Assembly: GCA_009268125.1 (NCBI GenBank)
Contig: WBOU01000007.1
Coordinates: 1 to 64,000 of the forward strand
Direction: 5' to 3'
Origin: Chloroflexia bacterium SDU3-3
GTDB taxonomy: Bacteria > Chloroflexota > Chloroflexia > Chloroflexales > Roseiflexaceae
Length of the DNA stretch: 64,000 nt
Below the pieces are notes generated by a model. The model saw only the letters and a program-made list of their open reading frames with translations, ran no database searches and was not told the DNA's origin. Of this stretch, positions 1 to 64,000 are shown piece by piece. The translations under genes and the position numbers were made by a program. How positions within the stretch are numbered: position 1 is the stretch's first letter; the number at the start of each line of letters is the position of its first letter.

Positions 1-104
1 TGAGCGCGGTGGCCCCACCCCGTCCCATCTCGAACCGGGTCGTGAAACACCGCAGCGCTGAAGGTACTGGCTCCCCTGGAGCTGGGAGACAAGGTCCGCG
101 CGCC
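1..104 (+). rRNA. rrf: 5S ribosomal RNA, 3' part
   Basis: The window opens inside a 5S rRNA. The conserved segment CCCATCTCGAACCGGGTCGT is present at about 24-43, followed by the GAAGGTACTGG and GGGAGAC blocks in the expected order. The 5' end (roughly 10-20 bases) lies outside the window, so the 16S and 23S genes are presumably to the left. The 3' boundary is approximate because I placed it by the terminal stem alone. It is followed about 70 bases later by an initiator tRNA, which suggests one transcript. Confidence 0.85.
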
Positions 105-172
105 CACCAAACAACCAAGCCTGCTGGTCACCCGTGGCGCCCGAGGAGGGCATCACGGGTGCTGGCAGCTGA

Positions 173-247
173 CGCGGCGTGGAGCAGTGGCAGCTCGTCG
201 GGCTCATAACCCGAAGGTCGGTGGTTCGAATCCACCCGCCGCTACCA
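173..247 (+). tRNA. initiator tRNA-fMet (CAT)
   Basis: The cloverleaf is complete and the 3' CCA is encoded. Positions 2-7 of the acceptor stem (GCGGCG) pair with CGCCGC, while position 1 (C) faces T72, the unpaired first position typical of bacterial initiators. The anticodon arm is TCGGG-CTCATAA-CCCGA, giving anticodon CAT with the run of three G:C pairs that marks initiator tRNA. The T arm contains GGTTCGAATCC. It lies directly after the 5S gene. Confidence 0.95.
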
Positions 248-250
248 AAC

Positions 251-293
251 AAGGCCCTGGAGCTGATAATTTATCGGCCTCAGGGCCTTTTCT
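251..293 (+). terminator. rRNA/tRNA operon terminator
   Basis: AAGGCCCTG at 251-259 pairs with CAGGGCCTT at 281-289 and is followed by a T-rich run. It sits four bases after the tRNA CCA end, so it probably ends the 5S-tRNA transcript. Confidence 0.8.
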
Positions 294-336
294 TGTGCTT
301 TATTTATGACACCTCAACCAAAAATTAACATCTTTT

Positions 337-366
337 TTGATTCAGCGCAACTTTTTGTAGTATCAT
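337..366 (+). promoter_or_regulatory. candidate promoter of the TetR gene
   Basis: TTGATT (337-342) and TATCAT (361-366) are separated by 18 bases, about 40 bases before the ATG at 406. A ribosome-binding site AAAGGTGG follows near 385-392. Confidence 0.45.
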
Positions 367-405
367 AGCCATTAATATTTTGGGTAAAGGTGGTGTTATC
401 CGTTT

Positions 406-1104
406 ATGGCTGATCTATCACTTCACCAGTTGGATGGCGCAGCAATCAGCAATCTACTCGAAACTATGGATGTGCCCCGCGTACCGCAGCAGGCCCGCAG
501 TCGGCAGAAGCGCGATCTTATCCTCGGCGCGGCGGCGCAGCTCTTTGCGCAGCATGGCTACGATGCGACGACCGCCGACGATATCGCTGAGGAAGCAGGG
601 GTGAGTGTCGGGACCTTCTACAGCTACTTTCGCAACAAGCGCCAGGTCTTTCTTGCCCTCTATGTCACGGTGCTTGAGTCGGTTGAGGCCCTTGGTATCT
701 CGAATATCGACTTTAGCGTCGAGCCTCGGCAGGCCCTGCGGGAGCTGGTAAAACGTTCGCTGACGCGCTCGCCGCTCTACTATGGCCTGCATAGTGCCTG
801 GGCCGAGCTGGCGGCGCGCGACCCCGAGCTGAATGCGCTGAGCGAGCGCTTTACCGAGACGCTCTATCAGCAGATCTTGACGGCGGTGCGGCGGGTGGTG
901 GTGCAGGGCATGGCGTGGCCTGATCTGGATGCCGAGGAGGCCAGCTGCGCGATCACGCTGCTGCTGGATCAGAAGTGCCCGAATAAGCTGAGGAAGACGC
1001 TCGGGCTGCCAGAGGAGATGGCGCGGCATCAGGAAGCACTAGCGGACATGATCTATCATACTATTTTCCACGGAGGCCCCGGAGATCATGCGGCAGGCGC
1101 ATAG
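406..1104 (+). CDS. TetR/AcrR family transcriptional regulator
   Basis: A 232-residue DNA-binding regulator. Residues about 33-80 form the TetR helix-turn-helix: a helix ending in LFAQHGYDATT, then ADDIAEEAGVSVGTFYSYF and the NKRQVF segment. The C-terminal two thirds is a helical ligand-binding and dimerisation domain with no recognisable ligand signature. An N-terminal extension of about 30 residues precedes the HTH. The start at 406 is supported by AAAGGTGG about 14 bases upstream. No obvious target operon is adjacent: the next gene is convergent, so it may act on itself or on distant genes. Confidence 0.9.
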   Translation: MADLSLHQLDGAAISNLLETMDVPRVPQQARSRQKRDLILGAAAQLFAQHGYDATTADDIAEEAGVSVGTFYSYFRNKRQVFLALYVTVLESVEALGISNIDFSVEPRQALRELVKRSLTRSPLYYGLHSAWAELAARDPELNALSERFTETLYQQILTAVRRVVVQGMAWPDLDAEEASCAITLLLDQKCPNKLRKTLGLPEEMARHQEALADMIYHTIFHGGPGDHAAGA

Positions 1105-1113
1105 CAGTGGTGA

Positions 1114-1142
1114 AACGAACCCGCCGATGAGGCGGGTTCGTT
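1114..1142. terminator. bidirectional terminator between convergent genes
   Basis: A perfect 12-bp stem, AACGAACCCGCC (1114-1125) with GGCGGGTTCGTT (1131-1142) and loop GATGA, lies between the stop codons of the TetR gene and the convergent TPR gene. The flanking A/T bases can serve as short U tracts in either direction. Confidence 0.75.
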
Positions 1143-1146
1143 GCTT

Positions 1147-2001
1147 TCAGCCGATGTGGAGGCTGCGCCATGCGGCGGCCACAAATTTGCCCTGGGGTGC
1201 GAGCCGCTCGACCCCCTGGAAGTAGCTGCGGGCGCGCTCGGACTCGCCGAGGTTGGCCAGCAGCTCGCCGAGGATGTAGCCGATCTCGGCCTGGCTGAGC
1301 GGCGAGCATTTTGGCAGCAGGCCCTCGGCGGTGTGCAGCGTGAGCGAGGCCTCGGCGAGGCGCTGCTGGCTGATCAGCGAGGCCGCCAGGGCGCACTGGA
1401 GCGCAGCGGCAAGCTCGGGCGCGGGGGCGCTGGCGATACTGCTGCGGATCTGGGCTTCGACTTGCTCGGCGGGAGCGCCGCAGAGCCGCATGGCCTCGGC
1501 CATGTAGAGCCGGGCCTGGGCCAGCTGGGGGGCGAGCCGCAGCGCCTCGCTAGCGGCCTGCGCGGCCTCGTGCGGTCGCTCTAGCTCGATCAGGGCACCG
1601 CTGAGCGCGGCGTAGAAGCTGGGCTGGGCGGGCAGCAGGCGGATGGCCCTGCGCAGGTGCTGCTCGGCCTCGTCGGGGTGGCCGTGGGCCAGCGCGAGCG
1701 CCCCCAGCAGCGCGAGCGCGTCGGCAGACCAGGGGTAGAGCGCCAGCGCCACGCGCAGCAGCGCGAGCGCCTGGGTGGTGTGGCCGCTGCGGCTGGCCTG
1801 CTTGGCCAAGAAGAGGGCCATGGCGCGTGTGGCGAAGGCGATGATCAGCGCGGCGGTGAGGATGGCAAGAAACTGCGGGCTGCCGAGGGCGGCGTAGAGG
1901 AGAAGTGCCGCCACGAGCATGATGGCCTCGGGGACCAGAAGGAGCCAGCGAAGTACGAGGTGGTGCCTGGGATATGCTGTGAGATAGGCAGTTCCGGCCA
2001 T
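1147..2001 (-). CDS. membrane-anchored TPR protein
   Basis: A 284-residue protein with two hydrophobic segments near the N terminus (about residues 16-36 and 42-64). The rest is an alpha-helical tetratricopeptide region: repeated units such as PDEAEQHLRRAIRLLP, PHEAAQAASEALRLAP and ERARSYFQGVERLAP carry the A-Y/L-A-P spacing of TPRs. Such proteins act as scaffolds on the cytoplasmic face of the membrane; no partner is evident here. The start has GAGGTT just before ATG. It is monocistronic, with its own upstream region to the right. Function unknown. Confidence 0.75.
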   Translation of the reverse strand: MAGTAYLTAYPRHHLVLRWLLLVPEAIMLVAALLLYAALGSPQFLAILTAALIIAFATRAMALFLAKQASRSGHTTQALALLRVALALYPWSADALALLGALALAHGHPDEAEQHLRRAIRLLPAQPSFYAALSGALIELERPHEAAQAASEALRLAPQLAQARLYMAEAMRLCGAPAEQVEAQIRSSIASAPAPELAAALQCALAASLISQQRLAEASLTLHTAEGLLPKCSPLSQAEIGYILGELLANLGESERARSYFQGVERLAPQGKFVAAAWRSLHIG

Positions 2002-2054
2002 AACCTCAGTCCTTTCTTCGTTGCTTGCGTTGTAGTGCTAGTCTACCAGCGATA

Positions 2055-2073
2055 TGTGACACGTACTGTCACA
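2055..2073. promoter_or_regulatory. inverted repeat upstream of the TPR gene
   Basis: TGTGACA-N5-TGTCACA lies 54 bases upstream of the TPR gene start. The half-site resembles TGTGA of CRP/FNR-type sites, but the spacing is wider than the usual N6. The rest of 2002-2288 shows no gene and no other clear signal. Confidence 0.35.
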
Positions 2074-2288
2074 GCGGATGCTGATTTAGCACGAATTTTC
2101 GCCCTTTCGCGAAGATTGGCATATGTTGCGGCCATGAAGGGCTGCTGGCGTGCTGAGGGGCGGTTTGTATGGCGAGGTGTTAGCGGTGGCGCAGCGGCGC
2201 TTTTCCACCGACAGAGAAAGCTTCTGCAAACTACCGGCGGAAGTATTCACCCAAATCGGTCTAGCACATTATTTTGCCTTGAGGATAT

Positions 2289-2330
2289 AAAAAGCGCCCC
2301 AGCACTTTTTTCGTGCTGAGGCGCTTTTTT
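2289..2330 (-). terminator. terminator of the nucleoside transporter operon
   Basis: A long hairpin: AAAAAGCGCC then AGCAC on one side, GTGCT then GGCGCTTTTTT on the other. Read on the minus strand it ends in a T run, 12 bases after the last permease stop codon. Confidence 0.85.
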
Positions 2331-2342
2331 GGCGGCTATGCG

Positions 2343-3584
2343 CTACTTCTCGTAGGGCTTGCCTGCGGCGGCGGGGCCACGGGTGCGGCCCACCACGCCG
2401 GTGAGCACGATGATCGTGATGATGTAGGGCAGCATCTGGATGAACTGCGGCGGCAGGGCAAAGTCGAAGCCCTGGATCTTGATCTGCAGCGCGTCGGAGA
2501 AGCTGAACAGCATCGCGCCGCCCAGCGCCCCGGCGGGCGTCCAGTTGCCGAAGATCATGGCCGCCAGTGCAATAAAGCCGCGCCCGTTGGTCATCACATC
2601 GTCGAAGTTGAAGGTGGCCTCAAGCGAGAACCACGCGCCAGCCAGCCCGGCCACGAACCCAGCGAACAGCACGTTCATGTAGCGCATGCGGATGACGTCG
2701 ATGCCCATGGTGTCGGCGGCGCGTGGGTTCTCGCCGATCGAGCGGGTGCGCAGGCCCCAGGGCGTGCGGAAGAGCAGCACGGTCATCAGCGGCACCATGA
2801 TCAGCATGCTGTAGGCGATCGGCTGGTGGTTGAAGAAGATCGGCCCGAGGATCGGGATCTGCGAGAGCAGCGGGATGGGCAGGTTGGGCAGGGGGTTGCC
2901 CACGCTGCCCGCCGCCTGCAGCGGCAGGATGACCGAGGTGCGCAGGAAGCCGGTGACGCCCACCGCCAGGATGTTGATCACCGTACCGCTGATGGTCTGG
3001 TCGGTCTTAAACTGGATGGACAGCAGCGCATGGAGCATCACGATCGCGCCGCCAGCCAGGATGGCGGCGAGCACGCCGAGCCAGGGGTTGCCGGTGAGCA
3101 GCGCGATGATGAAGCCCACGCACGCGCCGGTCAGCATCAGTCCCTCGATGGCGATGTTCACGATGCCTGAGCGCTCACAGAGGATGCCCGCGATCGCGCC
3201 GAGCGCGATCGGCGTGGCCAGCCGCACGGTGCGGGCCAGCAGGTCGACCAGATCTACGCGGTCGCCTGAGATTGCCCAGATCAGGATGGTGAACATGCCA
3301 ATGAAGATCATCGACCCCACATAGATCGGGATGATCCGCGTGTAGGAGCGGATGAACATAAAGATGCCCGTCCCGATCAGGCCCAGGCTCAGGATGGCGA
3401 TGGTGAGCAGGGTGGGCAACCGGATGTCGAGCAGCGATGGGTCGCTAAATTTCGCGCCAGGCGAGGTGATGCGCAGGGTCGATAGGGCCTCCCATGCGAT
3501 ATGGTTGGACACCAGGAGAAAAAGCAGACACGCAAAGAGCATGCCGATCAGGCCGACGATCCGCGCGCGGTTGAACAGTTTCAT
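2343..3584 (-). CDS. nucleoside-type ABC transporter permease (NupQ/YufQ family)
   Basis: A 413-residue integral membrane permease. It has about ten hydrophobic segments and the family core beginning TPIALGAIAGILCERSGIVN, which matches permeases that work with BMP (PnrA-like) binding proteins to import nucleosides. It is longer at the N terminus than the usual ~310 residues: roughly 100 extra residues hold two or three additional hydrophobic stretches. The start lies 12 bases after the stop of the partner permease, so the two are translationally close. It would form a heterodimeric channel with that partner and be energised by the ATPase at 4786-6363. Confidence 0.88.
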   Translation of the reverse strand: MKLFNRARIVGLIGMLFACLLFLLVSNHIAWEALSTLRITSPGAKFSDPSLLDIRLPTLLTIAILSLGLIGTGIFMFIRSYTRIIPIYVGSMIFIGMFTILIWAISGDRVDLVDLLARTVRLATPIALGAIAGILCERSGIVNIAIEGLMLTGACVGFIIALLTGNPWLGVLAAILAGGAIVMLHALLSIQFKTDQTISGTVINILAVGVTGFLRTSVILPLQAAGSVGNPLPNLPIPLLSQIPILGPIFFNHQPIAYSMLIMVPLMTVLLFRTPWGLRTRSIGENPRAADTMGIDVIRMRYMNVLFAGFVAGLAGAWFSLEATFNFDDVMTNGRGFIALAAMIFGNWTPAGALGGAMLFSFSDALQIKIQGFDFALPPQFIQMLPYIITIIVLTGVVGRTRGPAAAGKPYEK

Positions 3585-3596
3585 ATGCTCCTCGCC

Positions 3597-4712
3597 CTAG
3601 CTTCCCCAGCCGCGGGTAGCCACAGCCTGTCGAGAGTCGACCTTCTTGATGCGGTAGACCAAGCGGATGATGTCGGGGGCGGCCACGAACACGATCACTA
3701 GCGCCTGGATGATATTGATCAGGTTGATTGAGATGCCGCTCTGCAGCTGCATCAGGCCCGCGCCGTTGCGTAGCGCCCCCCAGAACAGCGCCGCAGGCAG
3801 GATGCCGATCGGGCTGCTCTTGGCCAGCAGGGCCACCGCGATGCTGTCCATGCCGTAGCCTGCCGAGAACGACGACTTGAGGTTGTGCTCGACGCCCAGC
3901 ACGGTGACTGCGCCCGCCAGCCCGGCCAGCGCGCCGCTGAGCGCCATGGCCAGCACAAAGTTCTTGGTGATGCTCATGCCGGCGTACTTGGCGGCGCTGG
4001 GGTTCTCGCCCACAGTGCGGATCTCGAAGCCGGTGGTGGTGCGGTTGATCAGCCAGTTGATAAACACCGCCACCACGATGGCCAGCAGGAAGCCCGCGTG
4101 CAGGCGGAACTCGGGGCCGAGCAGCAGCGGCAGCTGGGCGCTCTCCTGGATGAAGGGCGTGCGCGGCGCGCTGGCCTTGGTGTCGCGGAAGGTGTTCTTG
4201 ATCAGGTAGTCGGTGAGGCGGATCGAGATGTAGTTCATCATGATCGTGACGATCACCTCGTGCGCCCCGGCGCGGGCGCGCAGGAAGCCCGGCACCGCGC
4301 CCCAGATCGCCCCGCCCGCCGCGCCGACCAGCAGGGCCAGCGGCACGTGGATGATGCCCGGCAGGCCCTTGAAGGCGAAGCCTGCCACGGCGGCGCAGAT
4401 CGCCCCGATGCCGAGCTGGCCCTCGGCCCCCACGTTGAAGAGGCCGCACTTAAAGCCCAGCGCTACGGCCAGACCGGCGAAGATGAAGGGGGTTGATTCG
4501 ACAAGGGTGTTGGAGATGGCGCTGAGGCTGCCGAAAGCGCCGATGAAGAGGCCGCTGTAGGCCGCGATCACGCTGGCACCGGTGGCCGCGATGATCAGCG
4601 CGCCGATCAGCAGCGCCGTGATGATGGCCAGAATAGGCACGAGCGCGCTGAGCAGAAGCTCTCGCCAGTTGACCGCCGTGCGGGCCGACCTGGCTGTGGG
4701 CGTGGTCGACAT
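3597..4712 (-). CDS. nucleoside-type ABC transporter permease (NupP/YufP family)
   Basis: A 371-residue membrane protein of the branched-chain/nucleoside permease superfamily, with the core FKCGLFNVGAEGQLGIGAI and the EAA-like region GFEIRTVGENPSAAKYAGM. The frame is open further upstream, but I chose the ATG at 4712 because AAAGGGAG lies just before it and the following sequence starts a normal cytoplasmic tail. It pairs with the permease at 2343-3584. Confidence 0.88.
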   Translation of the reverse strand: MSTTPTARSARTAVNWRELLLSALVPILAIITALLIGALIIAATGASVIAAYSGLFIGAFGSLSAISNTLVESTPFIFAGLAVALGFKCGLFNVGAEGQLGIGAICAAVAGFAFKGLPGIIHVPLALLVGAAGGAIWGAVPGFLRARAGAHEVIVTIMMNYISIRLTDYLIKNTFRDTKASAPRTPFIQESAQLPLLLGPEFRLHAGFLLAIVVAVFINWLINRTTTGFEIRTVGENPSAAKYAGMSITKNFVLAMALSGALAGLAGAVTVLGVEHNLKSSFSAGYGMDSIAVALLAKSSPIGILPAALFWGALRNGAGLMQLQSGISINLINIIQALVIVFVAAPDIIRLVYRIKKVDSRQAVATRGWGS

Positions 4713-4785
4713 GGATACACTCCCTTTGCTGTAGTATGGTTGGTTGTTGTTGCTGCGAGACACGACGTTGTGCTTGCACTTCAAT

Positions 4786-6363
4786 CTAGAGCGGCGCTCC
4801 GGCGGCTGGCGGCTCGTCGGCGGCCACGTGGGGCGTGGCATCCGACTCGACTGGCTCTTTGGTGATGCCCGCCATCAGCAGCCCCAGGCCCTCGCGGGTG
4901 GCCTCGGACGCAGGCAGGGTGGCGATGATCGTGCCCTTGAACATGACGGCGATGCGGTCGGCCAGGGCCAGGATCTCATCCAGCTCGGCGGAGACCACCA
5001 GCACGGCGGTGCCCTCGTCGCGCTGGCGGATGATGCTCTTGTGGATGAACTCGATCGAGCCGACATCCAGACCGCGGGTGGGCTGCGAGGCGATCAGCAG
5101 CTTGAGCGGGCGCGAGAACTCGCGGGCCACCACCACCTTCTGCTGGTTGCCGCCCGAGAGCTTGCCCGCCGCCGTCTCGATGCTGGGCGTGCGCACGTCG
5201 AACTGCTTCACCAGATCGTCGGCGTTTTTGTTGATCGCCTGCTGGTCGCGCACCCAGCCCTTGGCGAAGGGGCTGCGGTAGTAGCTGGAGAGCACCATGT
5301 TGTCGGCGATCGAGTAGCCGCTGACCATGCCGTGGCGGTGGCGATCCTCGGGGATGTGGCCCAGGCCTGCCTCGAACAGGCTGCGCGATGTGGCGTTGGT
5401 CACATCGCTGCCCAGCAGCTGCACCTGGCCCGCATCGGCGTTGCGCAGCCCGGTGAGCGCCTCGACCAGCTCGGCCTGGCCGTTGCCCTGCACGCCCGCG
5501 ATGCCCAGCACCTCGCCCGCGCGCACCTCAAGCGACAGGCTGTCGACGGCCAGCGCGTTGCGGTCGTCGTAGACCCGCAGGCCGCTGATGCTGAGCACTG
5601 GCTGCTTGGGGCTGGCTGGGCCTTTGGCCACCGTGAGCGAGACCTCGCGGCCCACCATCATGGCGGCCAGCTGATCCTCGCTGGCGGTCTTGGGGTCGGC
5701 GCTGCCGACCACCGCGCCGCGCCGCAGCACGGTGATGCGGTCGGCGATCTTGCGCACCTCTTTAAGCTTGTGGCTGATAAAGATTATGGATTTCCCCTGC
5801 TCGCGCAGTGAAAAAATAACATGAAAGAGATCTTCGGCTTCCTGAGGGGTGAGCACGGCGGTCGGCTCGTCGAGGATGAGAATATCGGCACCCCGGTAGA
5901 GCGCCTTAATAATTTCTACACGCTGCTGCACGCCAATCGCCAGGTCTTCGACAATCGCTTCGGGGGGCACGGCTAGGCCATACTGCTGCGACAGCTCGCG
6001 GATGCGCGCGATCGCGGTCTTCTGGTCGAGCAGCGGGCCGCTGGTGATCTCTTTGCCCAGCATGATATTTTCGGCTACGGTGACGGTGGGCACCAGCATG
6101 AAGTGCTGGTGGACCATGCCAAGCCCAAGCTGGATGGCATCGAGCGGGCTGTGGATGGCAACTTTTTTCCCGCCGATGAAGATCTCGCCCTCGTCTGGCT
6201 GGTAGAGGCCGTAGAGGATGTTCATCAGGGTGGATTTGCCCGCGCCATTTTCGCCAAGAAATGCGTGGATCTCACCTGGTTCGAGCGTGAAGCTGACCTG
6301 ATCGTTGGCGAGGACGCCAGGGAACCGTTTGGTAATGGTACGAACTTCGAGCACGGGAGGCAT
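4786..6363 (-). CDS. nucleoside ABC transporter ATPase, tandem nucleotide-binding domains (NupO/YufO family)
   Basis: A 525-residue protein with two ABC ATPase domains. The first has Walker A GENGAGKST at about residues 38-46, signature IGVQQRVEI and Walker B ILILDEPTAVL. The second lacks a canonical Walker A but has LSGGNQQKVVVAREF and ASQPTRGLDVGSIEFIHK, the degenerate second half typical of RbsA/NupO-type proteins. It powers import by the two permeases encoded just downstream. The C-terminal 20 residues are Ala/Pro-rich and dispensable-looking. Confidence 0.92.
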   Translation of the reverse strand: MPPVLEVRTITKRFPGVLANDQVSFTLEPGEIHAFLGENGAGKSTLMNILYGLYQPDEGEIFIGGKKVAIHSPLDAIQLGLGMVHQHFMLVPTVTVAENIMLGKEITSGPLLDQKTAIARIRELSQQYGLAVPPEAIVEDLAIGVQQRVEIIKALYRGADILILDEPTAVLTPQEAEDLFHVIFSLREQGKSIIFISHKLKEVRKIADRITVLRRGAVVGSADPKTASEDQLAAMMVGREVSLTVAKGPASPKQPVLSISGLRVYDDRNALAVDSLSLEVRAGEVLGIAGVQGNGQAELVEALTGLRNADAGQVQLLGSDVTNATSRSLFEAGLGHIPEDRHRHGMVSGYSIADNMVLSSYYRSPFAKGWVRDQQAINKNADDLVKQFDVRTPSIETAAGKLSGGNQQKVVVAREFSRPLKLLIASQPTRGLDVGSIEFIHKSIIRQRDEGTAVLVVSAELDEILALADRIAVMFKGTIIATLPASEATREGLGLLMAGITKEPVESDATPHVAADEPPAAGAPL

Positions 6364-6474
6364 AGCGCACCTTAATTTTCTCAGACGTGCTTATTTATGA
6401 TAAAAGGCCTGGAGCAAATTCTCCAGACCCTGGTGTTGGCCGCAGCGAGGCTTTGCTGCTAGTAGCATAACATA

Positions 6475-6503
6475 AAAAGGGAGAGGCTTAGCCTCTCCCT
6501 TTT
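6475..6503 (-). terminator. terminator inside the transporter operon
   Basis: A 13-bp perfect stem, AAAAGGGAGAGGC with GCCTCTCCCTTTT and a 3-base loop, followed on the minus strand by A/T-rich sequence, 12 bases after the lipoprotein stop. A second hairpin (CTGGAG-N6-CTCCAG, 6409-6426) stands between it and the ATPase gene. Confidence 0.75.
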
Positions 6504-6515
6504 CGCATAGGCCGA

Positions 6516-7724
6516 TTAGGGCAGGGTCACGTTGGTCTTGATCGAGCCGTCGGCAAGGCCCTTCTGGATGCTGTCGAGCTTGGCCTTCACATCCGCCGAC
6601 ACGGCGCTGGCCGCATCGTGGAAGTCGGCCAGGCCCACGCCGTCGTTGGCGGCGTTGAACAGCACCGTGCCGCCCTTGAACGAGCCATCGACCGCCGACT
6701 TGACGGCGTTGTAGACGGCCACGTCCACGCGCTTGAGCGCGCTGGAGACCAGCTTGTCGGCGCCCTTGGTCGCGCCCTTCTGGAAGGTGGTCAGGTACTC
6801 GTCCTGGTCGACGCCGAGGACGAACACGCCCTGCTCGGCGGCGGCCTGGATGCCGCCCGAGCCGGTCTGGCCGCCAGCGCCGAAGATCACGTCGGCACCC
6901 TCGGAGATGAAGCTGCGGGCCGCCTCAGCGCCGCGGGCGCGGTCGGTGAAGCTGTCGATGTAGACCTTCTGCACCTTGACGTCGGCGTTGATGGCCTTCA
7001 CGCCGTTCTCGTAGCCGAGCACGTAGCGCTGCACCGGCGGGATCTCCTGGCCACCGATCACGGCGACCGTGCCGCTCTTGGTGAGCGAGGCGGCCAGCGC
7101 GCCAGCCAGGTAGCCGGCCTCGTCCTCCGAGAAGGTCAGGGCCTGCACGTTGTCGATCGGCGGGTCGTACGAGGAGTCCACGATGGCGAACTTGACATCG
7201 GGGTGCTTCTCGGCAGCCTCTTTGATGGCATCGCCCATCAGGAAGCCCACGCCGATGATCATGTTGTAGCCCTCGCCCACCAGCTGGTCGATGTTCTTGC
7301 TGTAGTCGGCCTGGGCCTGGGTCTCGATATATGCCGTCTGGACGCCCAGCTCGGCCTCGGCCTTCTTCAGGCCCTCGTAGGCGAACTGGTTGAAGGTGCC
7401 GTCGTTGATCTTGCCTACGTCGGTGACGAGGCCAACCTTGAGGGTGGCACCGCCCGCGCTCGCGGTGGCGCTGGCCTCGGTGGTCGCGGCGGCGGTGGCC
7501 TCGGCGGTAGCCTCGGCAGTGGCCTCGGCGGTGGCCTCAGCAGTGGCCTCGGCGGTGGCCGCAGGAGCCTCGGTAGCAGCCGGAGCCTCGGTGGCAGCCG
7601 GGGCGGCGGTGGCGGCGGCTGGGGCGGTGGTGGCCGGGGCGGCCGGGGTCGTCGTGCCGCAGGCTGCCAGCGTCGAGCCGAGCAGCGAGAGCGTCAGGAC
7701 CACTGCGCTGAGTGGTTTTCGCAT
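6516..7724 (-). CDS. BMP family nucleoside-binding lipoprotein
   Basis: A 402-residue extracytoplasmic binding protein. Residues 1-21 are a signal peptide and LAAC gives a lipobox cysteine at 22. A low-complexity linker of about 65 residues follows, made of PAAT and AEAT repeats. The PnrA/BMP ligand-binding domain then runs from VGLVTDVGKINDGTFNQFAY to the end, with the conserved IGVGFLMGDAI and FGAGGQTGSG segments. Members bind purine nucleosides and deliver them to the permeases encoded downstream. The terminator behind it should make it more abundant than the membrane components. Confidence 0.9.
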   Translation of the reverse strand: MRKPLSAVVLTLSLLGSTLAACGTTTPAAPATTAPAAATAAPAATEAPAATEAPAATAEATAEATAEATAEATAEATAAATTEASATASAGGATLKVGLVTDVGKINDGTFNQFAYEGLKKAEAELGVQTAYIETQAQADYSKNIDQLVGEGYNMIIGVGFLMGDAIKEAAEKHPDVKFAIVDSSYDPPIDNVQALTFSEDEAGYLAGALAASLTKSGTVAVIGGQEIPPVQRYVLGYENGVKAINADVKVQKVYIDSFTDRARGAEAARSFISEGADVIFGAGGQTGSGGIQAAAEQGVFVLGVDQDEYLTTFQKGATKGADKLVSSALKRVDVAVYNAVKSAVDGSFKGGTVLFNAANDGVGLADFHDAASAVSADVKAKLDSIQKGLADGSIKTNVTLP

Positions 7725-7909
7725 AGGAATCTTCCTCCGTCCATAACATAACTATGGAAACAGCACCATCCAGCGGGCATTGCTGCGCCACCTTTTGGCG
7801 AACACAGGATAACATATTTTAAACAGTGTGATGCGGTCGCCGAACAAGAAAGCGACCTATGAGGCCACGCCCCTAAGTCGCCGATGACCGATGGTGGGAT
7901 GTTGGTGAG
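7725..7909 (-). promoter_or_regulatory. structured leader of the transporter operon, class not recognised
   Basis: From the predicted transcription start near 7909 to the lipoprotein ATG there is a leader of about 185 bases. On the minus strand it holds two clear hairpins: GGTCGC with GCGACC, and CGCCA with TGGCG near the ribosome-binding site GGACGGAGG. I looked for the conserved loops of purine riboswitches and did not see them. It may be a regulatory leader, or simply a long untranslated region. Confidence 0.35.
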
Positions 7910-7916
7910 TTGCCGG

Positions 7917-7945
7917 ATTATACCAATGCTTGCGGCATGCTGCAA
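7917..7945 (-). promoter_or_regulatory. sigma-A type promoter of the transporter operon
   Basis: On the minus strand TTGCAG (7940-7945) and a consensus TATAAT (7917-7922) are separated by exactly 17 bases. The stretch 7946-8211 upstream shows no gene or other signal. Confidence 0.7.
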
Positions 7946-8211
7946 TAGGGGTGCCAGGGCGTTCTAGGGCTACCTGATGCTGGATATGGCTGTGATGTTG
8001 GGTGCGGAGAGATCGCGCTGCGTGGGTTTTGTGCGGAAAGCACAGGAGCAGAGGGCGGGGATTTAGTGGCTTTGTCCAGAGCGTGGCGGGCGCGGGCTGA
8101 GTTTCTGTGGTTCGCTCTCATCAAATTCTTATTTTTAATGGCGCATCCACAGCTCTTTTCTTGCTTTGCGGCACAAACGATATCGCGATGGGATCTGGCC
8201 TTTCACCAACG

Positions 8212-8248
8212 AAAAAGCATCAGGGCGGCCAATTGGCCGCCCTGATGC
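8212..8248 (-). terminator. terminator of the tRNA-Ile/tRNA-Ala transcript
   Basis: A 32-base perfect palindrome (8217-8248, centre GGCCAATTGGCC) followed on the minus strand by five T residues (8212-8216), six bases after the tRNA-Ala CCA end. Confidence 0.85.
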
Positions 8249-8253
8249 GGAAG

Positions 8254-8329
8254 TGGTGGAGCAATGGGGATTCGAACCCCAGACCTACTGCGTGCAAAGC
8301 AGTCGCTCTCCCAACTGAGCTATTGCCCC
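8254..8329 (-). tRNA. tRNA-Ala (TGC)
   Basis: A 76-base cloverleaf with encoded CCA. The acceptor stem starts GGGGCAA and contains the G3:U70 wobble pair that identifies alanine tRNA. The anticodon loop is CTTTGCACG, anticodon TGC, and the T arm is GGGGTTCGAATCCCC. It lies 49 bases after tRNA-Ile in the same transcript. Confidence 0.96.
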
Positions 8330-8378
8330 AATAAAAAAGGAAGGAGTAAGTCGAATTCTTACCACTTCCTTCATTGTT

Positions 8379-8455
<77 letters not shown>

Positions 8456-8587
8456 GTTCGCTTTCGACGTGCGGGATTATAGCATTATCGGGGTATCTTG
8501 TCAAATCGGCCATATCGGGCGTTGGGATGCGGGTGCGGGGCGTCGGCCCCATGGGCGGGGCCGACGAATTTCTGCGGGGTTTTGAGC

Positions 8588-9499
8588 CTACTGCGGCACG
8601 TGGTCGTGGGCGTGGTAGCTCGACCGCACCAGCGGGCCGCTCTCGACGTGGCGGAAGCCGCGCCGCGCGCCCTCCTCGCGGTACATCTGGAACTCGGCGG
8701 GCGTCACATAGCGGTCGATCGGCCAGTGCGAGCTGGTGGGCGCGAGGTACTGCCCAATGGTGATCACATCCACATCCATGCTGCGCAGATCATCCATCAC
8801 CTCGATCACCTCGGCGGGCTGCTCGCCAGCGCCCACCATGATGCCGCTCTTGGTCACCACCCCGCCGCCCAGCTCGCGGGCGCGGCGCAGCAGCTCTAGC
8901 GACTGGGTGTAGCTGGCCTTGGGCCGGAAGCGCCGGAACAGCCGTGGTACGGTCTCGATGTTGTGGTTCAGCACGTCGGGGCGGGCCTGCATCACCACGG
9001 CGAGCGCGTCCCAGTTGCCCTCGAAGTCGGGGATGAGCACCTCGACCTTGCAGTCGGGCAGGCGCTGGCGGATCAGGCGGATGGACTCGGCGAAGATGTG
9101 CGCGCCGCCGTCGGGGGCGTCGTCGCGGTTGACCGAGGTGAGCACGGCGTGCTTGAGCCGCAGGTGCTCCACCGCGTCGGCGATCCGCTCTGGCTCCTGC
9201 TCATCGATCGGCGCGGGCTTGCCCTTGGCGATCGCGCAGTAGCGGCAGCCGCGCGTGCACACGTCGCCCAGCAGCAGGAAGGTGGCGGTGCGGTGGTTCC
9301 AGCACTCGCCCATGTTGGGGCAGCGGGCCTCCTCGCACACGGTGTGCAGGCGCTTCTCGCGGATGAGCGAGCGCACATCGGTGTAGTTCTCGCCGGTGGG
9401 CGCCCGCACCCGCAGCCAGTCGGGGCGGCGCGGCGCGGCGGGCTGGTCGGCCTTGGCGCTGGGCGCGCTGGTGGGGGTGAGCGGTATGAAATCGGCCAT
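8588..9499 (-). CDS. lipA: lipoyl synthase
   Basis: A 303-residue radical SAM enzyme that inserts two sulfur atoms into protein-bound octanoyl groups to make lipoyl cofactor. Both iron-sulfur sites are intact: the auxiliary cluster motif CEEARCPNMGEC (cysteines 55, 60, 66) and the radical SAM motif CTRGCRYC (81, 85, 88). The C terminus carries RSSYHA, whose serine ligates the auxiliary cluster. About 30 residues at the N terminus are a variable Pro/Ala-rich extension. lipB lies 4.5 kb away on the same strand, separated by the ssu operon. Confidence 0.97.
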   Translation of the reverse strand: MADFIPLTPTSAPSAKADQPAAPRRPDWLRVRAPTGENYTDVRSLIREKRLHTVCEEARCPNMGECWNHRTATFLLLGDVCTRGCRYCAIAKGKPAPIDEQEPERIADAVEHLRLKHAVLTSVNRDDAPDGGAHIFAESIRLIRQRLPDCKVEVLIPDFEGNWDALAVVMQARPDVLNHNIETVPRLFRRFRPKASYTQSLELLRRARELGGGVVTKSGIMVGAGEQPAEVIEVMDDLRSMDVDVITIGQYLAPTSSHWPIDRYVTPAEFQMYREEGARRGFRHVESGPLVRSSYHAHDHVPQ

Positions 9500-9584
9500 A
9501 TGGCGATGCCTTTCTCTACCTTGAGTCGGGTGGTGGGTTGCGAAGTGTCATCTTCTCGTTTCCGTACTATAACATACGCGCCGT

Positions 9585-9608
9585 GCGATCTTCTCAAGAT
9601 CGCGCTTT
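9585..9608. promoter_or_regulatory. hairpin between lipA and ssuE
   Basis: GCGATCTT-CTC-AAGATCGC (9585-9603) followed by GCTTTTT on the plus strand has terminator form. It stands between the divergent lipA and ssu promoters, so it may insulate the ssu operon from antisense transcription. The likely lipA -10 element, TATAGT on the minus strand, is at 9566-9571. Confidence 0.4.
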
Positions 9609-9626
9609 TTGGGGCAGAATTAATAC

Positions 9627-9655
9627 TTGACAAACTTGATCAAGTAAATTAGTAT
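9627..9655 (+). promoter_or_regulatory. ssu operon promoter with operator-like palindrome
   Basis: TTGACA (9627-9632) and TAGTAT (9650-9655) are separated by 17 bases. The 12-base perfect palindrome ACTTGATCAAGT (9634-9645) occupies the spacer, which is where a repressor would block polymerase. No regulator gene is adjacent. Confidence 0.65.
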
Positions 9656-9749
9656 CACCACATCCATTCTTCGTGCTGCGCAGCACAATCTTTCAGAACA
9701 CCACTCTATGGGCCTCTACCGCCCACAAGCGACAGGAAAGGAGCACCCT

Positions 9750-10298
9750 GTGGCCGAGGTTGTGACACTTGCTGGGAGCCTATCGGCGCGCTCGCGCTCG
9801 ACGGCGGTGCTGGGCTATGTCCGCGAGCAACTGGCGGCGCGGGATGTTGCGGTGCGGCATATTGCCCTCCAGGGCCTGCCCGCCGAGGATGTGCTCTACG
9901 CGCGGGCCGACGCCACGCCGATCCGCGACGCCATCCGCCAGATCGAGCTGGCCGATGCGCTGGTGGTGGCCACGCCGATCTACAAGGCGGCCTACAGCGG
10001 CGCGCTGAAGGCCTTTCTCGACCTGCTGCCGCAGCGCATCCTAGAGCGCAAGGTGGTGCTGCCGATCGCCACTGGCGGCTCGCCCCACCACCTGCTGGCG
10101 ATCGACTACGCGCTGAAGCCAGTGCTTTCGGCGCTGGGCGCGCAGCACGTGCTCAGCGGCGTGTACCTGCTGGATGCGCACATCCAGCTGGGCGAGGATG
10201 GCCGCGCGGATTTCGAGCCGCTGTCGCTGGCGCGGCTGGATGCGTCGCTGGATGCGCTGGCCGCCGCGCTGCCGCTGGCCCGCGCGGCGCTGGCGTAG
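9750..10298 (+). CDS. ssuE: NADPH-dependent FMN reductase (SsuE/MsuE type)
   Basis: A 182-residue flavodoxin-fold reductase that supplies reduced FMN to the SsuD monooxygenase. The sequence begins VVTLAGSLSARSRST, the phosphate-binding loop of this family, and contains ATPIYKAAYSGALKAFLDLLP, the conserved flavin-site segment. I chose the GTG at 9750 over an upstream ATG because AAAGGAG (9738-9744) is correctly spaced for it. First gene of the ssuEADCB operon, 10 bases before ssuA. Confidence 0.9.
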   Translation: MAEVVTLAGSLSARSRSTAVLGYVREQLAARDVAVRHIALQGLPAEDVLYARADATPIRDAIRQIELADALVVATPIYKAAYSGALKAFLDLLPQRILERKVVLPIATGGSPHHLLAIDYALKPVLSALGAQHVLSGVYLLDAHIQLGEDGRADFEPLSLARLDASLDALAAALPLARAALA

Positions 10299-10308
10299 GG
10301 GGTAGACG

Positions 10309-11295
10309 ATGAGACTGCGACACAACCCCCTGGTGCGCGGGCTGCTGGCTGCGGCGGCGCTGGCCCTGCTGACCGCGTGCGCCGCGCCCAGCGCCGTGGC
10401 CCAGCCCCAGCCGCTGAGAACGCTGCGCATCGGCTACCAGAAGGGTGGCACGCTGCCCATTCTGAAGGCCCAGCAGCGCCTGGAGAAGCGCTTCGCCGAC
10501 CAGCAGATCGCCGTGACATGGCTGGAGTTCCCCGCCGGGCCGCCGCTGCTGGAGGCGCTGAACGCGGGCAGCATCGACATCGGCGCGACCGGCGAGTCGC
10601 CCGCGATCTTCGCGCAGGCGGCGGGCACCCCGCTGGTGTACGTGGCCGCGCAGCAGAGCGACGTGGCCGGGCAGGCCCTGCTGGTGGCCAAAGACTCGCC
10701 GATCACGAGCGTGGCCGACCTGAAGGGCAAGAAGGTGGTGCTGGGCAAGGGCACCAGCGCGCACTACTTCCTCATCCAGGCCCTGAAGGATGCAGGCCTG
10801 AGCTACGGCGATGTCGAGCCGGTCTTTCTGAACCCGCCCGACGCGCGGCCCGCCTTCGAGAGCGGCTCGGTGGACGCTTGGGCGATCTGGGATCCGTATC
10901 TGACGCTGGCGCTGAAGTCGGGCCAAGCCCGCGTGCTGCGCGATGGCGCGGGGCTGCCGCAGCGCCACACCTACTACCTGGCCGCCCGCAGCTTCGCGCA
11001 GAGCCACGGCGATGTGCTGGGCGGCGTGCTAGATGAGGTGCAGCAGGTGGAGCAGTGGTCGAAGGCCAACCCCGACCAGGCCGCCGCCGCGCTGGCCCCG
11101 GTGGTGAAGATCGATGAGTCCATCCTGCGCGAGATCGCCCACCGCACGCCCTACGGCCTTGAGCCGATCAGCGAGCAGATCGTGGCCGACCAGCAGGATG
11201 TGGCCGACACCTATGAGCAGCTTGGCCTCATCCCCAAGAAGATCGTGGTGGCCGATGCGGTGTGGCAGTGGCGCACGCAAGAAGGAGCGAAGTGA
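10309..11295 (+). CDS. ssuA: aliphatic sulfonate-binding lipoprotein
   Basis: A 328-residue substrate-binding protein of the SsuA/NrtA family. The N terminus is a signal peptide with LLTAC, giving a lipobox cysteine at residue 24. Family blocks follow: [38 protein letters not shown], and the AIWDPY segment in the second lobe. It captures alkanesulfonates outside the membrane for SsuC/SsuB. Its stop codon overlaps the ssuD start (TGATG), indicating translational coupling. Confidence 0.92.
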
Positions 11296-12440
11296 TGAAC
11301 GTCCTCTGGTTCTTCCCCACCCACGGCGATGGCCGCTACCTGGGCAGCGACATCGGGGGCCGCCCGGTGACGCTGGAGTACCTGCAGCAGATCGCCAAGG
11401 CCGTGGACTCGCTGGGCTACGCTGGTGCGCTGCTGCCCACCGGGCGCAGCTGCGAGGATGCCTGGATCATCGCGTCGGCGCTGCTGAGCCATACCCAGCG
11501 CATGAAGTTCTTGGTGGCTGTGCGCCCCGGCCTCAGCTCGCCCGCCCTGGCGGTGCGCATGGCCGCCACCTTCGACCGGCTCTCCGGCGGGCGGCTGCTG
11601 ATCAACGTGGTGACAGGCGGCAACCCCGACGAGCTGGCGGGCGATGGCCTGCACCTAGCCCACGACGAGCGCTACGCGCTGACCGACGAGTTTCTGTCGG
11701 TCTGGCGCGGCCTGCTGGCGGGCGAGACGGTGGACTTCGCGGGCGAGCACCTGCGCGTGGATGGCGGCCAGCTGCTGTTCCCGCCGGTGCAGCACCCCTA
11801 CCCGCCGCTCTACTTCGGCGGCTCGTCGCCTGCTGCGGTGGAGGTGGCGGCCAAGCATGTCGACCTGTACCTGACCTGGGGCGAGACCCCGGCGCAGGTG
11901 GCGGCCAAGATCGCCGAGGTGCGCGAGCGCGCCGCAGCGCACGGGCGCACGCTGCGCTTCGGCATCCGCCTGCACGTGATCGTGCGCGAGACCAGCGAGG
12001 AGGCCTGGGCCAGCGCCAACGACCTCATCCGCTATGTGGATGATGCCGCCATCGCGCAGGCCCAGGCGGCCTTCGCCCGATCCGACTCGGTCGGGCAGCA
12101 CCGCATGAGCGCGCTGCACCACGGCGGCAGCCGCGCGGCCCTGGAGATCAGCCCCAACCTGTGGGCGGGGGTGGGCCTGGTGCGCGGCGGCGCAGGCACG
12201 GCGCTGGTGGGCGACCCGGCCACGGTGGCCGAGCGGCTGCGCGAGTACGCCGACCTGGGCATCGACACCTTCGTGCTCTCCGGCTACCCCCACCTAGAGG
12301 AGGCCCACCGCTTTGCCGAGCTGGTCTTCCCGCTGCTGCCGCTGGATCACCCCATCGCCGCGCAGCAGGGGTTGCCGCAGCAGGGCGAGCTGCTCGGGGC
12401 GCGGGCCTACCCGCGCGAGCTGGCGCTGAGCGGGCGCTAG
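11295..12440 (+). CDS. ssuD: FMNH2-dependent alkanesulfonate monooxygenase
   Basis: A 381-residue TIM-barrel flavin monooxygenase that cleaves the C-S bond of alkanesulfonates to an aldehyde and sulfite, using FMNH2 from SsuE. The length equals that of the E. coli enzyme as I recall it. Family segments include [13 protein letters not shown] near the N terminus, [20 protein letters not shown] and [18 protein letters not shown]. The ATG at 11295 overlaps the ssuA stop and is preceded by GAAGGAG. The sulfite produced feeds assimilation, which suits the sulfur-centred gene content of the window. Confidence 0.95.
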
Positions 12441-12508
12441 CGGCTGGAGCGCTGGCGCGGGGGCTTGGCCGCGCGCCAGTATGGCCTGGCGAGAAGACGA
12501 GAAGGAGA

Positions 12509-13336
12509 ATGACCATTCTTGCAGGAGCGACACAGGAGCCAGCCGCCCTCGCCGCGCCCGCCCGCCGCCGGGCCTGGGCGCGGCCCAGCCTGCTGCCCTG
12601 GGCGCTGCCCCTGGCGCTGGTGGCGCTGTGGCAGGCGCTCTCGGCGCTGGGCCTGATCAGCGCGCGGGTGCTGCCCGCGCCGCTGGATGTGCTGCGCGCC
12701 GCCCTGGCGCTGATGGAGGGCGGCCAGCTGCTGCGCGACATCGGCATCAGCACCCAGCGGGCGCTGCTGGGCTTTGCGCTGGGCGGCGGCCTGGGTTTCG
12801 CGCTGGGCCTGATCAACGCGGTCAGCCCGCTGAGCGAGCGTCTGCTCGACAGCTCGGTGCAGATGCTGCGCAACATCCCGCACCTAGCGCTGCTGCCGCT
12901 GGTGATCCTCTGGTTTGGCGTGAGCGAGCAGGCCCGCCTGTTCCTGGTGGCGCTGGGCGTGTTCTTCCCGCTCTACGCCAACACCTTCCACGGCATCCGC
13001 ACGGTGGACCACGGCCTGATCGAGATGGGTCAGGTCTACGGCCTCTCGCGCTGGGCGCTGTTCTGGCACATCCTGCTGCCGGGCGCGATGCCCTCCATCC
13101 TGGTGGGCGTGCGCTACGGCCTGGGCGTGATGTGGCTGACGCTGATCGTGGCCGAGACTCTGGCCGCCAACAGCGGCATCGGCTACATCACCATGAACGC
13201 CCGCGAGTTCATGCAGAGCGATGTGGTGGTGATGGGGATCGTGCTCTACGCCCTGCTGGGCAAGCTGGCCGACTCGCTGGCCCGCCTGCTAGAGCGCTGG
13301 CTGCTGGCATGGCACCCGCGCTATGGCCGGGCCTAG
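12509..13336 (+). CDS. ssuC: alkanesulfonate ABC transporter permease
   Basis: A 275-residue inner-membrane permease with six or so hydrophobic segments and the EAA loop region including EMGQVYGLSRWALFWHILLP before the last segments. The frame is open much further upstream but the ATG at 12509 has AGAAGGAGA directly before it, and the protein then begins with a normal short cytoplasmic tail. A 68-base gap separates it from ssuD. Confidence 0.92.
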   Translation: MTILAGATQEPAALAAPARRRAWARPSLLPWALPLALVALWQALSALGLISARVLPAPLDVLRAALALMEGGQLLRDIGISTQRALLGFALGGGLGFALGLINAVSPLSERLLDSSVQMLRNIPHLALLPLVILWFGVSEQARLFLVALGVFFPLYANTFHGIRTVDHGLIEMGQVYGLSRWALFWHILLPGAMPSILVGVRYGLGVMWLTLIVAETLAANSGIGYITMNAREFMQSDVVVMGIVLYALLGKLADSLARLLERWLLAWHPRYGRA

Positions 13337-13357
13337 CGCCTATCGTGGAGGGGGAAC

Positions 13358-14092
13358 ATGACACAAGGGGTAGCGATCCAGCTGGAGCGGGTCGAGAAGC
13401 GCTTTGCTGCGCAGCCGGTGCTCAGCCGCCTGGATCTGGCGATAGCGCCCGGCGAGTTTGTCGCGGTGATCGGCAAGAGCGGCAGCGGCAAGAGCACGCT
13501 GCTGCGGCTGGTGGCCGGGCTGGATGTGCCCAGCGCCGGTGCGGTGGTGATCGACGGCCAGCCGCTGCGGGCACGCAACAGCGAGGCCCGCGTGATGTTC
13601 CAGGATGCGCGGCTGCTGCCCTGGAAGAGCGTGCTGGAGAACGTGGGGCTTGGCCTGCCCGCCAGCGGCCTGGGCCAGCGCGCCGCCGAGGCGCTGGAGC
13701 ACGTGGGCCTGCACGACCGGGGCGGCGCGTGGCCGCTGGTGCTCTCCGGCGGCGAGCGCCAGCGTGTGGCCCTGGCCCGCGCCCTGGTGAGCGGCCCGCG
13801 CCTGCTGCTGCTCGATGAGCCGCTGGGCGCGCTGGATGCGCTCACCCGCATCGAGATGCAGCTGCTGATCGAGCGGCTCTGGCAGGAGCAGGGCTTCACG
13901 GCGGTGCTGATCACGCACGATGTGGAGGAGGCGGTGGCCCTGGCCGACCGCGTGGTGCTGATCGAGCACGGCCAGATCGCCCTGGATCAGCGGGTCGATC
14001 TGCCGCGCCCCCGCGCGCGCGGCAGCGCGGCCTTCGCGGCGCTGAAGGGCCAGCTGCTTCAGCGCGTGATCGGCAGCGGCTGGGACGTGTAG
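13358..14092 (+). CDS. ssuB: alkanesulfonate ABC transporter ATPase
   Basis: A 244-residue ABC ATPase of the nitrate/sulfonate/taurine family. Walker A is GKSGSGKST at residues 39-47, the Q loop lies in [20 protein letters not shown], the signature is [15 protein letters not shown] and Walker B is [13 protein letters not shown] with the switch histidine in LITHDVEEA. Its last 34 bases overlap the 3' end of the convergent lipB gene. Confidence 0.93.
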
Positions 14093-14790
14093 TCGGCAAG
14101 GTCGGGCGGCGGCGCGGCCTCGGCGATCTCCACCGCGAACACCTGGGCGAAGCTGGCCACCACCGCCTGCTCTAGCTCGGCGCGGGATGGGGCGTGCGCC
14201 GCGCCCAGCAGCCGCTCGATCGAGGTGACGCCCTTGCCCTCGATGCCGCACGGCACGATCTTCTGAAAGTAGCTCAGGTCGGTGCTCAGGTTCAGCGCGA
14301 AGCCATGCTGGGTGACGCCGCTGGAGCTGAGCTTGACCCCGATGGCGCAGATCTTCTCCTGCCCCACCCACACGCCGGTCAGCCCGCCGATCCGCTGGCC
14401 CGGCAGGCCGTAGCGCGCCAGCGTCACGATGATCACGTCTTCGAGCATGCGCAGGTAGCGCGCCACATCCCCGCCGTGGCGCGAGAGCTTGAGGATGGGG
14501 TAGCCCACGATCTGCCCTGGCCCGTGGTAGGTCACATCTCCCCCGCGATCGCTCTCGATCACCTCGGCCCCCTGGGCCGCCAGCAGCGCGGGCGGCACCA
14601 GGAAGTGGCCCTCCTTGGTGGCGCGCCCCAGTGTGTAGGTGTGCGGGTGGCCCAGCAGCAGCAGCGTGTCGCCCACCAGCCCCGCCGATCGCCGCTGCGC
14701 CAGCTCGCGCTGCATGGCCCACGCGGCGTTGTAGGGCATCTGGCCCAGCCGCAGCAGCGCGATCGCCGCTTTCTCGGTGTGTATCTCCAT
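14059..14790 (-). CDS. lipB: lipoyl(octanoyl) transferase
   Basis: Transfers octanoate from acyl carrier protein to the lipoyl domains that LipA then sulfurates. About 243 residues from the ATG at 14790, which has AGAAGG four bases upstream; an in-frame ATG at 14802 is possible but has no ribosome-binding site. Active-site features are present: [19 protein letters not shown] and the catalytic cysteine and lysine region [13 protein letters not shown] with [13 protein letters not shown]. The C-terminal region runs antisense into ssuB by 34 bases. Confidence 0.94.
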
Positions 14791-14861
14791 CGACCTTCTC
14801 ATGAAAAACCGTAAGGCGCTTTTGTCGGCCCGCATTATAGCATTTTGAGATGTCAAGAGAC

Positions 14862-14935
14862 GTGGCGCAGGCTGTTGGAAGGGGTGGCGCAGGTTGTTGG
14901 AAGGGTGGCACAGGCTGTTGGAAGCGTGGCGCGGT
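14862..14935. repeat. 21-bp tandem repeat, about 3.5 copies
   Basis: Units GTGGCGCAGGCTGTTGGAAGG at 14862 (with one extra G), 14884 and 14905, then a partial copy at 14926. It lies between lipB and the dps terminator, so it is in the lipB upstream region. Confidence 0.9.
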
Positions 14936-14970
14936 ATCTCGGCAACAAGACAGATGCAAGATCACACAAA

Positions 14971-14999
14971 AAAAGGAGCGGGCCTAGGCTCGCTCCTTT
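14971..14999 (-). terminator. dps terminator
   Basis: AAAGGAGCG (14972-14980) pairs with CGCTCCTTT (14991-14999) and is followed on the minus strand by a T run, about 20 bases after the dps stop codon. Confidence 0.8.
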
Positions 15000-15017
15000 C
15001 GATATCTACGGGTGGCG

Positions 15018-15536
15018 CTAGGCCTCGTCGCTGTCCTCAAGGAAGGCGCGCAGCATCCAGGCCATCTTCTCGTGGGCCTCCATCAGGCCAGTGAGGAAAT
15101 CGCTGGTGCCCATATCGTGGATCTCCTCCTCGGTCTTGTCCACGAACTCGCGCAGGTTGCGGATGACCGCCTCGTGATCGGCGGTGAGGTTGGCCACCAT
15201 CTGCATGGCCCCGATCCGCCCGCCCGCATCTTCCTTCAGCGTGGCGCAGTCCAAAAACTCGCGCATGCTGCCGAAGGCGGTGTAGCCCAGGGCGCGCACG
15301 CGCTCGGCCACCTCGTCGATAGCCTGCTCAAGCTGGGTGTACTGGGCCTCCAGCAGCTGGTGCAGCGAGTAGAACTGCGGGCCGGTCACGTTCCAGTGGT
15401 AGTTGCGGGTCTTGATATACAGCACGTGCTGATCGGAGAGCACGCGGTTCAGCACATCCGCCGAGGCGGCGCGCTCTTTGTCGTTCAGGCCAATATTGAT
15501 CGCACTCTGCTTTTTCTGCTTAGCTGTCGCAGTCAT
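15018..15536 (-). CDS. dps: Dps family ferritin-like DNA-binding protein
   Basis: A 172-residue four-helix ferritin-like protein that forms 12-subunit shells, oxidises and stores iron, and protects DNA under stress. The ferroxidase site is in YHWNVTGPQFYSLHQLLEAQY and its partner DEVAERVRALG, both intact. A Lys-rich N terminus (TAKQKKQS) may bind DNA. The ATG at 15536 follows CAGGAGGACC; the frame is open upstream but lacks a better signal. Monocistronic. Confidence 0.92.
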   Translation of the reverse strand: MTATAKQKKQSAINIGLNDKERAASADVLNRVLSDQHVLYIKTRNYHWNVTGPQFYSLHQLLEAQYTQLEQAIDEVAERVRALGYTAFGSMREFLDCATLKEDAGGRIGAMQMVANLTADHEAVIRNLREFVDKTEEEIHDMGTSDFLTGLMEAHEKMAWMLRAFLEDSDEA

Positions 15537-15684
15537 CACGGTCCTCCTGATCATCGAACCCACTCGGGCCTCTGCTGATTCTAGTAGCACAGGCTGTGCC
15601 ACAGGGTGCGGTTTTGGGGGCGGGAAAAACCGGGCGCGGGCGGCGTGCGTAGCTTGCTGCAATCATTGGAAGAAAGGTGCGACG

Positions 15685-16437
15685 GTGCGACGATGGATGC
15701 GGAATACCCTGCTGGCGCTGGTGGCCGTGGTGGTGCTGGCCGTGGCGGGCTTTGTGGCCTGGGCCGAGCTGCCGCTGGGCGCGCAGGATGTGGCGCTGGC
15801 CGCGCTGCGCTCGGATGATCGCGTGGTGGTGAGCGAGGGGCGCTGGCTGGCGTTTCAGCCTGCGGGCGGGGCGGGCGACACTGGCCTGATCTTCTACCCC
15901 GGCGCGCGCGTGGACGAGCGGGCCTACGCGCCCGTGCTGCGCCAGATCGCCGCGCAGGGCTACCTGGTGGTGCTGGTGCCCATGCCGCTGCACCTGGCGA
16001 TCTTCGACGGCGACGCTGCGGATGACGTGCGCGTGGCCTACCCGGATGTGCGGCGCTGGGTGCTGGCCGGCCACTCGATGGGCGGCGCGATGGCCGCGAG
16101 CTACGCCCACGCCCGCCCCGATGCACTGGCGGGCATTGCGCTGTGGGCGGCCTACCCGCAGGCTAGCGACAGCCTGGCCGACCGCACCGGGCTGCGTGCG
16201 CTGGCGGTGTTTGGCGAGCTGCATGGCCTAGTCTCGCCCGATGAGCGGGCGCAGGCCCAGGAGCGCATGCCGCCCGATATGCGCACCCTGGTGATCGCGG
16301 GCGGCAACCACGCGCAGTTCGGCAGCTACGGCGCGCAGCCGGGCGACGCGCCCGCCGCCATCGACGCGGCGGCCCAGCAGGCCCAGGTGGTGAGCGCCAC
16401 GCTCGACCTGCTGTGGGATGTGGCTGCCGCGCCCTAG
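15685..16437 (+). CDS. membrane-anchored alpha/beta hydrolase
   Basis: A 250-residue protein: one N-terminal hydrophobic segment (about residues 6-27, either an anchor or a signal peptide), then an alpha/beta hydrolase domain. The nucleophile elbow is LAGHSMGGAMA and a late GGNHAQFGSYG supplies the catalytic histidine, as in the alpha/beta hydrolase 5 group. I chose GTG at 15685 with GAAAGG upstream; an ATG four codons later is the alternative. The substrate is unknown. It runs divergently from dps. Confidence 0.82.
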   Translation: MRRWMRNTLLALVAVVVLAVAGFVAWAELPLGAQDVALAALRSDDRVVVSEGRWLAFQPAGGAGDTGLIFYPGARVDERAYAPVLRQIAAQGYLVVLVPMPLHLAIFDGDAADDVRVAYPDVRRWVLAGHSMGGAMAASYAHARPDALAGIALWAAYPQASDSLADRTGLRALAVFGELHGLVSPDERAQAQERMPPDMRTLVIAGGNHAQFGSYGAQPGDAPAAIDAAAQQAQVVSATLDLLWDVAAAP

Positions 16438-16445
16438 GCGGAATA

Positions 16446-16485
16446 GCACGGCGCGGCTCCCCAGTGGCTGGGGGCCGCGCCGTGC
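16446..16485. terminator. GC-rich hairpin between convergent genes
   Basis: GCACGGCGCGG (16446-16456) pairs with CCGCGCCGTGC (16475-16485), and the inner CCCCAG pairs with CTGGGG. There is no U tract. It lies between the hydrolase and sucD stop codons. Confidence 0.55.
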
Positions 16486-16499
16486 TGTGCGGGTCGATC

Positions 16500-17378
<879 letters not shown>

Positions 17379-17485
17379 CGTCGATACTCCTTGAGCCAAT
17401 GAGGATGGTGTTCTCTGTCGCAAAGCGGGTTTATCCTAGCATATGCGTTGACAAAGCGCAATGCGGCGTGGCGCTTTCACAAGCG

Positions 17486-18196
17486 CTAGCGCTGGCCGAA
17501 GATCGCCCGCCCGACCCGCACCATGGTCGCGCCCTCGGCGATGGCGGCCTCGAAGTCCTCGGACATGCCCATGGATAGCTCGGCCCAGGGCGCGGCGGGG
17601 AAGCGGCGGGCCAGCTCCTCGCGCAGCAGGCGGGCGGCGCGGAAGGTGGGCAGCGGGTCATCGCCATAGGGCGCGATGGTCATCAGGCCGGTGATGCGCA
17701 GCCCCGGCAGGGCCAGCGCCTGCGCCACATCGGCGAAGAAGCCATGGGCGGCGGCGGGGCGATCCTGCCACATGGCTAGGTCGAAGCCCTCCTTGGAGGC
17801 CTCGCCAGAGACGTTGACCTGCAGCAGGGCCTCGCGGGGCGGCTGCCCGGCCTCCTGCACATGGCGGGAGATAGCCTGGGCCAGCCGCAGGCTATTGACC
17901 GAGTGAAGGCAGTCGAACAGGGCTGCGGCGCGCTTGGCCTTGTTCGACTGGAGGTGGCCGATCAGGTGCCACCTAGCCCCCTGGCCCGGCAGGCCCAGGA
18001 TCTTCTGCTCGGCCTCCTGGATGCGGCTCTCGCCGAAGTCGCGCAGGCCCGCCGCCAGGGCCTCGGCGATCCGCTCCATGGGGAAGGTTTTCGAGACCCC
18101 GATCAGCCGCACGGTCTGCGGGTCGCGCTGGGCGGCGCGCGCGGCTCGGTCGATGCGCTCCTGGATCTGCGCGATCCGATCTGCTAGAGATTCCAC
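17486..18196 (-). CDS. YggS/PLPBP family pyridoxal phosphate homeostasis protein
   Basis: A 236-residue TIM-barrel protein that binds PLP and balances vitamin B6 pools. LIGVSKTFP carries the PLP lysine; [15 protein letters not shown] and GLMTIAP and the C-terminal [21 protein letters not shown] are signature blocks. I chose GTG at 18196, preceded by AAGGAATC, because the upstream in-frame residues look non-coding. In many bacteria it neighbours cell-division genes; here it stands between sucD and a CPBP protease. Confidence 0.9.
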
Positions 18197-18250
18197 GACG
18201 TGATTCCTTGGGTAGTGGCGCGGTTTGCTGCCGCCATTATAGGCCAAGCG

Positions 18251-19450
<1,200 letters not shown>

Positions 19451-19620
19451 AGGGGGAAGCTCCTTTGGGGCTAGGTAGACCCGCCGAGCGTATGGCGCGG
19501 CGGGCAGGTATCGATATAGGTTCTACGAAAAGCATGCTCGATTTGTCGCATGCTGTCGCCCTAGAAGCAAGAACAGCGCCAGAGCAGGCGTGGCGGGCGA
19601 AAATATGTGCGGAAAACCCC

Positions 19621-19649
19621 TTGCTTTTTCCTCGGCTGGTCGCTATAAT
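19621..19649 (+). promoter_or_regulatory. strong promoter of a short transcript
   Basis: TTGCTT (19621-19626), a 17-base spacer and a perfect TATAAT (19644-19649). It drives the small transcription unit at 19656-19810. The stretch 19451-19620 before it holds no gene and should carry the minus-strand promoter of the CPBP gene. Confidence 0.7.
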
Positions 19650-19700
19650 ACCAGCATCGACTTTGCAAAATGCCGTTCAGGCACAAAGGAGGTGATGCCT

Positions 19701-19745
19701 ATGAGTAGTCAGCGTCAGGGCATCGCCGGAGTGGCGGCCCGCTAG
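19701..19745 (+). CDS. candidate micro-ORF, 14 residues
   Basis: Reads MSSQRQGIAGVAAR. The site AAAGGAGGTGATGCC, eight bases before the ATG counted from GGAGG, is almost a full complement of the 16S rRNA 3' end, stronger than that of any other gene in the window. The second half of the ORF lies in the stem of the hairpin described for the transcript. Peptide function unknown. Confidence 0.35.
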   Translation: MSSQRQGIAGVAAR

Positions 19746-19774
19746 CGCCACAGCGGCGATGTCCTTTTCCACAG

Positions 19775-19810
19775 AAGCGCCCGCACCGGCATGGTGCGGG
19801 CGCTTTGTTG
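19775..19810 (+). terminator. terminator of the short transcript
   Basis: A perfect 13-bp stem, AAGCGCCCGCACC (19775-19787) with GGTGCGGGCGCTT (19793-19805), then TGTTG. Confidence 0.8.
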
Positions 19811-19822
19811 TGCGCCGCGCCT

Positions 19823-19851
19823 TTGCGGTGGGGTTGGGCATATGGTACGAT
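19823..19851 (+). promoter_or_regulatory. candidate promoter of the sirtuin gene
   Basis: TTGCGG (19823-19828), 17 bases, TACGAT (19846-19851), about 30 bases before the ATG. It lies just after the terminator of the small transcript. Confidence 0.5.
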
Positions 19852-19881
19852 ACATAATGGCCATGGAGAAGAAGAGGCACT

Positions 19882-20631
19882 ATGGATCAGCAGAGCGAGC
19901 AAGCAGCGGCGCTTATTCAGCGCTCGGAGCGGATCGTGGCGCTCACGGGGGCGGGCATCAGCGTGCCCTCGGGCATCCCCGACTTCCGCAGCAGCTCGGG
20001 GCTATGGGCTAGCGAGAACCCCATGCTGGTGGCCTCGGTCGAGGGCTTCGCCCGCGACCCGCGCCAGTTCTACCGTTGGATCGGCCCGCTGCTCGACCAA
20101 GTGCTGCTGGCCAAGCCCAACCCGGCCCACTACGCCTTTGCCGAGCTTGAGTGGCGCGGCCAGCTGCGCGCCATCATCACGCAGAACATCGACGGGCTGC
20201 ACCAGAAGGCAGGCTCGCACGAGGTCTTCGAGCTGCACGGCCACCTGCGCAGCGCCACCTGCGTGGCCTGCGGCCAGCGCGTGCCCAGCGAGCCGCTCAT
20301 CCCCCAGGTGCGCCAGGGCGAGGTGCCGCGCTGCAGCTGCGGTGGGGCCTTCAAGCCCGACCTCGTGCTGTTCGGCGACTCGCTGCCCATGGGCCTCTAC
20401 TGGCTGGCCATCGAGGCGCTGCACCAGTGCGACCTGCTGATCGTGGCGGGCACCTCGCTGGAGGTGGCACCGGTGAGCGAGATGCCGCTGGAGGCGCTGC
20501 GGCGCGGCGCCAAGGTCATCCAGATCAATAAATCACCTACCTACCTCGACGCAAGCGCCACCATCACGCTGGCGGGCGACGTGGCCGAGATCTTGCCCCG
20601 GCTGGTGCGCCGCGCGGGGGCGATAGGCTAG
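19882..20631 (+). CDS. cobB: NAD-dependent protein deacylase (sirtuin)
   Basis: A 249-residue Sir2 enzyme that removes acyl groups from lysines and consumes NAD. Motifs in order: LTGAGISVPSGIPDFRS (NAD site), TQNIDGLHQKAG, the catalytic histidine in ELHGHLR, a zinc site CVAC...CSC with one substituted spacing, then VAGTSLEVAPV and QINKSPT. It lacks the Ala-Tyr-Arg trio of desuccinylases as far as I can read, so deacetylation is the likelier activity. Preceded by GGAGAAGAAGAGG. Confidence 0.93.
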   Translation: MDQQSEQAAALIQRSERIVALTGAGISVPSGIPDFRSSSGLWASENPMLVASVEGFARDPRQFYRWIGPLLDQVLLAKPNPAHYAFAELEWRGQLRAIITQNIDGLHQKAGSHEVFELHGHLRSATCVACGQRVPSEPLIPQVRQGEVPRCSCGGAFKPDLVLFGDSLPMGLYWLAIEALHQCDLLIVAGTSLEVAPVSEMPLEALRRGAKVIQINKSPTYLDASATITLAGDVAEILPRLVRRAGAIG

Positions 20632-20692
20632 GGCGCGCACGTTATTCGCACGCCGCCGCGCGGGCGGCACGATACCACTGTTGGAGCAGACT

Positions 20693-21812
<1,120 letters not shown>

Positions 21813-21976
21813 CGCTGCCCCACCACGCCCGACGCGCGGAGGACGCGCGTCGGGCGTGGCTGTGCCATGGGCGCGGGCCGCTGGCGGCGCGGCCTGCGGA
21901 CGCCTTTTAACAAACACTACTGCTACGGCCCGCCCGCGTAGAGCGGCGGCCTGCGTTTTGACCTGTGAGGTTTGAG

Positions 21977-22900
21977 ATGAAGATGAAACAGATCTGGCCG
22001 GTGCTAAAAGACTATACGATGATGACGGTGGGCGCGGTGCTGGTGGCCGCGTCGATCAACCTGTTCTTTGTGCCAAATAATGTGGTGACGGGCGGCATCA
22101 TGGGCGTGGCTATGATGCTCTACAGCTTCTTCGGCCTGCCGATCGGCGTGGTGACGCTGGCGGCCAACATCCCGCTGTTTATCATCGGCTGGAGGCAGCT
22201 GGGCGGGTTCATGTTTGGGGTGCGCACGCTCTACGCCACGGTGGTAGTCTCGGTGGCGATCGACCTGCTCGCGCCCTTCATGCACTCGGTCACCAAGGAT
22301 CCGCTGCTCTACATCCTCTATGGGGCGCTGCTGGATGGCATCGGCGTGGGTCTGGTGTTCCGCGCGCGCGGCACCACCGGCGGCATCGACATCCTGGCGC
22401 GGCTGCTGGAGCAGCGCTTCGGCATCCAGCCTGGGCGCAGCCTGCTGGTGATGAACATTGTGGTGTTCGGCGGGGCATTTTTCAGCTATGGCTCCGAGCC
22501 GGTGCTCTACGCCATCCTGGCCGCGTTTATCGGCAGCTTCGTGCTGGACTACACGCTGGCGGCGGGCGGCAGCGCGCGCCAGGCGCTGATCATCAGCAGC
22601 AAGCCCGAGGCGGTGACGCACGCGCTACTGCACGATCTTGGGCGCGGCGTGACCATGCTGGAGGGGAAGGGGGGCTATACAGGGGATCAGCGGGCGGTGC
22701 TGTTGTGCGTGGTGTCGCGCAATGAGATCAGCTTTGTGAAGAACATCGTATCGGCTGCCGATCCGCATGCCTTCCTGATCATCGGTGATGTGAGCGAGGT
22801 GCTGGGGGAGGGGTTCCGCACCTTTGCCCACCGGCCCGAGCCGCAGCCAGCGGTGGTGAGCACCCCGGCGCTGGCTACTGGCGAGGAGAAAGCTGTGTAG
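21977..22900 (+). CDS. YitT family membrane protein (DUF161/DUF2179)
   Basis: A 307-residue protein with five or six hydrophobic segments and the family blocks NLFFVPNNVVTGGIMGVA and GTTGGIDILARLL, followed by a soluble C-terminal domain containing LHDLGRGVTMLEGKGGYTG and a Cys-Val-Val segment typical of DUF2179. Function in the family is not settled. The ATG at 21977 follows GAGG by six bases; an in-frame GTG at 21965 is the alternative. A weak GC-rich hairpin at about 22901-22922 may end it. Confidence 0.88.
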   Translation: MKMKQIWPVLKDYTMMTVGAVLVAASINLFFVPNNVVTGGIMGVAMMLYSFFGLPIGVVTLAANIPLFIIGWRQLGGFMFGVRTLYATVVVSVAIDLLAPFMHSVTKDPLLYILYGALLDGIGVGLVFRARGTTGGIDILARLLEQRFGIQPGRSLLVMNIVVFGGAFFSYGSEPVLYAILAAFIGSFVLDYTLAAGGSARQALIISSKPEAVTHALLHDLGRGVTMLEGKGGYTGDQRAVLLCVVSRNEISFVKNIVSAADPHAFLIIGDVSEVLGEGFRTFAHRPEPQPAVVSTPALATGEEKAV

Positions 22901-22939
22901 GGAGGGCGCCGGCATGGCGCTCCGCACCCCCCCTACCCA

Positions 22940-23221
22940 TTACTCACCTACGGCGTGCGCGCGCGGGCGGCGGCCCCGGCCTTCGCGGATCTGCAGGCCA
23001 TCGATGCCCTCGGTGCTGTAGCGGTTGAGCCAGTCGTACACGGTGTCGGCCTTGCGATAGCGCACCAGCCCGGATCGGGCCACGGTGGCGGCTGGCTTGC
23101 CATCGGCGACGAGCAGAATGGCCATTGCCCGCTCGCGTAGATAGGCCTTGGCGGCGCTGTCGCGCAGCCGCTGAAGTTCCTGGCGCTGGCCCTCGGTGAG
23201 AAAAATCCGTCGCTGGGTCAT
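22940..23221 (-). CDS. orphan helix-turn-helix protein, IS630-type N-terminal domain
   Basis: A 93-residue protein matching only the N-terminal DNA-binding part of IS630/Tc1-type transposases: LTEGQRQELQRLRDSAAKAY, then LRERAMAILLVADGKPAATV and VYDWLNRYSTEGIDGLQI ending in GRGRRPR. The catalytic DDE domain is absent and nothing resembling it follows before 22901. It is either a relic of an insertion sequence or a domesticated DNA-binding protein; the intact frame, start and stop slightly favour the latter. Confidence 0.65.
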   Translation of the reverse strand: MTQRRIFLTEGQRQELQRLRDSAAKAYLRERAMAILLVADGKPAATVARSGLVRYRKADTVYDWLNRYSTEGIDGLQIREGRGRRPRAHAVGE

Positions 23222-23377
23222 TGTGAGGACTCCTCTGTGCTATCGTAACGGTTTGTCGCCCTTGTGCTCTAACAGTGTCGCCGTGCCCGAAATAAATACA
23301 TTTCTAACTTTTGAATCTGCGATCTTTTCCTCTGCGACATATGGTCGGAGATCGAAGGGCACACGGGCCGATCTGGC

Positions 23378-24235
23378 CTAGCCTGCGCGCAGCCCCACGG
23401 CCAACAATTCGATATGCGTGATCTGGAAGCTGGGCTGGCGCAGCATGAACAGCGGGGAGCTGGGGCGGGTGAGCATGTCGAAGGCGCGCGTGGCCTCAGG
23501 GGCGAGGTGGGGGGCGATCAGCGCGCCGAGCTCGGCGAGGTGTGTGGCGAGGTAGCGCTCCTCGTCGGCGGCCAGCGGGGCGCGGCGCTGCACCGCGAAG
23601 GGCAGCACACGCACATCCACCGCGCCCGCCTGGGCCAGCAGCCCGCCCAGGTCGCGCCCGATGTAGAACTTGGCCGTGGCCTGGCTAGGGCTGCGGCTCG
23701 CCAGGGCCGCGTGCTGCGCCGCCCGCACCGCCAGCTCTAGCTCGGCGGGCCAGGGCAGCACCATGTGGTGCAGGCTGTCGTTCTCAAGCACGGCCACGTG
23801 GCCGCCCGGATGCACCACCCGCAGCATCTCGCGCACGGCGGCCAGCGGGTCGGGCAGGCTGAACATACTCTGCGCGCACCAGGCTAGGTCGAACGCGCCG
23901 TCGGGGAAGGCCAGCCTGCCCGCCTCGGCCAGCTGGAAGCTGACGCGCTGGCCATGCGGCGCGCGCGCGGCGCGGCCCTGGGCCTCGGCCAGCAGCGCGG
24001 GGGAGAGATCGACGCTCACCACGCGGGCGGCGCGCTCGGCCAGCAGCATGCTCAGGCAGCCGTCGCCCGAGGCCACGTCGAGCACGTGGCTGCCCGGCCC
24101 CAGCGGCAGCGCCCCCACGATCTGCCGCAGCTCGGGCTGGCGCGAGCGGTGGTAGGCGTGCTGCATCTCGGTGTAGGGCGGCAGCTGCTCGCGCGCGAGC
24201 CCGCCGCCCGGCTCGGTGTCAAAGGTGGTGGTCAT
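23378..24235 (-). CDS. class I SAM-dependent methyltransferase
   Basis: A 285-residue protein with the Rossmann-fold methyltransferase motifs: motif I VLDVASGDGCLSMLLAE, the acidic end of strand 2 VVSVDLSP, motif II around GAFDLAWCAQSMFSLPDP, and REMLRVVHPGGHVAV. This matches the UbiE/Methyltransf_11 group acting on small molecules. The C-terminal 120 residues are not diagnostic. Preceded by GGAGGAGCGGGCC before the ATG. Substrate unknown. Confidence 0.85.
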   Translation of the reverse strand: MTTTFDTEPGGGLAREQLPPYTEMQHAYHRSRQPELRQIVGALPLGPGSHVLDVASGDGCLSMLLAERAARVVSVDLSPALLAEAQGRAARAPHGQRVSFQLAEAGRLAFPDGAFDLAWCAQSMFSLPDPLAAVREMLRVVHPGGHVAVLENDSLHHMVLPWPAELELAVRAAQHAALASRSPSQATAKFYIGRDLGGLLAQAGAVDVRVLPFAVQRRAPLAADEERYLATHLAELGALIAPHLAPEATRAFDMLTRPSSPLFMLRQPSFQITHIELLAVGLRAG

Positions 24236-24358
24236 GGCCCGCTCCTCCTACGATAGCTCGGGGGCGGTAGCGCAAGAAGCGGGCCAGCCGCCAGCATGCT
24301 ACGATGAAAGCAGGGCGCAGCATCTCAGCCCAGCGTCCAAGCAGGAGGGAGACAACCC

Positions 24359-24940
24359 ATGAATATCTGTGTGTACTGCGCCTCAAGCGATCTGGTGCCC
24401 GAGCCGTACAAGGCCGCCGCGCGCGCGGTGGGCGCGGGCATCGCCCAGCGCGGCTGGGGCCTGGTGTACGGCGGCGGCAGCGTGGGCCTGATGGGCGCGG
24501 TGGCCCGCCAGGTGCACGCCGAGGGCGGCAGCGTGATCGGGATCATCCCGCAGGCGCTGCTGGATCGCGAGGTGGGCTATATCGACGCCGATGAGCTGGT
24601 GGTGACGCTGACGATGCGCGAGCGCAAGCGGATCATGGATGAGCGCTCGGATGCGTTTGTGACGCTGCCGGGGGGATTCGGCACGCTGGAGGAGCTGCTG
24701 GAGATCACCACGCTGCGCCAGCTGGCCTACCACGACAAGCCGATCTTTCTGGTGAATGTGGATGGCTTCTACGACCCGCTGCTGGCCATGTTCGATCAGA
24801 TCTTCGCCCAGTCATTCGCGCACGAGCGCCACCGCCGCCTGGTGACGGTGGTGCGCAGCGTGGATGAGGTGTTCGCGGCGCTGGATGCCTACACGCCGCC
24901 GCTGCCGCCCGATGCCGCGACCGCATCCGACCTAGCCTAG
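24359..24940 (+). CDS. LOG family nucleotide 5'-monophosphate phosphoribohydrolase
   Basis: A 193-residue Rossmann-like protein of the Lonely Guy family, which cleaves the N-glycosidic bond of cytokinin or purine nucleotide monophosphates. Both signatures are present: GLVYGGGSVGLMGAVA near residues 34-50 and LPGGFGTLEELLEI (the PGGxGTxxE motif), with the catalytic Arg in MRERKRIM. The 3' end overlaps the convergent J-protein gene by four bases. Confidence 0.92.
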   Translation: MNICVYCASSDLVPEPYKAAARAVGAGIAQRGWGLVYGGGSVGLMGAVARQVHAEGGSVIGIIPQALLDREVGYIDADELVVTLTMRERKRIMDERSDAFVTLPGGFGTLEELLEITTLRQLAYHDKPIFLVNVDGFYDPLLAMFDQIFAQSFAHERHRRLVTVVRSVDEVFAALDAYTPPLPPDAATASDLA

Positions 24941-25335
24941 CCCTCAAGCTGGTCGAGGATGGCGTTCCACTCCTTCATCCGGTCGGGGTCGCCGCCCTGA
25001 TCGGGGTGGTGCAGCCGCGCCATGGCCTTGCGGATGGCCCGCGCCTCGTCGGGGGTGATGTCGAACCCACGGGGCGCGGCGGCGCTGCGCTGCTCGGTGC
25101 GCTGCCGCCACATGTCGCGCTCGTGCTCGACCGCCGCGTTCTCGCGCGAGATCGTGACCAGCTTGGCGACCACCTGGTTGTAGCTGCGGGCCACATCCTC
25201 GCAGCGGCCCTGCTCGGCGCGGATCTGGTGGGCGAGCCGACGGATCGTCTGCTGGGCCGCTTCCAGATCCTGCCGCAGCGTCTCCTCATCGCTGGCGATC
25301 TGCCGCTCGTCGTCAAGGTTGCGAAAGTACCGCAC
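24937..25335 (-). CDS. coiled-coil protein with C-terminal J domain
   Basis: A 132-residue protein. Residues 10-80 are a predicted coiled coil rich in Glu, Arg and Gln. The last 40 residues, ITPDEARAIRKAMARLHHPDQGGDP onward, form a shortened J domain with the HPD tripeptide needed to stimulate DnaK. The reversed order (J at the C terminus) is like that of some auxiliary co-chaperones. Start is GTG with GGAGAG upstream. It differs from the two J-like proteins at 55-57 kb, which lack HPD. Confidence 0.72.
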   Translation of the reverse strand: MRYFRNLDDERQIASDEETLRQDLEAAQQTIRRLAHQIRAEQGRCEDVARSYNQVVAKLVTISRENAAVEHERDMWRQRTEQRSAAAPRGFDITPDEARAIRKAMARLHHPDQGGDPDRMKEWNAILDQLEG

Positions 25336-25599
25336 GCTCTCCTCCTCTCTTTTCCCTGTGCCTGAGCGCGCCCGCTGCCAGAAGTATCTATTGTACCAAC
25401 TTACCGCCGCCTAGGGTGCTGTTTCTTCACTTGCGTTCAGGTTTGTTGGCATTTGGCGGGGCGGGACATGGTGCTGCGCGCACGCATCCGAGCCCTCAGC
25501 GCGCTTGCTACGCGCTGAGAGGTGGGTACCGTCAGGCTTGGTGTTGTGTGTGCCGTATGATACACGGCTTTGCGATGGGGGAGATCGGCTGCAAGGCCG

Positions 25600-25628
25600 T
25601 TGTTACCGGGGGGAGAACATGGTATGAT
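25600..25628 (+). promoter_or_regulatory. promoter of the phosphofructokinase gene
   Basis: TTGTTA (25600-25605), 17 bases, TATGAT (25623-25628). It implies transcription from about 25636 and a leader of nearly 250 bases. The stretch 25336-25599 shows no other gene. Confidence 0.6.
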
Positions 25629-25635
25629 AGAGCGG

Positions 25636-25882
25636 TCAGAAAGAGATGGTTTGACAAATGACGTTGACGCCGAGACAGCATGGCTGGCCCGGCGTTCTGT
25701 TTGTGGCACCGCCGACACCAGGATGTCGGCCCGTGTATCGGGCCAGCCTTTTGGCACCGCCGCGCCCCCGAGGGCATGCGACCGCCGCCCGTGTGCGCCC
25801 AGCCCTTTCCGCCGCGCCGCTGCCTGGCTGCCGATTGCCGCAGGCTCCTCCAATGCGTTCAAGTGCGAGGGAGAAGAATAGA
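25636..25882 (+). promoter_or_regulatory. structured leader of the phosphofructokinase gene, possible attenuator
   Basis: The outer stem GGCTGGCCC (25682-25690) pairs with GGGCCAGCC (25740-25748) and is followed by TTTT, a terminator-like end. Inside it GCCGACA-N6-TGTCGGC forms a second hairpin. GACGCC (about 25668-25673) can pair with GGCGTT (25691-25696) across the first arm, giving a competing or pseudoknotted fold. I recognise no riboswitch class. The region is also open in frame with the enzyme, but has no ribosome-binding site for that reading. Confidence 0.45.
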
Positions 25883-28126
<2,244 letters not shown>

Positions 28127-28139
28127 GCGCGTGGTGTTT

Positions 28140-28177
28140 GGCCCGCCCTGCCATTGCGGCAAGGCGGGCCTTTTTTT
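28140..28177 (+). terminator. phosphofructokinase terminator
   Basis: GGCCCGCC (28140-28147) pairs with GGCGGGCC (28163-28170) and is followed by seven T residues. Confidence 0.9.
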
Positions 28178-28220
28178 GTGGCGCGGGGCATCAGGGTGCG
28201 CTCCATGGCTCGCTCCAAAT

Positions 28221-28275
28221 CTTGGAGTCTTGGAGCCTTGGTGGTAAAACGGCGCTCTTGTTCCCTTCTTGGTGA
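28221..28275. repeat. dispersed intergenic repeat, copy 1
   Basis: Contains CTTGGAGTCTTGGAG, CTTGGTGGTAAAACGG and GTTCCCTT, shared with the copy at 32318-32408. It lies between the phosphofructokinase terminator and the ferredoxin gene. Confidence 0.7.
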
Positions 28276-28333
28276 GGAATCTGGCTGGCGCGTGCTACAA
28301 TGGCGGGAAATGGTGCACCTGAAAGAGAAGAGC

Positions 28334-28723
28334 ATGAAGGCGAAGAAGATGCAGAAAGAGCTGGCCGAGCTGGCCGCAACCTACGGGCTGCAGAGCGTGC
28401 GGCGGCACATCTTCCTCTGCGCCGACCCGAGCGATGCGAAGTGCTGCGGGCGCAAGGAGGGGATCGAGTCGTGGAACTTCCTCAAGAAGCGGCTGAAGGA
28501 GCTGGAGCCAAAACTGGCCGAGGCCAGCATCTACCGCACCAAGGCCAACTGCCTGCGGATCTGCGCCTTCGGGCCGGTGGCGGTGGTCTACCCCGAGGGC
28601 GTGTGGTACCACTCGTGCACGCCCGAGGTGCTGGAGCGGATCATCCAGGAGCACCTGATCGGCGGGCGGGTGGTGTCCGAGTACGCCTTTGCCCACAGCC
28701 CGGTGGCCGCGCCCGCCGACTAG
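28334..28723 (+). CDS. thioredoxin-like [2Fe-2S] ferredoxin
   Basis: A 129-residue electron carrier of the thioredoxin-fold ferredoxin family. The expected cysteine pattern is visible: [10 protein letters not shown] in the first half, then ANCLRIC, and a further Cys in WYHSC near the end; [13 protein letters not shown] is the conserved core. The ATG at 28334 was taken; an in-frame ATG at 28312 would add seven residues. Its last four bases overlap the convergent SH3 protein gene. The redox partner is unknown. Confidence 0.85.
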
Positions 28724-29571
28724 GGCCGGGCGTCGGCGCGCACGTTGTTCAGCGGGCTCCAGCCACGGTAGCCCTGGGCCTCCACCAGCTGCCAGATGGT
28801 GCCGTCGGCCTCCACCGTCGGCTCGTCGATGATGCGCAGGCGGTCGCCCTCGGCGAGGCGCGGCGGCATGGTGGCGCTGTCGAAGCTGGGCTGCTCGTGC
28901 AGCCAGCCCGGCCCGCCGCCGAGGTTGACCAGGGTGCCGGTGCGCCCAGGGATGGCGGTGGGCAGCGCGCCAGCGGTGGCGGCGGCCTGCGGCACGGTGG
29001 GCGCATCCAGCTCGCGCAGGGCCTGGCCGACCCACTGGTAAGTGGCAAATACCCCGGCGCACAGCATGCCGCTTACCGCCACCATGATCGCCAGGCGCAG
29101 CATGTCGCGGTTCCAGCTGGGCGCTGGCTCGGCTGGCTCGGGCGGCTGCTCGCGCGCCCGCTCGGCGGTGCGGCGGGCCTTGGTCAGCTCATCCAGCATG
29201 CCCTCGGCCCCGCAGAACACGGCGACGAAGCGCCCGTAGCGCAGCATGTCGGCGGCGCGCCACGCGAAGGGGCGGCCCTGGATGAAGCCGCGCCGCACGT
29301 GCTGGGCGTCCAGCACCAGCTGTAGCTCGGTGTCGGCCAGGGCCAGGTGGCGCTGGGCCAGGTCGGCCAGGGCTGCCCAGCTCAGCTCGCGGCGGATGAG
29401 CCGCTGGCGGTCGTCCTCGGCCACGGCGGGCGTGCTGGCCAGCGCGCCGCGCATGTGCTCCTCCAGCGCGCTATGGATGGCCAGCAGGGCCACGCCCATC
29501 AGGTCGCTGTCGCTGGATGCGCGGGCCAGCAGCCCGAACCCGCGCCGCAGCTTCGCCTCGACTGTGCTCAT
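28720..29571 (-). CDS. membrane protein with C-terminal SH3-like domain
   Basis: A 283-residue protein. The first 165 residues form a soluble, helical domain I do not recognise ([20 protein letters not shown] and similar). A Pro/Glu-rich linker and one membrane segment (about residues 178-200) follow, and the exported tail holds a bacterial SH3 domain: [40 protein letters not shown]3b domains usually bind cell-wall peptides, so a role in sensing the envelope is possible. The ATG at 29571 is preceded by AGAGGCG. It may be the last gene of the T-box/serS operon. Confidence 0.7.
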
Positions 29572-29657
29572 GCGGTCTCGCCTCTCGCTCCTGATCGTGT
29601 GGCGGCTCCCCCCGACGTGTGGCGCAGCCGGGGCGTACCCCAGCTGCGCCGCAGGCG

Positions 29658-30926
29658 CTACTTGATCACTGTCAGGCCGCCCATGTAGGGCTGCAGCACC
29701 TCGGGCACCAGGATGCTGCCATCCTCCTGCTGGTAGTTCTCGATAATCGCGATCATCACGCGCGGCAGGGCAAGGCCCGAGCCGTTGAGCGTGTGCACGA
29801 ACTCGGGCTTCGCGCCGTGGCTGGGGCGGTAGCGGATGTTGGCGCGGCGGGCCTGGTAGTCGCCGAAGTTGCCGCACGAGCTGACCTCAAGCCACTCGCC
29901 CACGCCGGGCGCCCACATCTCCAGATCGTACTTCATCACCGCCACGCCCAGGTCGGCGGTGCATAGCTCCAGCAGGCGGTAGGGGATCTTCAGGCCCCGG
30001 CACACGTCCTCGGCGTTGTCGATCAGCGCCATCAGCTCGTCGTAGCTCTTCTCCGGCTCCACGAACTTCACCATCTCGACCTTGTCGAACTGGTAGACGC
30101 GCTTGATGCCGCGCACGTCGCGCCCGCCGCTCATCTGCTCGTTGCGCCAGCAGGGCGTGTAGGCCACGTGGTAGATCGGCAGCCGCCCCGGCTCCAGGAT
30201 CTCCTCGCGGTAGAGGTTGGTGACCGGCACCTCGGCGGTGGGGATGAGCGTCATGTCCTGGCCCTCGACGCGGAACAGGTTGTCGCCGAACTTGGGCAGG
30301 TTGCCGGTGCCCACCAGCACCTCCTCCTTCACCACATAGGGCGGCAGGATCTCGGTGTAGCCGTGCTTCTGGGTGTGCAGGTCGAGCATCCAGGTCACCA
30401 GGGCGCGCTGCAGCCGCGCGCCCGCGCCCTTGAGCACGAAGAAGCGGCTGCCCGAGATCTTGATGCCGCGCTCGAAGTCGATGATGTCGAGCGCCTCGCC
30501 CAGATCCCAGTGGGGCTTGGGCGCGAAGCCCAGCTCGCGCGGGGTGCCCTCGGTGCGGGCCACCTTGTTGTCGGCGTCGCTCTGGCCGTAGGGCACGCGG
30601 GCGTCGGGGATGTTGGGCAGGGCCAGCATCAGCGCGGTGAAGGCGGCCTCGGTCTCGGCGATCTGCTTGTCCAGCTCGGCGATCTGGTCGCCCACGGCGC
30701 GCATCTCGGCGATCTTGGCCTCGCGGGCGGCGGCGTCCTTCATCTTGCCGATCTCCTTCGAGACGGCGTTGCGGGTGGCCTTCAGGGTCTCGGCGTCCTT
30801 CAGCAGCGTGCGTCGCTGCTCATCCAGCCCCAGCACCTGGTCGACCAGCGCGGGGTCCTCGTCGCGCCGCTTGAAGCCCTCCTTCACAAAGTCGGGCTGC
30901 TCGCGGATGAGCTTGATATCCAGCAT
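29658..30926 (-). CDS. serS: seryl-tRNA synthetase
   Basis: A 422-residue class II synthetase charging tRNA-Ser. Residues 1-110 are the antiparallel coiled-coil tRNA-binding arm. Class II motif 2 is [22 protein letters not shown], and motif 3 with [20 protein letters not shown] is intact. It has a good ribosome-binding site (AGAGGAG). It follows two Nudix genes downstream of a serine-type T-box leader, which is the natural regulator for it. Confidence 0.97.
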
Positions 30927-30963
30927 GAGAGTCTCCTCTATCTAAACAAGGCGTTGTATAGCG

Positions 30964-31452
30964 TTAGATCCGCACGAAGCTCCACGAGATCATTTTGCCG
31001 TCCTCGTAGGGTGCGATGCCGTGGAACGGGCGGGGGTCGTCGTCGAACACCATATCGATCCAGAGCCTATCGCTGTCCCATAGGTTGAGCGACTGGATCT
31101 GGTCGACCGGCACCCACTCCAGCGTGCCCTCGTGGTTGGCCGTCAGCGGCGTGCCGCTCCAGCGGTCCACGCGGAAGATGAAGCCCAGCCAGTCTTCGTC
31201 GCCCACGAAGCCCGGCCAGTTGACCGTGCCGCGCAGCGACATCTCCTCGATCTCTATCCCGGCCTCCTCGCGCACCTCGCGGCGGATGCCGCTGGCCACG
31301 TCCTCCTGCGGCTCCAGCTTGCCGCCCAGGCCGTTGTGCTTGCCATAGTGGACGTCGTCGGGGCGGGTGTTGCGATGGATCATCAGCACCGAGCGCCTGT
31401 CGGGCGACAGGATGTAGGCCAGGGTGCCGAGGATGGGCTTGTATGGTGCCAT
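30964..31452 (-). CDS. Nudix hydrolase, MutT/8-oxo-dGTP diphosphatase-like
   Basis: A 162-residue protein with a full Nudix box, GGKLEPQEDVASGIRREVRE followed by EAGI, matching Gx5Ex7REUxEExGU. The surrounding sequence (YGKHNGLGGK, the acidic FDDDPRPFHG tail) resembles MTH1-like purine nucleotide sanitizers. It stands 37 bases upstream of serS in the same transcript. Confidence 0.9.
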   Translation of the reverse strand: MAPYKPILGTLAYILSPDRRSVLMIHRNTRPDDVHYGKHNGLGGKLEPQEDVASGIRREVREEAGIEIEEMSLRGTVNWPGFVGDEDWLGFIFRVDRWSGTPLTANHEGTLEWVPVDQIQSLNLWDSDRLWIDMVFDDDPRPFHGIAPYEDGKMISWSFVRI

Positions 31453-31468
31453 GCGCTGTTCTCCTTCT

Positions 31469-31957
31469 CTACCAGGCGTCGGTCAGGCCGCTCTTTCTGG
31501 CGCGGTGCTCGTCGATCCGGCGGGCGCTGCCGCGCTCGATGCCCTCGGGCAAGGCGTCCATGGGAAAGTAGCGGGCCTCGGCGATCTCAAGCGTGTCGCG
31601 GGGGATGAGCGTGGCGCTGCCCTGGGCCACGAATACCGCGATGTGGTTGGTGATGCCCAGCGCGAAGCTGTGGTACATGCCGTGCAGCCGCTCGATCTGC
31701 ACCATGGCCCCGGCCTCCTCGTAACACTCGCGGCGGGCGGCCTGCTCTAGCGGCTCGCGTCGGCCCACCCCGCCGCCCGGCAGCGACCACGGCCTGGGGC
31801 CGCTGCGGTGCCGCACCAGCAGCACATGGTCGCCCTGGATGACCAAGATGCGCACGCCCACCAGCAGCGGCTTGGTGATCCACCACCACACGCCGCGCGC
31901 CCGCAGCGCCCCGGCATAGAGCGCGGTCAGCGCTCGATCGCTCAGCGGTAGTCGCAT
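31469..31957 (-). CDS. Nudix hydrolase
   Basis: A 162-residue protein and first gene after the T-box. The Nudix box is GGGVGRREPLEQAARRECYE followed by EAG, canonical in its catalytic glutamates. ILVIQGDHVLLVRHRSGPRPWSLPGG precedes it. The start at 31957 follows a GGGGGGCAG site; an in-frame ATG at 31978 lies inside the terminator region and is less likely. The substrate cannot be deduced. Confidence 0.88.
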   Translation of the reverse strand: MRLPLSDRALTALYAGALRARGVWWWITKPLLVGVRILVIQGDHVLLVRHRSGPRPWSLPGGGVGRREPLEQAARRECYEEAGAMVQIERLHGMYHSFALGITNHIAVFVAQGSATLIPRDTLEIAEARYFPMDALPEGIERGSARRIDEHRARKSGLTDAW

Positions 31958-31984
31958 AGCTGCCCCCCGGTGTCGCATGCCAAT

Positions 31985-32266
31985 AAAAAAGCCCCCATCC
32001 TCTTTTTCATAAGAAAAAGGACGAGAGGCGCTGTGAGCCTTCGTGGTGCCACCTTCATTCCGATCGCGGGCTTTTTTTGTGCCACGGCGATCGCTCGCTG
32101 CGCGCTAACGGGCGCACCCGGCCTCGGTTCGGCTGGCGCGTGCGCGCCGCTTTTCCGGGCGACTCGTGGAGGGGATTGGGCAGGTGCCGCGCTGCCGCCT
32201 CGCACCATCCGGCGGCTCTCTGCAAGCGGGCGACGGGCCTACATCGTCTCCGTCATCGTCTGTCGG
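31985..32266 (-). promoter_or_regulatory. serine-specific T-box leader of the Nudix-Nudix-serS operon
   Basis: On the minus strand the leader has, in order, the distal stem I block GAGAGCCGCC with GATGGTGCGAGGCGGC (32193-32222), a specifier candidate TCC (32168-32170, Ser codon) followed by the usual A and then CGAGTC, and the T-box sequence AAGGTGGCACCACG (32042 region). It ends in a terminator hairpin, CGTCCTTTTTC against GAAAAAGAGGATG, with six T residues at 31985-31990. The bulge reads TGGC, complementary to GCCA, and bacterial tRNA-Ser has G at the discriminator. Specifier, discriminator and downstream serS therefore agree: uncharged tRNA-Ser would favour antitermination. Confidence 0.88.
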
Positions 32267-32271
32267 CTGCG

Positions 32272-32300
32272 ATTATAGCACGGGGCTAGGCCCTGCGCAA
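32272..32300 (-). promoter_or_regulatory. promoter of the T-box/serS operon
   Basis: On the minus strand TTGCGC (32295-32300), a 17-base spacer and consensus TATAAT (32272-32277). Confidence 0.75.
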
Positions 32301-32317
32301 TCGGGCAGCGGGCCTGT

Positions 32318-32408
32318 TTCACCGCGAAGACGCGGAGATTTCTACCACCAATGGAGTCTTGATGGTAAAACGGTTCTTTCGTTCCCTTGGTGTCTTGGTG
32401 GTAAAGCG
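32318..32408. repeat. dispersed intergenic repeat, copy 2
   Basis: Contains ACCGCGAAGACGCGGAGA, then GGAGTCTTGATGGTAAAACG, GTTCCCTTGGTGTCTTGG and GGTAAAG. The right end overlaps the promoter of the following gene. Confidence 0.7.
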
Positions 32409-32415
32409 GTACACT
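32387..32415 (+). promoter_or_regulatory. candidate promoter built partly from the repeat
   Basis: TTGGTG (32387-32392), 17 bases, TACACT (32410-32415), 40 bases before the ATG at 32455. The -35 element is part of the dispersed repeat. Confidence 0.4.
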
Positions 32416-32454
32416 AGAGGCGAGACGATCCGACACAGGAAGAGAGATGCCGCG

Positions 32455-33990
32455 ATGTATCGCCAAGGCGTGCTGCTCAACATGATTATGCTCACCGGCC
32501 TGGCGGCGGTGCTGGCCGGGGCCGCCGGGCGGCTGATGCCCGCGTGGTCGCCTGCGCTGCCGGTGGCGTTGGTGGCGCTGGTGGCGCTTGAGGCGGGCGT
32601 GGTGCACCGCACCTACCGCCGTGACCGCATGTGGTTGAGCGAGCTGCTGCACTACCTCGCGCCCGAGCTGCTGGTGCTGGCCATGCTGGCCCGCGTGGCC
32701 GCCAGCCTGAGCGGCGGGGCCGACCTGGCCGCCGACGCGCGGCGCTGGCTGGGCGACCCGCTGGGCGCGCTCGACCTGCCGTTCTGGCTGGTGCTGGCGG
32801 CGGCCTGCGGCGCTGGCTGGCTCACCCACATCACCATGGAATCGCTCTGCCAGCTGGAGCCAAAGCCGCTGGAGCTAAGCATCCCCAGCGACGAGATCCG
32901 GCGCATGATGCAGCTGGTGCTGCAGGACAAGGCCGAGGCGCTGCGCCAGGTGGGGCGGCGCTTCCTGTTCGGCGGGGCGGCGCTGCTAGTGGCGTTGGGT
33001 GTCACCTCGGTGAACATGGAGGTGCTGGGCGGCCCCTCGGTGCCCATGCCGCCCGCCAGCGTGGCGGGGGCGCTGGCCTACCTGATCTGCGGCTTCATGC
33101 TCTACAGCCGGGGGCGGCTGGCCCTGCTGCGCAGCCGCTGGTGGCTGGATGGGGCCAGCATCGCGCCGGATGTCGAGCGGCGCTGGGGCGTGTCGAGCTG
33201 GCTGATGGTGGCCGGGGCGGCGCTGGGCCTGGCGCTGCTGCCGCGCAGCTACGGCATGGGCCTGCTAGAGACGCTGCACGCCTCGCTGGGGCTGGTGGGC
33301 TACGCGCTGCTGATGGTGGGCTATCTGGTGGTGTGGGTGTTCGGCATGCTGGCGCTCATCCCAGCGGCGCTGATGGCGCTGTTCGGCGGGCAGTCCATCC
33401 CGCCCGAGGCGGCGGGGGCGCTGCCCGCCATGCCGCCCGCGCCGCCCCAGGCCGAGCACCAGCCCAACTTGGCCTCGGCCATGGTGTTCTGGCTGTGCAT
33501 GGCGGCGCTGGTGCTCTACGCCCTGGTGACGGTGGTGCAGCGCCACCCGCTGCTGGCCGAGCGGCTGCTGGGCGGGCCGCTGCGCGACCTGTGGGCTTGG
33601 CTAGGCCGCCTTTGGCGCGGCGGGCGGCGCTGGGCGGCGCTGGCCAGCAGCGCCGTGCGCCAGCGGCTGCGGCCCGCGCCCGCGCCCGCCGCGCTGCGCA
33701 GGCTGCGGCTGCGGCTGGGCGCGCTGGCCCCGCGCGATATGGTGCGCTACTTCTACCTCTCCACCCTGCGCCGCGCCGCCAGGGGAGGCGTGGCCCGCCG
33801 CCCGGCCCAGACCCCGCGCGAGTACGCGGCCACGCTCTCCAGCGCCCTGCCCGAGGCCGAGCCAGACATCGCCGCGCTCACCGAGTCGTTCGTGGCCGCC
33901 CAGTACAACCCCCGCCCCGTGAGCGACGCCGACACGCGGCGCGCCCGCCCGCCGTGGCAGCGCCTGCGCGATAGGCTGCGTCAGCGCTAG
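32455..33990 (+). CDS. polytopic membrane protein with C-terminal DUF4129 domain
   Basis: A 511-residue protein. About ten hydrophobic segments fill residues 1-390. The cytoplasmic tail ends in a DUF4129 domain: MVRYFYLSTLRRAARGGVA, RRPAQTPREYAATL and ALTESFVAAQYNPRPV. DUF4129 is often found with transglutaminase-core membrane proteins and MoxR/DUF58 clusters, but no such partner is adjacent here. The ATG at 32455 follows AGGAAGAGAG. The function is not known. Confidence 0.75.
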   Translation: MYRQGVLLNMIMLTGLAAVLAGAAGRLMPAWSPALPVALVALVALEAGVVHRTYRRDRMWLSELLHYLAPELLVLAMLARVAASLSGGADLAADARRWLGDPLGALDLPFWLVLAAACGAGWLTHITMESLCQLEPKPLELSIPSDEIRRMMQLVLQDKAEALRQVGRRFLFGGAALLVALGVTSVNMEVLGGPSVPMPPASVAGALAYLICGFMLYSRGRLALLRSRWWLDGASIAPDVERRWGVSSWLMVAGAALGLALLPRSYGMGLLETLHASLGLVGYALLMVGYLVVWVFGMLALIPAALMALFGGQSIPPEAAGALPAMPPAPPQAEHQPNLASAMVFWLCMAALVLYALVTVVQRHPLLAERLLGGPLRDLWAWLGRLWRGGRRWAALASSAVRQRLRPAPAPAALRRLRLRLGALAPRDMVRYFYLSTLRRAARGGVARRPAQTPREYAATLSSALPEAEPDIAALTESFVAAQYNPRPVSDADTRRARPPWQRLRDRLRQR

Positions 33991-34107
33991 GGAGGCGCTG
34001 CCCCTCAGCAGATGCGCCGCGTTCATCGCACATTCATCCGATGCTCACGGTGCATTCGGATGCGCTCCGTGCCACGTTGCATCAATAGAGGCATGGATAG
34101 GTGTTTG

Positions 34108-34148
34108 GGGAAGGGCGTGTGCAAGTCGGGGAAGGGCGTGTGCGAGTA
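34108..34148. repeat. 21-bp tandem repeat, two copies
   Basis: GGGGAAGGGCGTGTGC with AAGT or GAGT, starting at 34108 and 34129, exact period 21. It lies in the 224-base gap between the DUF4129 gene and moeZ; the rest of that gap holds only the moeZ terminator. Confidence 0.75.
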
Positions 34149-34158
34149 CTCAGAAAAC

Positions 34159-34196
34159 AGCGCAGCGGCCAGGGGCTTGCCCCTGGCCGCTGCGCT
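34159..34196 (-). terminator. terminator of the sulfur-relay operon
   Basis: A perfect 18-bp stem with a two-base loop; the arms are AGCGCAGCGGCCAGGGGC and its complement. On the minus strand it is followed by GTTTTCT, 19 bases after the moeZ stop. Confidence 0.8.
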
Positions 34197-34214
34197 ATGC
34201 GTGGTGCGTGACGC

Positions 34215-35366
34215 CTAGTAGGTCGGCACGCTCGGGTCCACATCCTCCGACCAGCGGATGATGCCGCCGGCCAGGTTTTTCAGCTTGCGGAACCCGGCGC
34301 GGCGCAGCGTATTGATCGCGCGCGCGCTGCGGACGCCCGACTTGCAGTAGACCACCATCTCCACCGAGGTGTCCAGCTCGCTCATGCGCTCGGGCAGCTC
34401 GTTCACCGAGATGCGCACCGCGCCGGGCAGGTGGCCGATCTCCCACTCGTTGGCCTCGCGCACATCCAGCAGGAAGGGCTTCTCGGGCTGCTGGAGCCAC
34501 GCGGCCAGCTCCTTGGGCGTCAGCTCCTCCACATCCTCCGCCGCCTGGACCTCGGATGTGATGCCGCAGAACATCTGGTAGTCGATCAGCTCGGTCACGG
34601 TCGGGTGCTCGCCGCATACCGGGCAGCTGGGGTTGCGGCGCAGTTTCAGCTGGCGGAACTGGAGGTTCAGCGCATCGTAGAGCAGCAGCCGCCCGATCAG
34701 AGTCTCGCCGATGCCGGTGAGCAGCTTGATCGCCTCGGTGGCCTGGATGGTGCCGATCACACCCGGCAGCACGCCCAGCACCCCGCCCTCGGCGCAGCTG
34801 GGCACCAGGCCGGGGGGCGGCGGCTCGGGGTAGAGGCAGCGGTAGCAGGGGCCGCCGTCCTTGGGGTGGAACACGGTGGCCTGGCCCTCGAAGCGGAAGA
34901 TCGAGCCGTAGACATTCGGCTTGCCCAGCATCACGCTGGCGTCGTTGGTCAGATAGCGGGTGGGGAAGTTGTCGGTGCCGTCGATCACCACGTCGTAGGG
35001 GCGGATCAGGTCCAGCGCATTGTCGGATGTGATCTGCGTCTCGTAGGTGGTCACCTCGACGTTCGGGTTCAGGTCTTGGATGCGGCTCTTGGCCGACTCG
35101 GTCTTGAGCATGCCCAGGGTGGATGTGCCGTGGGCGATCTGGCGCTGCAGGTTGCTCTCATCGACCACGTCGAAGTCGAGCAGGCCGATGTGGCCCACGC
35201 CTGCCGCCGCCAGGTAGAGCGCCAGGGGCGAGCCGAGGCCGCCCGCGCCGATCAGCAGCACGCTACCCTGCTTCAGCTTGCGCTGGCCCTCCATGCCGAA
35301 CTCGGGCAGGATGAGGTGGCGCGAGTAGCGGCGGATCTCCTCATTTGAAAGCTGCGTATCTGTCAT
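34215..35366 (-). CDS. moeZ: MoeZ-type E1-like adenylyltransferase/sulfurtransferase
   Basis: A 383-residue fusion of a ThiF/MoeB E1-like domain and a C-terminal rhodanese domain. It adenylates the C-terminal glycine of ubiquitin-like sulfur carriers and then delivers sulfur as a thiocarboxylate. Seen here: nucleotide loop GAGGLGSP (40-47), DGTDNFPTRYLTND, zinc cysteines CYRC (174, 177) and CPVC (248, 251), Cys191 in PSCAEGG, and the rhodanese cysteine 341 in CKSGVRS. Last gene of the operon that also encodes the carrier and its JAMM protease. In actinobacteria the homologue charges CysO and MoaD. Confidence 0.95.
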   Translation of the reverse strand: MTDTQLSNEEIRRYSRHLILPEFGMEGQRKLKQGSVLLIGAGGLGSPLALYLAAAGVGHIGLLDFDVVDESNLQRQIAHGTSTLGMLKTESAKSRIQDLNPNVEVTTYETQITSDNALDLIRPYDVVIDGTDNFPTRYLTNDASVMLGKPNVYGSIFRFEGQATVFHPKDGGPCYRCLYPEPPPPGLVPSCAEGGVLGVLPGVIGTIQATEAIKLLTGIGETLIGRLLLYDALNLQFRQLKLRRNPSCPVCGEHPTVTELIDYQMFCGITSEVQAAEDVEELTPKELAAWLQQPEKPFLLDVREANEWEIGHLPGAVRISVNELPERMSELDTSVEMVVYCKSGVRSARAINTLRRAGFRKLKNLAGGIIRWSEDVDPSVPTY

Positions 35367-35417
35367 AGTGATGCTCTGCGATCGCGTGCGCCGGGCCAGT
35401 GCCCGCTGGCGCTGCGA

Positions 35418-35699
35418 TCAACAGCTGCCCCCCGCAATCGCTGGAATAATGCTGACGGTCTCGCCATCCGGCACCTGGGTCTCCGCGCCCTGAAGGTAGC
35501 GGATGTCCTCATCGCCCACATAGATATTCACAAAGCTGCGCAGCTCGCCCTGCTCGTTGTGCAGCTGCTTGCCCAGCTGCGGGTGCTGCTCGACCAGGGC
35601 GGCCAGCACCTCGCGGATGCTGCCGCTGGCGAGCTTGGCGCTCGCCTGGCCCCCGGCGTACTGGCGCAGCGCGGTGGGGATGGTGATCGTAACTGCCAC
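35418..35699 (-). CDS. ubiquitin-like sulfur carrier (MoaD/ThiS/CysO family) with GG-SC tail
   Basis: A 93-residue beta-grasp protein. VTITIPTALRQYAGG begins the fold, REVLAALVEQHPQLGKQL is the central helix, FVNIYVGDEDIRYLQG and DGETVSIIPAIAGG complete it. The C terminus reads AIAGGSC: the diglycine is followed by Ser-Cys, so it is not ready for adenylation as made. Removal of the two residues by the JAMM protease encoded next door would expose the GG, as described for QbsE/QbsD. The GTG start at 35699 follows TGGAGG. It could serve cysteine, thiamin or molybdopterin synthesis; context points to a CysO-like role. Confidence 0.9.
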   Translation of the reverse strand: MAVTITIPTALRQYAGGQASAKLASGSIREVLAALVEQHPQLGKQLHNEQGELRSFVNIYVGDEDIRYLQGAETQVPDGETVSIIPAIAGGSC

Positions 35700-35762
35700 G
35701 GTGAACCTCCAACTGTAAGAAGCCAAAGAATGCGGCCCAGCGGCGCTGCTGGGTGTGCGGCG

Positions 35763-36230
35763 CTAGCGGGAGCCAAGCTCCTCGGCGATAAAGCGGCTGC
35801 CGTCCTCGGCCAGCAGCCAGCTGGCCAGCTCTGCCGCGCCATCGCTGCGCACCGACTGGATGAGAAACGAGAAGCTGGTGCCGCCGCCCACGCCCTGCGC
35901 GCCGACCCGGTCGCGCTCGGATGGGATGGCGGGCCAGTCGGGGTGCGAGTGGTAGCAGCCCACCACATCTAGCCCCTGGGCCTGCGCCTCGCGGTCGGCG
36001 CGCAGGTAGTCCTTGGGGTCGAGGTAGAAGCGGTCGCGCTGCGAATCGGCGTCGTCGGTCTCGGAGAGCGCCACCTGGCCGGACCAGCTGTTCTGGGCGG
36101 CGTAGGTGGCCACCACCGCCTTGCTGCGGCCCTCCAGCGTGCCCAGCAGCAGCCCAACGCACTCGTTGGGGTAGCTGGCCTGGGCGTGGGTGGCGATGGC
36201 CGCGCGGACCTCGGGTGTGAGCGTGATCAT
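35763..36230 (-). CDS. JAMM/MPN+ metalloprotease (Mec/QbsD-like)
   Basis: A 155-residue zinc isopeptidase. Glu23 lies in YPNECVGLLLG, and HSHPDWPAIPSERD at residues 94-107 fits HxHx7SxxD exactly, so the metal site is complete. In mycobacteria Mec releases cysteine from the CysO-Cys adduct; in the quinolobactin pathway QbsD trims the carrier C terminus. Both activities are possible for the GG-SC carrier encoded 63 bases downstream. The start at 36230 overlaps no upstream gene and lies 15 bases after sufE. Confidence 0.93.
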   Translation of the reverse strand: MITLTPEVRAAIATHAQASYPNECVGLLLGTLEGRSKAVVATYAAQNSWSGQVALSETDDADSQRDRFYLDPKDYLRADREAQAQGLDVVGCYHSHPDWPAIPSERDRVGAQGVGGGTSFSFLIQSVRSDGAAELASWLLAEDGSRFIAEELGSR

Positions 36231-36245
36231 GGTGAAGCCCTCTGT

Positions 36246-36695
36246 CTACTGGCCCAGCTGCGCCAGGCCCCGCGCGGCCACTAGCTTGAGGTGCACCACC
36301 ATGAAGTGGACACCGTTCAGGCGCTGCGGGGAGAGCGCGCTCTGCAAGCCCATGCGGTAGTAGATGTCGTTCGGTAGCCGCACGATCTCCTTTGGCTCAA
36401 GGCCGTTCAGGCCCTGGCGCAGGATCTCGGCGAAGCCGCGCACCGTGGGCGACTCGGGCGGGATGTCGAAGTGGAAGAAGATCTGCCGGTCGCGCAGCTC
36501 GAATGCGATGTCGACCGGGGTCGCGCACTCGTCCACGCGCTCTAGCGGGGCGCTGGCGCGCAGCGGCGCGGGCAGGGCCGGAAGCTGCTCGGAAAACTCC
36601 AGCAGGGTCTCAAGCTTCTCCTCGCGGCTCATGTCGCGGAAGTCGTCGATGATCGCCTGCAGGGGCGCGGGCAGGGGTGCTTGTGCATCACTCAT
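36246..36695 (-). CDS. sufE: SufE family sulfur acceptor
   Basis: A 149-residue SufE-like protein, which accepts persulfide sulfur from a cysteine desulfurase or another donor and passes it on. [20 protein letters not shown] is the N-terminal helix pair and VDECATPV holds the acceptor cysteine near residue 56. The usual Gly-Cys pair is Glu-Cys here. SufU, the alternative SufS partner, is encoded in the suf operon nearby, so this SufE may serve the MoeZ relay rather than SufS. Confidence 0.87.
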
Positions 36696-36815
36696 AGTGT
36701 ACCTGATCGCATGAGGCGCAAAAAAAGGGGCCGTGCTGATTCAACCCGCAGTATAGCGCATATTTGCGCCGCCTGGGAATCATCCACGCCCCCTCGCATC
36801 GGATTCGCCGCTGGG

Positions 36816-37670
36816 CTAGGGCTGGTAGGTCTTCTCGATCGGCAGGCCCACGCTGTTGCCCCACTCGGTCCACGAGCCGTCGTAGTTGCGCACCTTGGGG
36901 AAGCCCAGCAGGTAGCGCAGCACGAACCAAGTGTGGCTCGACCGCTCGCCGATGCGGCAGTAGGCGATCACGTCCTGGTCGGGGGCGATGCCCTGGCTGC
37001 CGTACAGCTCCTCTAGCTCCTCGCGGCCCTTGAAGGTGCCATCCTCGCGCACGGCCTTGGCCCAGGGCACATTCACGGCGGTGGGGATGTGGCCGCCGCG
37101 CAGCGTGCCCTCCTGGGGGTACTCGGGCATGTGGGTGCGCTCGCCGCTGAACTCCTGGGGGCTGCGCACATCCACCAGCGCGCCGCCCTGGCGCACGTGG
37201 GCCAGCACCTGGTCGCGGAAGGCTCGGATGGTGGCGTCGTCGCGCTCGGCGGCGGTGTAGCTGGCCGGGGCGGGGCTGGCCTTCTCCTTGGTCAGCGGGC
37301 GGCCCTCGGCGGCCCACTTGGCCCGCCCGCCGTTCATGATGCGGGCGTCGCGGTGGCCGAACAGCTTGAACACCCAGAGGGCGTAGGTGGCCCACCAGTT
37401 GTTTTTGTCGCCGTAGAACACCACCGTAGTGTCGTTGGCGATGCCCTTGGATGCCAGCAGTTTCTCGAAGCTGGCCTTGTCGAGGTAGTCGCGCACCACG
37501 GGGTCGTTCAGGTCGGTCACCCAGTCGATATTTACCGCGCCGGGGATGTGGCCCTGGTGGTAGAGCAGGATGTCCTCGTTGCTCTCTACAAGGCGCACCT
37601 TGGGGTCATCCAGGTGCTGCGCGACCCACTCGGTGTCGACCAGCACTTCGGGATGGGCATATGCGGCCAT
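36816..37670 (-). CDS. two-domain rhodanese, thiosulfate sulfurtransferase (SseA/CysA2 type)
   Basis: A 284-residue sulfurtransferase with an inactive N-terminal rhodanese domain and an active C-terminal one whose loop is [14 protein letters not shown]. The sequence [20 protein letters not shown] and [10 protein letters not shown] are typical of the mycobacterial CysA2/SseA group. It heads the operon rhodanese-sufE-JAMM-carrier-moeZ and probably supplies persulfide sulfur from thiosulfate. Its upstream region (37671-37766) is AT-rich and should hold the operon promoter, though no consensus pair stands out. Confidence 0.92.
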
Positions 37671-37766
37671 TGCGCTGCCTCCGCAGTTCTATTCTGAAGT
37701 AGATTTGCCAAGTTAATTAAGTAATTCTACTCAGAAAGCCGGGCGGCGTCAAGCCAGAAGGGGCGG

Positions 37767-37966
37767 GCGTTTGGCGGCGGGCATTCTTGATTCACCGAAG
37801 ATTTTCAACCACGAAGACGCGAAGGCTCGAAGGTTGCTCTTCCTTTTCCCTTCGCGCCTTCGTGGCTATTGGTTCCCTTTTCCTTGGTGTCTTGGAGCCT
37901 TGGTGGTGAAAGAATCTATGCTTTATCGAGAATGCATAGACCCTGGGGCGCGCGTTTGGCGGCGGG
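37767..37966. repeat. dispersed intergenic repeat, copy 3, flanked by direct repeats
   Basis: GCGTTTGGCGGCGGG occurs at 37767-37781 and 37952-37966. Between them lies the repeat: CCACGAAGACGCGAAGG, its near inverse CCTTCGCGCCTTCGTGG, then GGTTCCCTT and TTGGTGTCTTGGAGCC. The right direct repeat is also part of a 9-bp hairpin, CGTTTGGCG with CGCCAAACG (37953-37980). No gene lies between 37671 and 37998. Confidence 0.7.
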
Positions 37967-37998
37967 TGTGTCGCCAAACGGTGTCGCGGCTGGGGGTG

Positions 37999-38310
37999 CT
38001 AGGGCAGCTCGACAAAGATATCGCCGCCCTCAATGCTGGTGGGGTAGGTGGCCAGCGGGCCATAGGCGGGCAGGGCTAGCACCGCGCCGGTGTCGATGCG
38101 GAAGCGCGCCCCGTGGAGCGGGCACTCGATCGAGCAGTCGTCGGGGTCGACAAAGCCTTCGCCGAGGTCGTAGTAGGAATGGGTGCAGATCGCGTCGGTG
38201 GCGTAGATCTGGCCGCCGACGTTGTAGATCGCGATGCGCTCGCCCTGGCAGTCGAACGAGCGCACACTGTTCTCGGGGATCTCGCCCACCGTGGTGATCT
38301 TCACGCGCAT
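37999..38310 (-). CDS. Rieske-type [2Fe-2S] ferredoxin
   Basis: A 103-residue soluble Rieske protein. Cluster ligands are visible as CTH (residue 42 region) and CPLHG (63 region), separated by DLGEGFVDPDDCSIE. Proteins of this type carry electrons for oxygenases or appear beside suf genes. The start at 38310 is two bases from the stop of the gene before it, so the two are cotranscribed. Confidence 0.92.
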   Translation of the reverse strand: MRVKITTVGEIPENSVRSFDCQGERIAIYNVGGQIYATDAICTHSYYDLGEGFVDPDDCSIECPLHGARFRIDTGAVLALPAYGPLATYPTSIEGGDIFVELP

Positions 38311-38312
38311 GG

Positions 38313-38696
38313 CTAGCCTGCGATCCCAAGGGCCTGGAGCATCAGCGCAGGCTCGCCCTCGGGCCAGCCGGTGCGGCCAGGGGCGCTGCTCACCACCAGC
38401 AGCGAGGCCAGCGGCCCCACGAACACTAGGTCGATCACGCCATCGGCGGTGACAAGGCCGACCTGATCGAGCCGGCCAGTGCGAGTTTTCGCCCACAGCC
38501 GAAGGGATGAGATGCCGATACGTGCGATGTTGGGCGCGGCGCGCTCGAAGGCGGCGTCGGACGCCCAGACAACCTGTCCATCGAGGGTACAAAGCGCTGC
38601 CGCATCCGCGTTGGATTGGAGCAGCTCGCCCTCCAGGTAGCGCCCGATTTGCTTCACGAGCGTGTTGGTAAGTGCAATCTGGCTTGCTGTGGTCAT
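38313..38696 (-). CDS. roadblock/LC7-like small protein
   Basis: A 127-residue protein whose order of elements suggests a roadblock/LC7 fold: an N-terminal helix (ASQIALTNTLVKQIGRYLEG), strand DAAALCTLDGQVVWAS, helix, then GLVTADGVIDLVFVGPLASL and LLVVSS. The assignment is by pattern only. Such proteins often dimerise and act with small GTPases in bacterial polarity or gliding systems; no GTPase is adjacent. The ATG at 38696 follows AGGA; a longer open frame upstream lacks support. Confidence 0.45.
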   Translation of the reverse strand: MTTASQIALTNTLVKQIGRYLEGELLQSNADAAALCTLDGQVVWASDAAFERAAPNIARIGISSLRLWAKTRTGRLDQVGLVTADGVIDLVFVGPLASLLVVSSAPGRTGWPEGEPALMLQALGIAG

Positions 38697-38781
38697 GCGT
38701 CTGTCCTGCTGTTTCTTAACTAAGCGTGACACGAGGCGCTGCGCCGAGTGCTGGGGCCAGGCTCGCGAACGGTTGGCTACT

Positions 38782-38790
38782 AGTATACCA
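38782..38790 (-). promoter_or_regulatory. extended -10 of the roadblock-Rieske pair
   Basis: On the minus strand TGGTATACT: a TATACT with upstream TG, about 85 bases before the start codon. No clear -35 element. Confidence 0.4.
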
Positions 38791-38799
38791 GCAAGTGGA

Positions 38800-39150
38800 T
38801 AGGTAGCACAGAGCCGACGATCCTGCCGCAAGAGGATCTACGATGCACCCGCGTACGAGAGAGAGCCTTGGCGGAGCTGATGGAGAAGCGCGCGCCCACC
38901 ATTATTTTGCTCTGCTAGGTATTTTACACGAGTATCGCAGTCGCCTGCAAGATTCTCTCTGTCATGGCTTTGTGAAGCCATATGATCAAATCTGTAAGTA
39001 GCATCCCCCCATGGCCCATGGGGCGGCGCTCGGCCTCGGGTTGTATGTGTTCATCTGAACGCAGCGGCAAGATCAATTTCGCTTATCGGGTTAGGAATGT
39101 GGGTGAAATAGGCGAAGAGTTGTGATGGAACTCTTATATGACATAACGAA
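38800..39150. other. gene-free stretch with small hairpins
   Basis: I see no coding frame here. Two small palindromic elements stand out: ATGGCTT-N4-AAGCCAT (about 38964-38982) and CCCCATGGCCCATGGGG (about 39007-39023). Neither has a nearby promoter or U tract that would identify an RNA gene. Confidence 0.4.
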
Positions 39151-39183
39151 GGGCGGCCACGAGGAAGAATCCCCAGGCCGCCC
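39151..39183 (-). terminator. suf operon terminator
   Basis: GGGCGGCC (39151-39158) pairs with GGCCGCCC (39176-39183), 23 bases after the sufB stop; the U tract is weak (TTCGTT). Confidence 0.65.
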
Positions 39184-39205
39184 CGAACAGGCTATGGCAC
39201 GAAGC

Positions 39206-40621
39206 CTAACCGACCGAGCCTTCCATCTCCAGCTGGATAAGCCGGTTCAGCTCTAGCGCGTACTCCATGGGCAGCTCGCGGGTGAACGGCTCCATGAAGC
39301 CCAGCACGATCATCGAGAGCGCCTCGGATTCGGGGATGCCGCGGCTCATCAGGTAGAACAGCTGCTCCTCGCCGATCCGGCCCACGGTGGCCTCGTGGGC
39401 CAGGGTGGTGCGGGCCTCTTCGACCTCGATATAGGGGATGGTGTCCGACTTCGAGCTTTCGTCGAGGATCAGCGCGTCGCAGTTGACGTTGATCTTCGAG
39501 CCAGTTGCGCCGGGCAGCACCTTGGCCAGGCCGCGGTAGGTGGTCTTGCCGCCGTCCTTCGAGACCGACTTGTTGGTGATGCGGCTGGTGGTGTCGGGGG
39601 CCATGTGCACCATCTTCGCGCCCGCATCCTGGTGCTGGCCCTTGCCCGCGTAGGCGATCGAGAGCACCTCGCCGCGCGCGCCACGGCCCATCAGGTAGAC
39701 CGAGGGGTACTTCATGGTCAGGCGCGAGCCGATGTTGCCATCCACCCACTCCATGCTGGCATCCTCGTAGGCCACGGCGCGCTTGGTCACTAGGTTGAAG
39801 ATGTTGTTGGCCCAGTTCTGGATGGTGGTGTAGCGGCATTTGCCGCCCTTCTTGACGATGATCTCGACCACCGCCGAGTGCAGCGAGTACGAGCGGTAGA
39901 CCGGCGCGGTGCAGCCCTCGATATAGTGCACCGACGCGCCTTCATCCACGATGATCAGGGTGCGCTCGAACTGGCCCATGTTCTCGGCGTTGATGCGGAA
40001 GTAGGCCTGCAGCGGAATGTCGACATTCACCCCCGGCGGCACATAGATGAACGAGCCGCCCGACCACACCGCCGTGTTCAGCGCGGCGTACTTGTTGTCG
40101 GCAGAAGGCACCACTGTGCCGAAGTACTGCTTGAACAGCTCGGGGTACTCGCGCAGCGCCGAGTCGGTGTCTAGGAACACCACGCCGCGCTTGGCCCACT
40201 CCTCGCGGAGCGAGTGGTAGACCACCTCGGACTCGTACTGCGCGCCCACGCCGGCCAAGAACTTGCGCTCGGCCTCGGGGATGCCCAGCTTCTCGAAGGT
40301 GTTTTTGATCTCGGCGGGCACGGCGTCCCAGTCGCTCTCGGGCTTCTCGCCCGCGCGCACGAAGTAGTGGATCTCGTCGTAGTTGAGCTGATCCAGCTCG
40401 TCGTTGCCCCACGCGCCCTGGAGCGGTGTGGGCTTCTCCTGGAAGATCCTGAGCGCCTGCAGGCGTCGGCGCAGCATCCACTCCGGCTCGTTCTTCATCG
40501 CCGAAAGCTCGCGCACGATCTCCTCGGTCAGGCCCTTGCCCGATTTGAAGACGTAGTTCTCTTCCTCGCGGAAGCCGTATTTCGAATAATCGAATGAGAG
40601 ATTCGCAGCTTCAACTGCCAT
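39206..40621 (-). CDS. sufB: Fe-S cluster assembly scaffold SufB
   Basis: A 471-residue beta-helix protein that forms the SufBC2D scaffold. [21 protein letters not shown] begins it and the C-terminal block [15 protein letters not shown] and [10 protein letters not shown] is canonical. The region [20 protein letters not shown] carries the conserved Cys. It is the last gene of sufCDSUB, unlike the E. coli sufABCDSE order. Confidence 0.96.
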
Positions 40622-40701
40622 CGGTCATCCTCCTGCTACTGTGAGGTAGCTGTTGTTTCATCGGTGTGGGCGGCACCAGCCGTGCGCCCTTCGGGTTGCC
40701 G

Positions 40702-41112
40702 CTAGAGCTCGTCCTCGTCGTCCTCAAGCTGGGTGCCTAGGAAGCTGTAGACCCCGGCCTTCACGGCCTTGAGCGGCAGGAGCGCGCATTTGATGCGCAC
40801 CGGGTTGTGGCCAAGCGGAATGCCGATCAGGTCGAGCACGTCGTCCTTGGTCAGCTGCTTGATCTCGTCCAGCGACTTGCCCTTGATCTCGTCGGTGAGC
40901 AGCGATGTCGCGGCCTGGCTGATCGCGCAGCCCCGCCCGACAAAGCGCACATCGGTGATAACGCCATCTTCGATGGCAAGATCTATCTTGATCTGGTCGC
41001 CGCAGAGCGGGTTTTTCTCCTCCTGCGTGACCGTCGGGTTCTCCAGGGTGCCTGCGTTGTGCGGGTACTTGGAGTGCTCGATGATAAGCTCTCGGTAGAG
41101 ATCATCCATCAT
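40702..41112 (-). CDS. sufU: SufU zinc-dependent sulfurtransferase
   Basis: A 136-residue partner of SufS. Three cysteines and an aspartate in NPLCGDQI, GRGCAIS and IRIKCALLP-like context bind zinc, and the first cysteine region also accepts sulfur. I chose ATG at 41112 with GAGGTGAC upstream. SufU replaces SufE as SufS activator in Gram-positives and their relatives; this genome also has a SufE at 36246. Confidence 0.94.
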   Translation of the reverse strand: MMDDLYRELIIEHSKYPHNAGTLENPTVTQEEKNPLCGDQIKIDLAIEDGVITDVRFVGRGCAISQAATSLLTDEIKGKSLDEIKQLTKDDVLDLIGIPLGHNPVRIKCALLPLKAVKAGVYSFLGTQLEDDEDEL

Positions 41113-41154
41113 GTCACCTCGCACTTTCGTGATGTGCCGCCATGGCCTGCTGGC

Positions 41155-42399
41155 CTAGGCGAAAAGCCGCCGTGCCTTCTCCAGCGCCGCCGCGAGTCGG
41201 TCGATCTCCTCGGGGATGTTGTAGAGGTAGAATGAGGCGCGGGCGGTGGCCGGAATGTTGAGCAGATCGTGCAGCGGCTGGCAGCAGTGGTGCCCGGCGC
41301 GCACCGCGATGCCCTCGGTGTCGAGGATGGCCGCCACATCGTGCGGGTGCACCCCCTCAAGGGTGAAGCTGATCACGCCGCCGCGCTGCTCGGCGGTGGG
41401 CGGGCCGTACAGCTGCAGGCCGTGCACCTCGCTCAGGCGGTCGAGCGCGTAGGCGGTGAGCTTCTGCTCGTAGGCGTGGATGCGCGCCATGCCGACATCG
41501 CTGAGGAAGTCGATGGCCTCGCCCAGCGCGATCGACTCGCCGATGGCCGGGGTGCCAGCCTCGAAGCGGGTCGGCACATCGGCGTAGGTGGTGCCCTCCA
41601 GCGTCACGTTCTGGATCATGGAGCCGCCGCCTAGGAAGGGCGGCATGGCATCCAGCAGCGCCTTGCGGCCCCAGAGCGCGCCGCTGCCGGTGGGGCCGCA
41701 CATCTTGTGGCCCGAGAAGGCCAGGAAGTCGATGCCGAGCGCCTGCACATCCACGGGCATGTGCGGCACGCTCTGCGCCCCATCCACCAGCACCACCGCG
41801 CCCGCCGCGTGTGCCCTGGCCGCGATCTCGGCCACGGGGTTGATCGTGCCCAGCACGTTGGACTGGTGCGTGACCGCCACGATCTTCACGCCCTGCAGCC
41901 TGCGGTCGAGGTCGTCCAGAATGAGACGTCCGTCGCCGTCGATCTCTAGGTAGTCGATCTTGGCCCCGGTGCGCTGGGCGATCATCTGCCAGGGCACCAG
42001 GTTCGAGTGGTGCTCCATCACGGTGAGCAGGATGCGGTCGCCGGGGCGCAGGTTGGCCGCGCCCCATGTGTTGGCCACCAGGTTGATCGCCTCGGTGGTG
42101 TTGCGCACAAAGACGATCTCTTTGAGCGAACGCGCGTTGATGAACTTGGCCACCTTGCCGCGCGCCCGCTCGTAGGCGAAGGTCGCCTGCTCGCTCAGCT
42201 GGTAGACGCCGCGGTGGACATTGGCGTTGGTGTGCTCGTAGTAGTGCTCAAGGCTTGTGATCACGCGCCTGGGCTTCTGCGAGGATGCGCCGCTGTCCAA
42301 AAACGCCAGCGGCTTGCCATGGATGGGCTGCTGGAGGATCGGGAACTCGCGGCGAAGCGTGAGGATGTCGAACTGATCGATGTCTTTTTGTGTGCCCAT
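41155..42399 (-). CDS. sufS: cysteine desulfurase SufS
   Basis: A 414-residue PLP enzyme converting cysteine to alanine and enzyme-bound persulfide. LDSGASSQKPRRVI at the N terminus, the PLP lysine in FSGHKMCGPTG, and the active cysteine in RAGHHCCQPLHDLL are all present. The doubled CysCys where RAGHHCAQP is usual is a minor variant. The gene lies between sufU and sufD. Confidence 0.96.
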   Translation of the reverse strand: MGTQKDIDQFDILTLRREFPILQQPIHGKPLAFLDSGASSQKPRRVITSLEHYYEHTNANVHRGVYQLSEQATFAYERARGKVAKFINARSLKEIVFVRNTTEAINLVANTWGAANLRPGDRILLTVMEHHSNLVPWQMIAQRTGAKIDYLEIDGDGRLILDDLDRRLQGVKIVAVTHQSNVLGTINPVAEIAARAHAAGAVVLVDGAQSVPHMPVDVQALGIDFLAFSGHKMCGPTGSGALWGRKALLDAMPPFLGGGSMIQNVTLEGTTYADVPTRFEAGTPAIGESIALGEAIDFLSDVGMARIHAYEQKLTAYALDRLSEVHGLQLYGPPTAEQRGGVISFTLEGVHPHDVAAILDTEGIAVRAGHHCCQPLHDLLNIPATARASFYLYNIPEEIDRLAAALEKARRLFA

Positions 42400-42462
42400 T
42401 GCGGTATCGTCCAGAGTGACGTGTGGCGGCGGCGGGCAGCCCCGCCGCCGCCAGCGCGCATC

Positions 42463-43671
42463 CTACAGCTTGGCCTCGATGGCCGCGCTCACACGCTCGC
42501 GAACCTCCGTCGACGGGATGCGGTCGAGCACTGGCTCGAAGAAGCCGGTGATGATCATGTGGATGGCGTCCTCGCGACCGATGCCGCGCGAGAGCATGTA
42601 GAACAGCTGCTCCTCGTCGATCTCGCCGCTGGTGGATGCGTGGCCGGCCCGCTCGACATCGTTGGTATCGATCTTCAGGCCGGGGATGGAGTCGCTGCGC
42701 GACTTGCCGCCCAGGTGGAGCGCGTGCTCCTCAAGCCGGGTGGCGGTGGCGCGGCTGCCCTTCTCGATCTTGATCATGCCGTCGAAGGTCGAGTAGCCCT
42801 CGTCATTCACCACGGTCTTGAAGTCCAGGTGGCTCTCGGTGCTCACGCCCACGTGGCGCAGGGTCGGTGCGATCAGCAGCGACTGCTTCTCGTTGGCGAA
42901 GGTCACGGCCTGCCACTCGACGCGCGAGCCGACCTCGGTCATGGTGGCCTCGGCCTCGATGTGCTGGAGCTTGCCGCCCAGGTTGGCCGTCACCCAGTCC
43001 ACATTGGCGTCGCGCCCGGCCACCACGCGCTGCGCGCCGATGTGGTAGACCTCGCGGCCCCACGTCTGAATGCTGACGAAGCGCAGGCTTGAACCCTGGC
43101 GGGTGAAGATCTCGGTGGCCGGGTTGGCGAAGCCCTGGCCGCTGGCATCGGCGGAGGTGAACTCCTCCACGAATGTGGCGCTCGCGCCCTCCTCCAGCAC
43201 CACGATGCTGTGGGGGAACACCGAGCCGCCCTGGCCCAGCGCGAACGAGGCCACGAACGGCTCCTCGACGGCCACGTTCTTGGGCACATAGAGGAACACA
43301 CCGTCGAGCCAAAGCGCGGCGTGCAGAGCGTTGAACTTATGGGCCTCGGCCTCGATGGCTGTGCCGAGCAGCTGCTGGGCCAGGGCGTTGCCGCTGGCCA
43401 GCGCGCTGAGCAGCGGGGTGAAGATCACACCCTGGGCCGCGAGCGACTGGTTCCAGGTGAGCGTGGTGCTGGCGGCCTCGGCGGGCGCGCTGATCTGCTC
43501 GGGCTGGAACTTCGAGAGGTCGGTGCGCTTCCAGATCGGCGGCGCGCTGGCCACGAAGGTCTTCCAGGCGGCCTCGCGCCGCTCGATCAGCCAGGCAGGC
43601 TCGCCACGGCGCTGCGCGGCCTCGGCCAGCACGTTCTCATTGAGCTGTGAAAGGGGGGGGAGCGTATTCAT
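42463..43671 (-). CDS. sufD: Fe-S cluster assembly protein SufD
   Basis: A 402-residue paralogue of SufB that completes the scaffold. The C-terminal half shows the shared SufBD core: DSIPGLKIDTNDVERAGHAS and EEQLFYMLSRGIGREDAIHM. The start at 43671 has only a weak ribosome-binding site, so translation may depend on coupling with sufC, which ends 40 bases upstream. Confidence 0.95.
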   Translation of the reverse strand: MNTLPPLSQLNENVLAEAAQRRGEPAWLIERREAAWKTFVASAPPIWKRTDLSKFQPEQISAPAEAASTTLTWNQSLAAQGVIFTPLLSALASGNALAQQLLGTAIEAEAHKFNALHAALWLDGVFLYVPKNVAVEEPFVASFALGQGGSVFPHSIVVLEEGASATFVEEFTSADASGQGFANPATEIFTRQGSSLRFVSIQTWGREVYHIGAQRVVAGRDANVDWVTANLGGKLQHIEAEATMTEVGSRVEWQAVTFANEKQSLLIAPTLRHVGVSTESHLDFKTVVNDEGYSTFDGMIKIEKGSRATATRLEEHALHLGGKSRSDSIPGLKIDTNDVERAGHASTSGEIDEEQLFYMLSRGIGREDAIHMIITGFFEPVLDRIPSTEVRERVSAAIEAKL

Positions 43672-43710
43672 AGTTAGGGGGCAAATGCTGCGGCAGCCTC
43701 ACCGCCACAG

Positions 43711-44493
43711 CTACTTTGCCGCAACCTCCTCCCGGATCCAGTCGTAGCCCTTCTCCTCCAGCTCCAGCGCTAGCTCGGGGCCGCTCTCGCGCACGATCCG
43801 GCCATCCATCATCACCGAAACGATGTTGGGCTTGATGTAGTTGAGCAGCCGCTGGTAGTGGGTGATCACCAGCACGCCCATCTCGGGGTTGGCGGCGGCC
43901 AGCGTGTTGACGCCCTGCGAGACGATGCGCAGCGCATCGATGTCGAGGCCCGAGTCGGTCTCGTCCATCACGGCCATAGTCGGCTTGAGCATGGACATCT
44001 GGAGGATCTCGATGCGCTTCTTCTCGCCGCCCGAGAAGCCCTCGTTTAGGTAGCGGCGGATGAAGGACTCATCCACTTCTAGCGAGGCCAGGTTGGCGCG
44101 CAGCGTCTTGCGGAACTCGGCCATGGGGATGGCGGTCTGCTTGGGATCCTTGCCCTCCTCGGCGCGGTGGGCGTTCACGGCGGCGCGTAGGAAGTTGGCC
44201 ACGGTGACGCCGGGGATGGCCACGGGGTACTGGAAGGCCAGGAACAGACCCAGCTTGGAGCGCTCGTCGGGGGCCAGCTCAAGGATGTTCTGGCCCTTGT
44301 ACCAGACCTCGCCGCCGGTGACCTCGTAGCCGGGGTGTCCGGCCAGGGTGTAGGCCAGGGTGCTCTTGCCGCTGCCGTTCGGCCCCATAATCGCGTGGAC
44401 AGTGCCGGGCTTAATAGTTAGGTTGACACCACGCAGGATCTCTTTCTCTCCGACGTTGGCGTGCAGATCCTTGATGACAAGCTCTGTGTTCAT
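43711..44493 (-). CDS. sufC: Fe-S cluster assembly ATPase SufC
   Basis: A 260-residue ABC-type ATPase. Walker A is GPNGSGKST, the signature [14 protein letters not shown], Walker [17 protein letters not shown], and the switch histidine is in [11 protein letters not shown]. It drives conformational change in SufBD. The ATG follows GATGAGGACC. It is the first structural gene, 155 bases after sufR. Confidence 0.96.
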
Positions 44494-44528
44494 TCGGTCC
44501 TCATCTATGATGATGTACTACATAAGGG

Positions 44529-44568
44529 CAAAAAAGAAGGCAGCACCGCATAGAACAGCTTCGGTGCT
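44529..44568 (-). terminator. terminator between sufR and sufC
   Basis: AGCACCG (44542-44548) pairs with CGGTGCT (44562-44568), followed on the minus strand by TTCTTTTTT. It would limit read-through from sufR, so sufC either has its own promoter in 44494-44528 or relies on partial read-through. Confidence 0.65.
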
Positions 44569-44648
44569 GACCTCGGCCTCTACCCATTGAATGTATGCGG
44601 CGAGCGGAGGGGCCTGCAGGTATTCAGCAGGCCACCCCGCCAGTTTGC

Positions 44649-45278
44649 CTACTCTTCGTTTCGGACTTTAAAGCTACAGCTGCGGTGGCCTTCGCGGATA
44701 GTCCCCTCGATCTGGAGATCCTCGCCGAGCACCTGCTCCATCATGCGCCGCTCCATGCGGCAGACGGCCTCGTGCTCCTGCGCCACGTCGAGGTAGGGGC
44801 AGGAGAAGACCTGGAAGCCCTGGCCAGACGGCTGGACCTCTACAGGGATACTGCGGGCCTCAAGCGCCTTGCGCAGCCCATCCAGCTTTTCCTGCAGCTC
44901 TTCGCCGGGGATCTGGCCCTTGTACTCCTCGGCCAGCCGCGAACCGACCGCATCCAGCAACACATCAAGCTGCTCGGAGCCTTGGCGGTTGGCCAGTTCG
45001 CGCAGCAGCATGTTCACCAGGGTGTCGTATGCCTTGGGGAACTGGGCCTGCGCCGCCGAGGTGAGAAAGTAGACCTGCTTGGGTCGGCCAGGGCCGGTGC
45101 GCACCAGCTTGGTATCGATCAGACCACGGGTCTGAAGGTTGGTGATGTGCTCGCGCACCGCAGTGGTGCTGATGCCAAGCACCTCTTCAAGATCGCGCAC
45201 CGACGCCTCGCCATGGCGTTGGAGGTGGCGCAACACTTTATTGGCTGGCGTATCGCCTACGAACGTTATCGCTGCCAT
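44649..45278 (-). CDS. sufR: SufR family Fe-S sensing repressor
   Basis: A 209-residue regulator. The N-terminal winged helix includes VLRHLQRHGEASVRDLEEVL and GISTTAVREHITNLQTRGLI. The C-terminal half has the cluster cysteines: Cys160 in FSCPYLDV, Cys173 in HEAVCRMERR and Cys201 near the end, the SufR pattern. With a cluster bound it represses suf genes. The ATG at 45278 lies after GAGGAGCG; the ATG at 45299 overlaps that site and is unlikely. Confidence 0.93.
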   Translation of the reverse strand: MAAITFVGDTPANKVLRHLQRHGEASVRDLEEVLGISTTAVREHITNLQTRGLIDTKLVRTGPGRPKQVYFLTSAAQAQFPKAYDTLVNMLLRELANRQGSEQLDVLLDAVGSRLAEEYKGQIPGEELQEKLDGLRKALEARSIPVEVQPSGQGFQVFSCPYLDVAQEHEAVCRMERRMMEQVLGEDLQIEGTIREGHRSCSFKVRNEE

Positions 45279-45311
45279 GGTGGTATTCGCTCCTCGCATA
45301 TATGTACGCTA

Positions 45312-45339
45312 AGTATAGCTCAAAATCTGCTTTTGTCAA
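45312..45339 (-). promoter_or_regulatory. sufR promoter
   Basis: On the minus strand a perfect TTGACA (45334-45339), 16 bases, TATACT (45312-45317). This is the strongest -35 in the window together with that of the ssu operon. Confidence 0.8.
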
Positions 45340-45365
45340 TTTCGAAAGCAAAAACTTTCGAAATT
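45338..45365. promoter_or_regulatory. probable SufR operator
   Basis: A perfect 11-bp inverted repeat, AATTTCGAAAG-N6-CTTTCGAAATT, overlapping the sufR -35 element by two bases. Each half contains TTTCGAAA, itself a palindrome. Position and symmetry suit a dimeric repressor; SufR autoregulation is the simplest reading. Confidence 0.7.
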
Positions 45366-45390
45366 AGAATCAACGAATAGCGCAGTATGA

Positions 45391-46536
45391 TCAGCTTTCT
45401 GCTGCGAGCCGCGCATCGGCCAGCACTTGCGCCACCTGGGCCTCAGCCACGTCGCTGCGGGTCACGGCTGCGCCGATGGATGTGGGCAGCACCCAGCGCA
45501 CTTTGCCAGCCTGCACCTTCTTGTCGCGCAGGGTGCGCTCGATCAGATCCTCGGGGTCGACGCTGGGCGGCAGGGCGGTGGGCAGCCCGTAGGCGTGCAG
45601 CAGCCGCCGCTGGCGCGCGACATCCGCCGCCGCGAACGTGCCCATGCTCACGGCGATCTGGGCGGCCAGCTCCATGCCGATGGCCACCGCCTCGCCGTGC
45701 AGCAGGGTACCGTAGCCCGCCGCCGCCTCGATGGCGTGGCCCAGGGTGTGGCCATAGTTCAGCAGCATGCGCTCGCCGGTCTCGCGCTCGTCGCGGGTGA
45801 CCACGCCCGCCTTCACCGCCGCCGCCTGCCGTACGATCGCGGCCAGCTCCTCGGGCGGCAGCGCCAGCGCGGCGTCCGATCCTGCGCCCGCCGTCACCTC
45901 GCCAGGCAGCCCGGCGATCTGCTCCAGCCGCTCGAACAGCGCGCGATCCTGGATGACGCCGTGCTTGATCGTCTCGGCCCAGCCCGCCCGCAGCTCGCGT
46001 GGGGGCAGCGTGGCCAGCGTGCTGGTGTCGGCCAGCACTAGGCGGGGCTGGTGGAACGCGCCGATCAGGTTTTTGCCCAGCGGGTGGTTCACGCCGGTCT
46101 TGCCGCCTAGCGCGCTATCGACCATGGCCAGCAGCGTGGTGGGCAGCTGGATGAAGGCCACGCCGCGCAGGATGCTGGCGGCGGCGAAGCCCGCCAGGTC
46201 GCCCACCACGCCGCCGCCCAGCGCCAGCACCACGTCGCGCCGCTCCACGCCGCCGCCGATTAGCCAGTCGTAGAGCTTGGACAGCGTCGCCAGATCCTTG
46301 CTCTGCTCGCCCGAGGGCACCGCGAAGCCGCGCGCGCCGTAGCCCGCCCCCTCCAGCGCGGCCAGCAGCGGCAGCCCGAAGCGGTTGTAGACAGCGGCGT
46401 CGCTGATCAGCCAGATCTTGCCGCGTAGGCCCAGCCGCGCGAGGTGGCCGGGCAGCGTGGCCAGCACCCCAGCGCCGACCAGGATCTCGTAGGTGCCAGC
46501 GGGTGTGGTGATGGTGAGTGGGGCAGGTGTTGTCAT
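45391..46536 (-). CDS. aroB: 3-dehydroquinate synthase
   Basis: A 381-residue NAD- and metal-dependent enzyme, second step of the shikimate pathway. The core LALGGGVVGDLAGFAAASILRG, the catalytic DSALGGKTGVNHPLGKN, and metal ligands in LLNYGHTLGHAIE and LLHGEAVAIGM are intact. I chose the ATG at 46536, preceded by AGAGAGG, over in-frame sites upstream. It follows aroK with a 32-base gap. Confidence 0.95.
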   Translation of the reverse strand: MTTPAPLTITTPAGTYEILVGAGVLATLPGHLARLGLRGKIWLISDAAVYNRFGLPLLAALEGAGYGARGFAVPSGEQSKDLATLSKLYDWLIGGGVERRDVVLALGGGVVGDLAGFAAASILRGVAFIQLPTTLLAMVDSALGGKTGVNHPLGKNLIGAFHQPRLVLADTSTLATLPPRELRAGWAETIKHGVIQDRALFERLEQIAGLPGEVTAGAGSDAALALPPEELAAIVRQAAAVKAGVVTRDERETGERMLLNYGHTLGHAIEAAAGYGTLLHGEAVAIGMELAAQIAVSMGTFAAADVARQRRLLHAYGLPTALPPSVDPEDLIERTLRDKKVQAGKVRWVLPTSIGAAVTRSDVAEAQVAQVLADARLAAES

Positions 46537-46568
46537 CGGGGGCCTCTCTATGCTGGTGGCCATCGCCG

Positions 46569-47096
46569 CTATGGCCGGTAGATTCGCAGGATCTCCTGGG
46601 CGATCTCGCTGGCGGCGCGACCGCTGGTGATGATCTGGTGGTGGGCCACATCGGCGTAGAGCGCGGCGCGGGCGGCCCGCAGCGCCTCTAGCTTGGCGTG
46701 GGCCTCGCCGCTCAGCAGCGGTCGCTCCTCGTCGTGGGCGGCCAGGCGGGCCACCAGATCCTCGGTGGGGGCGTCGAGCCACACCACCAGGGCCAGCTCG
46801 CGCAGCAGCGTGCGGTTGGCGGGCCGCAGCACGATCCCGCCGCCGGTGGCCACCACCGCCGCCGTGCCGCCCAGCGCCTCGGCCAGCGCGGCCTGCTCTA
46901 GCGTGCGGAAGTGGGCCTCGCCGTGCTGCTCGAACAGGGCCGAGATGATCTGGCCCTGCTGGCGCTCGATGGCGCGGTCGGTGTCGATCAGCGGCATGCC
47001 AGTGCGCTCGGCCAGCGCCCGCGCAACGGTAGATTTCCCCGTGCCGGAGAGGCCGACCAGGGCGATAGAACGATCTTGCATCGTATTACCTGTCAT
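46569..47096 (-). CDS. aroK: shikimate kinase
   Basis: A 175-residue P-loop kinase. Walker A is GLSGTGKST, the shikimate-binding Asp-Arg lies in DTDRAIE, and ATGGGIVLRPANR and the lid region EERPLLSG follow. The start at 47096 has GAGGAGAAACC upstream. First gene of aroK-aroB. Confidence 0.94.
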   Translation of the reverse strand: MTGNTMQDRSIALVGLSGTGKSTVARALAERTGMPLIDTDRAIERQQGQIISALFEQHGEAHFRTLEQAALAEALGGTAAVVATGGGIVLRPANRTLLRELALVVWLDAPTEDLVARLAAHDEERPLLSGEAHAKLEALRAARAALYADVAHHQIITSGRAASEIAQEILRIYRP

Positions 47097-47297
47097 TGGT
47101 TTCTCCTCTATTGTAAACGATCATCGCCGCAGCTTGGTCGCCTGAGTGGGAACTTTGGGTAGAAATTTCGTTTATATCAAAACAAATTGCCCGCCCTCAT
47201 TTTTGCGAGGGATGCTGTCGCTGTTTTCATGCGCTTTTTCGCTTCCCAGCGCGCCGCGTATGCCGCAGCATAGGACGCCACCGCCCAGTACGTGATG

Positions 47298-47333
47298 TGA
47301 CCATACCACCTGACCTGTAGGTGACTGTGGTCA
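47298..47333. promoter_or_regulatory. nested inverted repeats between aroK and the kinase gene
   Basis: TGACCA (47298-47303) and TGGTCA (47328-47333) enclose CACCT-N7-AGGTG (47307-47323). It lies in the 338-base divergent region between aroK and the histidine kinase gene, where it could be an operator for either. I see nothing else definite in 47097-47434. Confidence 0.45.
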
Positions 47334-47434
47334 TATGGTATCGGTGTGGCTGGTGTGCTAGGCTCACACTGGGGAACATAGGTGGTCTGCGCCCAACGAA
47401 GCCAACTGGCGCGAACCGCACCAAACGATCTACC

Positions 47435-50062
47435 ATGCGTCTTCTGCTTCGCATCTTAGCCGGGCGTATCAGCAACAAGATTGTGCTGCCGTACCTGCTG
47501 CTCGCGCTCTGCATCGGCATCGCCACCACCTTTGTGGCGGTGCGGCTCACCACGGGCGCGCTTCAGGATCGGATGGATAACCGCCTGATCGAGGCGGGCC
47601 AGGTCACCAGCGACAGCCTGGTGGCCACCGAGGACCAGCAGATCGAGCAGCTGCGCGCCATGGCCTTCACCGAGGGTGTGCCCGAGGCTCTGGCGGCTGG
47701 CGACACCGCCCATCTGGCCGAGCTGCTGCGCCCGCACTGGGCCAACAACGGCCTGCTGGCCCTGGTGGCCTTCGACGCCCAGGGCCAGCAGATCATCGGC
47801 TGGCAGCGCGACACCGAGACCTCGGTCGATGCGACCCCGGCGGATCTCAGCATCGCCGACTTCCCCAGCTGGTGGCTGACCGCGCAGATCACGGGCGGCA
47901 AGAGCGACACGTTTGGCGACAAGTTCTCGGCCTTCCGCGCGGGGCGGCTGTTCACCGCCGCGCCGGTGCGCCGCGATGGCGTGCTGGTGGGTGGCCTGAT
48001 GGTGGCCGTGCCGCTCGACACACTGCTGGAGCGGCTGCAGAGCCGCAGCCAGGCCAGCGTCACCACCTTCTACGACTCGAATGGTGTGGCGGTGGCCACC
48101 ACCCAGATCTTGGCGGGCGACGCGGTGGTGCCGCCTATCCCCGCCAGCTCGCTGGCGGAGCTGCGCCCGCTGCTTACCGCCGCCGACCCCGCGCACATCC
48201 AGAACGTGGCGGGCATCAACGGGCGCGAGTACCAGTTCGCCTACAGCCCGCTGCGCCTGCGCCGCGCTGTGGATGGCTACTTCTCGGTGGCGCTGCCGCG
48301 CAGCTTTATCGTGGACACCTGGGCGGTGCAGCGCCTGCCGCTGGCCGCGCTGGCCCTGGTGCTGCTGGCCGCCGTGGTGGCGGTGGGCACGCTGGTGTCG
48401 CGGCGCATCACCCGCCCGCTGGAGGACTTGGCGCGCACCGCTCGCTCGGTGGCCAGCGGCGAGCTGGAGCGCCGCAGCGCGGTGGACAGCCGCGACGAGC
48501 TGGGCGTGCTGGCCCGCTCGTTCAACCAGATGACCGAGCGCCTGCTGCACCTCTACGAGACCAGCCGCACGCTGAGCGCCCACAACCAGATCGGCGCGAT
48601 CCTAGCCCAGGCCAGCGCCTCCATCCAGCCGATCGTACCGGGCGCGGTGGCCCTGGCGCTGCTGGCCGACGACGACGGCTGGCGCTTCTACGTGGGCGAC
48701 GACGCCCCGGCCACGCTGCACGCCCTGCGCGGCGTGCGTCTGCCCGATGGTGCGGTGGTGCAGTCGCTGGTGAACCAGGCCGCCGAGCCCCAGGTGGCCG
48801 AGGCTAGCGCCCGCCGCATCCGCAACATCCAGCTGCCGCCCGACATGGCCTCGGTGTGCTATATGGCGCTCTCGGTGCAGCACCAGCTGATCGGCCTGCT
48901 GCTGCTGGCCCATGCCGAGCGCGGGGTGTTCGGCCCGGCCAGCCTGCCGCCGATCGCCGCCGTGGCCAGCATGACGGCCACCGCCCTGCACAACACACGG
49001 CTCTACCTTGAGGTGCAGGAGGAGGGTGCGCGCCGCCGCGTCATCCTAGAGAGCATCGCCGACGCCGTGATCGTGTGCGACGCCCAGCGCTTTGTGGTGC
49101 TGCTCAACCCCGCCGCCGAGGCCCTGCTGAAGGTGCGCGACTGGCAGCGCCGCCGCTACCACTTCAACGAGCTGCCGCTGGTGCCGATCGTGGATGCCAG
49201 CGCGCTGCTGGGCGAAGATGGCCAGCTCATCCAGCGCTACGAGGCCCTGGGCCAGACGCTGCGGGCATCCAGCGCGGTGCTCTCCTCGCCCGCCCAGGCT
49301 ATATCGGGCGAGGTGATCGTGCTGCACAACATCAGCGCCGAGGCCGCGCTCGACCAGGCCAAGACCGACCTGATCGCGCTGATCTCGCACGAGCTGCGCA
49401 CGCCGCTCACCGCCATCCAGAGCGCCGCCGACATGCTAAAGAAGGGCATCGGCGGCGAGTTGAACGCGCTGCAGACCGAGCTGGCCGACACGGCGCTGCG
49501 CCAGAGCTACGCCATGAGTGCCCTGATCGATAAGGCGATCATGGTGGCCAATATCGAGAACGGCACGCTGGATGTGGACACCTTCCCCACCGGGCTGGAG
49601 CTGGTGGTCACCTCGGCGCTCCAGCCGCTGCGCGACGCCGCCGCCGCTTCCGAGGTGGAGCTGCTGGTGGATGTGCCCAAGGAGCTGCCGCTGGCTCAGA
49701 TCGACGGACGGCTGGTGAAGGTGGCGCTGCAGCAGATCGTGGACAACGCCATCAAGTATGGGGTGGGCGCGCCGGTGCGGCTGGTGGCCCGCGCCCACGG
49801 CGAGGGCATCGCCATCGCGGTGCGCGACTTTGGGCCGGGCATCGCCGCCGAGCAGATCCCCCACCTGTTTAGCCGCCTGCACCGTGGGGCCGACGCGCTC
49901 AACCAGGCCCCGCGCGGCATGGGCCTGGGCCTGATGATCGCCCGCGAGCTGATCGAGCGCCAGGGCGGCAGCGTGAGCGTGCAGAGCGAGCTTGGGCAGG
50001 GCAGCCTGTTCACTATCTTCCTACCAGGAGCAAAAGATGTTGCGCAAGCCGTCGCGGCCTAG
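47435..50062 (+). CDS. membrane sensor histidine kinase with HAMP, GAF and PAS-like domains
   Basis: An 875-residue sensor. TM1 lies at about residues 14-35, a large extracytoplasmic region of CACHE type follows, and TM2 is LPLAALALVLLAAVVAVGTLV. A HAMP domain (RRITRPLEDLARTARSVASG), a GAF-like region, a PAS-like region and the kinase core come next. The H box is ISHELRTPLTAI, the N box DNAIKYG and the G boxes DFGPGI and GMGLGL. No response regulator is adjacent; the nearest, at 54324, is on the other strand. The start codon lacks a clear ribosome-binding site, so 47435 is a best guess. Confidence 0.87.
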   Translation: MRLLLRILAGRISNKIVLPYLLLALCIGIATTFVAVRLTTGALQDRMDNRLIEAGQVTSDSLVATEDQQIEQLRAMAFTEGVPEALAAGDTAHLAELLRPHWANNGLLALVAFDAQGQQIIGWQRDTETSVDATPADLSIADFPSWWLTAQITGGKSDTFGDKFSAFRAGRLFTAAPVRRDGVLVGGLMVAVPLDTLLERLQSRSQASVTTFYDSNGVAVATTQILAGDAVVPPIPASSLAELRPLLTAADPAHIQNVAGINGREYQFAYSPLRLRRAVDGYFSVALPRSFIVDTWAVQRLPLAALALVLLAAVVAVGTLVSRRITRPLEDLARTARSVASGELERRSAVDSRDELGVLARSFNQMTERLLHLYETSRTLSAHNQIGAILAQASASIQPIVPGAVALALLADDDGWRFYVGDDAPATLHALRGVRLPDGAVVQSLVNQAAEPQVAEASARRIRNIQLPPDMASVCYMALSVQHQLIGLLLLAHAERGVFGPASLPPIAAVASMTATALHNTRLYLEVQEEGARRRVILESIADAVIVCDAQRFVVLLNPAAEALLKVRDWQRRRYHFNELPLVPIVDASALLGEDGQLIQRYEALGQTLRASSAVLSSPAQAISGEVIVLHNISAEAALDQAKTDLIALISHELRTPLTAIQSAADMLKKGIGGELNALQTELADTALRQSYAMSALIDKAIMVANIENGTLDVDTFPTGLELVVTSALQPLRDAAAASEVELLVDVPKELPLAQIDGRLVKVALQQIVDNAIKYGVGAPVRLVARAHGEGIAIAVRDFGPGIAAEQIPHLFSRLHRGADALNQAPRGMGLGLMIARELIERQGGSVSVQSELGQGSLFTIFLPGAKDVAQAVAA

Positions 50063-51533
50063 CCGCTATCCACGCCGGACCACGCTGGCCAGCCTGATGC
50101 GCTGGCTGCTGCGGGTCTTTCGGCGCTCGCCCATCCGCGTGGCCTCGCTGGCGGTGGCCGCGCTCTCGCTCGGCGGGGTGGCCGGGGTCTCCGCCGCTGG
50201 GCTGCGCATGGTGGAGCCGCACAACCGCGACTACCCCGTGAGCATCCAGAGCCTGCTGAGCGCCAACTACGCGCCCTGGCCGGGCAATGGCCTGAATCAG
50301 GGCCGCCTCGACCAGGCGATCATCGCCGAGGCCGCGCGTGATGCGGCGCTGCGCAGCCCCGAGCGCGGCATGGATGGCGGCGCGGTGGCCCCCATGGATC
50401 TGCCGCCGCTGCCCCAGGCCCTGGCTAGCTCGGGCCTGCCCGCCGCCAGCGCGGCGGCGGTGGCCCCTACCGCCAGCGCCACCAGCGCGGCCAGCGCCAC
50501 CCGCACCGCCAGCGCCACCCGCACGGCGCTGCTCCGCACATCCACGGCCCAGGCCAGCGCCACAGCCCGTGCTAGCGCCACGCCGCCTACATCCAGCGCC
50601 ACGGCGCCTGCATCCAGCGCCACGCCGCTGGCCACGCTGGCCCCCGCCACGGCCCTGCCGCCCACGCCCGTCCCCGCCGATACGGCGACGGCTGCGCCAT
50701 CCAACAGCGCGGTGGCTACCGCGCTCGCCTCGGCCACTGTGCTGCCCACCGAGACCGCCAGCGCCACCGCGCAGCCCACCGACACGGCTACGCCTAAGCC
50801 CACCAAGACGCGCACGCCCGTGCCAGATACCGAGACGCCGCTGCCGCTGACCGACACGCCGGTGCCCACGCCCACGATCTACCGGCCCACGCTTGGCCCC
50901 TCGGTTACGCCGCTGCCGCCGACCAGCACGCCGCTGCCATGGACGAACACGCCGGTGCCGCCGACCGATACGCCGGTGCCACCGAGCGCGACGCCGATGC
51001 CGCCGACCAACACCCTTGTGCCGCCGACCAACACCCTTGTGCCGCCGACCAACACCCCGGTGCCGCCGACCGACACCCCGGTGCCGCCGACTGATACGGC
51101 CATCCCCCCCACGGACACGCCCGTGCCGCCAACCAACACGCCCGTGCCGCCGACCAACACGCCCGTGCCCGCAGGGCTCGTAGTGAAGATCCTCAGCCCA
51201 TCGGATGGCGCGACCGTCACCAGCGCCTCGCAGACAGGCTTTGAGATTAAGGCCTACGATCCAGCCGTGGGCAATGGCAATGGTGCTGGCATTACCCAGG
51301 TGGAGATCCAGATAGTGCAGCCGGATGGCTCGCTGATGGTGCTACCGATGGGCACGACCCAGACCGAGAAGGTGCTACCCTACTGCGCCTTTGGCGACGG
51401 CGGCGGGGCCTGCTCGACCGTCAGCGCTGGCACCTTCGCGGGCTGGCAGCCTGGCACCTACACGCTGCGTGCCCGCGCCCTCTCCACGGGCGGCGTGTGG
51501 TCGGGCTGGGTGTCGGTCACGTTTACGGTCTAG
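50037..51533 (+). CDS. TP-rich surface protein with C-terminal Ig-like domain
   Basis: A 498-residue exported protein. One hydrophobic segment (about residues 35-56, with a positively charged N terminus) serves as signal or anchor. A Ser/Ala/Thr-rich stretch follows, then about 25 short repeats of the PPTDTPVPPTNTP kind, an extended wall-spanning linker, and a compact C-terminal domain (KILSPSDGATVTSASQTGFE to the end) resembling bacterial Ig-like folds with a Cys pair. It overlaps the kinase gene by 26 bases and has AGGAGC before its ATG, so the two are coupled. It may present a signal or adhere to surfaces. Confidence 0.75.
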   Translation: MLRKPSRPSRYPRRTTLASLMRWLLRVFRRSPIRVASLAVAALSLGGVAGVSAAGLRMVEPHNRDYPVSIQSLLSANYAPWPGNGLNQGRLDQAIIAEAARDAALRSPERGMDGGAVAPMDLPPLPQALASSGLPAASAAAVAPTASATSAASATRTASATRTALLRTSTAQASATARASATPPTSSATAPASSATPLATLAPATALPPTPVPADTATAAPSNSAVATALASATVLPTETASATAQPTDTATPKPTKTRTPVPDTETPLPLTDTPVPTPTIYRPTLGPSVTPLPPTSTPLPWTNTPVPPTDTPVPPSATPMPPTNTLVPPTNTLVPPTNTPVPPTDTPVPPTDTAIPPTDTPVPPTNTPVPPTNTPVPAGLVVKILSPSDGATVTSASQTGFEIKAYDPAVGNGNGAGITQVEIQIVQPDGSLMVLPMGTTQTEKVLPYCAFGDGGGACSTVSAGTFAGWQPGTYTLRARALSTGGVWSGWVSVTFTV

Positions 51534-51542
51534 CTCGCCATC

Positions 51543-51584
51543 AAAGCGGCTCAGGGGCACTATGCTCCTGAGCCGCTTTTGTTT
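51543..51584 (+). terminator. terminator of the kinase/surface protein operon
   Basis: AAAGCGGCTCAGG (51543-51555) pairs with CCTGAGCCGCTTT (51567-51579), followed by TGTTTT. Confidence 0.88.
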
Positions 51585-51666
51585 TGATATGTTGGTCTAT
51601 GACTTTGATATGTTGGTCTATGACTTTGATGTGTCGGTCTGTGACTTTGATGTGTCGGTCTGTGAT
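51583..51666. repeat. 21-bp tandem repeat, four copies
   Basis: Two copies of TTTGATATGTTGGTCTATGA plus C (51583, 51604), then two of a variant with TTTGATGTGTCGGTCTGTGA (51625, 51646). The pairwise arrangement of variants suggests duplication of one unit, divergence, then duplication of each. It lies between two convergent terminators, outside any gene. Confidence 0.92.
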
Positions 51667-51737
51667 GTCGAGGCTATAGTTTTATTTTTAAAAGAAATGC
51701 TTTCGCATGATCGTATTTTTTTCATTCAAAAAGAAAA

Positions 51738-51773
51738 GGCGCTGGTATTGGGAAAGCTCCCAATACCAGCGCC
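51738..51773 (-). terminator. proBA terminator
   Basis: A perfect 16-bp stem, GGCGCTGGTATTGGGA with its complement and a four-base loop. On the minus strand it is followed by TTTTCTTTTT. Confidence 0.93.
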
Positions 51774-51782
51774 CTGCCAGTA

Positions 51783-53039
51783 TTACGCCCGCACGTGGCC
51801 ATCGCCCTCGGCCACATACTTGTAGGTGGTCAGCTCGCGCAGCGCCATAGGGCCGCGCGCGTGCAGCTTCTGCGTGCTCACCGCGATCTCGGCCCCCAGC
51901 CCGAACTGGCCGCCGTCGTTGAAGCGGGTCGAGGCGTTCACGAACACCGCCGAGGAGTCGACCGCGCTCACGAAGTGATCCGCCGTCACCGGGTTCTCGG
52001 TGATGATCGCGTCGGAGTGGTCGCCGTACTGGGCGATGTGGTCGAGCGCCTGCTCCAGGCCATCCACCACACGGATGGAGAGGATGAGCGCCATGAACTC
52101 GGTGCCGAAATCCTCGGGCTGGGCGGGCACTGCCGCCGTGAACTCGGCCCCGCGCAGGATGTCCAGCGACTCCTCGTCGCAGCGCAGCTCCACGTGGTAC
52201 TGGGCCAGATCCTCGGCCAGGGGCGGCAGGGCCTGGGCCGCCACATCGCGGTGCACCAGCACGGTGTCGAGCGCGTTGCACACGCTGGGGCGCTGCACCT
52301 TGGCGTTGCGCACGATCGGCACCACATAGTCCAGGTTGGCGTCCCTGTCCACATACACGTGGCACACCCCGATCCCGCCGGTGATCACGGGGATAGTGGC
52401 CTTCTCGCGGCAGAACTGGTGCAGCGAGGCCCCGCCGCGCGGGATGATCACATCCACATACTTGTCCAGCCGCAGCAGCTGCTCCACCAGCGCGCGGTCG
52501 GGGTCGTCGATCACCTGGATGGCGTCGGCGGGCAGCCCGGCCTGGGCCAGCGCGCCCTGGATGATCTGCACCAGCGCTGCGCACGAGTGGCGGATCTCCT
52601 TGCCGCCGCGTAGGATGGCGGCGTTGCCCGACTTCAGGCACAGCGCCGCGCAGTCCACGGTGACATTGGGGCGGGCCTCGTAGATGATGCCGATCACACC
52701 CAGCGGCACGCGGCGCTTGTGCAGGCGCAGGCCATTGGGCAGCACGGTGGCCTCGAAGCGCTCGCCCACCGGGTCGGGCAGCTGGGCCACCTTGCGGGTG
52801 TCGCTGGCGATCGCCTCCAGCCGCGCCCTGGTGAGCAGCATGCGGTCGAGCAGCGCGTCGCTGGTTCCGGCGGCGCGGCCCTGGTCCATATCGCGGGCAT
52901 TGGCCGCAAGGATAGTGTCGGCCTGGGCCAGCAGCGCGTCGGCGATGGCCTCAAGCGCGGCGTTCTTCTGGTCGGTGGACATAAGCGCCAGCGTGCGGCC
53001 TGCGGCCTTGGCGCGCTTCCCCATCTGTTGCAGATCCAT
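51783..53039 (-). CDS. proA: glutamate-5-semialdehyde dehydrogenase
   Basis: A 418-residue NADPH-dependent enzyme, second step of proline synthesis. [18 protein letters not shown], the catalytic cysteine in [11 protein letters not shown], and [11 protein letters not shown] are canonical. The ATG at 53039 follows AAGGAG. It lies 38 bases after proB. Confidence 0.96.
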
Positions 53040-53076
53040 GCGAGTGGCTCCTTCTTCTTCGTATCGGGCAGGCAGG

Positions 53077-54180
53077 CTAGAGCACAACCATATCATCGCG
53101 GTGCACGGCCTCGGGGCCGTAGTCATACCCGAGGATCTCGCCTATCTGGCTGGACTGCGCCCCCATCAGCAGGCGCAGGTCGCGGGCGTTGTAGTGGGCC
53201 AGCCCGCGCGCGATCTCGCGATCCTGGCGTGAGTAGATGCGGATGGTCTGGCCGCGCTCGAAGTCGCCCTCCACCGCGCAGACCCCGGCGGGCAGCAGGC
53301 TCTTGCCGCCCTGGGTCAGCGCGCGGGCCGCGCCGTCGTCGGCCACCACGCGGCTGTGGCGGGCGGTCTCGGCCAGCAGCCAGCGCTTGCGGCTCTCCAC
53401 GTGGCTGCTGATCGCTGGGAAGTGGGTGCCCACCGGCTCGCCGCCCAGCAGCCGCGCGATGATCTCTGGCTCGGCCCCGCTGGCGATCACCACGCTGGTG
53501 CCGCTGCGGGTGGCGAGGTCGGCGGCCTGGATCTTGGTGAGCATGCCGCCGGTGCCGCGCACGTTGCTGCCGCCCGCCAGCGCGTAGATCTCCTCGGTGA
53601 TCTGGGGGATCTCGCGGATGAGGGTGGCCTCGGGGTTGTGGCGCGGGTCGGCGGTGTAGACCCCCGCGATGTCGGAGAGGATGAGCAGGATGTCGGCGTC
53701 GATCAGCCCCGAGACCATGGCCGACAGGTTGTCGTTGTCGCCCACCTTGATCTCATCCACCACCACCGCGTCGTTCTCGTTCACGATCGGCAGCACCCCG
53801 TACGAGAGGCAGGCCGTGAGCGTGTTGCGGGCGTTCAGGTAGCGGTGGCGGTCGCGCAGGTCGGCGCGGGTGAGCAGCGCCTGGGCCACCGGGATGCTGT
53901 AGAGGTCGAAGATCTGCTCGTAGATGTGCATCAGGCGGCTCTGGCCCACGGCGGCCAGCAGCTGCTTCATGGGCATGTCGCGGCGGCGTGGCGGGTACTG
54001 CAGCCGCTCGCGGCCAGCGGCCTGCGCCCCCGAGCTGACCATGGCCACCTCCACCCCCTGGCTGCGGGCGGCGGCCACCTGGCGGGCCAGATCGACGATG
54101 CGCGGGCGGTGCAGGTGGTCGGTGCCTGCGGTGAGCACGTTGGTGCCCAGCTTGATGACGAGACGACGTGGTTGTGACAT
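53077..54180 (-). CDS. proB: glutamate 5-kinase with PUA domain
   Basis: A 367-residue enzyme phosphorylating glutamate. The amino-acid kinase domain ([52 protein letters not shown]) occupies residues 1-255 and a C-terminal PUA domain the rest, the long form subject to proline feedback. First gene of proBA. Confidence 0.96.
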
Positions 54181-54196
54181 GGCGGTCTCTACACAA

Positions 54197-54250
54197 GAAC
54201 CGCAGCCTCGCCCCCCCGACCCGGCGTCGGCGGAAACAATGCTGCGGTTC
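54197..54250 (-). promoter_or_regulatory. hairpin in the proB leader
   Basis: GAACCGCAGC (54197-54206) pairs with GCTGCGGTTC (54241-54250); inside, CCGAC pairs with GTCGG. On the minus strand it is followed by TTCTTGTG, 17 bases before the proB start. It may terminate the upstream response-regulator transcript or regulate proB. Confidence 0.45.
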
Positions 54251-54323
54251 GATTTGGTTCGCGGTGTGGCCGTGCGCGCCGCCGCTTGGGGCCGGGCCGC
54301 GCGCGCTGGCCAGATGAGCTATG

Positions 54324-55004
54324 CTACGGCACCAGCCGGTACCCCACGCCCCACTCCGTCAGCAGCAGCTTGGGGTCGCGCGGGTCTTCTTCGAGCTTGC
54401 GGCGCAGGTGCCAGATGTAGACCTTGAGGTAGTCGTTGTCCTTGGTGTACTCGCTGCCCCACACACCCTGCAGCAGATTCTCGTGCTGCAGCACGCTTCC
54501 GGCATTCTCGGCCAGCAGCAGCAGCAGGTCGTACTCGGTGGGCGTCAGGTCGATCAGCTGGCCGCGGATCGTGACCTCGCGCTTCTGCTTGTCGATCACA
54601 ATGTCGGACTTGCCCGCCACCACCGGGCGGTTGGGCGAGGGCACGCGGCGGATGAGCGCGCGCACGCGGGCGTTCAGCTCGTCCATGTTGAAGGGCTTGG
54701 AGAGGTGGTCGTCGGCTCCGTTGTCGAGACCGGTCACAATATGCTGGCTGGAGCCGAGCGCGGTGAGCATCAGCACCGGCGTCTGCGTGAACTCGCGCAG
54801 GCGGCGGCAGACCTCCCACCCATCCATCTCAGGCATCATCACATCCAAAATGATCAGGTCAGGCTTCTGGCTCTGGGCTAGCTCTAGCGCCTGGTGGCCA
54901 TTGTCGGCCTGGAAGACCATATAGCCTTCGTGCTCGAGATTGATCCGTACGAGTTCTCGCAGACCGGCTTCATCGTCTACGATCAGGATACGGCGCTGCT
55001 CCAT
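54324..55004 (-). CDS. OmpR/PhoB family response regulator
   Basis: A 226-residue two-domain regulator. The receiver domain has the acidic pair Asp10-Asp11, phosphoacceptor Asp54 in LIILDVMMPEMDG and Lys103 in LSKPF. The C-terminal winged helix ends with the standard DYLKVYIWHLRRKLEEDP and GVGYRLVP. The sequence resembles KdpE/PhoB-like regulators. It lies 16 bases after the redoxin gene, so it may be transcribed with the cytochrome c locus; no kinase is adjacent on this strand. Confidence 0.93.
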   Translation of the reverse strand: MEQRRILIVDDEAGLRELVRINLEHEGYMVFQADNGHQALELAQSQKPDLIILDVMMPEMDGWEVCRRLREFTQTPVLMLTALGSSQHIVTGLDNGADDHLSKPFNMDELNARVRALIRRVPSPNRPVVAGKSDIVIDKQKREVTIRGQLIDLTPTEYDLLLLLAENAGSVLQHENLLQGVWGSEYTKDNDYLKVYIWHLRRKLEEDPRDPKLLLTEWGVGYRLVP

Positions 55005-55020
55005 GCTATTCCTCGCTCTT

Positions 55021-55842
55021 TCAGCGCATAGCGGCGGTATGCTGCTGAAGCTCGTTGAAAACGCGCTCCACATCTTGGGCGGTCAGTGATGTATAGCTCG
55101 CGTAGCGAATGGTGCCCGCTGGGTCGATGAAGAAGCTGGAAGGGAGCGGGAGCACTTGGTACGACCGCCCGACCGCGCCTTGCTCGTCGTAGACGATAGG
55201 GTATGTCACGCCGTAGCGGCTGACAAAGTTCTTCACATCTTGCTCGCCAGCGGGGCCATTCTGCTCGTTGCCACGCACATTCACGCCAATTACTACGAGT
55301 CCCTGATCCGAAAGTTTCTGGTATGTCTGCTGCAGCGCGGGCGTTTCGGCCTCGCAGGGGGCGCACTTGCTATACCAGAAGTTCACCAGCACCACCTTGC
55401 CCTGGCCAAAGTAGCTGTCGAGCCGCAGCGGCCTGCCCTCGATATCGTTCAGCTCGAAGGCGGGCGCGGGCTTCTCCATCTTCACCATGCTGATGGTGCG
55501 CGTGGTGCTGCGCCCGGCGAACACCCACACCACCATGATCAGCGCCAGCCCCACGGCGGCCCCGCCCACCAGCATGGCCAGCTCGCGGCGGCTGAGGCTG
55601 CTGCGCTCGCGGGCGGGCTGCTGGCCGCCCGCGTCGTAGGCGGCGCGGGCCTGCGGGTCGGCCAGGGTGCGGTGGGCCTGCTCGATGGCGGCCAGCCGCT
55701 GCTGGGCGATCTGGGCGAAATCCTCGCCCATGTCTTCGATATGCTCTAGGCTATAGCGCTGGCGCTCGCGGCTATAGGCGCGCTCGATCTGCTCGGCGCT
55801 GGCGTCGGGTGCGACGCCAAGCAGTGTGTAATAGCTTTCCAT
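55021..55842 (-). CDS. J-like domain/membrane segment/TlpA-type thioredoxin fusion (CcmG-like)
   Basis: A 273-residue protein in three parts. Residues 1-70 resemble a J domain (YYTLLGVAPDASAEQIERAY, ADPQARAAYDA) but the HPD loop is replaced by RYSLEHIED, so it should not activate DnaK in the usual way. Residues 88-110 are a membrane segment. The exported part is a TlpA/ResA-type redoxin with active site CAPC (160, 163) and the family insert VIGVNVRGNEQ. Position next to ccm genes suggests it reduces apocytochrome c, the role of CcmG. Start ATG 55842; the longer frame upstream lacks support. Confidence 0.85.
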   Translation of the reverse strand: MESYYTLLGVAPDASAEQIERAYSRERQRYSLEHIEDMGEDFAQIAQQRLAAIEQAHRTLADPQARAAYDAGGQQPARERSSLSRRELAMLVGGAAVGLALIMVVWVFAGRSTTRTISMVKMEKPAPAFELNDIEGRPLRLDSYFGQGKVVLVNFWYSKCAPCEAETPALQQTYQKLSDQGLVVIGVNVRGNEQNGPAGEQDVKNFVSRYGVTYPIVYDEQGAVGRSYQVLPLPSSFFIDPAGTIRYASYTSLTAQDVERVFNELQQHTAAMR

Positions 55843-55983
55843 GGCTTTAGAACAGGCTGTTGACCTGCGTGATGCGGTTATTTTAACATATTCATTCGGC
55901 GATGTATACACTCTTGAGTTAGGTGCATTTTCGCGCGTGTAGGAATCTCTCAACTATTCCTTAACAAATGTGGCGACACAGCG

Positions 55984-56994
55984 CTACTTGCTGTACTGCT
56001 CGATCATCTGCTGGGCCTGCCGCCCGAACGACGAGTCGGCGGGCTGGGTCTCACGCACCTTCACCCATGCGGCCATGGCCTCGCTGACGCGCGGCGGGTC
56101 GTCGCTGATCAGGCAGAAGCCCAGGCTGATCTGCACGCGTGGGTCGCTGGGCAGCTGCTGGGCGGCCTGCTGCACCGCCGCAAGGCCGCGCTGCACATAG
56201 TCCTTGCTGCCCGTGCCAGCGCCATAGAAGCACGAGCTCATGCCGTAGTCGGCGCGCACGGCGCTGTCCTGCGGGTCGAGCGCCAGGGCTTGGCTGTAGG
56301 CCTCGGTGGCCTCCAGCCAGCGCGAGATGCGCTGCTGGTAGAGCTGGCTGTCGGGCTGGAACTCGCGCACGATCTCGGCGCTGTTGTAGAGCACGTTGCC
56401 GTAATCCACCCACTTGTCGGGGTCGGTCGGGCTTTGCTTGGCAGCGGCCTCGGCGGCGGCGATCTCCGATTCGAACTGGTTGAAGTCGACGGTGGGCGTG
56501 GCGGTGGGCTGGGCATCTAGCAGCGTGCCGGGCTGCTGCCCGCTGATCAGGAAGGCCGCCGTGGCGATCAGCGCTACCGCCGCCAGGATGCCGAATACCA
56601 CTAGGGCCGGGTTGACCTGGGCCAGCCGACCGCCCGCTGCCCCGCCTGGGCTGGCCCGGCGCTGTGCGCGGTCGATGTCGCGCGGGCGCTCGGCGCGGCC
56701 CGCAGGCGGCAGCGGGCGGTAGTCGAGGGTCTCCTCGTCCTCGCCCAGCTCATCGGCGGGGGCCAGGGCCAGCTCGTCGTCGTAGCGGGCGCGGCGCTGC
56801 GGGTCGGCCAGCACCGCGTAGGCCCGCTCGATGTCGTCGCGCTTCTGGCGGGCCAGCGACACCAGTTCGTCGGCGGCACCTTCGAGCCGGGCGGCGCTGT
56901 AGCGGTCGAGCATGCGCTCGTAGGCGGCGCGGATGGCGTCGGCGTCGGCCTTGGGGTGAACCTGCAAGATCTCGTAGTAGTCGTCCACACGCAC
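55984..56994 (-). CDS. J-like domain/membrane segment/TPR fusion (CcmI-like)
   Basis: A 336-residue protein. Residues 1-72 are a J-like domain (DDYYEILQVHPKADADAIRA, ADPQRRARYDDE) with RYSAARLEG where HPD should be. A charged linker, a membrane segment (about 128-150) and a C-terminal exported region with TPR-like helices (TEAYSQALALDPQDSAVRADYG, QAAQQLPSDPRVQISLG) follow. CcmI/CycH is also a membrane-plus-TPR protein that chaperones apocytochrome c. Start is GTG; a second GTG two codons later is equally possible. It lies between ccmF and the J-redoxin gene on the same strand. Confidence 0.82.
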   Translation of the reverse strand: MRVDDYYEILQVHPKADADAIRAAYERMLDRYSAARLEGAADELVSLARQKRDDIERAYAVLADPQRRARYDDELALAPADELGEDEETLDYRPLPPAGRAERPRDIDRAQRRASPGGAAGGRLAQVNPALVVFGILAAVALIATAAFLISGQQPGTLLDAQPTATPTVDFNQFESEIAAAEAAAKQSPTDPDKWVDYGNVLYNSAEIVREFQPDSQLYQQRISRWLEATEAYSQALALDPQDSAVRADYGMSSCFYGAGTGSKDYVQRGLAAVQQAAQQLPSDPRVQISLGFCLISDDPPRVSEAMAAWVKVRETQPADSSFGRQAQQMIEQYSK

Positions 56995-57120
56995 TCTCTA
57001 TCTTTCCAGTGGCCCAGGTGCTGGGCATTGTACCATCTTGGCTCTGGCGGACACATGGCGGGGGACAGATGGCCTCGCCTGCTGGCGCGCTGTCTGTCCC
57101 CCGGTTGATCGTGCTTTCCT

Positions 57121-57337
57121 TTGGTCGAGCCTCATTTTGACCTGGTCGAACCTCACTTTGACCCGGTCGAGGTTGATTCTGACCCGGTCGAACCTCACTT
57201 TGACCCGGTCGAGGTTGATTCTGACCCGGTCGAACCTCACTTTGACCCGGTCGAGGTTGATTCTGACCCGGTCGAACCTCACTTTGACCCGGTCGAGGTT
57301 GATTCTGACCCGGTCGAACCTCATTCTGACCCGGTCG
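57121..57337. repeat. 21-bp tandem repeat, nine full copies with 42-bp higher order
   Basis: Full units begin at 57139 and every 21 bases to 57307, with partial copies at each end. Two variants alternate: GACCCGGTCG followed by AACCTCACTTT, and GACCCGGTCG followed by AGGTTGATTCT. It fills the gap between ccmF and the J-TPR gene. All bases are repeats without unique spacers, so it is not a CRISPR array. Confidence 0.95.
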
Positions 57338-57342
57338 CGCGG

Positions 57343-59730
<2,388 letters not shown>

Positions 59731-59772
59731 GGGCTATCTCTTTCTGGGGCGGGCGCGCACGCGCCGCAGCGC

Positions 59773-60216
59773 CTAGTTGGTCGGGTTTACCTTGATACCT
59801 TCGGGGTGCTGGCCCTCCATCTCCTGGTACTTGGATGGGCACTGCACCAGCATGTCGTCGGCCAGGAAGGCCTGCTTCTGCGCGTCATAGTGGCCGATCA
59901 CCACGATGCTCACGGCCTGCTCGAAGTTGGACGGGCGCGGCTTGGGGTAGATCACCTTCACCAGCTTGCCGGTCTCATCCTGCAGGTCGAACACGAAGTT
60001 GTTCTGGGCGTCGTAGCCGCCGGTGGTGCCCAGGAAGCCCTTGAGCTGCACGCTGCGGGCGCTGGCCTCGGCCTCGGCGATGCTGGTGGTGTAGGGGCGG
60101 AAGGCGCTCTGCAGCCCGGCCCAGCCCAGGCCGATGGCCAGGGCGATCATGGCGAAGCCGATCAGGTGCAGCGGCTTGATGCTGATGCGTGGTCGCTCGA
60201 TGGGTGCGGTTGCCAT
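59773..60216 (-). CDS. ccmE: heme chaperone CcmE, CxxxY variant
   Basis: A 147-residue protein: short cytoplasmic tail, one membrane anchor (about 17-36) and an exported OB-fold domain. The heme-attachment motif, HxxxY in most bacteria, is here CPSKY (Cys126, Tyr130). The cysteine form is known from Desulfovibrio and archaea. No other cysteine is present in the protein. Ribosome-binding site AGGAG overlaps the ccmD stop. Confidence 0.92.
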   Translation of the reverse strand: MATAPIERPRISIKPLHLIGFAMIALAIGLGWAGLQSAFRPYTTSIAEAEASARSVQLKGFLGTTGGYDAQNNFVFDLQDETGKLVKVIYPKPRPSNFEQAVSIVVIGHYDAQKQAFLADDMLVQCPSKYQEMEGQHPEGIKVNPTN

Positions 60217-60225
60217 GGGGTGCTC

Positions 60226-60435
60226 CTAGCTCTTGGCCTCGGTGGGCGTGCGGGTCTCCAGGGTGGCCCGTGGGGCGGCTGGCTCGGCGGTGGGGGCCTG
60301 CTCGATCTTGCGACGCAGCTCGCGGGCCTGCCCGTCGATCCGCCACAGGTAGACGAAGATCGCCAGCCACACCACCAGCGCCACGGCCAGCGATGTGTAG
60401 ATTGCGATGCTTGGGTTAGCTAGAAAGTCGCCCAT
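60226..60435 (-). CDS. ccmD: CcmD-like small membrane protein
   Basis: A 69-residue protein with one membrane segment (IYTSLAVALVVWLAIFVYLW) followed by RIDGQARELRRKIEQ, the CcmD layout. It stabilises the CcmABC complex and helps release holo-CcmE. The start at 60435 lies within the end of ccmC (20-base overlap) after GGGAGAG. Confidence 0.82.
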   Translation of the reverse strand: MGDFLANPSIAIYTSLAVALVVWLAIFVYLWRIDGQARELRRKIEQAPTAEPAAPRATLETRTPTEAKS

Positions 60436-61447
60436 GTGCTCTCTCCCGCTGGGCCAGCCACTCCGCGCCAAGCAGCAGGCGGGCGCGCAGCGTCATGAGC
60501 CAGACAAATAGGCCGGTGAAGCCAATGATGGATGCGAAGAAGGTCAGCAGCGTGCGGACATTGTTCAGGGTTCCGGTGCCGGGGGCCTCGATGTTCAGCT
60601 TGGCGGTGCCAGCGGCCACGTCGGCGTCCTCCAGGGCCAGCAGAAACTGCTGCCCGGCGAAGGTGGGGCGGTCGGCGGGCTTGCGCGGGCCGGGGTCGAA
60701 GGTGGGGGACAGCTGCTGGGCGGGCGCGCCTGGAGTGCGCACCTCCACCTCGGCGCGCACCATGCCCTGGTCCTCGCGCAGGCCCTTCAGCTCGATCACG
60801 TTGTCGCCCAGCTGGCCGATCTTCGCGCCGTTCAGGTTCAGCACCACGCCGCTGCACTTGCTGCCCTGCAGGAAGGCGCAGTTGGGGTGAAGCGAGCTGT
60901 CGGCCAGGCGCGGCGCGATGAACAGCAGGAAGGGCATGGTCACCAGGGCGAACAGGTTGTAGGCCGAGGAGAGCCGCCGCCTGCGGGTGTCGTCGTCGAT
61001 GGCCGAGCGCAGCGCGAAGTAGGCCGCGTAGATCAGCAGCAGCACCAGGATGGAGGTCTCGCGCGGGTCCCAGTTCCAGAACACGCCCCAGGCGATCTGC
61101 GCGAAGATCGCGCCGGTGACAGTGGCCAGGATGCAGAAGAGGAAGCCTACCTCGGCGGCAGCCACGGCGTAGGCGTCGTGGGCGGGGCGGCGGCGCAGCA
61201 GGTAGAGCGCGCTGAACACGCCCGAGACGGTGAAGGCCAGCGAGGTGACCCAGGCCGTGGGCACGTGGATGATCACGATCCGACCGGCCTCGCCCAGCCC
61301 CTCGTACTGCGGGATGAGCGCGAACATGGCGATGATGACCCCGGCCATCCAGAGGCCCAAGATCAGCTTGGCCACCTGGGCCGCCCGCTCGCCGAGGCTA
61401 GGGCTGTGCGGGCCTGCGGGGGCCGCACGTGTCTGCGTGACTGTCAT
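60416..61447 (-). CDS. ccmC: heme handling protein CcmC with an extra periplasmic domain
   Basis: A 343-residue protein, about 100 residues longer than typical CcmC. The core is normal: His61 in HVPTAW, the WWD segment WGVFWNWDPRE (120-130) and His187 in SSLHPN. Straight after His187, residues about 190-295 form an added soluble region rich in beta-like sequence (VVLNLNGAKIGQLGDNVIEL), with Cys190 and Cys198 at its start. The last membrane segment (300-322) then follows. The insertion therefore faces the site where heme and CcmE meet. Confidence 0.9.
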   Translation of the reverse strand: MTVTQTRAAPAGPHSPSLGERAAQVAKLILGLWMAGVIIAMFALIPQYEGLGEAGRIVIIHVPTAWVTSLAFTVSGVFSALYLLRRRPAHDAYAVAAAEVGFLFCILATVTGAIFAQIAWGVFWNWDPRETSILVLLLIYAAYFALRSAIDDDTRRRRLSSAYNLFALVTMPFLLFIAPRLADSSLHPNCAFLQGSKCSGVVLNLNGAKIGQLGDNVIELKGLREDQGMVRAEVEVRTPGAPAQQLSPTFDPGPRKPADRPTFAGQQFLLALEDADVAAGTAKLNIEAPGTGTLNNVRTLLTFFASIIGFTGLFVWLMTLRARLLLGAEWLAQRERAHGRLSS

Positions 61448-61537
61448 AGGTTCGTTTGTTGCCTTTGTGAAACTCGTGCATTCTATCACAATATTGGCAG
61501 CTGCGCTGCCAGTGTGGGCGGGCCTGCGGGCGCTGGG

Positions 61538-61870
61538 CTAGTGGTGGTGTGAGATCGGCGTGTGCGGCACGGCCAGCTGGCCCTGCTCGCTATGCCACGA
61601 GCCGATGGATGCGAAGGCGGCCTGCTGCTGGTAGCGCACCGGCTGCAGCAGCGGGGCCACCGGGCCTGCCGCGTGGGCATGGTCGCCCTGGTGGGCCAGC
61701 GGCGCGGCGTACAGCGCCAGCGCCAGCGCCGCCGCGCCCAGCGCGCTGCCCGCCTGGGCCATGGCGTGGCGCTGCCTGCGGCGGCGGTCGGCGGCGGCCA
61801 GCCGCTGGGCCAGCCGCTGGGCGAAGGCCGCGCGCGGCGGCTCGCGAAACTGCTCAAGAAAATCGCCCAC
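61538..61870 (-). CDS. small membrane protein with His-rich tail, candidate anti-sigma factor
   Basis: A 110-residue protein. Residues 1-38 are cytoplasmic and basic, 39-58 are a membrane segment, and the exported tail contains eight histidines, including HQGDHAHA and a terminal SHHH. It has no zinc-binding anti-sigma motif. The GTG start follows the sigma factor stop codon directly, with GAGGAGAAG inside the sigma gene, so the two are coupled. Anti-sigma function is inferred from this coupling and topology. Confidence 0.6.
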   Translation of the reverse strand: MGDFLEQFREPPRAAFAQRLAQRLAAADRRRRQRHAMAQAGSALGAAALALALYAAPLAHQGDHAHAAGPVAPLLQPVRYQQQAAFASIGSWHSEQGQLAVPHTPISHHH

Positions 61871-62401
61871 CTACTTCTCCTCGTCCCACGCGGCGCGCAG
61901 CCGCTTGGTCACGCGGTGCAAAATGCTGCCCACGTTGCTCTCGCTCAGCCCGGTCAGCTGGGCGATCATGCGGTTGTTGAGCGATGCGCCGTACTTCATG
62001 GCCACCAGCTCGCGCTCGCGCTCGGCCAGGCCCGCCAGCAGTTCGCCCAGCCGCGCCATATCGCTGCGGCGCTGGGCCTCCTCCTCGGGGCTGCCGGGGG
62101 CGGCGTGGCCGTGGGCGGCCTCCAGCGGGGCCTCGTCGCGGCGCGCCCGCAGGTGGTCGATGCCCACGCGCTGGGCGATGGTGAACAGCCATGTGGAAAA
62201 CGCGCCCAGATCGCTGCGGTAGCGCTCGCGGGCCACCCAGGCCTTCTCGAAGGTGGCGGCGGTCAGATCCTCGGCCAGCGCGCTATCGCCGAAGCGGTAG
62301 CGGAAGAAGTTGTAGACGCGCGGCAGCTGCTCGGCGTACACCGCGTCCCAATCGACCGGCTCGCTCTCGGCCGTTTGTCGCTTCAGTGCGCGCGACCACA
62401 T
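61871..62401 (-). CDS. ECF-type RNA polymerase sigma factor
   Basis: A 176-residue sigma-70 family protein with region 2 (RVYNFFRYRFGDSALAEDLT, then FSTWLFTIAQRVGIDHLR) and region 4 (ERERELVAMKYGASLNNRMI, ESNVGSILHRVTKRLR). Region 3 is absent, as in extracytoplasmic-function factors. ATG 62401 has GAGG seven bases upstream; the ATG at 62407 is too close to it. It stands inside the ccm locus between ccmB and ccmC. Confidence 0.9.
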   Translation of the reverse strand: MWSRALKRQTAESEPVDWDAVYAEQLPRVYNFFRYRFGDSALAEDLTAATFEKAWVARERYRSDLGAFSTWLFTIAQRVGIDHLRARRDEAPLEAAHGHAAPGSPEEEAQRRSDMARLGELLAGLAERERELVAMKYGASLNNRMIAQLTGLSESNVGSILHRVTKRLRAAWDEEK

Positions 62402-62536
62402 GCTCATGCCTCATGATACGGATGGCTGAGAAAAGTATCACATACCATCGCCGCGATCTTTTCAAAATGCGAAAGGCCGCTTGTTCACAGCGCTTTCTGT
62501 ATAAAAAGGATGCCGAGCGCAGGATCGCCGATGTTT

Positions 62537-62570
62537 TGCCCTTCGCGCCTTCGTGTCTTCGTGGTGAAAA
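62537..62570. repeat. dispersed intergenic repeat, copy 4
   Basis: TGCCCTTCGCGCCTTCGTGT then CTTCGTGGTGAAAA, matching the CCTTCGCGCCTTCGTGG part of the copy at 37.8 kb. It lies between ccmB and the sigma factor gene. Confidence 0.65.
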
Positions 62571-62575
62571 GTGGG

Positions 62576-63301
62576 CTAGGCCTCCCAGACGCTGCGGAAC
62601 AGGAACAGCGAGGCCACCACCAGCGCCAGCGTGAAGGCCAGCAGCACCTGGATGGAGCCAAGCCCGCCCGCCCAGGTCTCGCCCTGCAGCGCCAGGGCCG
62701 TGCCACGGATGGCGATCGCCATGGGCGGGATGATGATCGGGAAGGACAGCACGGCGAACAGCGCGCCCTTGGCGCTGGCCCGCGCGATGATTGCCGCGAT
62801 CAGGGTGGTGGAGGCCACCAGTGCCAGATTGCCCGCCAGCAGCAGCGCGATCAGCAGGCCGGGGTTGCCCACCCGCACGCGCAGCATGGCCACGAACAGC
62901 GGCGCGGTCACCACATCCAGCGCCAGCAGCAGCACTAGGTTGAACAGCAGCTTGCCCACGAACACGGCCAGCGGCGGCGCGGCCAGCCGCAGCGCCAGCG
63001 CCGTGCGGCTCTCCTCCTCCTGCACGAAGGCGCGGGCCAGCCCGGTGAAGGCCGCGAACAGCAGCGCCAGCCACAGCAGCGCGGCATGGATCATGGGCAG
63101 GTCGGTGTTGGCCAGCGGCGCTATCGGCCCCACGCCCAGGCTGATCGCGATCACGCTGCTGACGGCGAACAGCAGCAGCGCGTTGATGGCGTAACGGGTG
63201 CGCAGCTCGGCGCGCATGTCTTTGCGGAAGACCGCCCACGCGGCGGGCCAGAGCGCAGGCTCGGCGTGGTGCGGCGTGTGGGTTGCCTGGGTCTGCTCCA
63301 T
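62576..63301 (-). CDS. ccmB: heme exporter permease CcmB
   Basis: A 241-residue protein with six hydrophobic segments. FRKDMRAELRTRYAINALLLF is the conserved N-terminal block and FVQEEESRTALALRLAAPP the next. With CcmA and CcmC it forms the ABC-type complex that releases holo-CcmE. It starts one base after the ccmA stop codon. Confidence 0.93.
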   Translation of the reverse strand: MEQTQATHTPHHAEPALWPAAWAVFRKDMRAELRTRYAINALLLFAVSSVIAISLGVGPIAPLANTDLPMIHAALLWLALLFAAFTGLARAFVQEEESRTALALRLAAPPLAVFVGKLLFNLVLLLALDVVTAPLFVAMLRVRVGNPGLLIALLLAGNLALVASTTLIAAIIARASAKGALFAVLSFPIIIPPMAIAIRGTALALQGETWAGGLGSIQVLLAFTLALVVASLFLFRSVWEA

Positions 63302-63302
63302 G

Positions 63303-63917
63303 CTATACCCCCAGCCGCAGCAGATAGTCGCCGTGGCGCAGCTCGCGCTGGTCGTTGGTGGCGATCACGGCCACGCCGCGCTGGCGCTGGCGCTGGATGA
63401 CCGACTCGACCAGCGCCGCGCCACGCTCATCCAGCATCACGGTCGGCTCATCTAGCAGCAGCACCGGCGGCTCGTGCAGCAGCGCGTAGGCGTACTTCAG
63501 CCGGTATGCCATGCCCGAGGAGAAGGTGGCCAGCAGGTCGTCGCCGCGACCGCCCAGCCCCACCTCGTCCAGCAGCCGCTCTAGCTCGGCGCGGCCACGG
63601 CGCAGCCCGCGCACGCTGGCGAAGAAAGCCAGATTCTCCAGCGCGGTCAGCTCGCGGTAGAGCTGGAGGTCAGGCGCGACCCAGCCCACCAGCCCGCTGG
63701 CCGCCTCGGGGCGGTAGCGCGCCCCATCCACAATATAGGCCACGCTGCCGCCCGATGGGCGCTGCAGGCCGCACAGCACCCGCAGCAGCGAGCTTTTGCC
63801 GCTGCCATTGGCCCCAGCCACCACCAGCACCTCGCCCTGGCGCAGGCTCAGCGAGATGTGCTCCATCACGCGGCGCGGGCCATAGTCGATCGTCACATGC
63901 TCAAGCTCAAGCTGCAT
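63303..63917 (-). CDS. ccmA: heme exporter ATPase CcmA
   Basis: A 204-residue ABC ATPase. Walker A is GANGSGKSS, the signature is shifted to FSSGMAYRLKYA, Walker B is VLLLDEPTVMLD. CcmA uses ATP hydrolysis to release heme-loaded CcmE from CcmC. First complete ccm gene in the window. Confidence 0.93.
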   Translation of the reverse strand: MQLELEHVTIDYGPRRVMEHISLSLRQGEVLVVAGANGSGKSSLLRVLCGLQRPSGGSVAYIVDGARYRPEAASGLVGWVAPDLQLYRELTALENLAFFASVRGLRRGRAELERLLDEVGLGGRGDDLLATFSSGMAYRLKYAYALLHEPPVLLLDEPTVMLDERGAALVESVIQRQRQRGVAVIATNDQRELRHGDYLLRLGV

Positions 63918-63937
63918 TTCGCAAACCTATCTCAGAA

Positions 63938-64000
63938 TCAGGCTCCCACGGTGCGAAGCGGATCGGGCATAAACAGCAGCACAAACAGCACCAGCCCGAT
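63938..64000 (-). CDS. C-terminal end of an upstream membrane protein
   Basis: The last 20 codons of a gene that begins outside the window read IGLVLFVLLFMPDPLRTVGA, a membrane segment and short tail. It ends 20 bases before ccmA and so probably belongs to the ccm locus. The family cannot be told from this fragment. Confidence 0.6.
   Translation of the reverse strand: MGLVLFVLLFMPDPLRTVGA

Follow-up and report, generated by a model that had tools for sequence, protein, structure and literature searches.

Two proteins encoded beside the cytochrome c maturation (Ccm) genes of a Chloroflexales bacterium each begin with a J-like domain that has lost the HPD motif, followed by one predicted membrane helix and an exported domain. 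The exported domain is a TPR array in the first protein (hereafter J-TPR) and a thioredoxin-fold redoxin in the second (hereafter J-TlpA). We propose that these pseudo-J domains are docking domains that would bring together the parts of a heme lyase without CcmH from its cytoplasmic face; as to function and partner, this reading could equally well prove right or wrong. System I* and the loss of CcmH were already known, and the new element is the presence of pseudo-J domains on two cytochrome c maturation proteins throughout an order.

Organization of the ccm locus

The window, which is the whole stretch of 64,000 nucleotides that was analysed, belongs to a 6.76 Mb genome of the order Chloroflexales and contains all six genes ccmABCDEF. 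On the minus strand, the gene order is ccmA, ccmB, an ECF sigma factor with a small ORF, ccmC, ccmD, ccmE, ccmF, J-TPR, J-TlpA and a response regulator. The genes of the locus are the following:

63303..63917, minus strand: ccmA, an ORF with homologues in the same position in relatives
62576..63301, minus strand: ccmB, also an ORF with homologues in the same position in relatives
60416..61489, minus strand: ccmC, with an exoplasmic insert specific to the order that begins TLHPNC...C
60226..60471, minus strand: ccmD, CcmD_alt family (TIGR04391, 30.5 bits, cut-off 24)
59773..60216, minus strand: ccmE, its product terminating with the Cys-type heme site CPSKY (System I*; PF03100)
57343..59730, minus strand: ccmF, heme lyase (PF01578 and PF16327), with J-TPR directly downstream
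55984..56994, minus strand: J-TPR gene (336 aa, GTG start), encoding a J-like domain, DYRPLPPA, one membrane helix and an exported TPR array; CcmI-like
55021..55842, minus strand: J-TlpA gene (273 aa), encoding a J-like domain, one membrane helix and an exported ResA/TlpA redoxin; CcmG-like
54324..55073, minus strand: OmpR-type response regulator (PF00072 and PF00486; start codon uncertain)

A sequence-only reading of this DNA had described two genes with a J-like part, a membrane segment and an exported domain adjoining ccmABCDEF, and both ORFs are indeed found there on the minus strand. According to homologues, J-TlpA starts at the ATG at 55842 and not at a TTG upstream. A promoter-like sequence (TATACA-17-TAAAAT with TG, 55908-55880, minus strand) lies between J-TPR and J-TlpA, and J-TlpA may have its own promoter. 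The gap between ccmF and J-TPR holds a 21/42-bp repeat array (57123-57337), and further copies of this repeat are present elsewhere in the genome, on contigs C2, C4, C8 and C19. The ECF sigma factor and the 110-aa ORF between ccmB and ccmC (61538-62407, minus strand) had no match at that place in the ccm operons of relatives. A further protein with a J domain, a membrane helix and an exported domain is encoded elsewhere in the same genome (contig C5, L004, 1471-2847), with its HPD intact.

The J-like domains keep the fold and lack HPD

The domains and motifs of the two proteins map as follows:

56767..56994, minus strand: J-like domain of J-TPR (residues 1-76) with SAA instead of HPD
56701..56724, minus strand: codons of the juxtamembrane motif DYRPLPPA of J-TPR, residues 91-98
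56545..56610, minus strand: membrane helix of J-TPR, residues 129-150 (AlphaFold2 model; hydropathy of homologues)
55990..56484, minus strand: exported TPR domain of J-TPR, eight helices, residues 171-335 (AlphaFold2 pLDDT mostly above 93)
55621..55842, minus strand: J-like domain of J-TlpA (residues 1-74) with SLE instead of HPD
55510..55590, minus strand: membrane helix of J-TlpA, residues 85-111 (AlphaFold2 model)
55354..55365, minus strand: redox active site CAPC of J-TlpA, residues 160-163 (C160, P162 and C163 invariant among homologues)

Both N-termini matched the complete Pfam DnaJ profile (PF00226, positions 1-63) above its gathering cut-off of 27.8 bits, with 37.3 bits for J-TPR and 33.8 bits for J-TlpA. 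AlphaFold2 models, whose input alignments consisted of homologues found on named Chloroflexales contigs, placed helices I-IV at residues 6-10, 18-31, 42-63 and 65-77 of J-TPR and at residues 4-8, 16-29, 40-61 and 63-72 of J-TlpA, mostly with a pLDDT of at least 90. The four-helix J fold was read off the secondary structure of these models, while Foldseek and VIA covered the redoxin and TPR parts. Pfam DnaJ also matched all 35 J-TPR members and 22 of 28 redoxin members, the other redoxins being mostly without the domain. A profile made from 16 J domains of these proteins found Thermus DnaJ2 (4j7z, E 2.6e-16) and E. coli DnaJ. A chance resemblance to J domains is excluded by the curated cut-offs and by the DnaJ match in all 35 J-TPR members. 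The sequence-only reading, whose proposal depended on J folds without HPD in these regions, was right on this point.

The same reading had placed RYS at the HPD site, which the alignment with E. coli DnaJ corrects: RYS corresponds to DnaJ positions 31-33, and the residues at H33-P34-D35 are SAA in J-TPR and SLE in J-TlpA of the window. No HPD was present among 57 distinct J-TPR and 43 distinct J-TlpA N-termini; HAE was read at these positions in one frameshifted fragment. The family rule is D/N/A-P-E/A, for which the S of the window is atypical. J-TPR has D, A, S or N at position 33, where most J-TlpA sequences have N, D or A. Both families usually retain P34; at position 35, E or A predominates in J-TPR, and J-TlpA mostly has E or D. 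At the position of DnaJ K26, most members have E, A or Q, and F47 is lost, with Y25, R27, R63 and D67 of the J fold still present. Helix II has a mean net charge of +0.4 in J-TPR and -0.05 in J-TlpA, whereas 18 HPD-bearing control J proteins, taken from other phyla, average +1.7. Between close species pairs, the J part has a dN/dS of 0.02-0.18, indicating purifying selection, and in most of these pairs the J part is under tighter constraint than the linker and membrane segment. The loss of HPD, the nearly neutral helix II and the low dN/dS together suggest a preserved fold that no longer has its Hsp70 switch.

These residues also bear on whether the J domains could still work, recruiting DnaK without HPD and keeping apocytochromes unfolded before export. 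The J fold with Y25, R27, R63 and D67 persists, and DnaJ-type proteins with HPD are encoded elsewhere in the same genome, as such a role would allow. However, HPD is needed for Hsp70 stimulation, H33 is absent throughout, D35 is often A or E, K26 is often E or A and F47 is lost, making working J domains very improbable.

The exported domains resemble those of CcmI and CcmG

The exported part of J-TPR was modelled as an eight-helix TPR array, with a VIA Z score of 16.9 to TatT (3u64). It scored 28.1 bits against PF23914 (TPR_CcmH_CycH), below the cut-off of 42, and 21 of the 35 J-TPR members touched this profile. J-TPR shares the exported TPR part with CcmI but has one membrane helix in the AlphaFold2 model where CcmI has two. 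The exported part of J-TlpA adopts a thioredoxin fold in the AlphaFold2 model, with ResA as best Foldseek match (1st9, E 1.5e-14), and its fold, CxxC and membrane anchor are those of a ResA/TlpA-type redoxin. Its score against TIGR00385 (CcmG/DsbE) was 67.6 bits, below the cut-off of 123.15. The PF23914 and TIGR00385 scores, both under curated cut-offs, argue against a CcmI and CcmG identity. By position and fold, the two proteins should nevertheless fill the CcmI and CcmG roles, and the CcmI-like TPR and CcmG-like CAPC redoxin domains recognized in the sequence-only reading find their counterparts in the TPR array and the ResA match.

Residues D91, P94 and L95 of the DYRPLPPA motif are invariant in 18 of 18 J-TPR sequences, one J-less member included. 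A degenerate DNA pattern for the motif occurs essentially once per genome, in J-TPR. Judged by its conservation, DYRPLPPA is the strictest element of the predicted cytoplasmic part; it adjoins the J domain and is retained even where both J domains are missing. The idea of DYRPLPP as a wider module was dropped, as matches outside J-TPR, such as one in a nitrilase-like protein (L194) and a DYSPLPP reading (G045), were due to chance.

Distribution in the order Chloroflexales

A J-TPR match was detected in 76 of 82 Chloroflexales genomes, including Chloroflexus, Roseiflexus and Oscillochloris. In at least two of the genomes without a match (G061 and G062), the contig stops just past ccmF. Elsewhere in the class and phylum searched, there was no full-length J-TPR and only J-domain matches were obtained. 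J-TPR is located directly 3' of ccmF in 40 fetched Chloroflexales loci from four families, and J-TlpA or its J-less form comes after it in 36 of these 40. The arrangement ccmF, J-TPR, J-TlpA, response regulator persists throughout Chloroflexales, so that the linkage to ccm in related genomes on which the sequence-only reading had staked its proposal extends to the whole order. In Viridilinea, a J-TlpA-like match lies on a separate contig. Many relatives in the comparison set are metagenome-assembled genomes (MAGs), with some reading frames broken. Two-frame splits of J-TlpA or J-TPR were seen in L049 (8267-9009, minus strand), L074 (8478-9529, minus strand) and L064 (8802-9958), resulting either from sequencing error or from real breakage.

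An OmpR-type regulator is found 3' of J-TlpA in most Chloroflexales loci, and one could imagine that the J part binds this co-operonic regulator or senses a cytoplasmic signal, and does not act on the Ccm core. The regulator is still present in the loci without both J domains (L057-L060), however, and we find this explanation scarcely credible.

Three genomes have an additional ccmF that is split and adjoins another J-TlpA of 261-264 aa (L115, 1213-4377; L116, 8174-11292, minus strand; L126, 952-4082, minus strand). These divergent loci possibly encode a dedicated heme lyase. As they carry a J-TlpA, the link between CcmF and a J-bearing redoxin exists at a further site. No published description of J domains joined with Ccm was found in the open-licence literature, which agrees with the sequence-only reading, to which no precedent was known; an earlier account may exist elsewhere.

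Absence of CcmH, System I* and the CcmC insert

The sequence-only reading had seen no CcmH, and the CcmH profile (PF03918) has no match in the whole genome, while it does match in control genomes. The same holds for all 82 Chloroflexales genomes (0 of 82). Outside Chloroflexales, 31 of 76 genomes of the class carry CcmH, and relatives there encode a J-less redoxin/CcmG and have a CcmH-like gene next to ccmF. The CPSKY motif is present in 73 of 73 CcmE proteins of the fetched Chloroflexales loci. System I* (Desulfovibrio, archaea, Chloroflexi) is marked by a CPSKY CcmE and frequent absence of CcmH (Allen 2006; PMC3601427). With its CPSKY CcmE and no CcmH, the operon is by sequence a System I*, a type already reported for Chloroflexi (PMC3601427). 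The absence of CcmH therefore needs no special explanation, being a known tendency of System I*, Chloroflexi included.

The exoplasmic insert in CcmC is about 110 aa long and starts at the heme-ligand His motif (TLHPNCAF..GS.C.G). It contains two Cys in essentially every Chloroflexales member examined (L038-L077, L109-L169), and the CcmC proteins of three relatives from outside the order that have CcmH are without the insert. This Cys pair could replace the CcmH thiols. A DsbD/CcdA-type membrane protein, encoded in the same genome, is the likely electron source.

Unequal absence of the two J domains

When mapped on a CcmF tree with 41 loci, the J domain of the redoxin shows at least five state changes and that of the TPR protein one, counts that do not separate gain from loss. 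Loss would be the simpler reading, because J is widespread on both proteins and the membrane-proximal motifs are shared. The redoxin lacks J while the TPR protein has it in Roseiflexus (L039, L040, L043), L041, L054 and L063/L077. In genus g29 (family f3; L057-L060), both proteins are without J and the rest of the operon is still there. Shortened J domains occur on the redoxin of family f4 members (L055, L056, L076). A six-frame search 5' of the J-less TlpA genes found no hidden or frameshifted J domain, except for a remnant in a MAG contig (L137).

The sequence-only reading had viewed the J domains as a pair docking both proteins to one common partner. As an obligatory arrangement this does not hold up well: losses are unequal in the TPR protein and the redoxin, and Roseiflexus has J on the TPR protein and none on TlpA. 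The absence of J in several lineages indicates that the J domains are useful and not an obligatory pair, and the persistence of the g29 operon without either shows that J is not indispensable for maturation.

Pairing of another kind is also unlikely in our view: the pseudo-J domains would associate together, or with a J protein that has HPD, in the manner of Pam16/Pam18, and would control a DnaK motor where export takes place. Two J-like domains are encoded in one operon, the J-TPR and J-TlpA sets group together against HPD-type J domains (support 85, weak as it comes from 74 columns only), and the one genus whose TPR protein has no J has none on its redoxin either. Pam18 and Pam16 form a heterodimer through their J-type domains (PMC3806816), but one Pam partner retains HPD and neither protein does here. 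There is, moreover, no third J gene in the operon, and several lineages keep J-TPR while TlpA has no J.

The repeated absence of J from TlpA and the shortened domains of family f4 could also mean that the J part is a passive remnant of one old fusion, a soluble cap that aids folding or membrane insertion and is being discarded. We regard this as doubtful, as the J part is under purifying selection and the J domain of the TPR protein is kept in every lineage but one.

A proposed docking role for the pseudo-J domains

In the docking reading that we favour, J-TPR would be a CcmI-like apocytochrome holdase and J-TlpA a CcmG/ResA-like thiol reductase, both serving a CcmH-less System I* operon. Each would be anchored by a single membrane helix, with its working domain outside and its pseudo-J domain inside; the pseudo-J parts are placed in the cytoplasm because the redoxin and TPR domains are active outside, with only one membrane helix in between. 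The pseudo-J domains should not switch on DnaK, because they have lost HPD and their helix II retains little of its positive charge. Together with the DYRPLPPA segment, they would form a docking surface that places both exported domains beside CcmF. Such cytoplasmic docking would replace the lost CcmH and the cytoplasmic loop of classical CcmI. The docking partner may be CcmF, CcmA or the other pseudo-J protein, and the division of labour between the two proteins is equally presumptive. The absence of J from TlpA in several lineages, and from both proteins in g29, speaks against docking. A fuller version, in which the lyase is rebuilt without CcmH, the pseudo-J scaffold coupling CcmF, holdase and redoxin and the CcmC Cys-pair insert giving the thiol function, seems rather improbable.

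The assembly of the System I heme lyase and its function without CcmH are unsettled (PMC3601427). In a whole order, the cultivated Chloroflexus and Roseiflexus included, Ccm accessory proteins appear to reach the cytoplasm through a disabled chaperone domain. If the J part docks the lyase, J folds would serve as pure scaffolds in bacterial cofactor assembly. The natural absences of J, on the redoxin in Roseiflexus and on both proteins in g29, are ready controls.

Comparison with known systems

The locus shares with System I*, as presented in the accessible text of PMC3601427, the CPSKY CcmE, ccmABCDEF and the lack of CcmH. That text makes no mention of J domains on CcmG or CcmI, whereas here both exported partners carry a pseudo-J domain; the Chloroflexales CcmC adds the Cys-pair insert. 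The Desulfovibrio system has been rebuilt in E. coli deprived of its native ccm genes (PMC3601427). In R. capsulatus, CcmI is an apocytochrome-binding protein that copurifies with CcmF and CcmH (PMC3884852). J-TPR has in common with CcmI/CycH of R. capsulatus and P. aeruginosa the exported TPR domain, the membrane anchor and the ccmF neighbour, but combines one membrane helix with a cytosolic J-like domain, where CcmI has two helices and a short cytoplasmic loop.

CcmG of System I is a thiol reductase. Like CcmG/DsbE and ResA/TlpA, J-TlpA has a membrane-anchored thioredoxin fold with CxxC, ResA being the nearest solved structure. It differs by its cytosolic N-terminal J-like domain and by a CAPC preceded by K and not W, and it scores under the DsbE and ResA cut-offs.

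Pam16/Tim16 and other HPD-less J-like proteins share the J fold, the membrane link and, if our proposal is right, docking in place of Hsp70 stimulation. Pam16/Tim16 belongs to the mitochondrial import motor and is without an exported redoxin or TPR domain. ERdj5/DNAJC10 (3apq, in the PDB profile search) resembles J-TlpA in having J and redoxin in one chain. Its J domain retains HPD and lies in the same compartment as its redoxins, whereas in J-TlpA the membrane separates the J domain from the redoxin.
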